The position numbers and the translations under genes were made by a program. Shown here piece after piece: positions 1 through 64,000 of a stretch of DNA of 64,000 nt. The first letter of the stretch is position 1. Each line of letters opens with the position of its first letter. Source of the stretch: Methylotenera sp. (lineage in GTDB: Bacteria; Pseudomonadota; Gammaproteobacteria; Burkholderiales; Methylophilaceae). A model generated the notes under the pieces. The model did not search any database, was not told the DNA's origin, and saw only the letters and a list, made by a program, of their open reading frames with translations. The stretch is taken from contig JAHRYP010000008.1 of assembly GCA_020622105.1 (NCBI GenBank), positions 1-64,000 of the forward strand. The letters are read 5' to 3'.

Positions 1-77
1 ATTCTGACGACATTTGCTGGGGCAGTGTTTGACTCTACATCGACATCATATTCGTAATTATGACGCTTATTTTTCAT
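1..77 (-). CDS. SAM-dependent methyltransferase or methyltransferase-glycosyltransferase, N-terminal fragment
   Basis: Only the first 25 codons lie in the window; the gene runs off the left edge. The ATG is preceded by a strong AAGGAAGG ribosome site, and the start overlaps the stop of the upstream acyltransferase as ATGA, so it belongs to the same minus-strand operon. The visible peptide contains YEYDVDVESNTAPANVVR, which resembles the conserved lead-in (YxYDVDxxSNSAPxRV) to the SAM-binding motif of class I methyltransferases found fused to glycosyltransferases in polysaccharide clusters. That assignment is from memory of the family. The catalytic region is outside the window. Confidence 0.5.
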   Translation of the reverse strand, partial: MKNKRHNYEYDVDVESNTAPANVVR

Positions 78-1180
78 ACAACCTTCCTTGTTTTTATTAG
101 TTTTCTACCAAGCTTAATACCTGGCACTTCAATAAGTCTATAAGTGAATTCGGCAAAAACTAAAATTAAAGATATAAGCAAAGCTGCGCAAACGAAATAT
201 GCACTTAATCCTACATATGGTTCTAGTAATTGATAAACTACGCCAAGCTGATTTTTTGAATAAAAAATCACAACAGGGTGAAGCAAATAAATTGAAAAGC
301 TACGCTCACCCAAATGCTCAAAAAACTTATTTCCAATCCACACACTTGGCAAAACGCCTTGCCAAATACAAAGGGCCGACAATCCAAGACCCCAAAACAC
401 AATATCGAATCTACCTGAATTGTATAGATACTTAAGTAACTCAGAAAACACTAAGGTACTAATGATTGTGATAGCGACTATTGGTGCAAAAATACGCATT
501 AATTTCGTATCAGCTTTGTAGCACTGACTTAATCGATAAGCATACATACCCATCGCAAAAAAACATATTCGAAGCAAATGAAAAGTAGCTCCAATCAAAA
601 CGTGCTGTAGGATCAGCACTTAAGTATTGATAATGAAGTGCTGAACGTAACGTGCAACTGACTACAGTACTGACAACTAGAAATATCAAAGTAGCTTTAT
701 GCGATCTAATTAATAAGAGAAGTACTGGAAATATTGCATAAAAAATCATTTCAACACCTACCGACCAACCACCCCAAACAAAGGCTGAGGGGGGCAAATC
801 CAAATGTGAACGTTAGGTTTAAAATGATATTATTAATGTTGTGATAACCAAAGACTAAAACAAAAAATATAATCATTAAGTAAAATAATGGTGCTATGCG
901 GAAGAATCTTTTTATAAAATAATCTTCCAGCCAATTGGGCTGATTAATTTTTGACTCAGTTGAATACATAAGTGAGTAAGCACTCAAAATAAAAAAACAA
1001 ATGTACACTAAAGCCAAAGTCTCTACCGATAAAGCCAAATATGTTCGGTGGCTTTATTCCTGCAATATGAATTAGGTGATATAGAACAACCGCCAAAGCG
1101 GCAATTCCACGTAGACCATGAATGCCAGGCAAAAGCCTATCATTTTGAACTATTGTTGATTTAAATTCCTGTGCAGACAT
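74..1180 (-). pseudogene. Acyltransferase family 3 (OafA/YrhL-like membrane O-acyltransferase), frameshifted three times
   Basis: Joining four overlapping reading frames gives one protein of about 368 residues. It starts with the family signature LPGIHGLRGIAALAVVLYH, continues through about ten hydrophobic helices and ends with a SIYLLHP motif and a basic tail. Such integral membrane enzymes O-acetylate surface glycans. Each frame change falls in a homopolymer that is one base too long: A7 at 991-997, G6 at 789-794 and A7 at 557-563. Removing one base at each restores the frame. The start ATG at 1180 overlaps the stop of the methyltransferase gene (TAATG). The pattern fits sequencing error in homopolymers, slipped-strand phase variation, or a decaying gene in a degenerating cluster; I cannot tell which. 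Confidence 0.75.
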
Positions 1181-1993
1181 TATGTAACTTTCCAATAAAC
1201 GCCAACACCATCTATTTCCTCTAAGACAGGATTCAGATTTCGCTGGGATAAAAAGTCATGTATTGCACGTTTGCAACCTTCTACCACATGATAATCATCA
1301 ACAATTATATAACCACCTACAGAAACCTTGTCATACAGAGCCAGAAGTGCATCCATGGTAGATTCATACATATCACCATCAAGCCGTAATAGAGCCAATT
1401 TTTGGATTGGTGCATTGGGTAATGTGTCTTTAAACCACCCTTTAAGAAACTTCACTTGCTCGTCAAGCAAACCATTTTCGAAATTTTTCTTGCGTTGGTG
1501 AAACACCAGTTCAGAGTGTATGAACTGATATTGCATCTGCTGGATATTTTCTTCAAGGTGGCATTGGCCCGCGAAGAATCGCTAGCCATACAGTACGATC
1601 TTTCATCAGTAAGCATCAAAACTGCCGCATTAATATACATGCTCACCTCTTAACACCCATTTCAATAAAGTCACCTTCAATGCCATTACCAAGCACGCTT
1701 TCGGTTAGGCTGCGAACATTAGCCAACCGCTTCTCTCCAATCATTGTGTGAGCTACTGAAGGCCAATCCCATCCGTACTCTCTAAGCCTAGAGTCAAATA
1801 TTTCACTACCTAGCGCTTTAAGAGGAGGATCTTCATATATGGTGCCAGTCAAACATTTTTGCATCAATGATAGATATCTATTAGTAAGCCGACGACGATC
1901 TTCAGCGTACCAATTAAGCTGATGGATTTGTTGGGATATTTGCTTATTTAACTTTGCAATATCAATCTTCTCAGACTCGCTTGAAGTGTTCAT
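1180..1993 (-). pseudogene. TylF/MycF-type macrocin O-methyltransferase family, broken in the middle
   Basis: The N-terminal 116 residues are one open frame ending in GDFIEMGVKR, matching the GDxIExGVWRGG SAM-binding start of TylF methyltransferases. The C-terminal 118 residues are a second open frame with LLRLDGDMYESTMDAL and GGYIIVDDY, the metal-binding DGD and DD motifs of the family. Between them (about 1540-1640) fragments such as ACILMR, DRTVW and LA-DSS can be recognised, but they are spread over different frames with stops and at least one short deletion. The part between the SAM site and the C-terminal half is therefore degraded. These enzymes methylate sugar hydroxyls in glycan clusters. 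The gene overlaps the acyltransferase start and lies 12 bases after the sulfotransferase gene. It is more heavily damaged than its neighbour, favouring true decay. Confidence 0.75.
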
Positions 1994-2005
1994 TTAAAAG
2001 ATCCG

Positions 2006-2836
2006 TTATATAGTTAAAAACTTACGTTTAAGTTTACGCATAAACTTGAACGGTTTTTCAAGAAAAAAGTTTTTACGATGCCATGCTAGATTGTATAAAG
2101 CTCTATCCAAATGAGTAAGATCTTCAAGCAGTTTTAATGTTGGCAAAGGCAAGTTTTTTGTAGAGGGTCTGCTTGGATTTGCGTTTGAAACAACTTTTTC
2201 TTTTGGAGGGATAATGTTTAGTTCTTTTAAAATATAGTCACGATCCTCCTCAAAAGTTTCCGCAAAACCAATATACGAAAAATCATCAAGATGCTGAATT
2301 GCAAGCGCCAAAATTTCTTCTTCACAAAAGCTTAGGATGTTTCTCCCATTTGAATTACCGTAGCCATTAGCAAGCTGCCATGCTTGATTGTTCCAGATAC
2401 AGGCCTTTACAGCAGGTCGTTCCAGACCTAACATTAAAAAATCATCTAAACTTAGCTGTTGGGTCAATGCATATATCTCATATTCATTAGGATCACGTGT
2501 TTTACAAAAATAATAATATGACAAGACCCTCTCAATAGGATCGCGCAAAAAGGTAAAAGTATATCGATTTTGCATTAATTTCCTGGCAAAATCGTATCCG
2601 AAATGACCTGAAACAAATGGAATATGCTCATATTTCTCTTTCCCACTTACTGGGATAGGAAGTTTTTCTCCTTTGGTTGAAATCTTATCAACCGCGCCTA
2701 GAGATAATGTTGGAGTAGCATTTAAATAATCTCCATGACTAACAACCTGATCAGACCCATAAGCTTGACGAGCAATATCTACGATTGAACTTCCTGCCGT
2801 CTTTTGTATGTGTAGGAATAATGCAGAATTAGGCAT
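2006..2836 (-). CDS. PAPS-dependent sulfotransferase (sulfotransferase family 2-like)
   Basis: A 276-residue intact protein predicted to transfer sulfate from 3'-phosphoadenylyl sulfate to a carbohydrate. The N-terminus ALFLHIQKTAGSS (about residues 5-17) is the 5'-phosphosulfate-binding loop of carbohydrate sulfotransferases, and FTFLRDPIERVLSYY is the 3'-phosphate-binding RDP motif. There is no signal peptide, so it should act in the cytoplasm on a lipid-linked glycan before export. The ATG at 2836 was chosen because it puts the P-loop near the N-terminus as in relatives. Upstream in-frame TTG codons at 2863 (behind a GAGGG) and 2878 would overlap wzt and cannot be excluded. The APS kinase two genes upstream supplies the donor pathway, a strong functional link. 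Confidence 0.8.
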   Translation of the reverse strand: MPNSALFLHIQKTAGSSIVDIARQAYGSDQVVSHGDYLNATPTLSLGAVDKISTKGEKLPIPVSGKEKYEHIPFVSGHFGYDFARKLMQNRYTFTFLRDPIERVLSYYYFCKTRDPNEYEIYALTQQLSLDDFLMLGLERPAVKACIWNNQAWQLANGYGNSNGRNILSFCEEEILALAIQHLDDFSYIGFAETFEEDRDYILKELNIIPPKEKVVSNANPSRPSTKNLPLPTLKLLEDLTHLDRALYNLAWHRKNFFLEKPFKFMRKLKRKFLTI

Positions 2837-2855
2837 TTTGTGGATATTTTCAGAA

Positions 2856-4259
2856 TCACTCAAGTGAATTACCCTCAATTTTAGATCTAATCATCTCGAT
2901 ATTCTGAAAAGGAATACCGACCAAACCCGTTGACACACTGGATGAATGAGATTCGAACACAAGCGCATCATGCAACCACTGCAATTGAACACATTCATCT
3001 TGCGACCCATCAGCTATTGCAACATCTATAGCATACTTCCCTCGTGGCAGTATGGGCATATAAAACTCAAATATAGCACGAACCACTTCACCAGGATTTA
3101 ACAAAACAGGATTGTTAATGTAAGTAATATGCGTATTTTCACCAAAAAGCACTTGACCAAGCCTATCTTTAACAAAAAATCCGATTACTGCATTTTCAAT
3201 TGTAATAGATACTTCTAAATCAAGAAGTAGTCGAACCAATTCACCGCCCACAACCCAACTAAGTGCTGTGCTATTTGCATCGGCTAATCCCACTTGCATG
3301 AACTTGACTCCACCATTGCCAAAACCATGTAAAGCTCCAGAAAATGCAAATACTTCAATATCGTTTCTTAAATTTGATTGGTTAACAAATGCCATTCGCA
3401 TATCTTGCTTAGGCTCATCTGTAGATTTATCTAGTTGACTGGCACTCACAACGATTTTGGCTTCTGAATTCTGATATTGGTGGTCAACGTTAGATGATGA
3501 GTTAGATTGATAACGTTTGGCGAGATATTTTTCACAAACTTTCTTTGCAGGGCCAATCACTTGAACAGCTCCCTTGTCTAACCATATTGCCCTGTCGCAT
3601 AAATTAACAACCGCACCAGAATTATGACTTACAAATAGTACCGTTCCATTCTTTTTAAATTCACGAAGAAAGCGCATACATTTTTGTGAAAACAGCACAT
3701 CACCCACTGCCAGCGCTTCGTCAATAATAAGTATGTCAGCATCCACATTTGCGATAACCGCAAATGCAAGACGTACATACATGCCGGAAGAGTATGTCTT
3801 GACTGGCTGATTAATAAAATCACCTATATCTGCGAACTTTACTATTGCTTCATATTTAGCTGCAATCGCTTCATCGCTTAACCCCAAAATAGAAGCGTTC
3901 ATATATACGTTTTCTTTACCTGTAAACTCAGGATTAAACCCTGAGCCAAGTTCAAGTAATGCTGCAATTCTTCCTTGAGTTGTAACAGAACCTGATGTTG
4001 CAGATAATGTGCCGCAAATCATTTTTAGGAGTGTTGACTTTCCTGACCCATTAAGGCCAACGACACCAATCGTCTCCCCTTTCTTCACTTTAAAGGAAAC
4101 ATCTTTTAACGCCCAGAACTCTCGAAAATACTGCTTGGGCTTTATGTGTAAAAGACGCTGTGCACTAGGCAAAAAGAATTGTTTAAGCCTATCACGAGGG
4201 GTTTCATAAACTTGGTAACATTTACTCAGATTTTGAACGCTAATTGCTATATCAGTCAT
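2856..4259 (-). CDS. wzt: ABC transporter ATP-binding protein for polysaccharide export, Wzt type with C-terminal glycan-binding domain
   Basis: A 467-residue ATPase that powers export of an undecaprenyl-linked polysaccharide across the inner membrane. Walker A is GLNGSGKST at 68-76, the signature is [12 protein letters not shown], and Walker B is [12 protein letters not shown] followed by the H-loop FVSH. After the roughly 250-residue nucleotide-binding domain comes a 200-residue beta-rich extension typical of Wzt proteins that recognise the non-reducing end of the finished chain (as in the E. coli O8/O9a systems). The start overlaps the cysC stop by four bases (ATGA), implying translational coupling. 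With the permease at 4929-5780 it forms the complete exporter. The C-terminal domain determines glycan specificity, so its ligand may be the sulfated or methylated terminus made by neighbouring enzymes; that is inference. Confidence 0.9.
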
Positions 4260-4939
4260 AGCTGTGTTCCATTTTCTTGATACTGGTTTTTGACTTCAAA
4301 ATCTTGGTTTAAGTGAGTACTTGTAAAGATACCTAATTTGGCTATGTTAGCCATCACCTCTTGCACGCACCTATCCAGTGAGTCTGCTCCTGTATTTAAA
4401 AGCAACTCTGGGGTTTCTGGCATCTCATATGGTGATGAGATGCCTGTGAATTCAGAAATTTCAGCTGCTCTGGCTTTTTTGTATAGGCCTTTAACGTCGC
4501 GCATTTCGCAAACCTCAATCGGTGTGTCACAGTAAACTTCAATAAAGTCCCCCTGGCCAACCATGCCACGCACACGATTACGATCTCCGCGGTAAGGTGA
4601 AATAAAAGCAGTTAAAACAATAATTCCTGCTTCCATAAACAGCTTGGCCATTTCACCAATGCGTCTTATATTCTCTTGACGGTCTTTCTCTGAAAAACCT
4701 AAGTCACCACAGAGACCATGTCGTACGTTATCACCATCTAAAACAAAGGTTCGGCAGCCTTGCTGATGCAGAGCCTCTTCGACAGCATGTGCTACCGTTG
4801 ACTTACCCGAGCCAGACAAGCCAGTAAACCAGATAATTGCACCACGATGATTATTTTGCGCTTCACGACGCGCACGGGTAACGGTGGCGTTGTGCCAAAC
4901 AACGTTATTTGAAGTTAGCTCAGTTAACTTAGAGGACAT
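4256..4939 (-). CDS. cysC: Adenylyl-sulfate kinase (APS kinase)
   Basis: Phosphorylates adenosine 5'-phosphosulfate to PAPS using ATP. The 227-residue protein shows the P-loop GLSGSGKST (40-48), the family motif [10 protein letters not shown] (68-76), the [16 protein letters not shown] stretch and FISPYR, all diagnostic for CysC. The start at 4939 is chosen for its AAAGGG ribosome site eight bases upstream; it overlaps the wzm 3' end by 11 bases, and its stop overlaps the wzt start. An APS kinase embedded in a polysaccharide operon next to a sulfotransferase, rather than beside cysDN, points to PAPS supply for glycan sulfation rather than assimilatory sulfate reduction. A housekeeping role cannot be excluded because no other cys sulfate-activation genes are visible in the window. 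Confidence 0.93.
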
Positions 4940-5780
4940 CGGCGAAACCCTTTCTGGTTTTTTGGAACAGCACATAGCCTGCCCAAGCGACTAAAATAGC
5001 TAAAACTGTATAAATACCTAATCCAATCCAATTAGGTAAATGCCCCCAAATTAAGACTTCTCGCGATTGCTCAATAATAAAAGTGAGCGGGTTAGCAAGA
5101 AGCCAGTGACGAAATTGTTCCGGCACTGCTGTTACCGGATAAAACACCGGCGCTAAAAACATCATCACGGTAGTAACCATACCAATCACTTGGCCAACAT
5201 CGCGCAAAAAAACCCCTATTGATGCCAGCATCCACGCTAAGCCAAGTGTAAAAATAACGAACGGTAATAATATCAAAGGTATAAAAATAGCTGTCCACTG
5301 CAAATAGCCGTTAAATACAACAAAGGCTATAAGCAATACACACAAACTAACCATGCTATGGAACAATGCAGCAGCCATACTGATAACAGGCAAAATTTCA
5401 AGCGGGAACACTACTTTTTTAACGTAGTTAACATTAGAAAGAATCAAGCTGGGGGCTCGATTAACTACTTCAGCAAACAGCCCATGCACAATCATGCCGA
5501 CAAATAACACAACAGCAAACAGGGTTTTACTATCTTCGCCCCCAACACCCCAGCGCGCTTTGAACACTACAGAGAACACAAAGGTGTACACCACTAGCAT
5601 GAACACTGGGTTAAAAAACGACCAAGCCAAGCCCATAGCGGAGCCTTTGTAGCGGCCAACCACTTCGCGCTTAGTCATTTGCATAATAAGCTGCCGGTTA
5701 CGCCACAGGCTTTTAGCCAAAGCAACGAGCGATGTGGGTTGCGCTGCATGCGGGTTGATTGTTGTTGATACGTGAGTCAT
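4929..5780 (-). CDS. wzm: ABC-2 type polysaccharide export permease
   Basis: A 283-residue integral membrane protein with six predicted hydrophobic helices. It has the ABC-2 permease N-terminal signature: a short cytoplasmic helix, [19 protein letters not shown] near residues 39-57, followed by membrane spans. It pairs with the Wzt ATPase to export an O-antigen or capsule-like chain. Its ATG overlaps the stop of a truncated rfbC remnant (ATGA, 5777-5780), showing that it was once the second gene of a longer operon. With rfbC degraded, the present promoter must lie inside or upstream of the 5781-6266 stretch; none is obvious. The coding sequence itself looks undamaged. Confidence 0.9.
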
Positions 5781-5992
5781 GCCAAGTATTCCGCTGTTGC
5801 TAATGTTTTGGCTTGCTGATCTTTGATAGACAACATGGATTCACCGAAAATCGGCCATTTTACCGCAATGGCAGGGTGACCCCAAAGAATACTGTGTGCA
5901 TCTTCTGGTGCGTAGTATTCTGTAGTTTTATAGAAAAACTCCACTGCGTCTGTAAGTACTACAAAACCATGTGCAAAACCTTAAGGTATCCA
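5777..5992 (-). pseudogene. rfbC: dTDP-4-dehydrorhamnose 3,5-epimerase, 3'-terminal remnant
   Basis: Reading the minus strand up to the TGA at 5777-5779 gives about 70 codons that match the C-terminal third of RfbC: WIP, then a TAA stop at 5981-5983 where the family has Gln or Glu, then GFAHGFVVLTDAVEF, YKTTEYYAPEDA and ILWGHPAIAVKWP. Upstream of the Trp there is another in-frame stop and homology ends, so the first two thirds are gone. The enzyme makes the dTDP-L-rhamnose precursor, which indicates that the ancestral glycan contained rhamnose or a related deoxysugar. The stop codon still overlaps the wzm ATG. No start codon or full-length frame remains, so this copy is non-functional. Confidence 0.85.
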
Positions 5993-6266
5993 TTATATCA
6001 CCTGAAAGGGTGTATAAAAATGATGCGCACCAAAACAGGGCATTCAGAAAAACACTCTGATTCATTGATGTTAATAAATAATGGAGCGGTCAATATATCA
6101 ATTAATGAGGATTTTATCCATAATAATTGCAGGGCTTTAAATCCATACCAATTGGTTAACTCATTAAAAAAACTATAAGATCATAGGCTTGCAATATGTT
6201 GGGTAAAATTCTTGTATTCCAACTCTCTAACACTAAAGCAATCCATTCACTAAAGTTGCATTAGCG
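5993..6266. other. Intergenic stretch without recognisable gene
   Basis: Between the rfbC remnant and the 3' end of the sulfide:quinone oxidoreductase gene I find no frame with a credible start, ribosome site or family resemblance. A plus-strand open frame crosses it but is mostly the antisense of the rfbC remnant. The stretch probably represents the deletion scar where the upstream part of the polysaccharide operon was lost. I see no strong terminator after the oxidoreductase gene. Confidence 0.5.
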
Positions 6267-7553
<1,287 letters not shown>

Positions 7554-7579
7554 TTACATTGTTGTTTTATTTATAATTT

Positions 7580-8203
7580 TTAGTCTGTTACTGGCATTAC
7601 CTCTAACAAACGCTTGATAGAAATTGCGCCGCGTACCTGTCCTTCGCTATATCCCACGGCTTTATCTTGCGGGTACTCTTTTAATAGCAATGCACGCACT
7701 CCCTCTGAAATATCAGACGGCTGCCCATGACACTGCAAACACATGGCCTGAGTCGGAATCGCTTTCATGTATCTGAACCAACGCCCATCTGCCTCATCAC
7801 GCACTGTGGATACTTCCATTCCGCTCAGAGGCTTGCCCTGCTGCTGAGCAAGGTCAAATCCTGCTAAAACATTTTGTTCCCAAGCATCCGGAACACCTTG
7901 CACCGGATTACGATTTTTCAGGGAAACACGCTTTACCACTCTGCCATTTTTTGAATACTCATTTGCCAGCGCCGGTGCAATTTCCTTGCAAACGCCGATG
8001 GCGCTCTCAGCACCACCGAGTGCCAACTGTTTCTTTAACGTACCGCCTAATGTCTGCATGAATTCCTGTGCAACTTTTCTGCTTTCTTCCAGATATTGCG
8101 ACTGCTCTGCGGATGTATTGCCAGCAGCAAAAACAGTGCTTGCTGCCAGCAATGAAGCACTAGCTAGAAGTTTGGATAAAATACCTGATAAGTTTCTATT
8201 CAT
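7580..8203 (-). CDS. Periplasmic DUF3365 (Tll0287-like) c-type haem protein
   Basis: A 207-residue exported protein. Residues 1-27 form a signal peptide (MNRN start, hydrophobic core LLASASLLAASTVFA). CLQCH at 155-159 is a covalent haem c site, and the surrounding fold matches DUF3365/Tll0287-like sensor or electron-transfer domains. The ATG at 8203 has an AGGAG site eight bases upstream. The same frame is open further upstream: an ATG at 8305 behind AAAGGA would add 34 residues containing a second hydrophobic helix, so a longer form or a small leader protein may exist. Between a TolC gene and sqr, a role as electron acceptor or redox sensor in sulfide oxidation is plausible but is inference. 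Confidence 0.75.
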   Translation of the reverse strand: MNRNLSGILSKLLASASLLAASTVFAAGNTSAEQSQYLEESRKVAQEFMQTLGGTLKKQLALGGAESAIGVCKEIAPALANEYSKNGRVVKRVSLKNRNPVQGVPDAWEQNVLAGFDLAQQQGKPLSGMEVSTVRDEADGRWFRYMKAIPTQAMCLQCHGQPSDISEGVRALLLKEYPQDKAVGYSEGQVRGAISIKRLLEVMPVTD

Positions 8204-8322
8204 TTTTACGCTCCTATAATTTTGACTGTGCCGTTTTAAAGCCATCATCAGTCCAGGCATGGCAATCGCAATGAAACACAAGCTCAGCTTTAGTTTTGTA
8301 AACATATGCTGTCCTTTACTCA

Positions 8323-9711
8323 TTACTTGGCAAGTGCTTCGTTAATTTCCTGCAAACGCACTTCATCAAGCTCACCCGCCGCAGCTGACAGGTTAAGCAA
8401 AGCCTGCAACACCTGATAGCGGCTGCGAGATAGTGCAAGGCGGGTATTGTGTAATCCCTGCTCGGAGTTCAGCACATCGAGCGTAGTACGATCACCAACA
8501 TCGCGCCCCAGTTTTGTTGAATCGAGCTTTATTTCGGCAGAACGTAGCGCCTGTTCCAGCGCCTTCACCTGCCCTTGCCCAACCGTCACCGCCATCCAGG
8601 CTGACCTCGCATCACGCACAGCACTCTGGCGTGCAAGGTCAGTCTGGCTAAGTGCCTGCTGTTCCAGAGCAATTGCCTACTGGTAGCGCGCATCACGCAT
8701 ACCGCCGGTATAAAGTGGAACTGTCAGCTGCACACCGAGACTTATCTGGCGATTGGTGAGGTCAGCATCACCGTTGCCTAAACCTTGCAAGCGTTCACCA
8801 CCGGCCTGCGCCACCAGATTCAGCACCGGCGCATATCTGTCTTTAAATTTACCGGTTTCGGCTTGTGCAATTTCCTGCTGCAACTGCTGTATATGCACTT
8901 GAGGATGATTGCTTTGGGCACGGCTTATCCAGCTTTGCATATCGCCACTGACATAACGCTGAAAATCCGTATTGTTCGATAATGCCGCTAATGCCGCATC
9001 ACGGTTACCGGTGGCGTCACCCAGCGCTTCGCGCATGAGTTGCAAATTGCTTTCTGCCTCCAGCACTTGCGAAGCTAAAAGATCAAATCGTGCCTGCGTT
9101 TCATGGGTGTCAATAATCGCCACATCACCCTCGGCAAAGCGGGCTTTGGCACTTGCCAGCGCCTCAGCTACTGCCAGTTGCTGTGCTTTGAGTGTAGCGA
9201 GTGTGTCTTTAGCCAACAGCACATCAAAATAAGCTTGCGCCACTCGCAACATGAGCTGCTGAGACTCTGCGGCCAACTGCACTTCAGCCAATGCGGCCTG
9301 TTTATTTAACTGCTTTACTGAGCCTGCGCGCAGCGCGTCATATAAAGGATATTCCGCACGCAGATTCAGGTTTAGATCAAGACCGGCATCTGTTTTGGTA
9401 CGGAAATCGGTTGTGCCTTTATTGCTGCTGGCCCCACCCGCAAACTGCGCATTCGAGAATCTCGCATCGGTGATCTTGTTATCGTTACTGACACCCGCCG
9501 CGCCGGCATTCAATGTCAGCTGCGGACTTGTCAGTGCATCTGCCTGCAGGCTCTTGGTACGTCCGGCATTCGCGGCTGCGCGTGCTGAAGCAAACGCAGG
9601 ATCTTGCGTGCGGGCAGCCTGCCAGGCTTCGAGTAAGTCAAACGCATGCGCCTGACTGGAACCGAGTGTTAGTAACAGCAATGAAATTCGGATTAAACGG
9701 GGTATAGACAT
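8323..9711 (-). pseudogene. TolC-family outer-membrane efflux channel with one in-frame amber codon
   Basis: The gene would encode about 461 residues. A signal peptide (MSIPRLIRISLLLLTLGSSQAHA) is followed by FDLLEAWQAARTQDPAF, the typical TolC/OMF start, with two coiled-coil-rich repeats and an N-terminal-like turn LTVPLYTGG before the second half. At 8677-8679 a TAG sits between YQ and AIALEQQALSQ; the frame is open on both sides and the protein similarity continues, so this is a single nonsense change (for example CAG or GAG to TAG) and not a frameshift. Truncation there would remove the last quarter of the barrel and probably abolish function. The ATG at 9711 lies just after the DUF2892 stop. 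If real, the RND pump here has lost its cognate channel, unless the amber is a sequencing error. Confidence 0.85.
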
Positions 9712-9713
9712 GT

Positions 9714-9923
9714 TCAACAACCTGCCTGAACACCAAGCTTGCGTAGAATATTTTCCATTAAACACCAGCCTGTAAAACCGCTTTGCAGCAGATTAATGCC
9801 GACAAAAGCGGTGAAATACAACCAGTAATGGCTTACATACAGCGGACTTTCCTGCACGCCCAACGCCAGTGACAGCAGTATAAAAAAACCTGCCATTACC
9901 CGAACTAGTTTCCATGTTGTCAT
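9714..9923 (-). CDS. DUF2892 (YgaP-type transmembrane) small inner-membrane protein
   Basis: A 69-residue protein with two hydrophobic helices. It has the DUF2892 pattern: short N-terminal amphipathic segment, MAGFFILLSLALG, then YWLYFTAFVGINLLQSGFTGWCLMENILRKLG. This unit forms the membrane anchor of YgaP rhodanese and is frequently found free-standing in sulfide- and arsenic-responsive operons under ArsR-type repressors. It lies 20 bases after the RND gene and almost abuts tolC, clearly within the operon. The function of the stand-alone form is unknown to me. Confidence 0.85.
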   Translation of the reverse strand: MTTWKLVRVMAGFFILLSLALGVQESPLYVSHYWLYFTAFVGINLLQSGFTGWCLMENILRKLGVQAGC

Positions 9924-9943
9924 GTTGAATATCTCCTAAAAAT

Positions 9944-12900
9944 TTACGCAAACTTATGTCTGTACGCCACAAAATACAGCAGCGGAATCACCATCAGTGT
10001 CAGCAGTGTTGACACAAAAATACCGAATATCAGTGAAATCGCCAGCCCGTTAAATATCGGGTCATCCAGAATAAAAAATGCGCCCAGCATGGCTGAAAAA
10101 GCCGTGAGCATAATCGGCTGCGCACGTGTAATGGCAGAGCTGACGACCGCTTCTTTAAATGGCTTGCCGGCTGCTACTTCAAGATTGATAAAGTCCACCA
10201 GCAAAATCGAGTTTCTGACGATAATACCGGCGAGCGCGATCATGCCGATCATCGAGGTCGCTGTAAATTGCGCACCTAACAGCGCATGGCCCGGCATCAC
10301 ACCGATAATCGTGAGCGGAATCGGCGCCATAATAATCAGCGGCGTCAGATACGAGCCGAACTGCGCTACTACCAGCAGATAAATCAATATCAGGCCAACC
10401 GCATATGCAGCGCCCATGTCACGGAAGGTTTCGTAAGTCACCTGCCATTCACCATCCCATTTGATGGCATAACCGCGCTGGTTATCAGTTGGCTGCTTGA
10501 TGAAATATTCGCTTAATTTACTTTCACCTGGCGCAGTTATTTCGCCCACGGCTTTACGCATGCTGAACAGGCCATACAACGGGCTATCCAGCTTGCCTGC
10601 CATGTCAGCAATGACGTAATTTACCGGCAACAGATCTTTATGATATATAGGCTGTTCGCGCAGGGTATTTTCAACCGTCACCAGTTCACGTATTGGCACC
10701 AGCTTGCCGCCAGCAGTGGCTACTGAAAGTTTGAGTAACGCTTCAATATCGCTTTGCGCTGCGACAGGTAAACGCAGCCGCGTTGCATTAGGATACTTGC
10801 TGGCATCATGCAGGTGAGTTACATCATCTCCCGCCAAACCGGCACGTAAAGCAGCAACTACCGCAGCTTGCGGCACGCCCAGCAGTGCAGCCTTTTTACG
10901 GTCTACAATCAACGCTATCTTTTGGGTATCGGCAATACCGCTATCATCGACATCAACAATACCTGCCGTGCCTTCGAACACTTGGCGCACCTGCCTTGCC
11001 AGTTTTAATCTATCAGCATCGTCTGGGCCGTAAACTTCTGCAACGATAGGTGAAATCACAGGCGGTCCGGGTGGCACTTCTACCACTTTCACATTAGCAC
11101 CAAAGGCTTTAGCAATTTGCTGCAAATGCGGCCTGACTCTGCCTGCGATGGCATGGCTCTGCTCGTCACGGTCATGTTTATCTACCAGATTCACCTGTAT
11201 ATCGCCCAATTCACCGCCGCTGCGCAAATAGTACTGACGCACGAGACCATTAAAATTAATTGGTGCCGCAAGGCCAACATAAGCCTGATAATTGGTCACT
11301 TCAGGCACGGTAGATAAATAGGCGGTCATGGCATGCAGTACGCTTGCCGTTTTTTCCGGCGGCGTTCCCGCTGGCATATCTACCACCACCTGAAACTCGG
11401 ATTTATTATCAAACGGTAGCATTTTCATCACGACCAGTTGCGCCACTGGCAGCACCAGTGAAATTACAATAAGACCGAGCACGGCAAAACTCAGTTTGCG
11501 TCGATTCTTTTTACCGGACTGCTCATCCAGGAACGGGGTAAACAGCTTTACGAATAAGGGCGCGATACGTTTAGTCAACGCATCTTCATGCTGTGCATGG
11601 CGCAGCCACAGATTAGACAGCCAAGGCGTGACCACAAAAGCCACTGCCAGCGAAATCAGCATGCCCATGCTGGCATTGATAGGAATCGGGCTCATGTATG
11701 GGCCCATCAAACCGCTCACAAATGCCATCGGCAGCAAGGCGGCAATCACGGTAAGCGTGGCTAATATGGTTGGGCCGCCAACTTCATCTACAGCAACTGG
11801 GATAATTTCTGTCAGGCTCGCATCAGGATTGAGCTTCATGTGGCGATGAATATTCTCCACTACGACAATCGCATCATCCACCAGAATGCCGATAGAGAAA
11901 ATCAGCGCAAACAATGACACGCGATTGAGCGTAAAACCCCATGCCCAGGACGCAAAAAGTGTGGCCGTCAAGGTTAGTATTACCGCGGTACCGACGATCA
12001 TCGCCTCACGACGGCCAAGCGCGACAAAAACGAGTAACACGACAGCCGAGGTTGCGAAGATCAGTTTCTGTATCAGCTTCTGCGCTTTTTCATTGGCGGT
12101 TTCACCATAGTTTCTGGTGATTTTTACTTCAACGTCCGCTGGAATCAGCACATTTCTCAGGCTATCAATCTGGCTGATAACTGCTTCAGCCACCTCTACC
12201 GCATTCTGACCTGGCTTCTTGGTTACACTGATGGTAACTGCCGGATGCTCCTGTTTACTACCGGCTTCACCGTACCATACATAACGCTCAGCTGGTGGCG
12301 GGCCATCAGTCACCTCAGCAACTTCACCCATGTAAACTGGCTGGCCATCATGCAGACCAACCACTAGCTCGGCTACTTCTTGCGCATCTGCCAGATATTT
12401 GCCGACTTCCACCGCGATTGCCTGATTATTGCTGATAACTTCGCCCAGCGGCGCGCCCATATTTGCTGACTGCAACGCCCTGCGCATGGCTTCAACCGTG
12501 ATATTGGCAGCTGCCATTTTTTCGGGATCGAGCATGATATTGACTGCACGGCCAGGCCCTCCATGCGTGACCACCTCACGTGTACCTTTTACATGTTTGA
12601 TCTCAGCTTCCAGCGCATGGGCTACACGCTCCAGCTCATACGCGCCCTGTTGCTGATTTTTTGTATATAAGGTAGCGGTGAGAATAGGCACATCGTCTAT
12701 GCCTTTAGGCTTAATGATAGGTTCACCCACGCCCAGATTTTTCGGCAGCCAGTCCTGATTAGATTGAATAGTGTTATAGAGCCGCACCAACGCCTCGGTG
12801 CGTGGTACACCCACCTCAAACTGCACCGTGATGATCGCCATGCCGGGGCGCGAAACCGAAGTAACGTGCTCCACATCGGCTATCTGCGATAGCACCTGCT

Positions 12901-13159
12901 CGGCAGGTACAGCAACCATCTGCTCTACATTTTTAGCTGAAGCACCTGGAAACGGAATCAGCACATTTGCCATCGTGACATTGATCTGCGGTTCTTCTTC
13001 ACGCGGCGTTACCAGCACTGCGAACAGGCCAAGCAGCATTGCCACCACCGCAATCAGCGGCGTGATCTGTGCAGTCAGGAAGTATCTGGCGATACGTCCT
13101 GAGACGCCTAATCCTTTAGTACTTAAGTCAGCTGAATTTTGTGTATTGTTATCATGCAT
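9944..13159 (-). CDS. RND-family efflux transporter permease (AcrB/MexB superfamily)
   Basis: A 1071-residue inner-membrane pump with the RND architecture: TM1 near residue 30, a large periplasmic loop, TM2-TM6, a second loop and TM7-TM12. The proton-relay motif GILVDDAIVVVENIHRH in TM4 contains the essential Asp pair, and GPYMSPIPINASMGMLISL marks TM6. The N-terminal TPREEEPQINV segment is typical of a subfamily found with short adaptors rather than of classic AcrB. The substrate is not predictable from sequence; position in an operon with sqr and an ArsR regulator suggests sulfur-stress, metal or small-molecule export. The gene follows its adaptor by 27 bases. I saw no frame disruption. Confidence 0.93.
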   Translation of the reverse strand: MHDNNTQNSADLSTKGLGVSGRIARYFLTAQITPLIAVVAMLLGLFAVLVTPREEEPQINVTMANVLIPFPGASAKNVEQMVAVPAEQVLSQIADVEHVTSVSRPGMAIITVQFEVGVPRTEALVRLYNTIQSNQDWLPKNLGVGEPIIKPKGIDDVPILTATLYTKNQQQGAYELERVAHALEAEIKHVKGTREVVTHGGPGRAVNIMLDPEKMAAANITVEAMRRALQSANMGAPLGEVISNNQAIAVEVGKYLADAQEVAELVVGLHDGQPVYMGEVAEVTDGPPPAERYVWYGEAGSKQEHPAVTISVTKKPGQNAVEVAEAVISQIDSLRNVLIPADVEVKITRNYGETANEKAQKLIQKLIFATSAVVLLVFVALGRREAMIVGTAVILTLTATLFASWAWGFTLNRVSLFALIFSIGILVDDAIVVVENIHRHMKLNPDASLTEIIPVAVDEVGGPTILATLTVIAALLPMAFVSGLMGPYMSPIPINASMGMLISLAVAFVVTPWLSNLWLRHAQHEDALTKRIAPLFVKLFTPFLDEQSGKKNRRKLSFAVLGLIVISLVLPVAQLVVMKMLPFDNKSEFQVVVDMPAGTPPEKTASVLHAMTAYLSTVPEVTNYQAYVGLAAPINFNGLVRQYYLRSGGELGDIQVNLVDKHDRDEQSHAIAGRVRPHLQQIAKAFGANVKVVEVPPGPPVISPIVAEVYGPDDADRLKLARQVRQVFEGTAGIVDVDDSGIADTQKIALIVDRKKAALLGVPQAAVVAALRAGLAGDDVTHLHDASKYPNATRLRLPVAAQSDIEALLKLSVATAGGKLVPIRELVTVENTLREQPIYHKDLLPVNYVIADMAGKLDSPLYGLFSMRKAVGEITAPGESKLSEYFIKQPTDNQRGYAIKWDGEWQVTYETFRDMGAAYAVGLILIYLLVVAQFGSYLTPLIIMAPIPLTIIGVMPGHALLGAQFTATSMIGMIALAGIIVRNSILLVDFINLEVAAGKPFKEAVVSSAITRAQPIMLTAFSAMLGAFFILDDPIFNGLAISLIFGIFVSTLLTLMVIPLLYFVAYRHKFA

Positions 13160-13186
13160 TTTTATAGGCTCTATCGCTTATATTTT

Positions 13187-14260
13187 TTATTTCTTCAGGA
13201 GTTTTTTCGTTTGAAAGTTCGCTGCCGCAATCGGGCTTAGTGCAATCTTTTCACCTGAATACAAGCCAGCAAAAATCTCTATATTATCGCCCTGCTGGCG
13301 CCCGACTCTCACCTGACGTAGCTGTGGTTCACCTTGTGCATTTACCACATACACTGCCATTAACTCACTGCGCTTAATAACAGCGTGTGACGGAATAAAA
13401 ATCTTATTATTTAGCTTGCCAGAGGTAGTTGGCAACTGCGCACGCGCGAACATGCCCGGGCTCACGCTGCTCAAATTTTGCGGTAACAGTAAACGTACTT
13501 TGACGCTGTTGGTTACTGCATCCGCGGTCGGCAGGACGGTGATTTTAGACACAGTCACACTGCGCTCAGCTTCTGCTGCAGCAGGGATGATGACCTTGAT
13601 ATTACTACCAGCTTTAATACTCGCTATCTGGCTTTGCGGCACGTTCACCACGGCACGCATTTCCTTAGGGTCATACAGCGCAAGTAATGGTTTACCCGGC
13701 ATCGCCATGTCGCCTTGCTCAGTCATGACTTCTGCTATGACGCCTGCATATGGTGCAGTGACTATGTGCAAGCCACTTTGTACATTTGCCATACCAGTTT
13801 GTGCGAGTTCGGCCTTAGTCTGCGCTTCTGCTGTTTTGTAGTCTGATTCTGCGCGCTCTAGCGCTGCCTGACTGATGTATAGTTTTTCATGCAGACGTTT
13901 TTTACGCTCATATTCCTGACGAGCTGCACTCAGTTGTGCTCGCGCTGCCCCAACCTGCGCCTGATTAGCAACCGCCTGCTGATTTGCGATACGCGTATCA
14001 ATACGCGCCAGAACTTGGCCAGCTTTTACCTGATCACCGGTTTTTACATTTAAAACAGTAATGCTGCCGGATACCTGCGGTGCCAGTAAACTGCCTTTCA
14101 CCGCTTCAATCGAGCCTTCTACCGTAATGAACTGCTCTGCGTTTGATTGTGCAACCGTGAAGGTTTGCAAAGTCTCGGCTTCAGCATTCATGCCATAACC
14201 TGCCAAGTAAAATGCAACCAGTGCTAACTTAAATGATGTGAACTTGAATAAGTGGGTCAA
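13187..14260 (-). CDS. RND efflux periplasmic adaptor (membrane fusion protein, HlyD/AcrA family)
   Basis: A 357-residue adaptor linking the RND pump to a TolC channel. After a signal sequence (KLALVAFYLAGYGMNAEAE) comes a split lipoyl domain (GSITVLNVKTGDQVKAGQVLARID and GLHIVTAPYAGVIAEVMTEQGD), an alpha-helical hairpin between them rich in Ala, Gln and Glu, and a beta-barrel with DPKEMRAVVNVPQSQ. I chose the TTG at 14260 because AAGGAAG lies about eight bases upstream; a GTG at 14311 sits inside the promoter and is unlikely. It is the first gene of the operon, so its 5' region carries the controlling promoter and palindrome. Confidence 0.88.
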   Translation of the reverse strand: MTHLFKFTSFKLALVAFYLAGYGMNAEAETLQTFTVAQSNAEQFITVEGSIEAVKGSLLAPQVSGSITVLNVKTGDQVKAGQVLARIDTRIANQQAVANQAQVGAARAQLSAARQEYERKKRLHEKLYISQAALERAESDYKTAEAQTKAELAQTGMANVQSGLHIVTAPYAGVIAEVMTEQGDMAMPGKPLLALYDPKEMRAVVNVPQSQIASIKAGSNIKVIIPAAAEAERSVTVSKITVLPTADAVTNSVKVRLLLPQNLSSVSPGMFARAQLPTTSGKLNNKIFIPSHAVIKRSELMAVYVVNAQGEPQLRQVRVGRQQGDNIEIFAGLYSGEKIALSPIAAANFQTKKLLKK

Positions 14261-14309
14261 AACAATTCTTCCTTTAAGAAAATATTGTTGTTTATTAATA
14301 TTTACTTGC

Positions 14310-14338
14310 ACTATATAGCTATATAGTTATATAGTCAA
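14310..14338 (-). promoter_or_regulatory. Promoter of the RND-sqr operon with a perfect 18-bp palindrome over the -10 and spacer
   Basis: On the minus strand, TTGACT (14333-14338) and TATAGT (14310-14315) are separated by exactly 17 bases, a near-consensus sigma-70 promoter for the adaptor gene. ACTATATAGCTATATAGT at 14310-14327 is a perfect palindrome covering the -10 and most of the spacer, and a further TATATAG half-repeat follows. This is a classic repressor position; the divergent ArsR-type regulator is the obvious candidate ligand. Binding is inferred, not shown. Confidence 0.7.
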
Positions 14339-14344
14339 CCTATC

Positions 14345-14366
14345 ATATTGCTGTATAATGCAATAT
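14345..14366 (+). promoter_or_regulatory. ArsR-gene promoter -10 within a 7-8-7 inverted repeat
   Basis: ATATTGC (14345-14351) and GCAATAT (14360-14366) form a perfect inverted repeat around TGTATAAT, which contains a consensus -10 TATAAT (14354-14359) reading toward the regulator gene. The arrangement suggests autoregulation. The repeat differs in sequence from the palindrome at 14310-14327, so one of the two may serve a different factor. Confidence 0.55.
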
Positions 14367-14383
14367 TGAAAAGTTAATAATCC

Positions 14384-14785
14384 ATGGAATTGAATATGAG
14401 TGTATTGAATGACCGCTCACTCGAGTATGTAGCAAAATATTTTAAGGCGCTGGCCGAGCCAATGCGTCTCAAAGTATTGAATGCGCTGCGTGACGGGGAA
14501 AAAAATGTAGGGCAACTGACGGAGATATCAGGCTGCACACAAGCCAATGTTTCAAAACATTTATCTCTGCTTAGCCAGTACGATATGGTCAAGCGTGAGT
14601 CACGCGGCAACTGTGTGTTTTATAGCATTGCAGACCCAAGCATCTATGAACTTTGTGACCTCGTTTGCGGCCAGATTGCAAAACGCATGATTGCGGAAGA
14701 TGACATCAAGAGAATGTTTATTGAAGCAGACAAACTGCAAACACAGAATCTGCAGTTAATAGAAAAAAAACTTAAGGTGGGTTAA
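14384..14785 (+). CDS. ArsR/SmtB-family winged-helix repressor
   Basis: A 133-residue DNA-binding regulator: residues 12-90 form the ArsR winged helix (FKALAEPMRLKVLNAL, then recognition helix CTQANVSKHLSLLSQYDMV and wing RESRGNCVFYSI). The metal-site ELCVC box of ArsR is replaced by KNVGQL, so a classical arsenite site is absent. Cysteines are C51, C77, C91 and C95; the C77/C91/C95 group near the wing and the dimer helix could form a thiol/persulfide switch as in BigR/SqrR, although positions do not match those proteins exactly. The ATG at 14396 (M5), preceded by GGA, is an equally plausible start. It is divergent from the RND-sqr operon and probably represses it. Confidence 0.82.
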   Translation: MELNMSVLNDRSLEYVAKYFKALAEPMRLKVLNALRDGEKNVGQLTEISGCTQANVSKHLSLLSQYDMVKRESRGNCVFYSIADPSIYELCDLVCGQIAKRMIAEDDIKRMFIEADKLQTQNLQLIEKKLKVG

Positions 14786-14797
14786 AACAGATTATTG

Positions 14798-15601
14798 TTA
14801 CAGCAAAGAAAACAGCATTTTTACACTCAATAGCAGTAACAACACACCAAAAATCTTCTTCAGTGTCTGCACCGGCAAAGTCTGTGTGAGCTTAGCCCCG
14901 ATCGGCGCAGTAAAAAAACTTGGAATAGTCACCAGCACTACTGCTGGCAAATAAATAAATCCAAACGTATATTCAGGATTTATACTATCTGCCGCAAAAC
15001 CGTTTATCAAATAACCGAGGGTGCCGCCAACAGCGATTGGAAAACCAAGTGCCGCAGAAGTACCAATCGCTTTGCGAATATCAACATTACGCCAAGTCAG
15101 GTAAGGCACCGTCAGTGAACCGCCGCCGATAGACACCAATGCAGAGATTGCGCCGATACCCAATGCAACCAGACTCAATTCGACTTTACCGGCATTAGCA
15201 CCGGATGCCTGAACCTTTTTGCTGCGAAACATTTGCGATGCCACATAAGCCATAAACACAGAAAAGAATATTGCCAGGCTTTTAGAACTAATTTGCGCCG
15301 CGATGAATGTCGCCAGAAAAGTACCCAGTACAATAGCAGGCGCCATCGTTTTCACCAACTGCCAGATCACCGCACCATTAACATGGTGCGCACGCAGACT
15401 AGAAAATGAAGTCACCATGATACAAGCCATGGAAGACCCTAGCGCAATATGCACCACATTATCCATAGCAAAGCCCTGATAGATGAATATCGAAGTCAGC
15501 ACCGGCACCAGTATGCCGCCACCGCCTATGCCTAGCAATCCTGCCATCAAGCCCACAAATGCGCCTAATGTCAGAAATACAAGAATCAATTCAACGCTCA
15601 T
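14798..15601 (-). CDS. TauE/SafE-family sulfite/sulfonate exporter-like permease
   Basis: A 267-residue membrane protein with about eight helices. It shows the duplicated family motif: LGIGGGGILVPVLT in the first half and VSIGGGSLTVPYLTW in the second, each preceding a helix break. Members export sulfite, sulfoacetate or other organosulfur anions, or transport thiosulfate. The ATG at 15601 is chosen for an AGGG about eight bases upstream. It converges on the ArsR gene with only 12 bases between the stops and lies downstream of cysK on the same strand, in line with the sulfur theme of the region. The substrate cannot be assigned from sequence. Confidence 0.87.
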   Translation of the reverse strand: MSVELILVFLTLGAFVGLMAGLLGIGGGGILVPVLTSIFIYQGFAMDNVVHIALGSSMACIMVTSFSSLRAHHVNGAVIWQLVKTMAPAIVLGTFLATFIAAQISSKSLAIFFSVFMAYVASQMFRSKKVQASGANAGKVELSLVALGIGAISALVSIGGGSLTVPYLTWRNVDIRKAIGTSAALGFPIAVGGTLGYLINGFAADSINPEYTFGFIYLPAVVLVTIPSFFTAPIGAKLTQTLPVQTLKKIFGVLLLLLSVKMLFSLL

Positions 15602-15688
15602 CACAATACCCTGATATAGAAAATACAAAACCACGCCAGCTTACACCAAGCTGCGTGGTTAGCATTCATAAAGCAGACACTAAATAAA

Positions 15689-16666
15689 TTAAACGGCAAT
15701 GCCCTGCGCGTCAAATAGACCTTCAAACAGTATCGAGCTCAAATAGCGCTCACCAGAATCAGGGAGAATTACTACGATGGTTTTACCAGCATTTTCAGGT
15801 CGCTTGGCATAGCGCACTGCAACCGCAACCGCTGCGCCACAGGAAATACCAGAGAGCATACCTTCCTCACGTGCTAGCCGCTGAGCATAAAGAATAGCTT
15901 CTTCATTAGTCACCTGAGCGATGTCATCAACAACCGACAAATCCAGTGTATCCGGCACAAAACCGGCACCTATACCCTGAATTTTATGCGGGGCAGGCTT
16001 CAACTCTTCACCCGCACGTTTCTGGCTTAATACCGGGCTGGCGGCAGGTTCTACCGCAACAGTCAGCACTTGCTTGCCTTTGGTATTTTTAAGATAGCGA
16101 GAAACACCGGTAATGGTGCCGCCAGTGCCTACACCAGCAACAAAGATGTCGATATTACCATCGGTCGCATCCCAGATTTCAGGTCCGGTAGTTTTTTCAT
16201 GAATCGCCGGGTTGGCCGGGTTTTTGAATTGCTGCAGCAGCACATAACGACTGGGATCAGAAGCTGCGATTTCCTCAGCTTTAGCAATCGCACCAGTCAT
16301 GCCTTTGGCGCCTTCAGTCAGCACCAGCTTCGCCCCATAAGCGATCAGCAGCTTGCGGCGTTCAATGCTCATGGTTTCCGGCATGGTCAGTGTAAGCGGA
16401 ATGCCGCGCGCGGCAGCGACAAAAGCGAGTGCGATACCGGTATTGCCGCTGGTAGGTTCGACGATTTCCTTACCTGAGCCTAACAAACCGCGCTGTTCAG
16501 CATCCCATATCATGGCAGCGCCTATGCGGCACTTCACCGAGTACGCAGGGTTGCGGCCTTCTATCTTGGCCAGCACGGTGGCTTGAGCGCCATCGGTAAT
16601 ACGATTTAATTTAACTAGCGGTGTATTGCCAATAGATTGAGCGTTATCTTGAAACCAGTTTGACAT
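15689..16666 (-). CDS. cysK: Cysteine synthase A (O-acetylserine sulfhydrylase)
   Basis: A 325-residue PLP enzyme that replaces the acetyl group of O-acetylserine with sulfide to make cysteine. K45 in [11 protein letters not shown] is the Schiff-base lysine, [13 protein letters not shown] is the substrate loop, [13 protein letters not shown] binds the PLP phosphate and the C-terminal [11 protein letters not shown] is conserved. The SVKCRIG variant and length favour CysK over CysM. An AAGGAAC site lies before the ATG. Its partner serine acetyltransferase is 4 kb away at 21016. Its position beside sqr, TauE and the isc operon makes it a sink for sulfide inside this sulfur-rich region. Confidence 0.93.
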
Positions 16667-16838
16667 GAGTGTTCCTTTTCAACTTAACTTTTGCCTAATC
16701 AAATAATAGTTTGGCTAGGAATATTTGACTAGGAAGAGAATAATACTCTACCAAAAATTGCAGTAGTCAAATAATAACTATTAGCTATTTATAAAGCACA
16801 AAAAGTAATTAGGCCGCCATGCCAAATGCTTTAATTTT

Positions 16839-18866
16839 CTACTCGACTGGATTTTCTGGATTCTTAATTTTTTTGGGAGGCAAAATAAACTCTCCCGGAT
16901 GCTGATTTAGCCGAGTAGCCAAACTCATAATCAGTGAGCGCCACTGATTAAAACGTACCTTACGTGACTTCATCGCCACATATAACGCCAAGCCAAAACT
17001 GACCGCAAGGTTAATAAAGCCTATCAGTGCCAAACCCAAAGCAGCATAAGCCGCAGCCTGCCAGCTAAGCATGAAATCCAGACTGAAACTGGCAAAGCCA
17101 ACAAACGCAGATGAGAAGGTAATATGGCGTATATCAATCGGCAAACCGAGCAATATACCAAGCCCGCTCATGCCGCCAAGCAAACAGCCAAAGTAGAAGT
17201 TACCCGCCAGCGCACCCAGATTATTCTCTATGTAATTAGCAACGCGCTCTAAACGCGGAATACCCAGTAGCTTCTGCAACCACTTAACAGCACGTAACCG
17301 TTGTGGAATTTTGTTGTACACCGCCAAATTGTCATGATAACCGGCGATCAAGCCTGATAGGAACAAACACACGCCTGCCACAGCCGCATAAATCAATGAA
17401 CCGCTATAAACAGGGTCAATAATTGCCAATAACTGATGGGCTTTATCCGGCGTAACAAAATGCTGCCCACTGTATTGAAGTATAGCCCACGCCAAAAATA
17501 TCGCCATAGGGATCACGATCACCACATTACCCAAAATAGCGACAAGCTGACTGCGCATGGTATTGGCAATCATAGCCACCAGATTATCCATCTCTTTGGA
17601 TTTGGTATCAGAGGCATTATCAATAGTTGCCGCAATCGCAGCGGCCGTCATCGCCGGCTGTTTAGTGGCAACGGTAAAATGCAAAATATGGATCAGAATA
17701 AAACCGAGTCCATAATTCAGGCTGAATACAATCGCTTCAGTCAGTGGTGCCAGATGCTGCTTGGCAAAAATAAGTTTCAACATTGCCATGATTGCAATGA
17801 TCACACCTGCGCCCATTGCTGAGCGCATCAAGGCATAGTATTCACTGCGATTTTCAGTGATGTAGTGTTCACCAGTGCGGCTGGCATTCTCAGTCACGCG
17901 CACCGCCATCAATTCCATGTTTTCGCGCCAGTGTTCATGTAGATCGTTCTTGTGACACTCGCTATAAACTAGCGCCTTAAACAATCTGACTATTTCAATA
18001 TCGGCAGATTGTCCATGCTGAAAGTGATGCAGAATATTCAACAGCTCTTCCAAACGTGACACCTGCTGCAGCATACGTTGCAGCAGCTGAGTGAGATTGA
18101 TACTAGTTCCGGTTTGTGCACTGTTACGTCTGATTTTCGCTATGATCGCCTTGCATTGATCAAGCATCACCAGAATGTGCTTGATATCAATCTCCCCAGC
18201 CTGATAAGTAAGATCAGCCTGCTCCTTAAAGACTTGCGCTAACTCACTTTGCTGTATCACAAAGGGCGAGCTGTGCTGCTCAAGCTCAGGATAATTACGC
18301 AACAACTCCGGCTCCAGCCCAAGCGCAGCAATACGGTAAGACAACACCTGCGAAGCTGAAAATAAATTTTGCTGGCAAGTGTCAGTGAGCGTTTTATCAG
18401 CCAAATCGAAACGCATGGCTTGAATCAGTTGTGCCCATACCTCATCTGGCACGGCTGTCACCCACTGCTCGTCGCTTGTTTTGGTGAAAAACAAACTGAA
18501 TAAATCGATCAGATAATCTCTATTGATAGCATCTGGCAACAGCTTGTGCGAGAGGCGTCTGCGCATTTCAGAAAAGAAGCCGGTAAATACAGAGTGGCGT
18601 GAGATTAAAAACAAGGTAATCGGTTTACTCTCGCTTAATAATTGCAAAACTGTTTCGCGCAGCAATTGCGCTTTTTGCGGATCTGTCGTGAGTAAGTAGC
18701 AAAGCGCCTGAATCGCTTTTATCGCAAGCTCGGTTTGATCTGGTTTAGCCGGCCTGATTTCGGCAATAAGGTCAGTAATTAATTGTTGTGCATAATCTTG
18801 CTGCTGTGCGCATTGCTCAAACACCTGCTCCATACCATTCGAATTCTGACTCGCGTTTTTTTTCAT
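16839..18866 (-). CDS. Gcr-like membrane protein annotated in databases as site-specific recombinase family
   Basis: A 675-residue protein with a roughly 340-residue soluble, helical N-terminal half (many Gln/Leu-rich heptads, for example INLTQLLQRMLQQVSRLEELLNIL) followed by about six transmembrane helices and a basic, proline-containing C-terminus. The layout and motifs such as NNLGALAGNFYFGCLLGG match the family named after the Neisseria gene-conversion protein Gcr. Despite that name, I see no tyrosine- or serine-recombinase catalytic motif, and the membrane architecture argues against a conventional recombinase. It stands alone, with a gap of over 170 bases to cysK and about 300 to suhB. 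True function unknown. Confidence 0.75.
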   Translation of the reverse strand: MKKNASQNSNGMEQVFEQCAQQQDYAQQLITDLIAEIRPAKPDQTELAIKAIQALCYLLTTDPQKAQLLRETVLQLLSESKPITLFLISRHSVFTGFFSEMRRRLSHKLLPDAINRDYLIDLFSLFFTKTSDEQWVTAVPDEVWAQLIQAMRFDLADKTLTDTCQQNLFSASQVLSYRIAALGLEPELLRNYPELEQHSSPFVIQQSELAQVFKEQADLTYQAGEIDIKHILVMLDQCKAIIAKIRRNSAQTGTSINLTQLLQRMLQQVSRLEELLNILHHFQHGQSADIEIVRLFKALVYSECHKNDLHEHWRENMELMAVRVTENASRTGEHYITENRSEYYALMRSAMGAGVIIAIMAMLKLIFAKQHLAPLTEAIVFSLNYGLGFILIHILHFTVATKQPAMTAAAIAATIDNASDTKSKEMDNLVAMIANTMRSQLVAILGNVVIVIPMAIFLAWAILQYSGQHFVTPDKAHQLLAIIDPVYSGSLIYAAVAGVCLFLSGLIAGYHDNLAVYNKIPQRLRAVKWLQKLLGIPRLERVANYIENNLGALAGNFYFGCLLGGMSGLGILLGLPIDIRHITFSSAFVGFASFSLDFMLSWQAAAYAALGLALIGFINLAVSFGLALYVAMKSRKVRFNQWRSLIMSLATRLNQHPGEFILPPKKIKNPENPVE

Positions 18867-19082
18867 ATTTTAAGTATGTTTCCAAAATCTGTTGCTGTGT
18901 GATGGTGATACCTGATCAGGCTATTTAGTAAATCTGATTTAATCAGATTATCAAAGAAGATAAAAAGTTTAATGCAATGCCAAGCAAACCATAACCGTAA
19001 GTAAGGCTGCAAGTTTAACTACTAGAAGTAGCATCCGCCACTGAGGGGCAGATGCTGATTTGAATATAATTAAAGTTAATTG

Positions 19083-19114
19083 AATCAATTGCTCACAAAG
19101 GGAAGCAATTGATT
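19083..19114 (-). terminator. Stem-loop downstream of suhB
   Basis: AATCAATTGCT (19083-19093) pairs perfectly with AGCAATTGATT (19104-19114) around a 10-base loop. It lies about 60 bases beyond the suhB stop. The stem is AT-rich and is followed on the minus strand by CAATTAACTTTAATT, not a clean U-run, so termination would be moderate. Confidence 0.4.
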
Positions 19115-19127
19115 TTTCGTAAAGCTT

Positions 19128-19153
19128 TCATTGCGAGCGAAGCGCGGCAATGA
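19128..19153. repeat. REP-like small palindrome
   Basis: TCATTGC (19128-19134) and GCAATGA (19147-19153) flank GAGCGAAGCGCG, a short GC-rich hairpin. It resembles the ATTGCGAGCGAAGCGAAGCAAT palindromes that are scattered through many bacterial genomes. It is the only copy I noticed in this window, so membership of a genomic repeat family is from general knowledge. Confidence 0.5.
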
Positions 19154-19172
19154 TGATTAAGTATGTACTTAA

Positions 19173-19979
19173 TTACTTAGGCGTTTTAAGGCTGTCCGTC
19201 AAATGCGGATTCAATGTTTGCAACATCTGCGCAAATACTTTAGGGTTGCCCGCAACGATATTGCCGGTTTTCAACCAGCTTTCATTGCCTTCAAAGTCAC
19301 CGACAATACCGCCAGCTTCCTGTACCAGCAAACCACCGGCAGCAATATCCCAGGTTGACAGATTGATTTCGAAGAAACCATCTACCCAGCCAGCGGCCAC
19401 ATAAGCAAGATCGAGCGCTGCTGAACCCGGACGGCGAATGCCAGTAGTTTTCTTGATCATATCTTTCAACATATCCAGATATGTATCCAGATGCGTAAAG
19501 TCACGGAACGGGAAGCCAGTAGAAATCAGTGAATCCTGCAATTTACTGCGGTTGGTGACACGAATACGCTTGTCATTCAAAAACGCACCGCGGCCTTTGG
19601 TTGCGGTAAACAGGTCATTACGCACCGGGTCATAAATCACAGCCTGCGTCAGCACGCCTTTTTGCTGCAATGCAATTGAAATACAGTATTGCGGAAAGCT
19701 ATGCAGGAAATTGGTTGTACCATCCAGCGGATCGATAATCCAGATATTTTCTGCATCTTGATTGCTCTCGCCACTCTCTTCACCCAAAAAACCATGGTCT
19801 GGGTAAGCATCTTTGAGGATATCAATAATTGCCTGCTCAGCAGCGCGGTCGACATCACTGACAAAGTCGTTATAGGTTTTGGATTGGACGGTAATGGAGC
19901 CAACATCCTGAGATGCACGGTTGATAATACGGCCAGCTTCACGGGCGGCTTTAACTGCAATGATTAGCATTGGATGCAT
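19173..19979 (-). CDS. suhB: Inositol-1-monophosphatase family protein SuhB
   Basis: A 268-residue Mg-dependent sugar phosphatase; in enterobacteria SuhB also works as an rRNA antitermination and ribosome-assembly factor. Metal-binding motifs are present: GEESGE (66-71), DPLDGTTNF (83-91) and WDIAAGG in the C-terminal third. The length fits bacterial SuhB. It is divergent from trmJ with about 100 bases between the starts, the same suhB/trmJ pairing seen in many betaproteobacteria. An alternative ATG three codons in (19970) cannot be excluded. Confidence 0.92.
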
Positions 19980-20080
19980 GACTAGATTTTCTTAAAGAAC
20001 TGATAAAATGCTATTTTAACTTTTATTGACCTTAACACCAAATCAAGTGTTAATAATCATCTACTGCGTCAGGCACTCAA

Positions 20081-20824
20081 TTGGATAAACAAAACATCTT
20101 TAACAACATCCGCGTCGTATTATGCCAAACCAGCCATCCGGGTAATATCGGCTCGGCCGCGCGTGCGATGAAAACCATGGGCTTGCAGCATTTGTATCTG
20201 GTGAACCCCTTACACTTTCCTGACCCGCAGGCGACATCTCTGGCAACCGGCGCTGCCGATTTACTGGAGAATGCCACAGTATGCAGCAGTTTATCCGAAG
20301 CATTAACCGGCTGCGCATTCGCAATTGGCATGAGCGCACGTAAAAGACAAATCTCGCATGAACTGGTCAACGTACGCGAAGGCGCTGCACGTGCCGTGCA
20401 GATCGCAGCCAGCCAACCAATCGCGCTGGTATTTGGTACAGAAATGAGTGGCCTTTCCAACGCGGAGCTAGATTGCTGTCAGTTACTGGCGATGATTCCT
20501 GCCAACCCGGAATATTCATCACTCAACCTTGCGGCAGCCGTTCAGGTGATGAGTTACGAGATTCGCATGGCGATTACTGAAGGCAGGTTGGAAGTTGACA
20601 CCACAGCGACTGAGCTTGCCACCAATGAAGCACTGGAAGGTTTCTATGCACATTTGGAAGATACGCTGATCAAAATCGGCTATCTGAACCCAAGTGCGCC
20701 AAAAAAACTGAGTGAACGCATACGCCGTATCTATTCACGTGCAAAACTGGAAAAAGAAGAAGTTAATTTACTGCGAGGCATTTTAACTTTATCTGTGACC
20801 CCCAAAAAACATACTAAATACTAA
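20081..20824 (+). CDS. trmJ: tRNA (cytidine/uridine-2'-O-)-methyltransferase TrmJ
   Basis: A 247-residue SPOUT methyltransferase that 2'-O-methylates nucleotide 32 of tRNAs. The N-terminal RVVLCQTSHPGNIGSAARAMKTMG is the tRNA-binding SPOUT start; LVFGTEMSGLSNAEL and IPANPEYSSLNLAAAVQVMSYEIR form the knotted SAM site. A C-terminal 80-residue helical extension is typical of TrmJ. The best start is TTG at 20081 with AGG seven bases upstream; no in-frame ATG lies near the N-terminus. It is followed at about 50 bases by a palindromic repeat and then cysE, an arrangement (suhB/trmJ/cysE/iscR) common in this class. Confidence 0.92.
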   Translation: MDKQNIFNNIRVVLCQTSHPGNIGSAARAMKTMGLQHLYLVNPLHFPDPQATSLATGAADLLENATVCSSLSEALTGCAFAIGMSARKRQISHELVNVREGAARAVQIAASQPIALVFGTEMSGLSNAELDCCQLLAMIPANPEYSSLNLAAAVQVMSYEIRMAITEGRLEVDTTATELATNEALEGFYAHLEDTLIKIGYLNPSAPKKLSERIRRIYSRAKLEKEEVNLLRGILTLSVTPKKHTKY

Positions 20825-20874
20825 ACCTAGTATTTTAGTCAACTATAGATTTGTGGCATAATTATGTATTGCAA

Positions 20875-21011
20875 GCATCTCTAAAATATATTATTTGGGA
20901 TGCAGTGCAAGGCGCACGGAGCACAGAAACTGAGATAGTATGAAATATACAGCGAAGTTGCGAGCACCGCGCAACGCTGCAATGCGCCCAAATAATGTGT
21001 TTTTGAGATGC
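20875..21011. repeat. Dispersed palindromic repeat, copy A, abutting the cysE start
   Basis: A 137-base element bounded by GCATCTC (20875) and GAGATGC (ending 21011). Its core is strongly similar to the element at 59188-59330, roughly 80-85% by eye, sharing CAAGGCGCA, GAGATAGTATG, ATACAGCGA and a 15-base block beginning GCGAGCACCGCG. Inner segments also pair (TTTGGG near 20894 with CCCAAA near 20990). The terminal repeats of the two copies have different sequences but each is self-complementary. The right end lies four bases before the cysE ATG, so its GAG serves as the only visible ribosome site. Confidence 0.75.
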
Positions 21012-21015
21012 TTTA

Positions 21016-21780
21016 ATGTTTAATCATATAAAAGAAGATATATCCATCGTGTTCGAGCGCGACCCTGCAGCACGCACACACTGGGAAATCCTGACCACGT
21101 ACCCTGGTGTGCATGCTTTGCTCATGCACAGATTCAGCCATTGGTTATGGAAGAAAGATTTCTTCTGGCTCGGTCGTTTCTTCTCGCACATTGGCCGCTG
21201 GTTAACTGGCATTGAGATTCACCCGGGCGCGACCATTGGCCGCCGTGTATTTATTGATCACGGCATGGGTGTTGTGATCGGCGAAACCGCAGTCATCGGT
21301 GATGATTGCACGCTTTACCACGGCGTCACATTAGGCGGCACCTCTTGGAATAAAGGTAAACGCCACCCAACATTGGAAGCAGGCGTTGTCATTGGCGCAG
21401 GGGCCAAAGTGCTAGGCCCGATTACGATCGGCGAAGGCGCCAAAATTGGCTCAAATGCGGTAGTGGTTAAAGACGTACCGGCAAACGCGACGGCTGTCGG
21501 CATTCCGGCACGTATATTGGAAGAAGAAAAATCCAAGCAGCGTGAGGCTACCGCAAAAAAAATCGGCTTTGCTGCCTATGCAGTAGGTAATGATGAAAAT
21601 GACCCGATGATCAAGGCCATTCATTCACTTCTAGATCACGCAGCCAAACAAGATGTAACCTTGCAGAACTTGCAGGCACAGCTGGATAGATTAAATATGG
21701 ACATCGAAACAGATGCCGAGGTGGGTGAGGCATTTAATGTACAAGCTACCCAAAAAAATTCCGTTAAGAACCAAGAATAA
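21016..21780 (+). CDS. cysE: Serine O-acetyltransferase
   Basis: Transfers acetyl from acetyl-CoA to serine, the step before CysK. The 254-residue protein starts like other short CysE forms ([30 protein letters not shown]) and continues into a left-handed beta-helix of hexapeptide repeats ([21 protein letters not shown] onward). It ends with GIPARIL and a 65-residue variable tail ([14 protein letters not shown] onward). The catalytic His residues of FIDHGMG and LYHGVTLGG are present. Translation initiates directly after repeat A; ribosome binding must use GAGATG inside that repeat. iscR begins 105 bases downstream with its own promoter. Confidence 0.93.
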
Positions 21781-21819
21781 ATAAATAAGTAGTCACCTGT
21801 GAACTGAATCGCATAATAG

Positions 21820-21849
21820 TTGACTAAAATTGTAAGGTATTTTACAATT
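21820..21849 (+). promoter_or_regulatory. iscR promoter with IscR-like half site and inverted repeat
   Basis: TTGACT (21820-21825), a 17-base spacer and TACAAT (21843-21848) make a near-consensus promoter. The -35 lies in ATAGTTGACTAAAAT, which matches the left half of the type 1 IscR operator known from E. coli, where [2Fe-2S]-IscR represses its own operon. AATTGTAA (21828-21835) and TTACAATT (21842-21849) add an 8-6-8 inverted repeat across spacer and -10. Autoregulation by IscR is therefore likely, by analogy. Confidence 0.7.
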
Positions 21850-21885
21850 CATGTTCACCATTGATATTTTATAAAGTCAAAGATT

Positions 21886-22383
21886 ATGCGCTTAACTACC
21901 AAAGGTCGATTCGCCGTCACCGCAATGCTGGATCTGGCAATAAACGAAACTCAGGATGCTGCGGACAACAAACCCGTTACACTTGCAGCCATAAGTGAAC
22001 GACAGGATATTTCGCTTTCATATCTGGAACAACTGTTCAGCAAATTGCGCCGCCAAGGTTTGGTGAAGAGCGTGCGCGGACCTGGCGGTGGCTACAATCT
22101 GGCAAAGGCCTACAATGAAATTTCAGTATCTGAAATTATCAATGCGGTAGATGAGCAGATTGATGCGACCCAATGTGGCGGCAATGAAAACTGTAAAGAT
22201 GAAGGCCGCTGTATGACGCACGACCTGTGGACTGCGTTAAATACTAAAATACTGGAATACTTGGCAGGTGTTACTTTGGCAGATATGGTTGCCTCGCAGA
22301 AAGAGGGTAAAAAAATTACTATTACCCCGCGCAGCCATAATATGACAAATACTGTAGCCTACAAAAACGAGGCTGCCGCATAA
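21886..22383 (+). CDS. iscR: Fe-S cluster assembly regulator IscR (Rrf2 family)
   Basis: A 165-residue transcription factor: winged helix [18 protein letters not shown] at the start, [29 protein letters not shown] as recognition helix and wing, then C97, C103 and C109 with the same 6-6 spacing as the [2Fe-2S] ligands C92/C98/C104 of E. coli IscR. HDLW after the last cysteine holds the conserved His. It senses cluster availability and represses the isc operon. The C-terminus is about 25 residues of hydrophilic tail. It is the first gene of a nearly contiguous isc operon. Confidence 0.94.
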
Positions 22384-22406
22384 GGCAAAACGTAGTCTAA
22401 GCCATC

Positions 22407-23552
22407 ATGAGCAGCATATATTTAGACCACAATGCGACAACATCTCTGGATGGGCGCGTACTGGAAGCGATGTTACCTTGGATGAGCGAGCAGTCAGGGA
22501 ATCCGACTAGCCGTCATGTATTTGGCCGCACTGCCCGCTCTGCGATCGAGCACGCCAGAGCACAAGTAGCCGAAGCGTGTGGCGCTTATACCTCGCAAGT
22601 AGTATTTACAGCCAGTGGCACCGAGGCTAATAATTTTGCGGTAAAAGGCATCACTGCGAACCAGGAAGCGACACAGATTTTATATAGTGCGATTGAGCAC
22701 CCGTGCATTAGCCGCCCTGCTGCGGCATTAAAGCAGCATGGGTTTAAAAGTCAGGCTATTGCAGTAAACGGGCAAGGTAAATTAAATGTAGAGCATCTGC
22801 AGTTATTGTTAAGTAAACCGGCCAATCTGGTATCGGTGATGCTGGCAAATAATGAAACTGGAGTCATACAGGATATTGCCGAAATTGCGGAACTGGTAAA
22901 GCGTAGCGGTGCATTTATGCATACGGATGCAGTGCAGGGTTTAGGCAAATTAGCATTAAGTTTTACCGATTTAAATGTACATGCAATGACAGTTTCGAGC
23001 CATAAGATACACGGACCGCAAGGTGCAGCTGCACTGATACTGGACAAGCGTGTCGACATCCAGCCACTGCTTCACGGCGGCGGGCAGGAAAAAGGCTTAC
23101 GCAGTGGCACAGAAAATGTTGTAGCCATTGTAGGTTTTGGCATGGCATGTGAACTGGCAGTTGCAAATCTAAGCAGCTTTACCAGCCACACAAAGCTATT
23201 ACGCGACCAGTTTGAACAAGGCCTGAAATCACTGGATGTCACGATATTCAGTAATAAAGTGTCTCGCATACCCAATACCAGTTTTTTTGCGGTAAACGGT
23301 ATTGAAGGTGAAACATTAGTCATGGCGCTGGATCGTAAAGGCTTCGCGGTTGCGAGCGGCTCCGCCTGCTCCAGCGACAGTACAGAACCAAGCCATGTAC
23401 TGCTGGCCATGGGAGTGAGTGAAGATTTGGCGCGAGGCGCAGTACGTGTAAGTTTTGGTGGGCACAATACCGCACAACAAGTGTCTAATCTGTTAGATAC
23501 ACTGAAAAACGAGATTTTAAGATTAAAGCAACTGACAGGCATTGCTGCATAA
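22407..23552 (+). CDS. Second cysteine desulfurase, NifS/IscS family paralogue
   Basis: A 381-residue PLP enzyme predicted to release sulfane sulfur from cysteine. It begins with YLDHNATT, has PLP-Lys K200 in VSSHKIHGPQG, LLHGGGQEKGLRSGTEN and the mobile catalytic loop C321 in GSACSSDSTEPSHVL. It is clearly a group I (NifS/IscS) enzyme but diverges from the iscS that follows it (GKLALSFTDLNVHAM and a shorter C-terminus without the IscU-binding tail). It lies 23 bases after iscR and 55 before iscS, so it is co-transcribed. Two tandem desulfurases in one isc operon are unusual compared with E. coli; it may feed another acceptor or be a back-up. Confidence 0.9.
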   Translation: MSSIYLDHNATTSLDGRVLEAMLPWMSEQSGNPTSRHVFGRTARSAIEHARAQVAEACGAYTSQVVFTASGTEANNFAVKGITANQEATQILYSAIEHPCISRPAAALKQHGFKSQAIAVNGQGKLNVEHLQLLLSKPANLVSVMLANNETGVIQDIAEIAELVKRSGAFMHTDAVQGLGKLALSFTDLNVHAMTVSSHKIHGPQGAAALILDKRVDIQPLLHGGGQEKGLRSGTENVVAIVGFGMACELAVANLSSFTSHTKLLRDQFEQGLKSLDVTIFSNKVSRIPNTSFFAVNGIEGETLVMALDRKGFAVASGSACSSDSTEPSHVLLAMGVSEDLARGAVRVSFGGHNTAQQVSNLLDTLKNEILRLKQLTGIAA

Positions 23553-23607
23553 GACCAGTCAGGTAAAAGATACGATTACTAAAGATATTATTTAAATTGC
23601 AAGGATA

Positions 23608-24867
23608 ATGAACACGATGTCAGCATCAGTAGAATTACCAGTTTTCAAACAGCACGACGACGCTCATCCAATTTATTTGGATTATTCAGCGACTACGCCG
23701 ATAGACCCGCGCGTTGCCGCAAAAATGATTCCGTACTTAACGGAAGAGTTTGGCAATCCTGCATCACGCAGCCACCCTTACGGCTGGACTGCTGAAAAAG
23801 CCGTTGAAAACGCACGTGAAGAAGTCGCCAAGCTTGTAGGCGCTGACCCTCGCGAGATTGTTTGGACATCCGGCGCAACTGAATCAAACAACCTGGCAAT
23901 CAAAGGTGCTGCAAACTTTTACTCAGGCAAGGGTAAACACATCATTACCATTCAAACCGAGCACAAAGCAGTCATTGACACTGTGCGCGAACTTGAACGC
24001 CAAGGCTTTGAAGCAACCTATTTGCAACCGGAACCAGATGGTTTACTGGATTTGGACAAGTTCCAAGCAGCAATTCGCCCGGATACAGTATTAGCATCCA
24101 TCATGCTGGTAAACAACGAAATCGGCGTGATTCAGGACATTACGGCTATCGGCAACATCTGCCGCGAGAACAATATTATTTTTCACGTAGATGCAGCACA
24201 GGCTACCGGTAAAGTACAAATCGACCTGGAGAAACTGCCAGTTGACCTGATGAGTTTCAGCGCGCACAAAACTTACGGCCCTAAAGGTATCGGCGCATTA
24301 TATGTACGCCGCAAACCACGTATCCGTATCGAAGCACAAATGCACGGCGGCGGTCATGAGCGCGGCATGCGCTCAGGTACACTGGCAACACACCAGATCG
24401 TAGGCATGGGCGAAGCATTCCGCATCGCCCGTGAAGAAATGAACGCTGAAAACGAGCGCATCCGATTCCTGCGCGACAAACTTTTACATGGCCTGCAAGA
24501 TATCGAAGAAGTGTATGTAAACGGCGATCTGGATCACCGGGTGCCGCACAATTTAAATATCAGCTTCAATTATGTTGAAGGTGAATCATTGATTATGGCA
24601 GTAAAAGGTATTGCGGTATCCAGCGGTTCAGCATGTACCTCAGCCAGCCTGGAGCCTAGTTATGTATTACGTGCTTTAGGCCGCAGCGATGAACTCGCGC
24701 ACAGTTCGATTCGTTTTTCAATTGGTCGCTTCACGACTGAAGAAGATGTTGATTACACCATTGAACTAATGAAGAGCAAGATTGGGAAATTAAGAGAATT
24801 GTCTCCATTATGGGAGATGTTTAAGGACGGCATCGATCTGACCAAAGTCGAATGGGCAGCCCATTAG
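23608..24867 (+). CDS. iscS: Cysteine desulfurase IscS
   Basis: The main sulfur donor for Fe-S assembly and tRNA thiolation. The 419-residue protein has [16 protein letters not shown]221 in [20 protein letters not shown]343 in [21 protein letters not shown] and the conserved C-terminal end [21 protein letters not shown] that docks IscU. The first 19 residues are an extra N-terminal extension compared with the E. coli form, and the ATG at 23617 is an alternative start. Its TAG stop overlaps the left end of a palindromic repeat that separates it from iscU by 250 bases, an unusually wide gap in an isc operon. Confidence 0.95.
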
Positions 24868-24969
24868 AAAGCGTTCTTTGCATGTCTGGCGTTGTTGCAG
24901 GCTTGCTCGTTTAGACAAACTAAACGTCGCAAACCTGCGCCTAGCCAGCCAAGAAAATCGACGCTTTCT
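24866..24969. repeat. Palindromic intergenic repeat of a second family, beginning in the iscS stop codon
   Basis: AGAAAGCGT (24866-24874) is the exact inverted match of ACGCTTTCT (24961-24969). Inside are CTGGC/GCCAG (24886-24890 and 24944-24948) and a central GTTTAG-ACAAA-CTAAAC hairpin (24909-24925), so the whole 104 bases can fold into one long interrupted stem. Sequences with GCGTTGTTGC, GTTTAG and TAAAC in this order recur in intergenic regions of many proteobacteria as I remember them. Its first base lies in the iscS TAG. In transcripts it would be a stable structure between iscS and iscU. Confidence 0.7.
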
Positions 24970-25119
24970 GTAAAGATTTAAAAAAGATTTAATATGAAGT
25001 AAACGTTTGAAATAAGAAGCAAAATCAAGGCATCAAGCTGAAGACAGTACGCATAGTACGGTGAAGCGCAGTTAACGCCGAGTTTGCGATACATTTTAAA
25101 CGCACACAGGAGAAGTAAA
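24970..25119. other. Remainder of the iscS-iscU gap
   Basis: No gene. A degenerate dyad (GTACGCATAGTAC, around 25047-25059) inside a stretch reading CAAGGCATCAAGCTGAAGAC loosely resembles the core layout of the 20875 and 59188 repeats, so this may be a decayed copy; low confidence. The iscU ribosome site AGGAGA lies at 25108-25113. Confidence 0.35.
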
Positions 25120-25515
25120 ATGGCATATTCAGACAAAGTGTTGGATCACTACGAAAATCCAAGAAATGTTGGTTCTTTAGACAAGAACGACCCGCAGGTT
25201 GGTACCGGAATGGTTGGTGCGCCAGCATGTGGTGACGTGATGAAACTCATGATCAAGGTGAACGATGATGGCATCATTGAAGATGCTAAATTCAAAACCT
25301 ATGGCTGCGGCTCAGCAATTGCTTCAAGCTCACTGGTAACAGAATGGCTCAAAGGCAGAACCATTGAAGAAGCGTATGCGATCAAGAATTCTGAAATCGC
25401 AGAAGAACTGGCTTTGCCTCCGGTGAAAATTCACTGCTCAGTGCTGGCAGAAGATGCTATCAAGGCAGCAGTTGCCGACATCAGAGCTAAACAGGCAGCT
25501 AAAGAAAGCGCGTAA
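25120..25515 (+). CDS. iscU: Fe-S cluster scaffold IscU
   Basis: The 131-residue scaffold on which [2Fe-2S] and [4Fe-4S] clusters are built. Ligands C37, C63 and C106 are present with the conserved Asp in ACGDV, and LPPVK at 99-103 is the exact HscA recognition peptide. The start [18 protein letters not shown] is canonical, and the ATG at 25120 has an AGGAGA site; an upstream in-frame start would add only non-conserved residues. It accepts sulfur from IscS and iron from its partner, then hands clusters off with HscB/HscA help. Confidence 0.96.
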
Positions 25516-25528
25516 GCGAGAGACAACT

Positions 25529-25852
25529 ATGGCAATTACATTGACAGAAACCGCGGCGAGCCGCGTTGAGAAATTTCTTGCCAATCGCGGCAAGGGTGTA
25601 GGTTTACGTCTGGGCGTTAAAACTACTGGTTGTTCCGGCATGGCTTATACGCTCGAATTCGTAGATGATATGCAACCTGAAGATATCGCATTTGAAAGCC
25701 ACGGCATTAAAGTGATTGTTGACCCTAAAAGCCTCGTTTATATCGATGGAACTGAACTCGACTTCACGAAAGAAGGCTTGAACGAAGGCTTTAAATTCAA
25801 CAACCCTAACGTCAAGGATGAATGCGGTTGCGGTGAAAGCTTTACGGTTTAA
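25529..25852 (+). CDS. iscA: A-type Fe-S carrier IscA
   Basis: A 107-residue A-type carrier that takes clusters from IscU to target proteins. The three ligands are C35 in TTGCSGMAY and C99/C101 in [22 protein letters not shown] is the canonical start; GAGAGA lies a few bases before the ATG, 13 bases after the iscU stop. Confidence 0.95.
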
Positions 25853-25863
25853 GTTATTTAAGC

Positions 25864-26391
25864 ATGTCCAACGCACAAAACGACTACTTCCAGCTTTTCG
25901 CCCTGCCCGAGCAGTTTAATATCGACACAAAACTGCTCGAAGCAAACTTCCGCAAAATACAATCAGCAAGCCATCCAGACCGTTTTGTCAGTGCCGGAGC
26001 TACCGAAAAACTGGCTTCAATGCAGCTAGCGACGCTATCAAATGAGGCATACAGCACTTTAAAAAATGCGGCGCGCCGTGCAAAATATCTATTGGAAAAA
26101 CATGGTATCGATGCAGTAGCAGATACCAATACTGCACTGCCCATGGATTTTTTGATGCAGCAGATGGAATGGCGCGAGCTGCTGGAAGATGCAAAAGCAG
26201 CAAAAGACATTCCGGCAATGGATAAGCTGTTGAGTCAATTACGCGCTGAGGCCAAGGCGCTGGAAAGCGAACTGTCAGAATTATTTGATGATAAAAAAGA
26301 TTACGCTGCTGCCACTGAAGTAACACGCAAGCTGATTTTTATTGATAAAGTATGTTCTGATATACAGCAGGCAATCGAATATTTAGACTAG
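25864..26391 (+). CDS. hscB: J-domain co-chaperone HscB
   Basis: A 175-residue Fe-S specific J protein. The N-terminal J-domain (1-75) begins NDYFQLFALPEQF and carries HPD at 37-39, which stimulates HscA ATPase. The C-terminal three-helix domain (about 90-175) binds IscU. It lies 11 bases after iscA and 59 before hscA. The length fits the family. Confidence 0.93.
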   Translation: MSNAQNDYFQLFALPEQFNIDTKLLEANFRKIQSASHPDRFVSAGATEKLASMQLATLSNEAYSTLKNAARRAKYLLEKHGIDAVADTNTALPMDFLMQQMEWRELLEDAKAAKDIPAMDKLLSQLRAEAKALESELSELFDDKKDYAAATEVTRKLIFIDKVCSDIQQAIEYLD

Positions 26392-26450
26392 CATAGTGGT
26401 TAAAATACTTACCCATCTGGTCAAAACGCAAAATAGAACAACGACATAAT

Positions 26451-28346
26451 ATGGCATTACTCCAAATTTCCGAACCTGGCATGAGTGCCGCACCCCACCA
26501 GCACAAACTGGCGGTAGGTATTGATTTAGGCACAACCAACTCACTGGTTGCCACGGTACGTAGCGGCATGAGCACTGTATTACAGGATGACCACGGGCAC
26601 GCTTTACTGCCATCGGTTGTGCGCTATGCGCCGGATGGGTCAGTAATTGTCGGACATGAAGCACAGGCGCAGCAAAGTGTAGACCCGACCAATACCATTG
26701 TTTCAGTCAAACGCTTTATGGGCCGCAGCATTAATGACATAACTGATAGAGCGCATATTCCATATAAGTTCGTTTCGGCTAATGAAGATCAGGCAGCAAA
26801 AGTACTGCAGATTGAAACCCGCGCTGGGCGTAAAAGTCCGGTTGAAATATCGGCTGAAATCCTAAAGTCATTAAAAACCCGCGCGGAAAAATCATTGGGC
26901 GGAGAATTGGTCGGTGCTGTTATCACGGTACCTGCCTACTTTGACGATGCACAACGTCAAGCCACTAAAGATGCAGCACGCCTTGCCGGTTTAAACGTAT
27001 TACGTTTACTCAATGAGCCAACCGCAGCAGCTGTAGCTTACGGTTTGGATAACGCCGCCGAGGGCAACTTCGTCATTTACGATCTGGGTGGCGGCACATT
27101 TGACGTATCTATCCTGCATTTATCCAAAGGCGTGTTTGAAGTGCTCGCCACTAATGGTGATTCGGCATTGGGCGGCGACGATTTTGATCATCGTATTTAT
27201 TGCTGGGTGCTCGATAAAGTGCGCGAAGTAACCGCTAACTTTGCACCACTGACAGAAGGCGACACGCGTTTATTGCTCACAAAAGCACGTCAGGCTAAAG
27301 AATGGCTCACCGAAAATTTTGAAGCGCAGGTCTTGTGTCGCTTAAGTAACGGCATGCTGGTAGATGTCACCCTGAGCGCTGATCAGTTTGTAGAAATCAC
27401 GCAGCACCTTGTTACTAAAACCATGTCACCTACACGCAAAGCGATGCGTGATGCTAACCTGACCATTGAAGATATTACTGGTGTCGTCATGGTCGGTGGC
27501 GCAACACGCATGCCGCATGTTCGCCACGCAGTAGAGGAGTATTTTAAACAGGAACCGCTCACCAACCTCGATCCGGATAAAGTAGTCGCACTGGGTGCTG
27601 CGATTCAGGCCAACGTATTGGCAGGCAATAAAAATGATGAGGATTTATTACTGCTGGATGTTACGCCATTGTCACTTGGACTGGAAACTATGGGCGGCCT
27701 GGTTGAAAAAGTCATCCATCGCAACAGCACCCTGCCCATCGCCCGCGCACAGGAATTCACCACCTACAAAGATGGTCAGACAGCCATGAGCATCCATGTA
27801 GTACAGGGTGAACGTGAACTAGTCAGCGATTGCCGTTCGCTGGCACAATTCGTATTACGTGGTATTCCACCGATGGCTGCCGGCGCGGCGCGTATTCGTG
27901 TTACATTTACTGTCGATGCAGATGGCTTGCTCTCGGTTTCTGCACGTGAACAAAGCACAGGTGTTGAAGCGCGTATTGAAGTGAAACCCTCTTACGGCCT
28001 GACTGAAGACGAAATCACCACTATGCTGAAAGCCTCTTTCAGCAGTGCTGAAGATGATAAAAAAGCACGCATGTTGGCAGAAGCCCGCGTCAGCGCCGGA
28101 GCAATTGTCAGTTCAGTTACTGCCGCACTGGCAGCTGATGGCAACCTGATCAGCGAAGGTGAGCAAAATGCCATCAAAACTGAAGTCGAACGATTGCAAA
28201 CTATAGCCGCTAAAGATGACGCAACAGCAATCAACCAAGCGGTTGATGCTCTCAACCACGCCACTGAAGCCTTTGCAGCAGCACGTATGAATGCAAGCGT
28301 GAGCCATGCGCTCAGCGGTAAAGCTATTAACTCTTTGGAAATGTAA
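26451..28346 (+). CDS. hscA: Hsp70-type Fe-S chaperone HscA
   Basis: A 631-residue Hsp70 paralogue dedicated to cluster transfer from IscU. The nucleotide-binding domain starts with [14 protein letters not shown] and includes [31 protein letters not shown] and [13 protein letters not shown]. The substrate domain (about 395-510) contains [14 protein letters not shown]. The C-terminal lid is short and lacks the EEVD end of DnaK. The roughly 20-residue polar N-terminal extension ([18 protein letters not shown]) is typical of HscA. Confidence 0.95.
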
Positions 28347-28348
28347 AA

Positions 28349-28690
28349 ATGCCGCAAATTATCGTACTACCCCATGTAGAACTGTGCCCGGAAGGCACTG
28401 CATTTGAAGCCAGCACTGGCGAATCAATCTGTGACGCCCTGCTTGATCACGACATTGATATTGACCATGCCTGCGACAAAGCCTGTGCATGCACCACCTG
28501 CCATGTGATCGTGCGTGAAGGACTAAAATCACTTAACCCGTCATCAGATCAGGAAGATGACTTGCTGGACAAAGCATGGGGACTGGAACCGAACTCACGC
28601 CTGTCTTGTCAGGCCGTAGTCGGTACCGAAGATCTGGTGATTGAAATACCGAAATACAGCATTAACATGGCGAAAGAAGGCCACCGTTAA
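28349..28690 (+). CDS. fdx: [2Fe-2S] ferredoxin of the ISC system
   Basis: A 113-residue adrenodoxin-type ferredoxin supplying electrons for cluster formation. Ligands C42, C48, C51 and C87 fall at exactly the positions known for E. coli Fdx, and C46 is the extra conserved thiol. It starts two bases after the hscA stop and closes the operon; no iscX follows. A strong terminator lies 36 bases downstream. Confidence 0.95.
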   Translation: MPQIIVLPHVELCPEGTAFEASTGESICDALLDHDIDIDHACDKACACTTCHVIVREGLKSLNPSSDQEDDLLDKAWGLEPNSRLSCQAVVGTEDLVIEIPKYSINMAKEGHR

Positions 28691-28725
28691 GCGCAAGCCT
28701 TAATTCTAGTTTTAATTAAAGCAAT

Positions 28726-28759
28726 AAAAAAGGAAGCCCAACTGCGGCTTCCTTTTTTT
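28726..28759. terminator. Bidirectional intrinsic terminator between fdx and the carbonic anhydrase gene
   Basis: AAAAAAGGAAGCC (28726-28738) and GGCTTCCTTTTTT (28746-28758) form a long stem with a 7-base loop, ending in T-runs on both strands. It serves the isc operon (plus) and the carbonic anhydrase gene (minus). Confidence 0.85.
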
Positions 28760-28787
28760 ATAATACTAATGATGTAAGTCTGATCTT

Positions 28788-29426
28788 TTAGAGGCCTATT
28801 GCATTGTCCATAAAATGCACTTCACCTGAGGCTAAATCATAAATACCGCCCACGATCGCAATTTGCCTGCTTGCCAGCATGTCCTGCAATATCTCGCTAC
28901 TGTGCATAATTTCATCCATCTGCACCTGTACGCTTAACGCACAAACCTTGGCCACAAATTCAGCATTAGATGAATCTCGCTGCTCGAGTATGCTTTTTTC
29001 CAGCCGCACGGCAGGCTTGATCAGATTGGTAATCTCACCGATATGTCCGTCTTTAAAATTATCGCAGGCGGCTTTTACCGCACCGCAACCGGTATGCCCC
29101 AACACTACGATTAACTTGCTACCCAGATATTTACAGCCGAACTCCAGGCTGCCAATGGCTTTATCTGAGGCAATATTACCAGCCAGACGCACACTGAATA
29201 CATCACCTAAAGCCTGATCAAACACCATTTCTACCGGTGCGCGTGAGTCGCTGCAACTCAACATGGAAACAAAAGGATGCTGCTTATCTTTAGTCATCAT
29301 CACCAGATTATGCAGGTCTTTATTAGCAGTCAGATTATTGGCAAAGCGATGATTACCGTCAATCAGAATATCAAGCGCCTCTTGCGGCGTCATTTTATCG
29401 CGGTCGAGTAATGGGTGTTTATACAT
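28788..29426 (-). CDS. can: Beta-class carbonic anhydrase
   Basis: Interconverts CO2 and bicarbonate in the cytoplasm. The 212-residue protein shows zinc ligands C58, H111 and C114 with the D60-R62 dyad in SCSDSRAPVE, and GHTGCGAVKAA. Length and motifs fit the Can/CynT family. The ATG has an AGGA site about eight bases upstream. It is a single-gene unit between two terminators. Bicarbonate supply would support carboxylases; no pathway partner is adjacent. Confidence 0.93.
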   Translation of the reverse strand: MYKHPLLDRDKMTPQEALDILIDGNHRFANNLTANKDLHNLVMMTKDKQHPFVSMLSCSDSRAPVEMVFDQALGDVFSVRLAGNIASDKAIGSLEFGCKYLGSKLIVVLGHTGCGAVKAACDNFKDGHIGEITNLIKPAVRLEKSILEQRDSSNAEFVAKVCALSVQVQMDEIMHSSEILQDMLASRQIAIVGGIYDLASGEVHFMDNAIGL

Positions 29427-29514
29427 GCGGGATTCCTGAATTAAGTTTCAGGATGCAATTATACCTGAGAGGTGCGATATGCATTACAACTGTAGCAATA
29501 CAGCTATCTTTAAG

Positions 29515-29543
29515 CAAAAAAAAGCCCGCTACGGGAGCGGGCT
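29515..29543 (-). terminator. Intrinsic terminator of the phosphate porin gene
   Basis: AGCCCGCT (29523-29530) and AGCGGGCT (29536-29543) form a GC-rich stem with a 5-base loop. On the minus strand it is followed by eight T. It lies about 37 bases beyond the porin stop. Confidence 0.85.
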
Positions 29544-29579
29544 AAAAGGGAGATTTAAATATTAACTAGATTGGATTTC

Positions 29580-30956
29580 TTAGAAATCCATCTGAGCGCG
29601 CATTGTGATTGCTTTTTCATCTTTAGCTTGACCTGTACCAGACACAATATCTTTATCAAACGATGAATCAACATAGTTCAACATCAGACGTGTATTTGGT
29701 GTTGGAATAAATTTCAAACCAACAGTCCATGCATCAACTTGTGCTGGAGCAGTAGCTGCTAATAAACCAGCATCTCTAAAATCCTTGCCATCAAAATCAG
29801 AATAACGAACACCGATTTCCCAAGCACCACCTGAGAATGTTGCTGGATCAAAGTTTTTCGCTGGACTTAAACGATCAAACTTACCGCCTTTATATGATGA
29901 AGCATATTTCTCACCAGTAATCATCCAAGACGCTGACGCATACCAAGAATCAACGTCCATATCACCTTCTGTTACATGATCGTAAGTCGCGCGAATCCAC
30001 TCTGATTGTAATTTTACTGGGCCGAATGCAAATGCCCCCTCTAAACCAGTACGAGTTCTTTTCGTATCTGCTGCCAAAGTATTAACGGTAAAACCATAAC
30101 CTTTTGACTCACTGTTTGAAGCAACAGCCATAGTTTTACTTTGCGTACCATTTGAATATGCCGCTGCAACATGATAAACGTTATCTTTATTTTCTGTTAA
30201 TTCTGCAAAGTTATAACCTATACGACCGATTACGTCATTGCCTTCATCTTTTTTGCCTTCAACATTGCTTCTACCCTCACCGGTTGAGAATGCTAAAGCA
30301 TAGAACATACCTTTAACTGGTTCACCGTGAATCATTGCGCCGATTTCTTTACCTGGAACCAATTTATTAGCTAGTGAACGCTCTTGGAAATCAATAAAGC
30401 GAGAGCTTGTTTGCTCTTCTAAGCTGAATGGCATTTTAAATTGACCAAAACGGAAACTGGCTTGTTTCCACCAGTTGATACCAAAGTAAGCTTCATCCAA
30501 TTGATTAGATTTGTCAGCCGATTTATCAGATTCTGCAAAGTTAGCTACCACCTTGTAATCATAATACTTAGCTAATTTACCACTCACGCCTAAATAAGCA
30601 CGACGCACATCAAAGTTTTCTGTAGTGTTATCTTTATTATCATCGCTGTCATATGTGCGATAATCCAACTGCACACGACCTGCTAGAGCAATCGAATTTT
30701 CGCCGTCGCCAGATTCCCAGCTAATACCATTCTTAACTTTACCTGAAACTGAACTGGCTTTTTTCTTCTCTGCAGCTTCTTTTTCACCTGCTCGGCCTTT
30801 TTGCAACAGCGCACCTTCTTCTTCTGTTAACACACCTTTAGCGATCAATGCATTCACAATGTCGTCAGTCGAGTCGGCCATTGCATTAGCACCAAAACCC
30901 AACATAAATGAGCCTGCTACTGCTGCGGCTACCAAGCTACTTAATTTGTAATTCAT
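29580..30956 (-). CDS. Phosphate-selective porin, OprP/OprO family
   Basis: A 458-residue outer-membrane trimeric porin for phosphate or polyphosphate. Signal peptide MNYKLSSLVAAAVAGSFMLGFGANAMA is followed by a short helical segment (IVNALIAKGVLTEEEGALLQKG) and a Lys/Glu-rich linker, then a beta-barrel with GRVQLDYRTYDSD and NVRRAYLG-type strands, ending in a terminal Phe (MRAQMDF) as required for barrel insertion. The Pho box about 70 bases upstream indicates PhoB-dependent induction, shared with pstS in this window. Divergent from the EAL-GGDEF gene. Confidence 0.9.
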   Translation of the reverse strand: MNYKLSSLVAAAVAGSFMLGFGANAMADSTDDIVNALIAKGVLTEEEGALLQKGRAGEKEAAEKKKASSVSGKVKNGISWESGDGENSIALAGRVQLDYRTYDSDDNKDNTTENFDVRRAYLGVSGKLAKYYDYKVVANFAESDKSADKSNQLDEAYFGINWWKQASFRFGQFKMPFSLEEQTSSRFIDFQERSLANKLVPGKEIGAMIHGEPVKGMFYALAFSTGEGRSNVEGKKDEGNDVIGRIGYNFAELTENKDNVYHVAAAYSNGTQSKTMAVASNSESKGYGFTVNTLAADTKRTRTGLEGAFAFGPVKLQSEWIRATYDHVTEGDMDVDSWYASASWMITGEKYASSYKGGKFDRLSPAKNFDPATFSGGAWEIGVRYSDFDGKDFRDAGLLAATAPAQVDAWTVGLKFIPTPNTRLMLNYVDSSFDKDIVSGTGQAKDEKAITMRAQMDF

Positions 30957-31024
30957 TTAAAATCCCTCTTGTTTTAAGAAATGTTTACTGCGTTTTTCAA
31001 CAAGGGGGATTTTGCGGCGATTGT

Positions 31025-31042
31025 GTGACATTTTGATGACAG
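31025..31042 (-). promoter_or_regulatory. Pho box upstream of the phosphate porin
   Basis: On the minus strand CTGTCATCAAAATGTCAC contains two 7-base repeats (CTGTCAT, ATGTCAC) with an 11-base period, matching the PhoB consensus. It is almost identical in layout to the box before pstS at 38200-38217. The rest of the 282-base divergent region (30957-31238) shows nothing else clear; the EAL-GGDEF promoter was not identified. Confidence 0.82.
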
Positions 31043-31238
31043 ATAATTATTTGGTAAAAAAAACGTCATCTATGTTGTATTTTTGCAACAAACTTTTATC
31101 TACCTGCCATCTATAAATTTAAGGTTATTCAACTCAGGCTGTATAAAAATAACAAGATCACTTCTAAACAAGCACAATCATATAACTGCCACATTATTTA
31201 AATATCATCGCCATAAATAATTACAAATTGACCTGAAT

Positions 31239-32996
31239 ATGAGCACTAATATTGTTTTCCTCAATAGTAATAAATATCAGGAAAATACCGCTGATGACAT
31301 AGAAAAAAAGCTACATGACATCATTAGCAACAAGCGTTTAAGTGCGGTGTTTCAACCCATCATTGATATAAAAACCGCTAAAATTATTGGTCATGAAGGT
31401 CTCATCAGAGGTCCTGCAGACAGTCCATTACATTCACCCATCAAGTTATTTAACACTGCGCGTCATTACGGCCTGGTAGCTGAGCTGGAATACCTGGCAA
31501 GACACGAAGTACTTCAATCGTTTTATGATCTTAACGGTGTGGGTAAGGTTTTTCTGAATGTGAGTCCCGATGTATTTTTAAGCAAATACTCTCGAGGCGG
31601 AGAAACACTAAAATATATCGATGAGATCGGCCTGACGCCACAGCAGGTTGTAATTGAACTCACAGAAAACACCCCTAGCAATGATTACAGGCTGCTGCGT
31701 GAAGCCTGCTACTACTATCGTGCGATGGGGTTTGAAATTGCAATCGATGATTTGGGGGAAGGCTTCTCCAGTCTGCGCATGTGGTCTGAACTGCGCCCAG
31801 ACTATGTAAAGATAGATCAGCACTTCATTCAGGGTATCAATCATGACCCGTTAAAGCTGCAGTTTGTACGCTCAATTCAGGAAATAGCCAACAAATCTGG
31901 TGCGCGTATTGTGGCAGAAGGTATAGAAACTGAAGAGGAACTCATCGCTATCCGTGACATCGGTATTGCGCTGGGTCAGGGCTACCATATTACCCGCCCG
32001 CAGAACCATCCGGCCAAGACTATTCCAGCTCATATTAAACAAACTTTGGGCGCAAAATACGTTAACAAACAACAATTCAACCAGCCCACCACCGTTGAAA
32101 GTTTAATGAAACAGTCGCCATACGTTGCGCCGGAGCTATCCAACGATGCCGTGCTTCACCTGTTTGAACTTCATGCTGAAATCAATTCAATTCCTGTCGT
32201 TAAAAATGGCATTCCTGTTGGCATCATCAGCCGCTATCACATCACCAGTCAGTTCTCTAAACAATACTATAGAGAGCTATATGGCAAAAGCGCCTGCGAA
32301 ATAGTGATGGATGGCAGGCCGGTCATCGTAGAAAAATCAGTCAGTTTGCATGACTTGAGCGACCTCATGCTGCAGAGTGACCCGCAGTATCTATCCATCG
32401 GTTTTATCGTGACAGAAAACGGAACCTATGCTGGCATGGGTAGCGGACACGACTTGCTACGCCAGTTTACACAAATGCAGATTAGCGCAGCCCGTTACGC
32501 CAACCCGTTAACACTGCTACCAGGCAATGTGCCTATCAATGAACATATTGATGGGCTTTTGAGTACAAAAACAGCATTCACGGCGTGTTATTTTGATCTG
32601 GATTTTTTTAAACCATTCAATGACATGCACGGTTATAAAAAAGGCGATGACGTTATCCAATTAATAGGAACGCTATTAACAGAGCATTGCTGCAAAGAGT
32701 TTGATTTTATCGGTCATATTGGTGGCGATGATTTTATTGTGCTATTTCAAAGCCAAAACTGGAAACAGCGTTGCGAAACGATTCTTGCGCGCTTTGCCGA
32801 GGTTGCCAAATGGTTCTATAGCGCAGAAGAACGAGAACGCGGTGGTATGGAAGTAGAAGATCGTCTAGGTAACCGCACGTTTCAACCACTCATGAGCATC
32901 TCTATCGGCGCTGTCATCGCAGGGCCTGAGCAGTTTGAATCACCGCACGAGGTTTCAAGTGCCGCTGCAATTGCAAAAAAACAAGCAAAAAAATAA
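31239..32996 (+). CDS. EAL-CBS-GGDEF cyclic-di-GMP signalling protein
   Basis: A 585-residue cytoplasmic protein without membrane spans. The phosphodiesterase domain comes first (about 25-270): EGL at 53-55 replaces EAL, with NVSP, ELTEN, IDDLGEGFSS, VKID, AEGIET and GQGY all present, so metal and general-base residues look intact. A CBS pair follows (about 285-410), which usually binds adenine nucleotides. The diguanylate cyclase domain has GGDDF at 495-499 in place of GGDEF and DLDFFKPFND; its C-terminus is short. The order with the phosphodiesterase first and a central CBS sensor suggests energy-state-dependent switching between making and degrading c-di-GMP; inference. Either activity could be lost without assay. 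Confidence 0.88.
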   Translation: MSTNIVFLNSNKYQENTADDIEKKLHDIISNKRLSAVFQPIIDIKTAKIIGHEGLIRGPADSPLHSPIKLFNTARHYGLVAELEYLARHEVLQSFYDLNGVGKVFLNVSPDVFLSKYSRGGETLKYIDEIGLTPQQVVIELTENTPSNDYRLLREACYYYRAMGFEIAIDDLGEGFSSLRMWSELRPDYVKIDQHFIQGINHDPLKLQFVRSIQEIANKSGARIVAEGIETEEELIAIRDIGIALGQGYHITRPQNHPAKTIPAHIKQTLGAKYVNKQQFNQPTTVESLMKQSPYVAPELSNDAVLHLFELHAEINSIPVVKNGIPVGIISRYHITSQFSKQYYRELYGKSACEIVMDGRPVIVEKSVSLHDLSDLMLQSDPQYLSIGFIVTENGTYAGMGSGHDLLRQFTQMQISAARYANPLTLLPGNVPINEHIDGLLSTKTAFTACYFDLDFFKPFNDMHGYKKGDDVIQLIGTLLTEHCCKEFDFIGHIGGDDFIVLFQSQNWKQRCETILARFAEVAKWFYSAEERERGGMEVEDRLGNRTFQPLMSISIGAVIAGPEQFESPHEVSSAAAIAKKQAKK

Positions 32997-33061
32997 TCGG
33001 TAATTCTTTATTTATTGAGCAACGAATGTAGTAACTACAATTCATTAACATCAGAATAAAC

Positions 33062-33097
33062 AATAAAGCCCTCAAGTTTCCACTTGAGGGCTTTATT
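33062..33097. terminator. Bidirectional terminator between the EAL-GGDEF gene and lysS
   Basis: AATAAAGCCCTCAAG (33062-33076) and CTTGAGGGCTTTATT (33083-33097) form a perfect 15-bp stem with a 6-base loop, GC-rich near the loop and T-rich on both outer arms. It lies between two convergent genes. Confidence 0.88.
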
Positions 33098-33127
33098 AAA
33101 TTTGACTGCTAATTAAGCACTATGTAG

Positions 33128-34684
33128 TTAAGCTTCAGCACGCATATGCGGGAACAGAATTACATCACGGATACTTGGGCTATCCGTGATCATCATAACC
33201 AAACGGTCAATACCAATACCACAGCCGCCAGTCGGTGGCATGCCGTATTCGAGTGCACGGATAAAGTCAGCATCGTAGTACATTGCTTCCTGGTCACCCG
33301 CTTCTTTTGCCTTCATTTGCGCATGGAAACGCGCGGCCTGATCTTCCGCATCATTCAACTCACTGAAACCATTGGCAATTTCACGGCCGGTCACAAACAG
33401 CTCAAAACGCTCGGTAATTTCTGGGTTAGCATCAGATGCACGCGCTAAAGGTGAAACCTCTACCGGGTAATCAATAATATAGGTCGGGTTCCACAATTGT
33501 GATTCAGCTGTTTCTTCAAACAATGCCAATTGCAATGCGCCTAATCCTGCATGATCAAAAGGCTTGGTGCCAAATTTCAATATTTCGGCACGCAGGAAGG
33601 CTGCATCATGCAGTTGTTCCAGCGTGTATTGCGGTGCGTATTTCTGAATCGCGCCAACAATCGTCAAGCGTTCAAACGGCTTGCTCAAATCCAGCTCACG
33701 GCCTTGGTATTGCAGCACGGCAGAACCTGTTGCAGCAATTGCTGCAGCACGGATACAGCGCTCAGTGAAATCCATGAGCCATAAGTAATCAGTGTAAGCT
33801 GCGTAGAATTCCATCATCGTGAATTCAGGGTTATGGCGTACACTTAAACCTTCGTTACGGAAGTTACGGTTGACTTCAAACACACGATCAAAACCGCCAA
33901 CCACCAAGCGCTTCAAATATAACTCAGGCGCAATACGCATAAACATCTGCATATCAAGCGCGTTGTGATGCGTAATGAAAGGTTTAGCCGATGCACCGCC
34001 CGGGATCGGGTGCAGCATTGGTGTTTCCACTTCTAGAAACTGGTTGTCGATCATAAAGCTGCGGATTGCAGATACCACTTTACTGCGTGCGACAAAAGTC
34101 GCACGTGTTTCTTCAGACACGATTAAATCGACATAGCGCTGACGGTATTTGACTTCCTGATCTTGCAGACCATGAAATTTTTCCGGCAGCGGACGCAGTG
34201 ATTTGGTCAGCAGGCGCAATGCAGATACTTTAATTGAAAGCTCACCCGTTTTGGTTTTAAACAACACACCTTCTGCGGCAACAATATCACCTAAATCCCA
34301 ATGCTTGAACGCATCGTAACTAGCCTCGCTGTCAGCAGAGGTCAGATTATCTTTTGAGATAAATAACTGAATGCGGCCTGTACTGTCTTGCACAGTAGCA
34401 AAGCTGGCTTTACCCATGACGCGTTTCAGCATCATACGGCCAGCGATGCTCACGCGAACGGCTTTCGGGTCGAGCACTTCGTTATCAAAGCCACCAAATT
34501 CAGCATGTAGTTCTGAGGCTTTATGCTCTGGCTTGAAATCATTAGGGAAAGCAGCGCCGCCACTTGCCTTGGCTGTCTCTCGGATAGCTTTTAACTTTTC
34601 ACGGCGCTCGGCAATAACGTGATTCTCGTCCTGATGAACGACTTCTGTATTCTGCTGATTATTTTCTGTATTGCTCACACTCAT
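33128..34684 (-). CDS. lysS: Lysyl-tRNA synthetase, class II
   Basis: Charges tRNA-Lys. The 518-residue protein carries an N-terminal OB-fold anticodon domain ([32 protein letters not shown]) and the class II core: motif 1 [21 protein letters not shown], motif 2 [20 protein letters not shown], motif 3 [14 protein letters not shown]. An N-terminal polar tail of about 25 residues is normal. The start overlaps the prfB stop by four bases, the conserved prfB-lysS operon order. Confidence 0.96.
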
Positions 34685-35785
34685 ACTCCCTGCTTCAAAC
34701 TTTCTGTAATAAATGGGTCAAGGTCGCCATCCAGCACACCTTGTGTATTGCCAATCTCTACGCCGGTTCGCAAATCCTTGATGCGTGACTGATCGAGCAC
34801 ATAAGAGCGAATCTGATGCCCCCAGCCGATATCGGTTTTAGCATCTTCCAGCGCCTGCTTCTCCTGATTGCGCTTATTCAGCTCCAGGTTATACAGTGCG
34901 CCACGCAACATACTCATCGCTTCATCTTTGTTACGATGCTGTGAACGATCGTTCTGGCATTGCACTACCACGCCGGTTGGAATATGCGTAATACGCACGG
35001 CCGAATCCGTCTTGTTAATATGCTGACCGCCGGCACCGCTGGCACGATAGGTATCAATACGCAAATCGGCAGGATTGATGTCGATCTGAATCGAATCATC
35101 CACTTCCGGGAAAATCTGCACACTGGCAAAGCTGGTATGGCGTTTGGCATTGGAGTCAAATGGTGACTTGCGCACCAGTCTATGCACACCATTTTCTGTG
35201 CGCAAAGTACCATAAGCATAATCACCGGTCACTTTGATGGATGCGCCTTTAATACCGGCCACATCACCTTCAGACTCTTCCAGCACCTCAACTTTAAACC
35301 CTTTGCGCTCACAGTAACGCAAGTACATACGCAGCAGCATATTCGCCCAGTCCTGTGCCTCAGTGCCGCCACTACCGGATTGGAATTCAATAAAGCAATT
35401 ATTTGGGTCCATCGGTTGTGAAAACATGCGCCGGAATTCCATTTCTGAAATCTGTTTTTCCAGTGCTTGGGAATCCGCTGCGACACTTAATAAAGTGTCA
35501 TCATCATTTTCTTCACGCGCCATTTCAAACAGCTCTTGCGCATCCTTAAGGCCGCTCTCAAGCCCTATCAGAGTATTAACAACCAGTTCGAGTTCACGCT
35601 TTTCTTTGCCAAGTTTCTGACTTTTAGCGTTGTCATCCCAAATTTTCGGGTCTTCTAATAAACCGTTAACTTCTTCCAGACGTTGACTTTTGCTTTCAAA
35701 GTCAAAGATACCCCCGAAGGGCATTGTTGCGCTCGCCTAAATCGCTCAGGCGATTGGCGATGATATTGAGTTGCTCCGCTTCCAT
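34681..35785 (-). CDS. prfB: Peptide chain release factor 2, expressed through a +1 programmed frameshift
   Basis: Releases nascent chains at UAA and UGA. Translation starts at the ATG at 35785 ([20 protein letters not shown]), runs 27 codons to CTT TGA (35702-35707), then continues in +1 frame as [12 protein letters not shown]; the CGG GGG TAT CTT TGA context with an internal Shine-Dalgarno-like GGGGG is the classic autoregulatory RF2 site. The reconstructed protein is 367 residues with SPF (stop-codon recognition) and GGQ in [18 protein letters not shown] (peptidyl hydrolysis). The feature spans both frames. The stop overlaps the lysS start. Confidence 0.96.
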
Positions 35786-35868
35786 AACGACTAAACTTCA
35801 TGACTAAAACACAGCATTATACAACAAGTACTTAACTGGGTTGCTGGGCACAAAGCTTTACCACATCA

Positions 35869-36270
35869 TCACTTAACAACTTCTCCGTCTTCTTTAACAA
35901 AAGTACCGATATCTGGGTTCTCAAGAGTGGTCAGCACAAGCTCTGAAGGACGACATAATTTAACACCTTTAGCCGTTACCACTATCGGGCGGTTAATCAA
36001 CACAGGATGCTGCATGATTGCGTCTATCAAAGTCTCATCAGATAAACTCAAATTATCTAAACCCAACTCCAGATAAGGGGTGCCTTTTTCACGCAGAATG
36101 TCGCGCACAGCACATCCCATCAGGGTAATTAATTCCAGCAAGCGCTCGCGGCTAGGCGGGGTTTTAAGATATTCAATCACTTCTGGCTCTACTCCACTGG
36201 CACGTATCATTGCCAGTGTGTTGCGTGAAGTGCCGCAAGCAGGATTATGGTAAATCGTTACATTGCTCAT
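35869..36270 (-). CDS. arsC: ArsC-family arsenate reductase (glutaredoxin type)
   Basis: A 133-residue thioredoxin-fold protein of the glutaredoxin-dependent ArsC family. It has HNPACGTSRNTL with catalytic C12 and the conserved NRPIVVT segment. The arginine triad of classical E. coli ArsC is represented by the Arg of NRPI and others that I cannot assign reliably, so activity toward arsenate is probable rather than certain. No ars transporter is adjacent and the ArsR-type gene in this window is 21 kb away. Single-gene unit upstream of prfB. Confidence 0.85.
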   Translation of the reverse strand: MSNVTIYHNPACGTSRNTLAMIRASGVEPEVIEYLKTPPSRERLLELITLMGCAVRDILREKGTPYLELGLDNLSLSDETLIDAIMQHPVLINRPIVVTAKGVKLCRPSELVLTTLENPDIGTFVKEDGEVVK

Positions 36271-36456
36271 ATTTCTCCTTTTTTCAGTACCAGCAATAGC
36301 TAATTGTGTGACGATTTTAACCGTAAAAAAACCTCACTAATTCAAATAAATTCCATTTATAAACAATAAATACTCGCAGATTTACCCTCGGGCGGTTAAA
36401 CTTACGAAAATTTTATTTTGTAATAAAAATGTAATAATCAGGGAGATTCTAAAATC

Positions 36457-37113
36457 ATGGCAAATGCTACACTTGGTCGTTTAATGGCAGCGATTTCACC
36501 ACGCAACGACAACTACTTTGTACTATTTAACAGTCTGGCAGACTGTGTCGTTAGAGGCTCAAAAGTATTAGCCATGATGTCAGCAGTAAAAGACTCAACA
36601 AAGTTTGATGAACATTTTGCCGAACTCAGAAAAATCGAATCAGAAGCTGACGAATACACTAGAGAAATTCTGCTCTCTCTGCACAAAACCTTTATCACCC
36701 CGTTTGATCGCCGCGAAATACGCGAACTGGCGATGGCATTAGATGACATCATCGATTACATGGAAGACATTCCGCAAAGTGCAAAAATCTACGGTGAATC
36801 TGCATTTACACCAGAAATGGTTGCACTTAGCCAGATTTTGTTACGTGCCTCAGAAAAAGTACGTGATGCCGTCAGCATGTTATCTGACATGAAAAATTCC
36901 GAGAAAATTTTACGTACCTGTGCTGAGATCAGCGGTATTGAAGGTGAAGCTGACCACGTAATGCGCGCTGGCATGCATCGCTTATTTGCTGAAGAGTCTG
37001 ATGCGCGCACCCTGATTCGCTCAAAAGAACTATATGACATTTTTGAAGAGGCTGTTGATAGCTGTGAAGACGTTGCTGATGTCATCCACGGCGTAGTGTT
37101 AGAGCGCATTTAA
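36457..37113 (+). CDS. DUF47 family PhoU-like regulator of Pit transport
   Basis: A 218-residue all-helical protein of the TIGR00153/DUF47 family, related to PhoU. It starts RLMAAISPRNDNYFVLFNSLADCVVRGSKVL and contains the metal-binding E/D-rich repeats EADEYTREIL and EGEADHVMRAGMHRLF. Such proteins sit next to Pit transporters and control phosphate entry. It is 10 bases upstream of pit. Upstream at 36419-36436 TGTAATA is repeated with an 11-base period, a weak Pho-box-like arrangement (score low). Confidence 0.85.
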   Translation: MANATLGRLMAAISPRNDNYFVLFNSLADCVVRGSKVLAMMSAVKDSTKFDEHFAELRKIESEADEYTREILLSLHKTFITPFDRREIRELAMALDDIIDYMEDIPQSAKIYGESAFTPEMVALSQILLRASEKVRDAVSMLSDMKNSEKILRTCAEISGIEGEADHVMRAGMHRLFAEESDARTLIRSKELYDIFEEAVDSCEDVADVIHGVVLERI

Positions 37114-37123
37114 GGGGCAAGTC

Positions 37124-38128
37124 ATGGATCACGCTATTCTCATTATGGCGTTGCTCGTCATCATCGCCCTCATATTTGACTTTATGAACGGCTTTCACGA
37201 TGCAGCCAACTCCATTGCGCTCATGGTTTCAACGCGCTTACTCACGCCTCAGGCCGCTGTTGCATGGGCAGCTTTTTTCAACTTTATCGCGTTTTTATTC
37301 TTTGGTTTGCACGTCGCTGACACGGTGGGCAAAGGTATTATCGACCCGAATATTGTCACGAATGCCGTGATATTTGGCGCACTTAGCGGTGCTATTGCAT
37401 GGAACGTGATCACCTGGTGGTTTGGTATTCCATCATCCTCATCACATGCGCTGATTGGTGGCCTGCTAGGTGCTGGTGTTGCCCATGCCGGCACTCAAGG
37501 TATCATCATTGGCAGCAAGTTAATTACCACAGGTGTTGCTATTGTGCTGTCTCCAGTGTTTGGCATGCTGCTCGCCATGGTCTTGTCCGTCACAGTACTA
37601 TGGCTGTTCCAGAAGTCATCACCCTACAAAACCGAGAGTAGATTTAATAAAATGCAGTTTATTTCTTCATCTCTGTTCAGTTTGGGCCATGGCGCAAATG
37701 ATGCTCAAAAAACGATGGGCATTATCACCGTGCTGTTGTTTGCCAACGGCTATCTGGAAGGTGATTTTCATGTACCGTTCTGGGTTGTCATTTCATGCCA
37801 GCTGGCAATGGGCTTAGGTACACTGATGGGTGGCTGGCGTATTGTGCGTACCATGGGCATGGGCATTACCAAGGTGCGCCCAACCGGTGCTTTCTGTGCA
37901 CAAACCTCTGGCTCTATCGCATTATTTCTGGCGACCTCACTTGGTATTCCGGTATCAACCACGCATACAATCACGGGTGCAATTGTAGGGGTAGGCGTAT
38001 CACGCCGTGCCTCAGCAGTACGCTGGGGCTTAGCCTCACGCATTGTATGGGCATGGGTGCTGACTATTCCATGTGCAGGTCTCATCGCAGCGATCTCTTA
38101 CCATATCGGGCGCACTTTCCTGCTTTAA
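37124..38128 (+). CDS. pit: Low-affinity inorganic phosphate transporter, PiT family
   Basis: A 334-residue inner-membrane carrier with about ten helices. It shows the duplicated PiT motif: FMNGFHDAANSIALMVSTRLLTP near the N-terminus and FSLGHGANDAQKTMGIITVLLF in the middle, both with the GxxDAAN/GANDAQ phosphate-site residues, and GIPVSTTHTITGAIVG. It imports metal-phosphate or phosphate with protons or sodium. The genetic pairing with DUF47 is the usual one. A terminator follows and pstS starts after it. Confidence 0.93.
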   Translation: MDHAILIMALLVIIALIFDFMNGFHDAANSIALMVSTRLLTPQAAVAWAAFFNFIAFLFFGLHVADTVGKGIIDPNIVTNAVIFGALSGAIAWNVITWWFGIPSSSSHALIGGLLGAGVAHAGTQGIIIGSKLITTGVAIVLSPVFGMLLAMVLSVTVLWLFQKSSPYKTESRFNKMQFISSSLFSLGHGANDAQKTMGIITVLLFANGYLEGDFHVPFWVVISCQLAMGLGTLMGGWRIVRTMGMGITKVRPTGAFCAQTSGSIALFLATSLGIPVSTTHTITGAIVGVGVSRRASAVRWGLASRIVWAWVLTIPCAGLIAAISYHIGRTFLL

Positions 38129-38154
38129 ATTCAATCTGTTAAAGTCAAATTACC

Positions 38155-38186
38155 AAGGGGCTCTACATGAGCCCCTTTAATTTTTC
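38155..38186 (+). terminator. Intrinsic terminator after pit
   Basis: AAGGGGCTC (38155-38163) pairs with GAGCCCCTT (38169-38177) around TACAT, followed by TAATTTTTCT. It separates the low-affinity pit unit from the PhoB-regulated pst operon. Confidence 0.85.
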
Positions 38187-38199
38187 TCTAATTCAAAAT

Positions 38200-38217
38200 T
38201 TGTCATCAATTTGTCAC
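38200..38217 (+). promoter_or_regulatory. Pho box of the pst operon
   Basis: TTGTCATCAATTTGTCAC has two TTGTCAT/C repeats with an 11-base period, matching the PhoB consensus and the porin box. A candidate -10 CATAAAAT lies nine bases further on. The pstS ATG is at 38279 behind AAGGAG. Confidence 0.85.
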
Positions 38218-38278
38218 ATTCCATTCATAAAATGGCATTCAGTTTTATAACGTACTGAATATCAACAAGGAGCATGGA

Positions 38279-39274
38279 ATGAGATCTACTCTATTAAAAG
38301 CGTTAACAATTGCAGGTGTATTAAGCACTACATTGTCAGTAACAAATACTGCATTTGCTGCAGAAAAAATCATCAAGATTGACGGCTCAAGCACTGTGTA
38401 TCCAATCACTGAAGCCGTAGCTGAAGAATTTCAGAAAGAAAAAAAAGTAAAAGTAACCGTTGGTGAATCAGGTACTGGCGGCGGCTTTAAAAAATTCTGC
38501 CGCGGTGAAACTGATATTTCAAATGCATCACGTCCAATCGCACAAAAAGAAATGGACGCGTGTAAAGAAGCTGGCATCCAATTTATTGAGCTGCCAATTG
38601 CTTTTGATGCGTTAACAGTCGTTGTAAACTCAAAAAACGATTGGGTTAAGAGCCTGTCTGTAGATGAATTGAAAAAAATCTGGCAACCAGGTTCAAGTGT
38701 AAAAAACTGGAAACAGGTAAACAGCACATATCCGGATAAAGCAATGGGTTTATATGGCCCAGGTACAGCATCAGGTACATTCGACTACTTTACTGAAGCA
38801 GTGAATGGCAAATCAAAAGCTAGCCGTACTGACTACACACCGTCAGAAGATGACAACGTTTTAGTACAAGGCGTTACAGGCAACATGGGTGGCATGGCTT
38901 ACTTTGGCTTAGCTTACTATGAAGAAAATAAAGACAAATTAAGAGCAGTACCTATTGCAGCTAAAGCAGGCGGCCCGGCTGTATTGCCTTCAGCAGCTAC
39001 AGTCATGGATGGTACTTACCAACCACTGTCACGTCCGATCTTTATTTATGTAAATGCAACATCAGCAGCATTCAAACCTGAAGTAAAAGCATTCGTAAAC
39101 TACTATCTGGAACATGCTCCAGCTTTAGTTAAAGAAGTTAAATATGTACCATTAACTTCTGAAGACTACGCTGCAGTTAAGGATCACTTCAAAACACTGA
39201 AACCAGGTACTGGCTTTGGCGGTAAAAATGAAGTTGGCATTAAAGTTAAAGACTTGATCAATAGAATCAAATAA
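38279..39274 (+). CDS. pstS: Periplasmic phosphate-binding protein PstS
   Basis: The high-affinity phosphate receptor of the Pst ABC system. The 331-residue precursor has a signal peptide ending AFA|AEKI, then DGSSTVYPITEAVAEEF (phosphate-binding start), GESGTGGGFKKFCRGETDISNASRPI (the classic loop) and GPGTASGTFDYFTEAV. It belongs to the PstS subgroup that follows the TIGR02136 pattern rather than the E. coli type. Regulated by the upstream Pho box. A strong palindrome after the stop may reduce read-through into pstC so that PstS is made in excess. Confidence 0.94.
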   Translation: MRSTLLKALTIAGVLSTTLSVTNTAFAAEKIIKIDGSSTVYPITEAVAEEFQKEKKVKVTVGESGTGGGFKKFCRGETDISNASRPIAQKEMDACKEAGIQFIELPIAFDALTVVVNSKNDWVKSLSVDELKKIWQPGSSVKNWKQVNSTYPDKAMGLYGPGTASGTFDYFTEAVNGKSKASRTDYTPSEDDNVLVQGVTGNMGGMAYFGLAYYEENKDKLRAVPIAAKAGGPAVLPSAATVMDGTYQPLSRPIFIYVNATSAAFKPEVKAFVNYYLEHAPALVKEVKYVPLTSEDYAAVKDHFKTLKPGTGFGGKNEVGIKVKDLINRIK

Positions 39275-39289
39275 GTCCAAGCAGAGCCA

Positions 39290-39311
39290 AGGAGCAGCGA
39301 TCGCTGCTCCT
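39290..39311 (+). terminator. Attenuator-like perfect palindrome between pstS and pstC
   Basis: A perfect 22-bp palindrome whose arms are AGGAGCAGC and GCTGCTCCT around GATC, followed by GTTTCTTATT with only a weak T-run. It begins 15 bases after the pstS stop. It is likely a processing or partial-termination hairpin protecting pstS mRNA and lowering pstCAB expression, as known for other pst operons. Confidence 0.65.
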
Positions 39312-39371
39312 GTTTCTTATTCAACGGTTTTAATATGGCCAAAATCCGTTACAATAAAAAAGTCTAAATTT

Positions 39372-40337
39372 ATGATGAGTGCAACAAACAAAGTGTCTAA
39401 AAATTCTAGTAGTACGACGGCTAGTTTGACTACGGTCAGCCCACGCCTGGCTAAAAATGTACAGCGCCATTTCAAAGAACGCGTTATCGAGTTTATTTTA
39501 ATGCTGGCCGCGCTGTCTGCTGTATTCACTACATTTGCAATCGTGGCGATTCTCTTGTATGAATCATTGGGGTTTTTTAAAACAGTCTCGATTGTAGAAT
39601 TCTTTACCAGTAAAGAATGGACTCCACTGTTTGAAGATGCTCACTATGGCATCATGCCACTGGTAGCTGGTACTCTGACCACTTCCGCTGTAGCACTTGC
39701 CGTTGCAATACCAGTAGGGACGATTGCAGCGATATATCTTTCAGAATTTGCCTCGCATAGAGCGCGTGAAATTGTGAAGCCGATTTTAGAATTACTGGTT
39801 GGCGTACCAACCATTGTATTCGGTTATTTCGCGTTGCTTTTTGTTACACCGATTCTACAAAAAATCTACCCGGAACTACCAGGTTTCAATATGCTGAGTG
39901 CAGGTATTGTAATGGGCATCATGATTATTCCATACATTGCATCAATCGCTGAAGATGCAATGCGCGCAGTGCCGATGAGTATGCGCGAAGGTTCTTATGC
40001 AATGGGCGCAACACGTTTCCAGACTGCGATTCGCGTAGTAACACCGGCTGCGGTTTCAGGTATTGTTGCAGCATATATTCTCGGTATCTCTCGTGCGGTG
40101 GGTGAAACCATGGTGGTTGCTGTGGCTGCTGGCCAACAGCCCACCTTCACCTTCGACCCGACTGAGGGGGCAGCGACGATTACCGCTTATATCGTGCAAG
40201 TTGCCATGGGTGACTTACCGCATGCAAGTATCGGCTATCAAAGTATTTTTGCTGCCGGTCTGGTTTTATTCGCAATGACCTTGTGCTTTAACATTCTCGG
40301 TCACATTGTGCGCAAAAAATACCGCGAGCAGTATTAA
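39372..40337 (+). CDS. pstC: Phosphate ABC transporter permease PstC
   Basis: A 321-residue inner-membrane permease with six predicted helices. It includes the ABC permease EAA loop AMRAVPMSMREGSYAMGATRFQTAIRVVTPAA and the PstC-typical GTLTTSAVALAVAIPVGTIAAIYLSEFAS. It forms the channel with PstA. The start could be the second ATG three bases in (39375). About 97 bases separate it from pstS. Confidence 0.94.
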   Translation: MMSATNKVSKNSSSTTASLTTVSPRLAKNVQRHFKERVIEFILMLAALSAVFTTFAIVAILLYESLGFFKTVSIVEFFTSKEWTPLFEDAHYGIMPLVAGTLTTSAVALAVAIPVGTIAAIYLSEFASHRAREIVKPILELLVGVPTIVFGYFALLFVTPILQKIYPELPGFNMLSAGIVMGIMIIPYIASIAEDAMRAVPMSMREGSYAMGATRFQTAIRVVTPAAVSGIVAAYILGISRAVGETMVVAVAAGQQPTFTFDPTEGAATITAYIVQVAMGDLPHASIGYQSIFAAGLVLFAMTLCFNILGHIVRKKYREQY

Positions 40338-40364
40338 TCCAGCAACACTTAACGGACATTCGAT

Positions 40365-41318
40365 ATGAATTCAAATATACAAAAAAATAAAGCCTCCGTG
40401 ATTGAAAATCTGGATGCAGTTCGCGCGATGATCAAGCGCCATAAACGCAACGATATTTTGTTCGCAACTATCGGCTTAATAGCGATTATGTTTGGTTTGC
40501 TGGCATTACTCACCTTGTTTGTAGACCTGGTGATGGATGGTTATCCACGTTTTAACATTCAATTCTTCAGCGATTTTCCATCCCGTCGTGCCGGTAGTGC
40601 CGGTTTACTATCTGCATGGGTGGGCTCGCTACTGGTCATGCTGGTGACATTCCTGACTGCAGTGCCTATCGGGGTAGCAGCCGGTTTGTATCTGGAAGAG
40701 TATGCCCCAAAAAACTGGTTTTCAGACCTGATTGAAATTAATGTGTCTAACCTGGCAGGTGTTCCATCCATTATTTATGGCTTACTTGCATTAGGTTTGT
40801 TTGTTTATGGCTTGAATTTGGGTCAAAGTATTTTGACCGCAGGTTTAACACTAGGCTTATTAATTCTGCCTATCGTGATTGTTTCTACGCGTGAAGCGAT
40901 CCGTGCAATTCCGATTGCAATCCGCGAGGCGGCATATGCAGTTGGTGCAACTAAATGGCAGGTGGTTAAAGATCACATCGTAAAATACTCACAGGGCGGC
41001 ATTCTGACTGGTGTCATTATCGGTATGTCACGTGCTCTGGGTGAAACTGCACCTATTATTACGATTGGCGCACTGACATTTATTGCATTCCTGCCACCGT
41101 CTCCAATCACAACAGAAGTACCGTTCATTAACTTTGAATGGTTAAGTTCGAGCTTTACTGTGCTGCCGATTCAGATGTTTAACTGGCTATCACGGCCTGA
41201 CCATGCTTTCCATATCAATGCAGCTGCAACCGGTGCAATTATTATCGTGGTGACATTACTCATGAACGGCACCGCAATCTGGCTACGTTACAAGATCCGT
41301 AAAAACATTAAATGGTAA
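40365..41318 (+). CDS. pstA: Phosphate ABC transporter permease PstA
   Basis: A 317-residue partner of PstC with an extended cytoplasmic N-terminus (about 45 residues), six helices, the EAA loop EAIRAIPIAIREAAYAVGATKWQVVKDHI and FLTAVPIGVAAGLYLEEYAPKNW. It starts 27 bases after pstC. Confidence 0.94.
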   Translation: MNSNIQKNKASVIENLDAVRAMIKRHKRNDILFATIGLIAIMFGLLALLTLFVDLVMDGYPRFNIQFFSDFPSRRAGSAGLLSAWVGSLLVMLVTFLTAVPIGVAAGLYLEEYAPKNWFSDLIEINVSNLAGVPSIIYGLLALGLFVYGLNLGQSILTAGLTLGLLILPIVIVSTREAIRAIPIAIREAAYAVGATKWQVVKDHIVKYSQGGILTGVIIGMSRALGETAPIITIGALTFIAFLPPSPITTEVPFINFEWLSSSFTVLPIQMFNWLSRPDHAFHINAAATGAIIIVVTLLMNGTAIWLRYKIRKNIKW

Positions 41319-41380
41319 TCAACAGATTTGATGACCAACATTAGACAGAATATATAGAAATCGTAAACTTAGGAAACTAC

Positions 41381-42160
41381 ATGATCAACGCGACAACACC
41401 GATTAAAGCTGAATCAAAAGATCTCAACTTTTTCTACAGCAATGGTACGCAAGCCTTAAAAGGCATCAACATGCCACTATACGAGAACAAGATTACGGCA
41501 TTGATTGGGCCATCCGGCTGTGGAAAATCTACATTTCTACGCTGCTTTAACCGCATGCATGACTTATACCCTGGCAATAGATATGAAGGCCAGATTATCA
41601 TGCATCCGGACAACACCAATATTCTGGAAAAAGGCGTTGATCCGATTGAAGTACGCATGCGCATCAGTATGGTGTTTCAAAAACCAAACCCGTTTCCGAA
41701 ATCTATCTATGAAAACGTAGCCTACGGCTTGCGCGTTCGCGGCGAGAGTAACAAGCGCCTGCTGGATGACAAAGTAGAAGAAGCACTCAAAGGTGCCGCA
41801 TTATGGAACGAAGTTAAAGATCGTCTGCAGGATCTGGCATTTAACCTGTCCGGTGGTCAGCAGCAACGTCTGTGTATTGCCCGCGCGCTGGCAACTGATC
41901 CGGAAATCATGCTGTTTGATGAACCAACCTCAGCATTGGATCCAATTGCAACGGCAAACATTGAAGAGCTAATGAGTGAGTTGCGCAATAAACTCACCAT
42001 TCTGGTAGTAACGCACAACATGCAGCAGGCTGCTCGTATTTCTGATTACACCGCTTACATGTACTTGGGTGACCTGATTGAATACGGCGATACGGATATG
42101 ATTTTCACGCGCCCAACCCGCAAAGAAACAGAAGATTACATCACCGGAAAATTTGGTTAA
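41381..42160 (+). CDS. pstB: Phosphate ABC transporter ATPase PstB
   Basis: A 259-residue ATPase energising phosphate import. It shows Walker [11 protein letters not shown]-loop [20 protein letters not shown] (the PstB-specific FPKS), signature LSGGQQQRL, Walker [11 protein letters not shown] and H-loop [14 protein letters not shown]. The C-terminal [18 protein letters not shown] is diagnostic. The operon ends here: no phoU, phoB or phoR follows, so those regulators must be elsewhere in the genome. Confidence 0.95.
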
Positions 42161-42187
42161 TTTTCTGAATATTTAGTTTATAAATCC

Positions 42188-42222
42188 CAATAAAAAGCCA
42201 GCTTTAAGCTGGCTTTTTATTG
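42188..42222 (+). terminator. Intrinsic terminator of the pst operon
   Basis: CAATAAAAAGCCAGC (42188-42202) pairs with GCTGGCTTTTTATTG (42208-42222) around a 5-base loop, GC at the loop end and T-rich afterwards. It lies 28 bases after the pstB stop. Confidence 0.88.
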
Positions 42223-42372
42223 GGAGATCGCTAAGTTTATAATACCTTTAACGCAAGACGCGTTTTATTGCCGTCATTTTCAAAGCTATTAATTTAAGCT
42301 CCAATCCTGATAATTAATACTTCTGCGCGCATTTAATTACCAAACATCAATACGGATAAATATGTAGTTCAC

Positions 42373-42388
42373 CTATCATTATTGATAG
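42373..42388. promoter_or_regulatory. Inverted repeat upstream of the DUF6502 gene
   Basis: CTATCA (42373-42378) and TGATAG (42383-42388) flank TTAT, about 105 bases before the DUF6502 start. The remainder of the 42223-42493 gap shows no gene. The repeat may be an operator; no promoter elements at good spacing were found. Confidence 0.3.
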
Positions 42389-42493
42389 CTACATTCCCAA
42401 TACTTTCCAGAGGGGCGTCTCTATAATAAAAAGTTCTGCCATGTAACAATATCGTTAAATTCAAAACTTGGACTTGGAAAGGAAATTGCCAAA

Positions 42494-43006
42494 ATGTATA
42501 TTGACACTACATCCTCGTCAGCTGCGACTGAGATTGAGCACTACCTAAAACCCATGGCACGGCAATGCATTAATTTCAGATTAGACTACCGTCAAATCTC
42601 TGAAATGCTTAAAACGGTACTCGTTTCGGTAGCAGAAAGTGAATTTACTATTGAAGGTAAATCTCAGACCGACAGCCGCATTTCATTGCTGACTGGAGTG
42701 CACCGCAAAGATGTGCGGCGCTTGCTCAGCCGTGATCAAAACAAAACGCTCTCACGTCAACATGGTTTAATTACCAAGCTGATTACAGCCTGGCTTGAAA
42801 CGCCAGAGCTCATTGGTAAAGATGGAGAACCTAAACCGATTCCACGCCACCCGCACCCGGATTATTCAACCTCATTTGCCGAACTTGCAGAGACATTGAC
42901 CACTGACATCCATGCGCGAGCACTGTGGGATGAATGCATGAATAGCGGCATAGTGAGCCTGACTGATGATGGCATGGTGCATTTAATGACAGGTAACCAC
43001 ATCTAG
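42494..43006 (+). CDS. DUF6502 family putative HTH protein
   Basis: A 170-residue soluble protein. The first half matches the DUF6502 pattern as I remember it: a helical region YLKPMARQCINFRLDYRQISEMLKTVLVSVAESEF, then TDSRISLLTGVHRKDVRRLL, which looks like a helix-turn-helix. The second half carries WLETPELIGKDGEPKPIPRH and DIHARALWDECMNSGIVSLTDDGMVHL, reminiscent of a winged-helix continuation. The function is unknown; DNA binding is plausible. It converges on the fadL gene 207 bases away. Confidence 0.7.
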   Translation: MYIDTTSSSAATEIEHYLKPMARQCINFRLDYRQISEMLKTVLVSVAESEFTIEGKSQTDSRISLLTGVHRKDVRRLLSRDQNKTLSRQHGLITKLITAWLETPELIGKDGEPKPIPRHPHPDYSTSFAELAETLTTDIHARALWDECMNSGIVSLTDDGMVHLMTGNHI

Positions 43007-43213
43007 AACTGTAGTCAGGTTTGCACGAATAAACATGACAACCATTTGTGCCGAGATTAGAACTACATGAGTTCATTCACTTTTTGATTCTTCGGTAAGC
43101 TCAATGCGAATGAACTCCCGGCAAAACACTATCGGATCAATAACAATGATCAATAACAATATGGAATATTATTTTTAAGCTTAGCTTGTTTTGCACTACC
43201 ATCTTGGCATCCG

Positions 43214-44557
43214 TTAAAAAGCATGCGTATATTGCATGCTTAATACGTCAACACCACTGTCGTAGCCACCAGCCAATCTTCGCGTAATAGCAGGCTGCTC
43301 CGACACTAACGGGCTACTGAGATTAAGTGATACATCTTTCATAAAAATGTGCAAATAGCCTATATCCAAATGATCTGCGCTGCTCATTTTAAAGTTAGCA
43401 CCCAAGCCCAGAACCCATCGGCTTTGATCCGGAATACGTGGTGTTAGATATGCTTCAGAGACAGGAGACTCATCATAGGCAACACCAAAACGCAGCTTCC
43501 AGTCATCAGTATATTGATATGTAGCGCCCAAGGCATAACGTCGAGTATTGTGCCAGTGCTGTTGGGTTACGTTTATTAACGCCCCGCTGTTGCGCTCCAC
43601 GCTCAATGCTTTAAATTGGCTCCAACGCGTCCATATAACATCACCCATGATGCTCCAACGATCATTCAGCTGATGAAGAATGCTTACCAGCGCTGTTTCC
43701 GGCAAAGTAATGTCCGCTTTGATTGACACGTTAGCTAAATCAGGCAAACCGCTTAATTCGAGTGGTACGCTATAAAACTTAGCCTCTCCCTCTAAGTGAT
43801 GACCAACTTTGGATCGGTAAGCGAGACCAAGTCGAGTGCCCTGTACAGGCTCAAGCAGCAGACCAAGATTGTAACCCCAACTCCAATCATTGCCTTTCAG
43901 TTCAAGGTTGCCATCATGCGCCTGAGGGGCTGCGCAAGTTTCAACTCCGGCCATGGCACATATCGCGCCGAAATCCACAGCGTTGCTAAGTTCAGCACTA
44001 ATGTACTGTGCGTTAACACCAAAACCCAGGGAAAGCTTATCATTGACCTGATAAGCCATAGCAGGATTAATATTAATTGTGCTTAAATCAGATTTGATAG
44101 CATCGTAACGACCTACCCAGCGACTATCGTATTCAGTTTTTAAGCCAAATGGAGAATTGATACCCAATCCGATTTTTATATGGTCGTTAACATCCGTGGC
44201 AAAATATAAGTTTGGCAAAAAAGCCCAGTCGCCAGCCTCACCACCAGATCCGCCTGTTAATAATGGATCTCCTACACCTGCGCCAATAAGCGTTCTAGAA
44301 TCATTATTGTTAAAATTAATAGATGATTTGATAGCATAGCCTGCCACTACTAGCTGAGAGCCTTTTACTCGCGAAAGCCCTGCAGGATTAGAAAGAATGG
44401 TACTGGCATCTTCTGCCGCAGAACCAGCACCGGCAAATGCGTTACCGATACTGCCACCGCTTTGCTCTGTCAGCGCAAAACCTGCAGCTTGTATGTTAGT
44501 AGAAATCGTAAGCAAAGCGCCCAATAACATTGGGCGCATGTAGTCATGCTTTATCAC
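43214..44557 (-). CDS. fadL: FadL/OmpP1-type long-chain fatty acid outer-membrane channel
   Basis: A roughly 447-residue outer-membrane protein. After a signal peptide (MLLGALLTISTNIQA) comes GFALTEQSGGSIGNAFAGAGSAAEDASTILSNPAGLSRV, the NPA-containing FadL hatch signature, then a 14-strand barrel ending in QYTHAF with terminal Phe. Members move hydrophobic molecules, especially long-chain fatty acids, by lateral diffusion. I prefer the GTG start at 44557 (AAGG eight bases upstream); ATG codons at 44578 and 44539 are alternatives. Only about 25 bases separate it from the upstream response-regulator gene on the same strand, so it is probably the last gene of the phc-like operon. That link to a fatty-acid-ester signalling system is notable. 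Confidence 0.88.
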   Translation of the reverse strand: MIKHDYMRPMLLGALLTISTNIQAAGFALTEQSGGSIGNAFAGAGSAAEDASTILSNPAGLSRVKGSQLVVAGYAIKSSINFNNNDSRTLIGAGVGDPLLTGGSGGEAGDWAFLPNLYFATDVNDHIKIGLGINSPFGLKTEYDSRWVGRYDAIKSDLSTININPAMAYQVNDKLSLGFGVNAQYISAELSNAVDFGAICAMAGVETCAAPQAHDGNLELKGNDWSWGYNLGLLLEPVQGTRLGLAYRSKVGHHLEGEAKFYSVPLELSGLPDLANVSIKADITLPETALVSILHQLNDRWSIMGDVIWTRWSQFKALSVERNSGALINVTQQHWHNTRRYALGATYQYTDDWKLRFGVAYDESPVSEAYLTPRIPDQSRWVLGLGANFKMSSADHLDIGYLHIFMKDVSLNLSSPLVSEQPAITRRLAGGYDSGVDVLSMQYTHAF

Positions 44558-44582
44558 GGAATAGCCTTGATCTATCATTGTA

Positions 44583-45590
44583 TTAATTACAAAGCCGGTC
44601 AAACCACTTCACCAAACTAACCTGAGCATTGGGTGCCAAAAACGGCTCCATAGTAAATTGAACGCCGGTTTCCAGGTTTTTAAGTTGCAATGTGTATCCG
44701 GCATCATGTAGCCAGATCAGAAATGCCAGCCATGATGCATGTTGTGCAGAAACTTGTGCATCGGAACGCGCTTCCAGAAACTCTGCAAAATTTTGCATAT
44801 CGCTAAAAGCAGCAACGCCATTTTCCGAAATTTGGACCTTGCCTTTTAACACCTCCGTAAGTACCCTTAGCCCATCAGTAGCCTGGCTATTGTGATAATT
44901 TTGCCTTATTTCTTCCAGACTCTTTCGCACTGCATAACCAAACTGTCCACTACGCATCGACTCCACGCTCACTATGTCCGAATAATCCATTGCATGCCAA
45001 TCAGGCTCTGAAGGCAACGTAATGCCGGCACTATGCGCGGTAGATAGATAAGCTTCTATAGATAACGCATCCATAGATGCAGCAAGGCTGGCACAAAGCG
45101 CATACAAGGTGCCAATACGATTCGAAACAATGAGCTTCTTCCAGACCATCATTTTCTCACGTAGCAAATGTGCATGCTCCTTGCGCAAATTTGCTAAATC
45201 CAGCGCCTGTTTTAATTCCATCCTGATAGCAGATATTTCCCATGGCTTTTGAATATAACGATGGATTTGCCCTTGATTAACAGCCTCTACAGTTTGTTCC
45301 AGTTCTGAATAAGCCGTAGTCAATATCCGGACGATGTGTGGATACTTTGTAAGTGCATAAAGCAATAGCTCATTGCCATATCCGCCGGGCATACGCTGAT
45401 CTGACACCAGCACTAAAAGTGTTCCCGCATGCTGATCAAGCAGGCGCTTGCCCTCTTCTACAGAGCTTCCAGTGATCACTGGTGCGAGCGAATTGATGGC
45501 TCTTTGAAAATACTTTACGGCAGTTGCTTCGTCATCAACGAATAATATCTGCGGTGCAGTGATAGCTTGATTACCGATTACTTGCTCCAT
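44583..45590 (-). CDS. Response regulator, PhcQ-like
   Basis: A 335-residue protein with an N-terminal receiver domain (about 12-130): acid pair D19/D20, phospho-acceptor D64 in LVSDQRMPGG, T91/T92 and K115 in YIQKPW. A short helical linker (ELKQALDLANLRKEHAHLLREK) follows, then a roughly 180-residue C-terminal domain without DNA-binding or enzymatic motif that I recognise. It occupies the phcQ position in the Ralstonia phcBSRQ order, with similar length (about 350 residues as I recall). PhcQ modulates quorum-dependent genes together with PhcR. It starts 69 bases after the upstream hybrid kinase. Confidence 0.75.
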   Translation of the reverse strand: MEQVIGNQAITAPQILFVDDEATAVKYFQRAINSLAPVITGSSVEEGKRLLDQHAGTLLVLVSDQRMPGGYGNELLLYALTKYPHIVRILTTAYSELEQTVEAVNQGQIHRYIQKPWEISAIRMELKQALDLANLRKEHAHLLREKMMVWKKLIVSNRIGTLYALCASLAASMDALSIEAYLSTAHSAGITLPSEPDWHAMDYSDIVSVESMRSGQFGYAVRKSLEEIRQNYHNSQATDGLRVLTEVLKGKVQISENGVAAFSDMQNFAEFLEARSDAQVSAQHASWLAFLIWLHDAGYTLQLKNLETGVQFTMEPFLAPNAQVSLVKWFDRLCN

Positions 45591-45659
45591 TTTATTGCTC
45601 CATTTTTATTGATTTGAGTGCCATTTATATTTTCAAAGCCATAGATACACAGCCAAACT

Positions 45660-46799
45660 TTAGCTCGTTCCTGAAGACTTTAATCTGGCTTTGGTGGGAG
45701 GAAATTTCAGTGTGACAATCGTGTTTGATTCGGGCGTAGACGAAATAACAATATCACCGCCAAACGAGTGCATGACACGTCGACAAAAAACCATGCCCCA
45801 GCCCTTACCGCCAGAATCTGCATGCGTTGTAAACGGAGTTTCCATCAGTCGCGACAATATATCTGGCGGTATGCATGGACCATTATTACTAATGCAAATT
45901 TGGGGGGTATCATCAACCAGAATGCTAAAAGTAACTTGAGGCAACAAGTGCCCCTTAAGTGCTCGCAAGGCATTACTCAAGATGCTGGACAAAACCAGTG
46001 CAACGCAGTTGGGTAAGGCCGTCACCTTGAAATCTTTCTGAATATCAACCTTAATAGCTGCGTGTTGCTCAGGCGTTAACGGATAAGAATCAAGCAAAGA
46101 CAACACCATCTGATGTGCTGTCATTCCACTGTGGCAGTTAATTCGCGGGTTAATGCTATGAATCGAATTTACAAAAGACAGCAGTAAAGATAAGCAATAT
46201 TGAGCATTGTCATTGATCGCTAATGCCGCCTTGCCCACTTCTGTCATAGGCTGACACGCCCAGTTTTCATCGCTAACACGACGCTGTATTCCCTGCGAAA
46301 AGTTAGCAATGGATGCTAGTGGCGTATTCAACTCATGCGCAAGAAAATTAAGCGTTTCATTCATTGCGATGAGTCTCTGCTGCCTTGTAGTGCGTTCCCA
46401 AGATAACGCATACGCTTGTCGCAATGTATTTTTAACTTGAGTGACATTTAAGGGCTTTTCGAGAATACGAAATACCTCGCCCGAATTAACCGTATGCAGC
46501 AACGTCTCCCTATCCGCATATGCGGTCACCAGAATACGAATAACATGCGGAAACTCACGTTCAATCTGACATAATAAATCGCCGCCATCCCGACCTGGCA
46601 TCCGATAATCTGTAACAAGAATACCGATGCGCAAAGACTTATCACGCAACATCTCAATCGCCTCGTCCGCACCTGATGCAGTCAGCACATCAAACTCACT
46701 TTCCACTGAACGCAGAAAGTACTTTTGTGCCATCTCTTCATCGTCTACATACAGGATGGGAATCGCGCTGAAATCATGCGTATTGGATAAAGCTTTCAT
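45660..46799 (-). CDS. Receiver-histidine kinase hybrid, PhcR-like
   Basis: A 379-residue protein combining an N-terminal receiver (D19/D20, phospho-acceptor D64 in VTDYRMPGRDG, T92 and K115 in ILEKPL) with a C-terminal histidine kinase: H155 in FLAHELNTPLASI, N-box SSILSNALRALKG, G-box GKGWGMVFCRRVMHSFGG. This unusual order, with a receiver domain followed by a kinase core, is the signature of PhcR. Its ATG overlaps the stop of the upstream kinase (TAATG), so the two are translationally coupled. It likely accepts phosphate from the membrane kinase and passes or removes it downstream. Confidence 0.82.
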   Translation of the reverse strand: MKALSNTHDFSAIPILYVDDEEMAQKYFLRSVESEFDVLTASGADEAIEMLRDKSLRIGILVTDYRMPGRDGGDLLCQIEREFPHVIRILVTAYADRETLLHTVNSGEVFRILEKPLNVTQVKNTLRQAYALSWERTTRQQRLIAMNETLNFLAHELNTPLASIANFSQGIQRRVSDENWACQPMTEVGKAALAINDNAQYCLSLLLSFVNSIHSINPRINCHSGMTAHQMVLSLLDSYPLTPEQHAAIKVDIQKDFKVTALPNCVALVLSSILSNALRALKGHLLPQVTFSILVDDTPQICISNNGPCIPPDILSRLMETPFTTHADSGGKGWGMVFCRRVMHSFGGDIVISSTPESNTIVTLKFPPTKARLKSSGTS

Positions 46800-48142
46800 T
46801 ACGTCGCTCGCGGCAAGTCAAAAATCATTTTGGCCCATTCGCCCAAAGCACTTTCAGCGCGCAAAGTGCCGCCATGTCGTGTAATTACGCCATAACTGAT
46901 ACTAAGACCAAGCCCTAAACCTTGCCCAACAGCTCTTGTAGTAAAAAATGGCTCAAATACGCGGGATAGATTTTCCGGCGCTATTCCGGGGCCATTATCC
47001 TGCACGGTAACGTACAGTCTGTCAGCATGCCAGACAGCAGATACATGAATAGAGGGGTATGTTCGACTTACCTTACGTAATGCGAGCGCGGCATTGCTGA
47101 ACAAGTTAATTAATACGCCGACGACAGCGGCCTCATCTCCATGCACCAAGCTGTCCTGGGGAATGTCGCGCGTGATGGTAATGCCTTTAATCTCGTGCCC
47201 TACCAGACGCAGCGAAGAATTAACAGCGCGCTCCAACATAAAATCAGCTTCGCTTCGCTCAGTCTCGCTGGGGCGATAAGCGAAAATTTTAAGGTCGGAA
47301 ACAATGTGCTGAATGCGCTGCATGCCATGCTGAGCGTCAACAAGACACTCCTTAAGCGACTGTGTGGTTTTAACTGCCGGCTCTTCCATGGCAATACTGA
47401 TCGCCATCAGGCAGTAATTGACTGGGTTATTTACCTCATGCAACAATCCGGCGGCCAGCGTACCGATAGAGGCCATCTTTTCCTGTTGCAGCATCTGGCC
47501 TTTAATCTCAGCCAGATTTTTATTGGTTTCTTCAAGCAGAGCATTCTTTTCTGCTACTTCGGCTTTAAGTCTAAATAATGAAAAACGGGCACGTTCGTTA
47601 TAAACAGTATAGACAATGCTGATGACAGAAAACATTATTAAGAACAAAGATGAAGTCAGGAAGTTAGTTTCAAAACCAATTCCATTTGGATGTATAGCGC
47701 AAGCAACTAAGTATATTAGATAGGTCAAAATAGAAAATAATGTGTTTTGCCAGACACCGAATGCCAACACTATGCCAGATCCAAAAATTGCTAGCGGTAA
47801 TCCGATGTAATAGGATGAAGCAGCACCATCGGTGCTATATATCATCCAACAAATCATAATTTGTGAACATAGCAACCATGCAAAGGTTAATTCGTGTACA
47901 TAGATGCGCCCAAATCCTGTTTTAAGCAATCTTATTATGGACAAAATTGCCGTGATACAGACTAATCGAGCAACAATAAACGGCAATAACTCTTGAGGGT
48001 ACAAACTGTAATCAAGGCCGATACCTAACAATATAAGTGCACAGGCCGTATATGCACAACCCGGGCTGGATTTGAACCTAAAGTCACTCAGCGAAGCATT
48101 AAACTCATTAAATAATCTATCAGTTAGTTGTCCTCGCATCAT
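46799..48142 (-). CDS. Membrane sensor histidine kinase, PhcS-like
   Basis: A 447-residue kinase with about six hydrophobic helices in residues 30-185 and no large periplasmic loop, as expected for a receptor of a membrane-soluble ligand. After a coiled coil ([23 protein letters not shown]) comes the H-box [16 protein letters not shown] with H235, close to the autophosphorylated His near position 230 of Ralstonia PhcS, then N-box [10 protein letters not shown] and [18 protein letters not shown]. Overlapping start and stop codons join it to the phcB homologue upstream and the phcR homologue downstream. It would sense the fatty-acid methyl ester produced by the upstream enzyme. Confidence 0.85.
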
Positions 48143-49533
48143 TAAGCAACCACTACCTCTGCAAATACATTGACACCAGTACCATCTACGTAAACTTTGT
48201 GTTGAGTAGAGTCATCAGGAAGAAGTAATTTCATTTGCGCCTCATCACGATAGATCAGATACCATTCCATTAAATGATCCATACCAAACTTATCAGGATT
48301 ACTGGAATGTACGTTAGTAATAAGTAGCCTGCCTTTACTACGCGTACGCGTCGCAAAGTGAGAGGTTAATCTTGAGCAAACCTTATCAGAAAAATAATCA
48401 AATAAGCCTGCACAATAAGCAGCATCGTATTCCTTGGTTTCTGGCGAACTCTTATCAACACTGCGCTTGAGCAATTGATGCACAGATTCATGAATATAAT
48501 TAATAATTATAGATTTACCGACTTTCTCGGAGATGCCTGTCAATATGCCGCGTGTTCGCGCTAGCGTCTCCTCACTAAAATCTACTAAATCGAAAGACAA
48601 GAATTCTGGATTAGGGTAACTCTCAAGAAAACGCTGAATTTCTACCGCTGGGCCACAACCAACATTCAGAACGCGGAAAGGTCGTCCTGCCTTCTTGGCA
48701 GATTCAGCAATACTTATTAAAAATCCCACTAAAATGTCAATGCGGTTACGGTGGGCTATTACAACATCAGCATTTAAAAATCCTGTATTCACAATCTGGA
48801 AATAAGTACTTGGTCCTTGGCGAGGATCCTCCAGCATCTGACTAACCATGACATGATCACCCGCGTAACCAAGCGGCTTGGTAAAGGCTCGAAATACAAA
48901 CGGAGCTCTTAAAAGAAAAGGATGTAATGCCGCTTGGGCATAGGCACGGTGTGCAGGAGCAGCCTCCACATCAACTAACGCGGCTTCATTTACAAAAGCA
49001 TCAAAGTAATTCTTTAATTTTTCCAGCAATGGTACGGCAAGTTCGTAAAAAACATCTTCTCGTAATCGCCCATCTACTCGGGGCAAAGACTCAGTCAAAT
49101 CAACCTGCTCCACCCAGCGTGAAACATCTGACAGATAAGCACGGAATTCATTTACGACAATCTGATAATCGCGTCGAATCAGAAAACGCTCAGTCCAATC
49201 CTGGACAAAAGCCTTTGCTTCTACGCCTACAGCACCCGGGGTAATCACCACATCATATAAATCTTGCCATTCATCAATCAGTGTCACCGAAACAACAGCT
49301 GTAAGACCGGTATTCACTAAGCTAATTACAACGGCTTTTCCAAGGTAGGCAACCTAATTACCGATTCTGATTGTAAGGTCGCCTAGCACCTCACTGATTT
49401 GCACGATGGAATAAGGGTTGTAAACCTCCATCACAAGCGATTTTCTTTGCAGCTTAACTATCGTGCCTCGCACAGATTCGCCAACAGTGTTTTTGAAGCT
49501 GATCAATGGATCAATTTGTGATTGAGAATACAA
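48142..49533 (-). pseudogene. PhcB-like methyltransferase (3-hydroxy fatty acid methyl ester synthase) with one in-frame amber codon
   Basis: In Ralstonia PhcB makes the autoinducers 3-OH PAME/3-OH MAME by methylating a 3-hydroxy fatty acid. From the TTG at 49533 (AGG upstream) the frame encodes 463 residues. An N-terminal PilZ-like stretch (ISFKNTVGESVRGTIVKLQR, VMEVYNPYSIVQISEVLGDL) precedes a helical middle part. The methyltransferase domain has the SAM motif FRVLNVGCGPAVEIQRFLE, FDLVDFSEETL and YDAAYCAGLFDYF. A TAG at 49354-49356 interrupts it at codon 60; reading continues open on both sides. Translation restarting at the GTG at 49317 would give a 391-residue protein with the whole catalytic domain, so activity may survive. 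The stop codon overlaps the kinase start. Confidence 0.78.
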
Positions 49534-49559
49534 ATCAAGGCGCCTTATTAAAGTTTATT

Positions 49560-49625
49560 TACCATAATGATACCCATTAAATATGGTAATATTTTCCATT
49601 TACAATGGGATTTTTTTCCATTGTA
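49560..49625. promoter_or_regulatory. Cluster of overlapping dyads between the phc-like operon and the divergent regulators
   Basis: Several inverted repeats crowd an AT-rich segment: TACCAT (49560-49565) with ATGGTA (49583-49588); CCATT-TAC-AATGG (49596-49608); and TACAATGG (49601-49608) with CCATTGTA (49618-49625), an 8-9-8 perfect repeat. The shared core CCATT/AATGG appears four times. The position, 27 bases beyond the phcB start and 64 bases before the plus-strand response regulator, is where a bidirectional operator is expected. The binding factor is unknown; the solo LuxR nearby is a candidate. Confidence 0.5.
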
Positions 49626-49688
49626 TCAAAATAATTAATTATCAAAGAGACTTTTTGTGAAAAGCCAATTTTTCGGGGCAGGACTTCA

Positions 49689-50729
49689 ATGAACATACTC
49701 TTACCTATCTATCAGCATCCGGTTTTAGTGGTATTAATAGATGACAATCAGAGTTATCTGGATAGCGTTACATTCCAGCTGGATTCACGGCTGATTTGCA
49801 AAACCTTCACTGATACAAAAGTCGCAATTAATTGGATCAAGGGGGCATATCAGCATTGCGTGTCAGATGCGGCGCACCCTATTCACGTAGGCTACGATGA
49901 TGAAACCTCATGCCTTGAACGGCGAAACGCGTCAATAAACCTGAATGAAATTTACTATGCTGTATTAAATAAACAGCGTTTTAATATTCCAGCGGTAGTG
50001 GTTGTCGACTACGCAATGCCACATATGAATGGCGTAGATCTTTGTGAAGCTCTGCAAAATATTCCGTGTAAAAAAATATTACTTACTGGGCAGGCTGATG
50101 AAAAGGTCGCTGTTGATGCATTTAACAACAAACTTATTGATCAATTTATTAAAAAAAATGACCCAATTGCCATTAGTCGTTTAGAGCTGGCAATCAACTC
50201 ACTTAAAAAAGTGTTTTTTAGCGAGCAAACCAGCACTCTAAAAGATTTACTGACAAGACACACCTATGCATTTTTGGCAGATGCCGCCATCGCGGAACTG
50301 GTCGAGCAACTTTATCAAGACCATGGGTTTATAGAACATTATTTATTCCCTAACCCATCCGGCATACTTTTCATAGATGTGAATGGTAAAGCCAAACTAA
50401 TGGTAGTAGAAACTGAAGCGAGCCTGATGGCGCATTATGAAATGGCGCAACATCAAAATGCGCCTCCGGAACTTCTTGAGTCGTTAAAAAAACATCTACT
50501 AATCCCGTTTTTCTCTGATAGTGATGGCGTATATGACAGCAGTATCAATAACAAATGGATGAACTACTGTCGGCCATCGCAACTATGCAAGGGCACACAA
50601 AATTATTACTGGGCTATTTTTGAGTTTCCTTCGCATTATTTACATGGTGATATTTATTCATACGCTAATTTCTTAATGCTGAGCAAGACAACTCCAGCCA
50701 ACCAAAACCAAGCAACAGCAGAGCCATAG
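49689..50729 (+). CDS. Atypical response regulator with an unidentified C-terminal domain
   Basis: A 346-residue protein. A receiver domain can be followed from VLIDDNQSYLDSV (D18/D19) to VVVVDYAMPHMNGVDL (phospho-acceptor D107), LLTGQA (T133) and QFIKKND (K155/K156), but the stretch between the first helix and strand 3 is about 40 residues longer than usual. The remaining 190 residues (LKDLLTRHTYAFLADAAIAELVEQLYQDHGF onward, with YLFPNPSGILFID) show no DNA-binding motif that I know. Its length and its setting beside an alpha-hydroxyketone/PhcBSR-like system recall LqsR/JqsR regulators, but I cannot confirm homology. The ATG has an AGGA seven bases upstream. It precedes the luxR gene by 36 bases, probably in one operon. 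Confidence 0.7.
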   Translation: MNILLPIYQHPVLVVLIDDNQSYLDSVTFQLDSRLICKTFTDTKVAINWIKGAYQHCVSDAAHPIHVGYDDETSCLERRNASINLNEIYYAVLNKQRFNIPAVVVVDYAMPHMNGVDLCEALQNIPCKKILLTGQADEKVAVDAFNNKLIDQFIKKNDPIAISRLELAINSLKKVFFSEQTSTLKDLLTRHTYAFLADAAIAELVEQLYQDHGFIEHYLFPNPSGILFIDVNGKAKLMVVETEASLMAHYEMAQHQNAPPELLESLKKHLLIPFFSDSDGVYDSSINNKWMNYCRPSQLCKGTQNYYWAIFEFPSHYLHGDIYSYANFLMLSKTTPANQNQATAEP

Positions 50730-50765
50730 TCTCCAATGACTACAACGTACCAAGGAGATGCCTGA

Positions 50766-51497
50766 ATGGTGAATTTTGATAAATTATTTAGACTAATGGG
50801 ATGTGATAGAGAAGAAATCTGGTCAGACACGCTTCTTTTACTGGCTGATAGTTACGGCTTTTCACAGCTATTCTATAGCATCAATTTAAACAAACAGGCG
50901 CCGCTAACATCTGCTTCAACCTATAGCAACTACGCACCCATATGGCTAAAAATGTATGAAGATTCTTTTTGGAACATAGACCCGATTGTTAAACACTGCA
51001 AGCACAGCAACATGCCATTAATATGGGAGGAGAAAACCTTTAAATCCCGCCAGGAAATGCAGATGTATAAAACAGCACAAGTTTATGGCTTGCACAAAGG
51101 GATCGCTTTTCCTATGCACGGGGCACACGCTGAGTTTGCCATACTGAATCTGGTTATGAATGACAAAGCAAAAACGCCATCGCAACAAGAGTTAGACGAA
51201 ATAATATCCGATTGGGCTCTTATTCGAGATTATGTTTTTGAATCATCAAAAAAATTTACCATACTGCAAAGTCATGAGCAATCTGAAAAAGCATTACTCA
51301 CGAAAAGAGAAATAGAATTCCTGCAATTGGCAACCGAAGGAAAGTCATCTTGGGATATGTCCGTGATCTGCAATTGCACTGAGGCAACAGTTAATTTCCA
51401 TTTTGCTAATATTCGCAAAAAGCTCAAAGTTAAAACACGTCAGCAGGCAATTGTGAAAGCCATGCAATTAGGGATAACTTTCCTCGATGGACATTGA
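50766..51497 (+). CDS. LuxR-family quorum-sensing regulator without adjacent luxI (solo)
   Basis: A 243-residue transcription factor. The autoinducer-binding domain keeps the six canonical pocket residues at W60, Y64, D72, P73, W87 and G112 (equivalents of TraR W57, Y61, D70, P71, W85, G113). The C-terminal HTH (about 178-240) is LTKREIEFLQLATEGKSSWDMSVICNCTEATVNFHFANIRKKLKVKTRQQ, shown here by its ends LTKREIEFLQLA and VNFHFANIRKKL. Retaining all pocket residues predicts that it can bind an N-acyl-homoserine lactone. No luxI-type synthase lies in the window, so the ligand is either made elsewhere or supplied by neighbours. An AAGGAG site lies seven bases before the ATG. Confidence 0.88.
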   Translation: MVNFDKLFRLMGCDREEIWSDTLLLLADSYGFSQLFYSINLNKQAPLTSASTYSNYAPIWLKMYEDSFWNIDPIVKHCKHSNMPLIWEEKTFKSRQEMQMYKTAQVYGLHKGIAFPMHGAHAEFAILNLVMNDKAKTPSQQELDEIISDWALIRDYVFESSKKFTILQSHEQSEKALLTKREIEFLQLATEGKSSWDMSVICNCTEATVNFHFANIRKKLKVKTRQQAIVKAMQLGITFLDGH

Positions 51498-51580
51498 AAG
51501 ATGGCTTAACTCAAAGATGATAAAGAAAAAGAATGCGTTAAAACCCAAAACCAGTGGATGTAGTATTTTACGATTAAATA

Positions 51581-51613
51581 AAAAACGCCCGATGAAATCA
51601 TCAGGCGTTTTTA
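51581..51613. terminator. Bidirectional terminator between luxR and the Ala-rich lipoprotein gene
   Basis: AAAAACGCCCGATGA (51581-51595) pairs with TCATCAGGCGTTTTT (51598-51612) with one mismatch. T-runs occur on both strands. Confidence 0.82.
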
Positions 51614-51677
51614 GATCAACCTAAAATGGTTAAGTATTTATCAACACATTTCAGGTTGCAACGTAGTAAAACAGATA

Positions 51678-51950
51678 TTACTCGGCAGCGGCTGGAGCAG
51701 CTTCGGCAGCTGGAGCAGCAGATTCCGCAGCCAATGTTGCTGGATCAATAGTGATGCCTGGCACACGCTCTTCAGCGGTTGGCTCATAGCCACCTGGCTC
51801 AGTAGCTGCAGGTGCAGCTGCCTCAGCAACTGGCGCAGCTTCGGCAGCTGGTGCAGTTTCAGTTGGTGCAGCTTCTTCTTTCTCACCACAACCCACTACC
51901 AATAAACCTGTAACACCTAAAACTAATAAAGAACGCAACAATGATGACAT
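51678..51950 (-). CDS. Small alanine/proline-rich lipoprotein
   Basis: A 90-residue exported protein. The signal peptide SLLRSLLVLGVTGLLVVGC ends in a lipobox (LVVGC), so Cys21 would be lipidated. The rest is low-complexity sequence rich in Ala, Glu and Pro (TETAPAAEAAPVAEAAAP) with one ordered-looking stretch GGYEPTAEERVPGITIDPATL. The function is unknown; such proteins may act as flexible periplasmic tethers. The DNA repeats of the GCAGC/TTCGGC type make this stretch prone to slippage. Confidence 0.65.
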   Translation of the reverse strand: MSSLLRSLLVLGVTGLLVVGCGEKEEAAPTETAPAAEAAPVAEAAAPAATEPGGYEPTAEERVPGITIDPATLAAESAAPAAEAAPAAAE

Positions 51951-52105
51951 AATGATTTCCTCTTCTTATTAAAAAACTACAATCAATGATTTAATTCAAT
52001 AGCTTACTAACAACACCCCAGTTGTACGCTCTATTCTAGCGCATTCAACATTATGTGCAACCATATTAAAAATATATTTAATAATACAAGGGTTTATACC
52101 CTGAA

Positions 52106-52525
52106 TTATTCACCTATCAAATGAAAAAGAACCCTGCGCTTGCCGGATATATGCCTGTGCTCATATAAAAACACGCCCTGCCATTGCCCCAACGCGGCTT
52201 TGCCATCCAATAATGGGATAGACAAATGTGTTTGGGTAAGTGCGGTACGCACATGTGCAGGCATGTCATCAGGGCCTTCAACTGTATGAATAAACATTGG
52301 GTCACCGTCAGGAATCAGGCGGCTAAAGAATGTTTCCATATCGACCAGCACATCATGATCATAATTCTCATTAATTAATAAGCTTGCAGATGTATGCTGA
52401 ATATACAGAGTGATTAGGCCGGTTTTTATGCCACTGGCTTTTGCCCAGCTAATCAGCTCAGGAGTAATATCGTAGAGTTTTCGGCCATGCGTGGAAACCG
52501 TAATTTGATGTGTTTTTTGCTGCAT
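52106..52525 (-). CDS. yjbQ: YjbQ family (UPF0047) secondary thiamine-phosphate synthase enzyme
   Basis: A 139-residue single-domain protein of the YjbQ/UPF0047 family. It has the conserved segments FIQHTSASLLINENYDHDV-like TLYIQHTSASLLINEN, DGDPMFIHTVEGPDDMPAHVR and LGQWQGVFLYEHRH, giving the metal-binding His cluster. Members show weak thiamine-phosphate synthase activity in vitro; the cellular role is undefined. It is 23 bases after the lipoprotein gene that precedes it, so the two may be co-transcribed. Confidence 0.9.
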   Translation of the reverse strand: MQQKTHQITVSTHGRKLYDITPELISWAKASGIKTGLITLYIQHTSASLLINENYDHDVLVDMETFFSRLIPDGDPMFIHTVEGPDDMPAHVRTALTQTHLSIPLLDGKAALGQWQGVFLYEHRHISGKRRVLFHLIGE

Positions 52526-52548
52526 TGTACTTAACCTTATTTAAAGCC

Positions 52549-53103
52549 TTACCAGCAGCCCAAAGGGCGACCAATACCTAATCCCAGACCAAAACGTGAC
52601 CCGAAGTGTCTGCCATAACCGCCGTAGCCATACGGTGTAAACCCATAATAACCACGGCAGAATGGGTCAGAGTAGCGCTGTTGCTGCCAAAGACGATTTT
52701 TAAGTCTGGCAACTTCAGCCTGCTTTTGTGTTTCACGACGATTAATTTCATCCGCCAGCTGATTTCTCACAGCGGATTCTCGGCTTTCATGAATGTAGTC
52801 TAACACCTTTGAATCTACACCCTTATGACTTAAGTCTACGCTTTGACTTGGGGTCAGATCGTACATGGAGTCCGTGGTCTTGATCTGCGCGATGATCTGC
52901 TCAGCACTATTACCTTCTTTTGTTAACCTGACCAGATCATCCAGTGTTAACTTGGCAACTGGCGGTGAAATAAGACGAGCTAACTGTTCCGGTGAAACCC
53001 TATCAATTTTAGGGCTAGCAAGATTGACATCGCGTCCTGTTGATGCACAACCGGATAGCAGCAACAAAGTACCTAAAATTAACATCAATATACCACTATG
53101 CAC
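52549..53103 (-). CDS. Hypothetical outer-membrane lipoprotein with Gly/Tyr-rich C-terminus
   Basis: A 184-residue exported protein of unknown function. The signal peptide ends in the lipobox LLSGC. Residues 37-95 form a helical domain (LTLDDLVRLTKEGNSAEQIIAQIK, SHKGVDSKVLDYIHES) of a type often seen in Gammaproteobacteria/Betaproteobacteria lipoproteins. Then a charged helix (RRETQKQAEVARLKNRLWQQQ) leads to a glycine/tyrosine/arginine-rich tail (GYYGFTPYGYGGYGRHFG). The stop lies 23 bases before yjbQ, and the start is 14 bases after the lytic transglycosylase stop, so these form one operon. Confidence 0.7.
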   Translation of the reverse strand: MHSGILMLILGTLLLLSGCASTGRDVNLASPKIDRVSPEQLARLISPPVAKLTLDDLVRLTKEGNSAEQIIAQIKTTDSMYDLTPSQSVDLSHKGVDSKVLDYIHESRESAVRNQLADEINRRETQKQAEVARLKNRLWQQQRYSDPFCRGYYGFTPYGYGGYGRHFGSRFGLGLGIGRPLGCW

Positions 53104-53117
53104 TTTTGTTCCTCAAT

Positions 53118-54038
53118 CTAGCCGCGCCTTTTAAAAGCTGGCGATGGCTCAGTTACATTTACGTCGAACGGATGGCGCAACTGCGGATAACGTGCACGCA
53201 CCTTTTGCACATACTGTCTGGTTTCAGCATAAGGCGGAATACCTTTATATTTATTTACTGCACCTTCGCCCGCGTTATAAGCTGCAACGGCAAGACTGAC
53301 ATCACCTTCAAAATATGCCAGCAGCCAGCGTAGATAAGCAACGCCGCCTTTAATGTTCTGGCTGGCATTGTAAGCATTTTTAACATTGAAGCGCTCGGCA
53401 GTGTCAGGAATCAATTGCATCAACCCCTGAGCCTGCTTGTTCGACTGTGCGCTTGTTGCAAAGTTGGATTCTACCGAGATAATAGATAAAACCAGCTTAG
53501 GATCAACTTTGTGCCATGCAGAGATGGTATCTACCAGACTCACGATCCAGCGTTTGTTCGCGGGTAAATTAGCGATATAGTTATCAATCTCGCCTTTTGC
53601 CGGCGCTTTCTGCGGTGCCACAGCTGCCAATACGCACGGTGGTAAATCACCAGCAGACAGCTCCAGGGTTTCCAGCATTTTCTGCGCTTCGAAATGTCCA
53701 TGACTAGAGGCAACAACAAATAATGAGGCAGCCAGATCACGATTAACCGGCACACCTTTACCCGTGGCATACAGCATGCCCAGCCTGAACTGCGCCTCAG
53801 CACTGCCATGACGAGATGCCTCACAATACAGTTTAGCTGCCTGCCACTCGCCCTCAACATTTTGTAGATCACGCTCAGCAGATACGGCGCGCTTAAGCAA
53901 GCCAGCAATCACTGGCGGCTCATTGTTAAAAACTTCCAGTTCCTGATGGCTGAGTTCTGCACGAGCAGAGTTCGCCGTGATTATCAACACGGCGAACAAT
54001 ACGCGTTTAAAGTTACCAATAACTGATTTTTTAAGCAA
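53118..54038 (-). CDS. Lytic transglycosylase with N-terminal Sel1-like repeats
   Basis: A 306-residue periplasmic murein hydrolase. A signal peptide (LFAVLIITANSARA) is followed by Sel1-like helices (AKLYCEASRHGSAEAQFRLGMLYATGKGV, RDLAASLFVVASSHGHFEAQKML) at about 65-125. The SLT catalytic domain (about 165-290) has catalytic Glu in ISVESNF, then AQGLMQLIPDTAERF, NIKGGVAYLRWLL and VAAYNAGEGAVNKY. It cleaves the glycan strand to anhydromuropeptides. Sel1 repeats probably recruit protein partners. It follows clpB by only about 26 bases. Confidence 0.9.
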   Translation of the reverse strand: MLKKSVIGNFKRVLFAVLIITANSARAELSHQELEVFNNEPPVIAGLLKRAVSAERDLQNVEGEWQAAKLYCEASRHGSAEAQFRLGMLYATGKGVPVNRDLAASLFVVASSHGHFEAQKMLETLELSAGDLPPCVLAAVAPQKAPAKGEIDNYIANLPANKRWIVSLVDTISAWHKVDPKLVLSIISVESNFATSAQSNKQAQGLMQLIPDTAERFNVKNAYNASQNIKGGVAYLRWLLAYFEGDVSLAVAAYNAGEGAVNKYKGIPPYAETRQYVQKVRARYPQLRHPFDVNVTEPSPAFKRRG

Positions 54039-54064
54039 ATAAACCTTTCATTCGTCTTACTCAG

Positions 54065-56654
54065 TTAACCGCCGGCTTTTGAAAATACAAACTTACCAGC
54101 TTTAACGTCGACCTTGACCGTATCTTTAGCGGCAAAGTTTCCGCTCAGAATTTCACGTGCCAGTGGATTTTCAATCTCGCTCTGGATCGCACGTTTTAAA
54201 GGACGCGCACCATAAACAGGATCAAAACCGGCATTCGCAATCTCGGTAATCGCAGCATCGGTTAACTCCAGCTGCATATCCATCGCTACCAAGCGTTTAG
54301 CAAGGTATTGTAACTGAATAGAGGCAATAGACTTAATATGTGCTTCGCCTAGTGCATGGAAAACGACCACTTCATCAATACGGTTGACGAATTCTGGTCT
54401 GAAGTGTGTTTTGACTTCTCCCATCACCGCGAGTTTCACCAGCTGGTAATCCTGGTCAGCCATGCTCTGTATCATTTGTGAACCCAGATTGCTGGTCATG
54501 ATAATCACGGTATTTTTGAAGTCTACAGTCCGACCTTGACCATCCGTCAAACGGCCATCATCCAGTACTTGCAGCAGCACATTAAATACATCCGGATGCG
54601 CTTTTTCAACTTCATCCAGCAGAATCACGCTGTAAGGTTTACGGCGCACGGCCTCAGTTAAGTACCGCCCTCTTCATAACCCACATAACCAGGAGGTGCA
54701 CCTATCATACGCGCTACAGAGTGTTTCTCCATGAATTCACTCATATCGATACGAATCAGATGATCCTCGGAGTCAAACAAAAATCCCGCCAATGCTTTAC
54801 ATAGCTCGGTTTTACCGACGCCAGTTGGGCCCAGGAACAAAAAGCTACCATAGGGGCGATTAGGATCACCCAAACCGGAACGCGAACGGCGGATTGCGTC
54901 AGAAACCAGTCTGACCGCTTCATCCTGCCCCACTACACGCTCATGCAGCTAGCTTCCATCGTGAGCAGTTTTTCGCGCTCGCCTGTCATCATCTTGCTCA
55001 CCGGAATACCAGTTGCACGACTCACGACTTCAGCAATTTCATCTGCGCCGACTTCAGTACGCAGCATTCTGTTTTTGCTTTGTGTAGTGGTGGCTTCTGC
55101 ATTTGATGCCTGTTTTAACTGTGCTTCCAGCTGCGGTAAATTACCATATTGCAGCTCAGAAACTTTTTGCCAATCGCCTCTACGCGTCGCTTCTTCCATC
55201 TCGAACTTGACTTTATCAATCGCTTCTTTAATATGTGCTGAGCCCTGTACCTGCGCTTTTTCAGCTTTCCAGATTTCTTCTAAATCGGCATATTCTTTCT
55301 CAAGCTTGGCGATTTCTTCTTCAATCAGCACAAAGCGTTTCTTACTGCCTTCGTCTTTTTCACGACGTACTGCTTCACGCTCAATCTTCAGCTGAATCAG
55401 ACGGCGATCGAGTTTATCCATGACTTCCGGCTTGGAATCAATTTCCATCTTGATGCGGCTGGCAGCTTCGTCAATCAGATCAATCGCTTTATCCGGCAAG
55501 AAACGATCGGTGATATAGCGATGGCTCAATTCTGCCGCAGCTACGATCGCCGGGTCGGTAATTTCCACACCATGATGCAGCTCGTATTTTTCCTGCAAGC
55601 CGCGCAGAATCGCAATGGTGGCTTCCACGCTAGGCTCATCTACCAATACTTTCTGAAAGCGACGCTCCAAAGCTGCATCTTTTTCAATATATTTACGGTA
55701 TTCATCCAGCGTCGTCGCACCTACACAGTGCAGTTCACCGCGCGCTAAAGCAGGTTTCAGCATATTACCGGCATCCATTGCGCCTTCAGCTTTGCCGGCA
55801 CCGACCATGGTATGAATTTCATCAATAAAGAGAATAGTCTGGCCTTCATCCTGCGCCAGTTCTTTGAGCACGGACTTCAAGCGCTCTTCAAATTCACCCC
55901 GGTATTTAGCACCGGCCAGCAAAGCTGCCATATCCAGTGACAACACTTTTTTATTACGCAGAGAATCCGGCACCTCGCCATTGACAATACGTTGCGCCAA
56001 GCCTTCAACAATCGCGGTTTTACCAACACCCGGCTCACCAATCAATACCGGGTTATTTTTAGTACGGCGCTGCAATACCTGTATTGCGCGGCGAATTTCA
56101 TCGTCACGGCCGATTACCGGGTCCAGTTTACCCAAACGCGCTCTCTCGGTTAAATCCAGCGTATATTTTTTGAGTGATTCGCGCTGACCTTCAGCCTCCT
56201 GGCTATCCACGCTTTCGTTACCGCGCACTGCCTGAATCGCTGCTTCCAGCGCAGCTTTAGTCAGACCATTCTGTTTGAGCAATTTGGCGGCTTCGCCTTT
56301 ATCATCGGCTAAAGCCAGCAGAAACATCTCGCTCGCAATGTAAGCATCACCGCGTTTCTGTGAAAGCTTATCCGTTACGTTAAGCAAGTTGTTCAAATCA
56401 CGTGAAATCGCAACCTCACCGCCAGCATCAGCCGATTTCGGCAGATTGGCAATCGCGGCATTCAGGCCGGTTTTAAGCTGATTAAGCTGCACACCCGCAC
56501 GTGCCAGCAGCGACGCTGTACCACCATCATCCTGATTCAGTAATGCCAGCAGCAAATGCTGCGGCTCTATTGCGGTATTATCCGCACCCAATGCAATGCT
56601 TTGCGCATCGCTGATTGCCTGCTGGAATTTAGTCGTTAATTTATCAAAGCGCAT
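54065..56654 (-). pseudogene. clpB: ATP-dependent disaggregase ClpB with two single-base frameshifts
   Basis: The three frames join into a roughly 863-residue ClpB, the usual length. An N-terminal domain ([18 protein letters not shown]) precedes AAA-1 ([17 protein letters not shown]), a coiled-coil middle domain (about 410-520) and AAA-2 ([31 protein letters not shown]). Lesion 1 is near 54948-54956: one base is missing in MEASCMSV, where [12 protein letters not shown] is read one frame off. Lesion 2 is near 54661-54665: a missing A changes [12 protein letters not shown] to GGT-stop. Each is restored by one added base. ClpB solubilises stress aggregates with DnaK. Because the rest is perfectly conserved, sequencing or assembly error is at least as likely as true loss. 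Confidence 0.9.
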
Positions 56655-56851
56655 ATTGACTCCAATTTATAAAATTTACCAATAGAAGCACTGACTAATT
56701 TCGAATAAATCTGCGCTTCCTAATATTTACTTAGGTCTACTATGGGGCTGATTAAATGCTTTTCAATATATAATTCACCTTATAAAGATATTTGTAAACT
56801 CTTGACCATTTTACCCCTCACAATCATCTATTTACTGCACGGAGTGAGTTC

Positions 56852-59188
56852 TTGCTAACAACCAATTTGACCGCCGATGAAGCCGTATCCAATCCTGCAT
56901 GGACGATTCTGGATACGGAAGATCAATGGCAGGAATTCAGCGAGCCTTTTGGGGACGATACTGAGCAAGCATTAGTACAGTCAAATCTGTTATTGGATGG
57001 TTTACGCTGTGCCGCCTGTTCCGGCATTATTGAAGAAGGCCTGAAGTCATCCCCCGGCGTAGTAAGTGCTCGCGTCAGCATGTCTAAAAGACGTGCTGTT
57101 GTCGTGTGGTCTCCGTCACAAACGCGTCCGTCAAAAATCCTGAGTACGGTACAAGCTTTAGGCTACAGCGCAAGCCCCGCTACACAGCACGAGAGTGATC
57201 TGGAGGTCATCAAAAAACAGCGTGCTGCATTCTGGCGCTGGATGGTTGCCGGTTTTTGCATGATGCAGGTCATGATGTACGCGAGCCCAACTTACTTTAC
57301 TGAGCAGGGCGAAATTTCGGCAGACATATTACATCTGCTTAACTGGGCATCATGGCTACTCAGCCTGCCGGTATTGCTGTTTTCCAGTAGCTCATTTTTC
57401 AGCAACGCACTGCGCGACCTCAGAATGAAACAGATCAGCATGGACCTGCCGGTTGCACTCGGCATTGTTATTACTTTTGTTGTCAGTTCAGCCGCGACAT
57501 TTGAGCCAAACAGCTGGTGGGGTCACACCGTTTATTTTGACTCACTGACCATGTTCGTGTTTTTTCTACTTTCAGCACGCCTGATTGAAGTAAAACTACA
57601 CCGCAAAACAATGGGCGCTCTTGAATCACTAGTAAGCCGTATTCCTGAAAATACAGAGCGGCAGAATGCAGACGGCACCTACAGCCGCGTATTGAATACC
57701 AAACTCAGAATTGGCGATATCGTGCGTGTCAATCTTGGCGAAGCATTTCCCGGTGACGGCAAGCTTGCTAGTGGCAGCACCAGTGTTGATGAGTCCTTAC
57801 TCACTGGTGAATCAACGCCCATACATAAGAATGAGGGCGATGATGTGATTGCCGGCAGTTATAACTTGCGTCAGCCAGTCAATATCGTACTGGAAGCAAT
57901 TGGTGCCTCCACAAAATACGGCCAGATTGTGAACCTGATTAATCAGGCCGCGATTGAAAAACCGAGGTTATCGAAACTGGCAGACCGTGTGGCACGACCG
58001 TTTCTGATTTTCGTTATTTTAAGTGCTGCGATTGCCGCTGCGCTGCTGTGGGATGTTGACCGTGGGCGCGCACTCATGACTGCCGCTGCTGTACTGATTG
58101 TTACCTGCCCGTGTGCACTTTCTTTGGCGACGCCTGCTGCCATGCTTTCCAGCGCCAGTGCATTCGTCAAACGTGGCATTCTGATTAAACGCTTGCAGGC
58201 AATTGAAAACATCGCTGATATCGATACAGTTATTTTTGATAAAACCGGCACCCTCACTGAAGACCACATTGAGATCAAAGCCATCCAGCATAAGGCAGGC
58301 TTATCAGAAACCAGTGCGCTTGCTTTGGCTGCCGCAGTCGCAAAGCATTCGTTCCACCCGGTTTCACGGGCGCTGTTTAGCGCTTATCAGGCACAGCAAC
58401 AAACACCGCTGGCGCTGGAATTAGATAGCATTCAGGAAACCATCGGCGCCGGGGTTAGTGCCCGCATCAAAAACCTCACCGTAAATGATGCTTTTGCTGA
58501 CCCTGATTTGATCAGCGGTCAGTTAAAGTTAGGCTCAGCCCAATTCTGTAGCGTGAATGAAGATAATCAGCACGCGCAACAGGTGCATCTGGCAGACCAT
58601 AGCGGCTGGCTGGCAAGTTTCATCCTGCAGGAAGCGATTAAACCGCATGCTGCGCAAACCATACAGCAACTGAAAAATGCCGGCATTAATATAGAGCTGC
58701 TGTCAGGCGACCGCTCCGATGCGGTGGAAAATACGGCTAAAGAAATCGGTATTTCCCATTACCAATCCGGTTGTAATCCGGAAGATAAACTTGTACGCCT
58801 GCAAGCCCTCAAGCAACAGGGTAAAAAAGTACTCATGGTAGGTGACGGCCTCAATGACGGTCCAATACTAGCAAGCGCCCATGTTTCCATCGCCATGGGC
58901 AAAGGTGTTCCGCTCACACTGGCACATGCGGACTATATCTTTTTGAACGGCGATATTAGCCAGATTCCCTACCTGATTCGCCATGCCAAGCACACCATGA
59001 AAATTATCAAAGAGAATATTACTTGGGCAATTGTGTACAATTTAATCAGCATACCACTGGCTTTCTTTGGCATACTGTCAGCTTGGCTGGCTGGCTTAGG
59101 CATGGCAGTCAGTTCACTGATTGTTGTGGTGAATGCTTTGCGTTTAACCAAGTTTTCAACTGTGGAATTAACCACCGGGAAAACTTAG
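56852..59188 (+). CDS. ccoI: Copper-transporting P1B-type ATPase, CcoI/FixI type
   Basis: A 778-residue metal pump. The N-terminus has a heavy-metal-binding segment with CAAC at 53-56, then eight transmembrane helices with CPC in VTCPCALSLATP, phosphorylation site DKTGTLTE, GDGLND and the HP-locus SFHPVSRAL. The ccoS gene directly downstream identifies it as the CcoI type that delivers copper for maturation of cbb3-type cytochrome oxidases, rather than a detoxifying CopA. The TTG start at 56852 has GGAG eight bases upstream. No ccoNOP genes lie in the window. Its TAG stop overlaps the left end of a palindromic repeat. Confidence 0.88.
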   Translation: MLTTNLTADEAVSNPAWTILDTEDQWQEFSEPFGDDTEQALVQSNLLLDGLRCAACSGIIEEGLKSSPGVVSARVSMSKRRAVVVWSPSQTRPSKILSTVQALGYSASPATQHESDLEVIKKQRAAFWRWMVAGFCMMQVMMYASPTYFTEQGEISADILHLLNWASWLLSLPVLLFSSSSFFSNALRDLRMKQISMDLPVALGIVITFVVSSAATFEPNSWWGHTVYFDSLTMFVFFLLSARLIEVKLHRKTMGALESLVSRIPENTERQNADGTYSRVLNTKLRIGDIVRVNLGEAFPGDGKLASGSTSVDESLLTGESTPIHKNEGDDVIAGSYNLRQPVNIVLEAIGASTKYGQIVNLINQAAIEKPRLSKLADRVARPFLIFVILSAAIAAALLWDVDRGRALMTAAAVLIVTCPCALSLATPAAMLSSASAFVKRGILIKRLQAIENIADIDTVIFDKTGTLTEDHIEIKAIQHKAGLSETSALALAAAVAKHSFHPVSRALFSAYQAQQQTPLALELDSIQETIGAGVSARIKNLTVNDAFADPDLISGQLKLGSAQFCSVNEDNQHAQQVHLADHSGWLASFILQEAIKPHAAQTIQQLKNAGINIELLSGDRSDAVENTAKEIGISHYQSGCNPEDKLVRLQALKQQGKKVLMVGDGLNDGPILASAHVSIAMGKGVPLTLAHADYIFLNGDISQIPYLIRHAKHTMKIIKENITWAIVYNLISIPLAFFGILSAWLAGLGMAVSSLIVVVNALRLTKFSTVELTTGKT

Positions 59189-59330
59189 GGCACTTCTATA
59201 AATGCAGAATTTGGGATGTAGTACAAGGCGCAAGGAGCGCAGGAGCCGAGATAGTATGTGCTATACAGCGAGGCTGCGAGCACCGCGCAACGCAGTAATA
59301 CACCCAAAGAATGTATTTATAGAAGTGCCC
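59188..59330. repeat. Dispersed palindromic repeat, copy B, between ccoI and ccoS
   Basis: A 143-base element with perfect 16-base terminal inverted repeats, GGGCACTTCTATAAAT (59188-59203) and ATTTATAGAAGTGCCC (59315-59330). The core is similar to copy A at 20875-21011 (shared CAAGGCGCA, GAGATAGTATG, ATACAGCGA and the GCGAGCACCGCG block). The first base is the last base of the ccoI stop codon. No open frame is seen inside, so it is non-autonomous (MITE-like or a structured-RNA element). Confidence 0.8.
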
Positions 59331-59349
59331 ACTACTCCAAAGGTTTGAT

Positions 59350-59490
59350 ATGGACATTTTATTTGTACTGATACCACTCTCTGTCATCATGGCGCTCGTA
59401 GTACTTGCGGGACTCTGGTGGGCAGTTTATCGCGGCCAGTTTGAAGATATTGAAGACGAAGGCAAGCGCATTCTGGAAGATGACGACTAA
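59350..59490 (+). CDS. ccoS: cbb3-type cytochrome oxidase assembly protein CcoS
   Basis: A 46-residue single-span membrane protein: MDILFVLIPLSVIMALVVLA, then GLWWAVYRGQFEDIEDEG and an acidic end ILEDDD. This is the typical CcoS layout (hydrophobic helix, W-AV-x-x-GQF-D-D-EG) required for cofactor insertion into cbb3 oxidase. The gene begins 20 bases after the palindromic repeat B and 161 bases after ccoI. It is too short to be found by length-based gene calling. Confidence 0.88.
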   Translation: MDILFVLIPLSVIMALVVLAGLWWAVYRGQFEDIEDEGKRILEDDD

Positions 59491-59591
59491 CAGCATTCAC
59501 TCAAACCATGCTCCGCTATTTGCTATCAAATCAATCTCCTGCGTAGCAAACGACTACTCAACACCGATAAAAACTATAAAAGAAATAGACT

Positions 59592-60233
59592 ATGGATTTC
59601 GCCAGCATCATCGACATATTTTTACATCTGGATAAACATCTGGAGGCTGTAGCAGCTTCTTATGGCATCTGGATTTACGCCATCCTGTTTGCGATCATAT
59701 TTATAGAAACTGGTGTTGTCGCGATGCCGTTCTTGCCCGGAGATTCGTTGCTATTTGTTGCAGGCGCAATTGCTGCGATTGGCGGCATGAGCCTGCCAGC
59801 ACTCATGATCCTGCTTACAATCGCAGCAATTGCAGGTGATGCAGCCAATTACTCCATAGGCAGATGGTTTGGGCCAAAAGTCTGGTCTTGGGAAAACTCG
59901 CGCTGGTTCAATAAAGATGCCTTTAATAAAACGCATGATTTTTATGAAAAATACGGACCAATCACGATTGTTGTTGGCCGTTTTCTGCCTTTTATCCGCA
60001 CCTTTACTCCATTTGTCGCAGGGGTTGCTGACATGACTTATCCTAAATTTGCTTTTTACAATATTATCGGCGGCATACTCTGGGTATGTGGCCTCACCGG
60101 ATTAGGATTCCTGGTTGGCAATCATCCGTGGGTGAAAGCAAATTTTTCACTGGTTGCATTAGCGTTAATTATCGTACCTACACTGCCTACAATCTGGGTA
60201 GCAGCAAAACACTTCATCAAGTCACGTGTTTAA
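59592..60233 (+). CDS. DedA-family membrane protein
   Basis: A 213-residue integral membrane protein of the DedA/Tvp38 superfamily. It has ETGVVAMPFLPGDSLLFVAGAIAA, the FxPGxxL substrate-loop motif, then GDAANYSIGRWFG and VVGRFLPFIRTFTPFVAGVADMTYPKF, the conserved Arg/Gly/Pro elements needed for function. DedA proteins flip or transport lipid carriers such as undecaprenyl phosphate, and support pH and membrane homeostasis. The gene stands alone between ccoS and the DUF2244-cox unit. Confidence 0.9.
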   Translation: MDFASIIDIFLHLDKHLEAVAASYGIWIYAILFAIIFIETGVVAMPFLPGDSLLFVAGAIAAIGGMSLPALMILLTIAAIAGDAANYSIGRWFGPKVWSWENSRWFNKDAFNKTHDFYEKYGPITIVVGRFLPFIRTFTPFVAGVADMTYPKFAFYNIIGGILWVCGLTGLGFLVGNHPWVKANFSLVALALIIVPTLPTIWVAAKHFIKSRV

Positions 60234-60583
60234 ATTTGGCATCCCTGAATATTCAGTTCATGGGTACTAAACACCGATTCCTCTATATTTAAATAGCATT
60301 GCACTTCCATTCCTCTACTGCATTGCCGCTAAATCTGGCCTGATTTTTCAATCACTATTGAAAATTAATGGCACTTTAAATCTGGCATACAAACCTTTAC
60401 CTACCTCAAAACCACTTGTAATCAAATTGTATAAATTCCTTTCCAATAGTTAAATCTTTGTTTCAAATCTGTAACAAAAGTGCTTGAGACTAGCCTGTTT
60501 TTATGTTAGCTTTTGACATGCGTCAAATTGACGCACGCCAAAAATGTGTATGCAGGTCATCCTCGATAGCTCACAGGTAATGT
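60234..60583. other. Upstream region of the DUF2244-cox operon
   Basis: 350 bases without a gene. It ends in a region with a FixK/FNR-like palindrome listed separately. The segment before this (60240-60500) is AT-rich with no open frame or clear promoter. Confidence 0.5.
60513..60535. promoter_or_regulatory. FNR/FixK-like box and overlapping perfect palindrome upstream of the cox genes
   Basis: TTGACATGCGTCAA (60513-60526) fits the CRP/FNR family pattern TTGAx-N4-xTCAA (FixK TTGM-N6-KCAA). It overlaps TGCGTCAA-A-TTGACGCA (60519-60535), a second perfect palindrome. Two overlapping sites near 50-70 bases before the DUF2244 start suggest oxygen- or redox-dependent control of the oxidase genes. 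No well-spaced -10/-35 pair could be fixed. Confidence 0.5.
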
Positions 60584-61048
60584 ATGACTGTTTTTAGTTC
60601 TGACGGCAACATAATAGTAGCAAAGCCAAATAACTCCCTTACACCCAAGGGCCTCATGTGGCTTTTTATTAGCATTGTGTTATTGACTATGACCGTCGCA
60701 CTGGGAGTTTCATTATCAGGAGCATGGCTTGTGTTACCTTTTGCCGGCTTTGAGGTTTTAGCTTTTGCATATGCGTTGCACCATGTATATCTGCATTACG
60801 GAGATTATGAAAGTGTGTCGCTAGTAGGTAATGAGGTGGTTGTAGAAAAACATAGTTATAAGAATTCGGAGAAATTCACTTTTCAGCGTTATTGGGCAAA
60901 AGTTACCCTGCGCAATAGCATGGACGGGACATGTAGTATCTTCATCGGCTCTCATGGTAAAGAAGTAGAGTTTGGCAGTCGCTATATGGACAATGAGCAA
61001 CGCATAACGGTCGCCAGACAACTTAAACAACAATTAAACATCGTCTAA
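60584..61048 (+). CDS. DUF2244 domain membrane protein upstream of cytochrome oxidase
   Basis: A 154-residue protein. Two adjacent hydrophobic helices lie at about 25-70 (GLMWLFISIVLLTMTVALGVSLSGAWLVLPFAGFEVLAFAYAL shown by its ends GLMWLFISIV and FEVLAFAYAL), followed by a roughly 80-residue beta-rich cytoplasmic domain (VVVEKHSYKNSEKFTFQRYWAKV). DUF2244 genes commonly precede aa3-type cytochrome oxidase genes in proteobacteria; a role in oxidase biogenesis is suspected but not proven. It is 24 bases upstream of coxB. Confidence 0.78.
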   Translation: MTVFSSDGNIIVAKPNNSLTPKGLMWLFISIVLLTMTVALGVSLSGAWLVLPFAGFEVLAFAYALHHVYLHYGDYESVSLVGNEVVVEKHSYKNSEKFTFQRYWAKVTLRNSMDGTCSIFIGSHGKEVEFGSRYMDNEQRITVARQLKQQLNIV

Positions 61049-61072
61049 GTAGTTTTTGTTTTGGGAGAAGGT

Positions 61073-62287
61073 ATGTTAAAGCAAGCAATGAAGAAGTTAA
61101 GTTTCTGTCTGCTGTTTTTACTGACGTCACCAAGGGTATTCGCTGATTACAGTTGGAATTTCCCTGAACCGGTCACGCCAATGGCACTTGACACGCTACA
61201 CGTACACAATAAATTCATGGTGATTGTTGCTATCATTTTTGTCGTGGTTCTGGCAATTATGATTTACTCACTGATCAAGCACCGTAAGAGTGCTGGCTTC
61301 AAGGCCGTTGAAGACAAAGCGCCGTCAACAGCAACAGAAATTTTCTGGACGCTGATTCCATTTGTAATCCTGCTGATTATTGACTTCGTGATTATGGGGA
61401 TTCCCGCTTACCACAGCGTGGTCATGATGGAAGACACCCGTAACGAATCGGACATGGTGATTAAAGTCACCGGCTCGCAATGGCGCTGGCAATACGAATA
61501 CATGGGTAATACCGACAAAGGCATCCAGGCTGGTCTGGAAGAAGCCAAGGGCATTAAGTTCGTAAGCAACTTGTCTACTCCGCAAGATCAGGTAGATGGC
61601 ACGGTTCCTCCGGTTGATGATCCAGCCAAACCATACCTGCTTGATGTCGATAATCGTCTGGTACTGCCTGTGGGCGCTAAAGTACGCATCCTGATGACTT
61701 CTTCAGACGTATTGCACAACTGGTGGGTGCCGCAGTTTGGTTCTTCACGCCTTGCGGTTCCTGGCTTTATCCGTGAAACATGGGTACAGGTTGATAAACC
61801 AGGCACTTACCGCGGTCAATGTAAAGAGTTGTGCGGCAAAGGCCACGGTTATATGCCTGTAGTCGTAGATGCTCTGCCAAAAGAAGAATACAAAGTATGG
61901 GTAGCTGCTAAACAGGCAGAAATTGCCAAAGCAACTGCCGGCTCTGACAAAGAGTGGACTAAAGAAGATCTAATGGCAGAAGGTAAAGCCGTTTATGAGA
62001 AAAACTGTGCGGTATGCCATCAGGTTTCAGGTGCAGGTATCCCTCCAGCTTTCCCGGCACTCACTGGCAGCAAAGTAGCAACATCGCCGATTTTTGGTGC
62101 TGATGGCAAATACCTGCCTGACAGTCACATGGATCGTGTGTTAAACGGCATTCGTATGATGCCTGCATGGAAAGGTACGCTAAATGATACCGAAATTGCA
62201 GCGGTGATCACCTACGAACGAAACGCTCTAGGCAACAGTGTTGGCGATGTTGTTCAGCCATCACAAGTTAAAGCCGCGCGTCAATAA
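61073..62287 (+). CDS. coxB: Cytochrome c oxidase subunit II with fused cytochrome c domain
   Basis: A 404-residue protein: signal peptide (about 1-24), two membrane helices (about 46-68 and 89-112) and a cupredoxin domain with the CuA ligands H215, C250, E252, C254, H258 and M261 in RGQCKELCGKGHGYM. A C-terminal cytochrome c domain follows with CAVCH at 312-316. The fused haem domain defines the caa3-like variant, accepting electrons from soluble cytochromes. I chose the ATG at 61073 with GGAG eight bases upstream; a TTG at 61061 is the alternative. Operon with coxA. Confidence 0.94.
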   Translation: MLKQAMKKLSFCLLFLLTSPRVFADYSWNFPEPVTPMALDTLHVHNKFMVIVAIIFVVVLAIMIYSLIKHRKSAGFKAVEDKAPSTATEIFWTLIPFVILLIIDFVIMGIPAYHSVVMMEDTRNESDMVIKVTGSQWRWQYEYMGNTDKGIQAGLEEAKGIKFVSNLSTPQDQVDGTVPPVDDPAKPYLLDVDNRLVLPVGAKVRILMTSSDVLHNWWVPQFGSSRLAVPGFIRETWVQVDKPGTYRGQCKELCGKGHGYMPVVVDALPKEEYKVWVAAKQAEIAKATAGSDKEWTKEDLMAEGKAVYEKNCAVCHQVSGAGIPPAFPALTGSKVATSPIFGADGKYLPDSHMDRVLNGIRMMPAWKGTLNDTEIAAVITYERNALGNSVGDVVQPSQVKAARQ

Positions 62288-62314
62288 TTGCAAGTTTAGG
62301 TACAGGAGAAACTT

Positions 62315-63907
62315 ATGAGTACTACAGTAGCTGCACATCACGATGAGCACGCCGACCATCCAACCGGAATGATGCGATGGCTGACGACAACCAACCATAA
62401 AGACATTGGTACGATGTACCTCACGTTCTCACTGATCATGTTTCTGGTCGGTGGCTCAATGATTCTGGGCATTCGTGCTGAACTCTTTCAACCCGGCTTA
62501 CAGTTAATGAAACCGGATTTCTTCAACCAACTGATTGGTGTGCATGCACTGATCATGATTTTTGCGGCCTTGATGCCGGCAGCTACCGGTTTTGCTAACT
62601 GGATGCTGCCTCTGCAGATCGGCGCACCGGATATGGCATTGCCGCGCCTGAATAACTGGGGCTTCTGGCTGCTGCCTCCATCTGCAATTTTACTCACACT
62701 GCCGTTCACACTTGCTTTGTTCGGTATTGGCGATGGCGCACTGGCAACCGGCTGGACGTTCTATCCACCACTGTCAGTACAGGGTGGTATCGGCGTAGAC
62801 TTTGCGATTTTTGCTGTGCACTTGCTGGGCATTTCATCAGTGTTAGGTTCTATTAACATCATCGTCACTTTGTTCAACATGCGCGCGCCTGGCATGACAT
62901 TAATGAAAATGCCGATGTTTGCATGGGGCTGGTTGATTACGGCTTTCTTGCTGATTGCTACTATTCCTGTGTTAGCTGGCGCAGTGACCATGTTGTTAAC
63001 AGACCGTCATTTCGGTACGCACTTCTTTGATGCAGCTGGTGGCGGCGACCCGATTTTGTTCCAGCATTTATTCTGGTTCTTCGGTCACCCGGAAGTTTAT
63101 ATTCTGTTATTACCAGTATGGGGTTTCATTCCACAAATCCTGCAAACATTCTCACGTAAACCAATGTATGGCTACAAAGCACAGGTTTATTCATTCTGGG
63201 CTATCGGTGCCTTATCGGTCGTTGTTTGGGCGCATCACTTCTTTACCGCTGGTTTGCCAGTGCCTGCCCTGCTCTACTTCATGTACAGCACCATGGCTAT
63301 TTCATTACCACTTGCAGTATTGTTCTTCTGCTGGATTAAGACCATGTGGCGTGGCTCTATGAGCTTTGAAACACCAATGCTGTTCACAGTAGGCTGGATT
63401 ATTCTGTTCGGTATTGGCGGTTTAACCGGCTTGGTACTCGCTGACGTTGCTGCTGACGCACAGTATCACAACAGTTATTTCGTTGTAGCGCACTTCCACT
63501 ACACCCTGTTTGCCGGCGGCATCATGGGCATTATGGCTGGCGTGTACTATTGGCTGCCAAAAATGACCGGCCATATGTATAACGAAAAATTGGGCAAATT
63601 GCACTTCTGGTTAACGGCTATTTCGTTCAACCTGACATTTATCCCGCAATTTTTCTTAGGCTTGGCTGGTATGCCACGTCGCATCCCTGACTACGCACTG
63701 CAATTTGCAGAATTCAATATGATTTCTTCAATCGCAGCATTTGTGCTCGGTTTATCACAATTAATCTTTGTGTATAACATCATCAGCACCGTAAGAGGCG
63801 GCAAGAAAGCGACTGATCAGGTTTGGGAGGGTGCAGAAGGTTTGGAGTGGACATTACCATCCCCTCCTCCGTACCACAGCTTTACCGAGCAACCCGTAGT
63901 TAAATAA
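62315..63907 (+). CDS. coxA: Cytochrome c oxidase subunit I (aa3-type)
   Basis: A 530-residue, twelve-helix haem-copper oxidase subunit. Helix VI contains GHPEVYILLLPVWGF (the His-Tyr crosslink and K-channel region), followed by QVYSFWAIGALSVVVWAHHFFTAG, with the CuB histidines of VWAHHFF; haem ligands HALIMIFAALMPA and HFHYTLFAGGIMGIMAG are also present. It reduces O2 to water and pumps protons. The N-terminal DHPTGMMRWLTTTNHKDIGTMYL is the standard start. It follows coxB by 27 bases. Confidence 0.96.
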   Translation: MSTTVAAHHDEHADHPTGMMRWLTTTNHKDIGTMYLTFSLIMFLVGGSMILGIRAELFQPGLQLMKPDFFNQLIGVHALIMIFAALMPAATGFANWMLPLQIGAPDMALPRLNNWGFWLLPPSAILLTLPFTLALFGIGDGALATGWTFYPPLSVQGGIGVDFAIFAVHLLGISSVLGSINIIVTLFNMRAPGMTLMKMPMFAWGWLITAFLLIATIPVLAGAVTMLLTDRHFGTHFFDAAGGGDPILFQHLFWFFGHPEVYILLLPVWGFIPQILQTFSRKPMYGYKAQVYSFWAIGALSVVVWAHHFFTAGLPVPALLYFMYSTMAISLPLAVLFFCWIKTMWRGSMSFETPMLFTVGWIILFGIGGLTGLVLADVAADAQYHNSYFVVAHFHYTLFAGGIMGIMAGVYYWLPKMTGHMYNEKLGKLHFWLTAISFNLTFIPQFFLGLAGMPRRIPDYALQFAEFNMISSIAAFVLGLSQLIFVYNIISTVRGGKKATDQVWEGAEGLEWTLPSPPPYHSFTEQPVVK

Positions 63908-63925
63908 GCTAAATATAGTGGATGT

Positions 63926-63953
63926 GAAGGCTCAACACTCTGCTTGAGCCTTC
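63926..63953 (+). terminator. Hairpin after coxA
   Basis: GAAGGCTCAA (63926-63935) pairs with TTGAGCCTTC (63944-63953) around 8 bases. Only TAATT follows rather than a U-run, so it is more likely an mRNA-stabilising or partial-termination hairpin between coxA and the next cox gene. Confidence 0.6.
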
Positions 63954-63962
63954 TAATTGAAT

Positions 63963-64000
63963 ATGAAAAATCAAGAAATGAATAAAAGTAGCAACAAAAA
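63963..64000 (+). CDS. Start of probable cytochrome oxidase assembly gene (ctaG-like), cut by the window edge
   Basis: An open frame begins at the ATG at 63963, with a second in-frame ATG at 63978 giving MNKSSNKK. A short basic N-terminus before a membrane helix is typical of CtaG/Cox11, which usually follows coxA. Only 12 codons are visible and no ribosome site is clear, so the assignment rests on position alone. Confidence 0.35.
   Translation, partial: MKNQEMNKSSNK

Follow-up and report, generated by a model that had tools for sequence, protein, structure and literature searches.

Can a FadL-type channel act as the outer-membrane port of a quorum-sensing system whose signal is a fatty-acid derivative? 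The question is raised by a locus of Methylotenera sp. in which a four-gene phc core and a fadL gene span positions 43214-49533 on the minus strand of the window, that is, the whole 64,000-nucleotide stretch that was analysed. To our knowledge, the crossing of the outer membrane by very hydrophobic acyl signals has been little studied, and a FadL within one fatty-acid signal operon, with a relative beside another, offers a direct genetic handle on the question of FadL as a port. The reading favored here, in which we place somewhat more trust than doubt, is that of a Phc-family quorum-sensing system with an added outer-membrane FadL port for a long-chain acyl signal.

A preliminary description of this DNA had recognized four minus-strand genes in the Phc gene and domain order, and this is borne out by homology and by synteny with phcBSRQ loci of Burkholderiales, the synteny having been compared with Cupriavidus and others rather than with a named R. 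solanacearum sequence. The signal methyltransferase gene phcB (48142..49533) is interrupted by a TAG codon, and its methyltransferase open reading frame occupies 48142-49317 from a GTG start. The sensor histidine kinase gene phcS (46799..48142) encodes 447 amino acids with Pfam HisKA and HATPase_c domains; the protein aligns at 48-77% with PhcS elsewhere, and the histidine at position 235, also reported before, is read in the translated frame. PhcR (45660..46799) is composed of a receiver (Asp64) followed by a histidine kinase (His155; HisKA and HATPase), and PhcQ (44583..45590) of a receiver (Asp64), a long helix, and a C-terminal part of unknown family, as assigned from Pfam and homologous loci. 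The PhcQ receiver is matched by Pfam, its C-terminal part had no Pfam match, and the blocks beyond residue 150 of its model have pLDDT values of 45-85. The overlaps noted earlier at the phcB-phcS and phcS-phcR junctions stand, at 1 base each, and a gap of 69 nt separates phcR from phcQ. The lengths in the window, 463 codons including the TAG for PhcB, 379 aa for PhcR, and 335 aa for PhcQ, are near those that the available portion of PMC8578825 gives for Ralstonia (464-468, 368-374, and 336-337 aa, respectively). Matches to PhcB, PhcS, and PhcQ were obtained at all 80 named loci and to PhcR at 75 of them, 21 of these covering fewer than 300 of its 379 residues. Judged at the level of sequence, by profile, synteny, and conservation, the likeness of the locus to a Phc operon exceeds chance.

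PhcB has an N-terminal beta-rich domain, a helical linker, and a SAM methyltransferase. It is 53-83% identical to 10 homologues, with invariant residues in common, and the AlphaFold model of a Nitrotoga homologue matches SAM methyltransferases. No Pfam match was found for the N-terminal domain, which is modeled with about six strands at a pLDDT mostly of 60-70; a PilZ-like barrel was considered for it, a guess that found no confirmation.

The fifth gene, fadL (43214..44578, minus strand), is predicted to encode an outer-membrane long-chain fatty-acid channel. Its product matches the PF03349 barrel (E 1.1e-107) and, in the PDB, the FadL chains 3dwo and 1t16, and its AGF stretch aligns to residue 1 of the solved FadL chains, as expected of a FadL-type mature N-terminus; by these sequence matches, it is a true, canonical FadL. 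The start alternatives are the frame end at 44578 or 44602 and a GTG at 44557. FadL had been rightly placed on the same strand after phcQ, at a distance of about 25 bases which fits the GTG, but the ATG at 44578 is only 4 nt past the phcQ stop. In the relatives G011 and G048, the ATG lies 4 and 7 nt past this stop, so the coupling, whose spacing is conserved, is tighter than previously stated. A Phc-type operon with a terminal FadL is in this way supported by homology, synteny, and near-zero spacing. At the 3′ end of fadL, a hairpin with a short U run (43219..43241, minus strand; −11.4 kcal/mol) represents a possible operon terminator; 3 of 200 shuffles fold as well, and the terminator scan did not list it. 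The same end carries a stronger hairpin with no U run after it in G011, and no hairpin better than shuffles in G048. A terminator-like hairpin which the scan did list (44537-44517) was rejected as a separator of phcQ and fadL, as it lies within the fadL coding sequence, downstream of the start; by eye, it is not kept in G011. The promoter scan was uninformative, giving 11 matches versus 20.9 expected from shuffles.

The absence of a nearby phcA-like LysR regulator, claimed in the preliminary description, holds for the window's contig, but two other regulators, divergent from phcB, had been overlooked. The first is an LqsR/PhcX-family response regulator (49689..50729, plus strand), which starts 155 nt from the phcB start across an intergenic region (49534..49688) presumed to be a shared promoter region; the scan listed no consensus promoter there. 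The best PDB sequence match of the protein is 6sy9, entitled "Response regulator" (E 1.2e-42, residues 5-311), which we take to be Legionella LqsR. The phospho-acceptor Asp107 lies within VVDYAMP, and orthologues at 76-100% identity are present in 3 of 52 congeners. The second is a LuxR-type regulator (50766..51497, plus strand) carrying autoinducer-binding (PF03472) and GerE (PF00196) domains, whose nearest PDB relative is LasR (6mwz, E 7.3e-42); in G048, cysteine takes the place of its DP-motif aspartate. The accessible part of PMC10653808 places phcX next to the phc operon in Ralstonia and names three genera with an lqsR-phc adjacency. The adjacency is found also in the window's genus, in a Nitrotoga, and in three metagenome-assembled relatives, and the present cluster broadens the range of such neighbourhoods beyond those three genera. 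Six LysR genes were found in the window genome, all on other contigs; none is near PhcA size (347 aa), one being cut by a contig end, and their best models are the CysB family (over cut-off) and PunR, YafC, and NhaR (under cut-off). E. coli LrhA was tried as a stand-in for PhcA and was discarded, since its best Cupriavidus matches, 48% in one genome and 32% in another, gave no discrimination.

The Phc system itself is already known, and its four proteins, domain orders, gene order, and lengths are those of Ralstonia and Cupriavidus, where an LqsR/PhcX-family gene likewise adjoins phcB (PMC10653808, in its accessible part; divergent here) and phcA lies elsewhere. Unlike these systems, the window has a LasR-like luxR beyond lqsR, an interrupted phcB, and FadL as a fifth phc gene; of the six LysR frames found in the genome, one cut by a contig end, none has the size of PhcA. 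Among 52 genomes of the genus, 3 have fadL as the last gene of their phc operon, all at one chromosomal site. Within the 52, the FadL of the phc type and the orthologue of LqsR occur in these same three genomes, and they are also the ones with PhcB among 101 genomes. For two sets of 3 drawn from 52, full overlap by chance has a probability of 4.5e-5; given the common chromosomal neighbourhood of the three genomes, the co-occurrence counts as one event. In the DNA available for the 80 named phcB loci, 73 of which have 1 kb or more of sequence beyond the phcQ match, no FadL match was obtained, nor was there one at nine further loci of the same order, four of them repeats of named loci; Phc systems therefore exist without FadL.

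Ten loci of the genus carry the close type of rpfF, the gene of the DSF synthase. At nine of them a related FadL (43-52% identical) adjoins rpfF, and at the tenth the contig starts 361 nt from rpfF. In the sister genus (g10), FadL adjoins rpfF at both of two loci. FadL was found beside rpfF at none of the 28 loci looked at outside the family, at neither of two loci in genus g54, and, for the second type of rpfF in the window's genus, at none of four copies. The RpfF/RpfC/RpfG system of these relatives resembles the window's system in its fatty-acid-type signal and in the related FadL beside the synthase gene. In contrast, its synthase is a crotonase and not a methyltransferase, and its FadL is divergent from rpfF, not operon-terminal. 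In the FadL tree, the phc-linked genes form a separate clade (100/100) and the rpf-linked and ligase-linked genes are intermixed, a topology which leaves a single shared origin of the link between FadL and signalling unsupported.

In the mechanism proposed for the favored reading, PhcB, when whole, would produce an ester signal by methylating a long-chain acyl group, probably a 3-hydroxy one. PhcS would sense this signal in the inner membrane and would pass phosphate to PhcR and PhcQ. FadL, which is probably co-transcribed, would carry the poorly soluble signal over the outer membrane, most likely inward, and output would probably be relayed not by a PhcA but by the two divergent regulators, the LasR-like LuxR and the LqsR/PhcX-like protein. 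A role of FadL as the signal channel, suggested already in the preliminary description, is made likelier by the occurrence, in the same family, of a second signal system of the fatty-acid kind with a related FadL next to it, and by the long-chain AHL uptake that FadL mediates in Sinorhizobium fredii, as described in the consulted part of PMC9938287. The rhizobial FadL likewise acts on a quorum signal; this signal is an AHL, and in that part of the source the gene is not described within a signal-synthesis operon. As PhcS senses in the inner membrane, an outer-membrane port may not be required. Pseudomonas ExFadLO differs in that it exports oxylipins, and we know of no Phc partner for it. A more ambitious version is advanced tentatively, with confidence falling a little short of even: in this bacterial family, a FadL channel would have been turned into a port devoted to quorum sensing, with independent recruitment beside two unrelated fatty-acid signal systems, the Phc ester and Rpf/DSF systems, and in the window the Phc kinases, LqsR, the LasR-like LuxR, and the port would act together as one PhcA-independent seven-gene unit.

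FadL could instead serve ordinary uptake of environmental long-chain fatty acids, destined for membrane lipids via an acyl ligase and switched by cell density through its place in the operon. Among 21 FadL genes of the genus, 7 have an AMP-binding acyl ligase as their neighbour and 2 have neither ligase nor signal system next to them, so FadL has other partners, and the canonical character of the window protein would suit this role. We consider it rather doubtful, however: the searched stretches of phc and rpf yielded no match to that ligase, and FadL is the partner common to two unrelated signal systems. Nor was a convincing beta-oxidation dehydrogenase found in the genus with the 3-hydroxyacyl-CoA dehydrogenase model PF02737, a noisy one which matched 14 of 14 control genomes and, at E up to 0.001, 45 of 52 congeners. 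In 36 of the 52, short matches exceed the curated cut-off of the model, which is low at 22 bits, and no listed match in these genomes exceeds 28.5 bits or extends past position 98 of 180, an argument of little weight. It is very unlikely that FadL serves the LasR-like LuxR by admitting the long-chain AHLs of other species, an eavesdropping in which PhcBSRQ would work without FadL. Such a LuxR does lie within the cluster, the rhizobial uptake described in part in PMC9938287 is a precedent, and LuxI (PF00765) had no match in the window genome, although the search matched no control genome either, so that absence of LuxI cannot be claimed. The substituted aspartate of the G048 LuxR argues against this role, as does the lack of any match to the cluster's LuxR in the rpf stretches searched.

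Calling the operon complete, as was done previously, is wrong for this assembly. An in-frame TAG stands at 49354-49356 on the minus strand, at codon 60 of the phcB frame, whose previously given end at 49533 is retained as a likely TTG start with an AAGG motif upstream; the ORF finder places the first start of the methyltransferase frame (391 aa) only at the GTG 49317. The TAG severs an N-terminal domain that is found at all 91 homologous loci read, each with at least 75 in-frame residues upstream, and no such stop occurs at any of these 91; phcB is intact in the congener G011. In the N-terminal domain of the window phcB, 12 private changes are silent and the only non-silent one is the stop itself, which points to a very recent lesion or to a sequence error. 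A stop confined to the window would also agree with decay of the operon in this strain, phcB being a fresh pseudogene and the remainder being kept only temporarily. Decay is judged unlikely: the remaining genes are open, the private changes indicate constraint until very recently, and an error in base calling or assembly would give an identical picture. The stop may indeed be such an error; alternatively, through it the window strain may have lost or reduced signal synthesis, leaving a listener. TAG is also the ordinary stop codon of two neighbouring genes, lqsR and a DUF6502 gene.

The cluster comprises five minus-strand genes, phcB, phcS, phcR, phcQ and fadL, and two divergent plus-strand genes, an lqsR/phcX-like gene and luxR, which begin 155 nt upstream of the phcB start. 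Pfam assigns HisKA and HATPase_c domains to PhcS, and His235 is in place, as the preliminary description had proposed for this kinase. The domain orders it gave are also borne out, PhcR consisting of a receiver and a kinase and PhcQ carrying a receiver, each with Asp64 present. The LqsR-like protein has a receiver with Asp107, LuxR has Autoind_bind and GerE domains, and PhcB gives only a methyltransferase match below threshold. The predicted structure of a Nitrotoga PhcB (mean pLDDT 73.9) resembles PDB structures of SAM methyltransferases, the best of them at E 2.0e-9. The fifth gene indeed encodes a FadL-type channel: its product scores E 1.1e-107 against the FadL family Toluene_X, the sequences closest to it in the PDB are two FadL chains, 3dwo at E 9e-48 and 1t16 at E 2.2e-42, and its AGF stretch aligns at residue 1 of PDB FadL chains.

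fadL was correctly placed on the same strand directly behind phcQ, but the reported gap of about 25 bases was too long: the phcQ stop is separated from the fadL ATG by 4 nt in the window and in the congeneric genome G011, and by 7 nt in G048, the other congener with the cluster. This spacing leaves no room for a terminator between phcQ and fadL. In the window, the 3′ end of fadL can fold into a hairpin followed by a short U run (−11.4 kcal/mol, equalled by 3 of 200 shuffles), which is absent from the terminator-scan list. The corresponding hairpin of G011 is stronger but is not followed by a U run, and in G048 the fold is not better than that of shuffled sequence.

Where the operon had been called complete, phcB turns out to be interrupted. 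Its frame starts with TTG at 49533, preceded by AAGG, and is cut at codon 60 by an in-frame TAG at 49354-49356. The 391-residue open reading frame has its equivalent in G011 and G048, where coding DNA continues upstream of it in the same frame. Of the 92 phcB loci retrieved, L028 covers just the later portion of the gene; the other 91 could be read upstream, and each shows a conserved YNP motif and no fewer than 75 in-frame residues there. Four of the 91 repeat a genome, and 59 sequences are distinct over the last 72 residues. Residue R22 of Ralstonia PhcB corresponds, by count, to an invariant arginine of this N-terminal domain, and its change to cysteine reduces signal production according to PMC6989110; the domain is therefore important. 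Across its 72 codons, 12 silent changes and a single non-silent one, the stop itself, are private to the window; the stop is thus judged from sequence to be either very young or a sequencing or assembly error. Translation could restart at GTG 49317; no obvious ribosome site was seen before it by eye. The N-terminal domain (49318-49533) is conserved and has no Pfam match. It changes less than the methyltransferase part: window and G011 differ by 27 silent and 3 non-silent changes over its 72 codons, versus 217 and 86 over the 391 codons of the latter.

Membership of the Phc family, claimed from gene lengths and order, is upheld by profile comparison. A scan of named genomes yielded at least 562 relatives, from which 80 phcB loci were retained, all with PhcS and PhcQ matches, and 75 with PhcR. 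The five loci with phcB, phcS and phcQ and no separate PhcR match (L035, L061, L067, L073, L107) belong to Janthinobacterium and others. At 21 loci the PhcR match spans fewer than 300 of 379 residues, as in Paraburkholderia (L069, L095, L103), so PhcR may be shortened or diverged there. The likeness to Ralstonia itself rests on protein lengths in PMC8578825 and on Cupriavidus homologues. PhcB matches occur in 5 of 101 relatives at E ≤0.001 (one weak), within the genus only in the window's genome, G011 and G048, and in 13 of the 399 genomes searched across the order: 10 strong, and 3 weak (26-31%) that are probably other methyltransferases. The window PhcB shares 53-83% identity with ten homologues.

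Among 52 congeneric genomes, the same three alone carry this FadL (74-100% identity) and the LqsR orthologue (76-100%). Among fetched loci, luxR directly follows lqsR only in these three; at L038 a weak LuxR match (29%) lies upstream of phcB, about 2 kb away. No FadL match was found in the stretches covered at the 80 named loci (tblastn, 1e-3), 73 of which extend at least 1 kb beyond the phcQ match. The LqsR-like protein best matches 6sy9 in the PDB (E 1.2e-42). PhcX is an LqsR-family regulator adjoining phcBSRQ, in Hydrogenophaga, Cupriavidus and Ralstonia, according to PMC10653808. Divergence of lqsR from phcB is seen in the window's genus and at L030, L032, L034 (Nitrotoga) and L052, and L106 has a 32% LqsR match about 4.5 kb upstream of phcB. 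In a PhcB tree built on 49 of the 91 rows, lqsR-adjacent PhcBs lie near each other (support 80 for a group including three without lqsR), and a single old lqsR-phc association is therefore possible. PhcA, which in Ralstonia is bound and stabilised by PhcQ (PMC13320629), was not recognised in the window's genome.

Neighbours were inspected for all 21 genus FadL genes above 300 bits. Three end a phc operon, nine stand divergent beside rpfF, seven adjoin an acyl ligase (one a fragment, in the congener G038) and two have none of these partners. In the nine, rpfC follows rpfF, and rpfG is present in eight, the ninth contig beginning in rpfC. The product of the rpfF-like gene matches the RpfF structure 3m6m at E 3.1e-59; it reaches 395.6 bits with an NCBIfam model of the crotonase family, well past the 177 needed, and 237 bits with the RpfF model, under its 550 cut-off. 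These loci are likely a DSF system. rpfF occurs in 13 of the 52 congeners as 14 copies. Its close type (73-100%), in ten genomes, has FadL adjacent in nine; the tenth (G033) has a contig starting 361 nt from rpfF. The second type (42-51%, four copies, one at a contig end) has no FadL match in the fetched stretch. Across the order, rpfF was found in 71 of 399 genomes (E ≤1e-40); 30 of 73 matches were inspected with flanks of about 1.5 kb. FadL adjoins two, both in the sister genus, and none of the 28 from other families, some with shortened flanks; two members of another genus of the family with more distant rpfF have no FadL in 14 kb fetched. The divergent pair thus occurs in nine genomes of the genus and two of the sister genus, with rpfC and mostly rpfG (L129, L130, L134-L138, L140, L141, L221, L222).

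Most likely, in relatives whose gene is intact, PhcB would make an acyl ester that would leave the cell, enter through FadL and be sensed by PhcS, which would relay to PhcR and PhcQ, with the LqsR-like and LuxR proteins as outputs. Alternatively, FadL could serve general fatty-acid uptake under density control. A channel feeding on fatty acids would accompany beta-oxidation, and a search of the 52 genomes with 3HCDH_N listed no match above 28.5 bits, which argues weakly against this; 36 of the 52 do have short matches that pass the model's low curated cut-off, and controls were positive in 14 of 14. Another alternative is that FadL admits AHLs on which LuxR eavesdrops. The closest PDB match of LuxR is LasR (E 7.3e-42), and its DP-motif aspartate, an AHL-binding residue, is kept in the window's genome and G011 and is a cysteine in G048. 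In the literature searched, mostly outside subscription journals, no description came up of a phcB-fadL link, of fadL with rpfF or DSF, or of rpfF in Methylophilaceae; a search on phcB/phcS homologs in gammaproteobacteria with FadL likewise found no such link, and PMC13220807, a review from 2026, nowhere names FadL in its main text.

The FadL gene of the congener G029 (L144) is split, its 5′ piece lying in another frame with stops, and so may be broken. The window's genome measures 2.5 Mb in 53 contigs, and genomes of 1.3 Mb occur in its family. In the window and G011 the cluster is flanked by pst/DUF6502 on one side and, on the other, by a gene group whose last member is clpB; the G048 cluster is split over two contigs, with partly the same flanks. 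The DUF6502 gene (42494-43006 in the window) lies beyond fadL in all three cluster genomes, and between the cluster and the pst genes wherever these share the contig.
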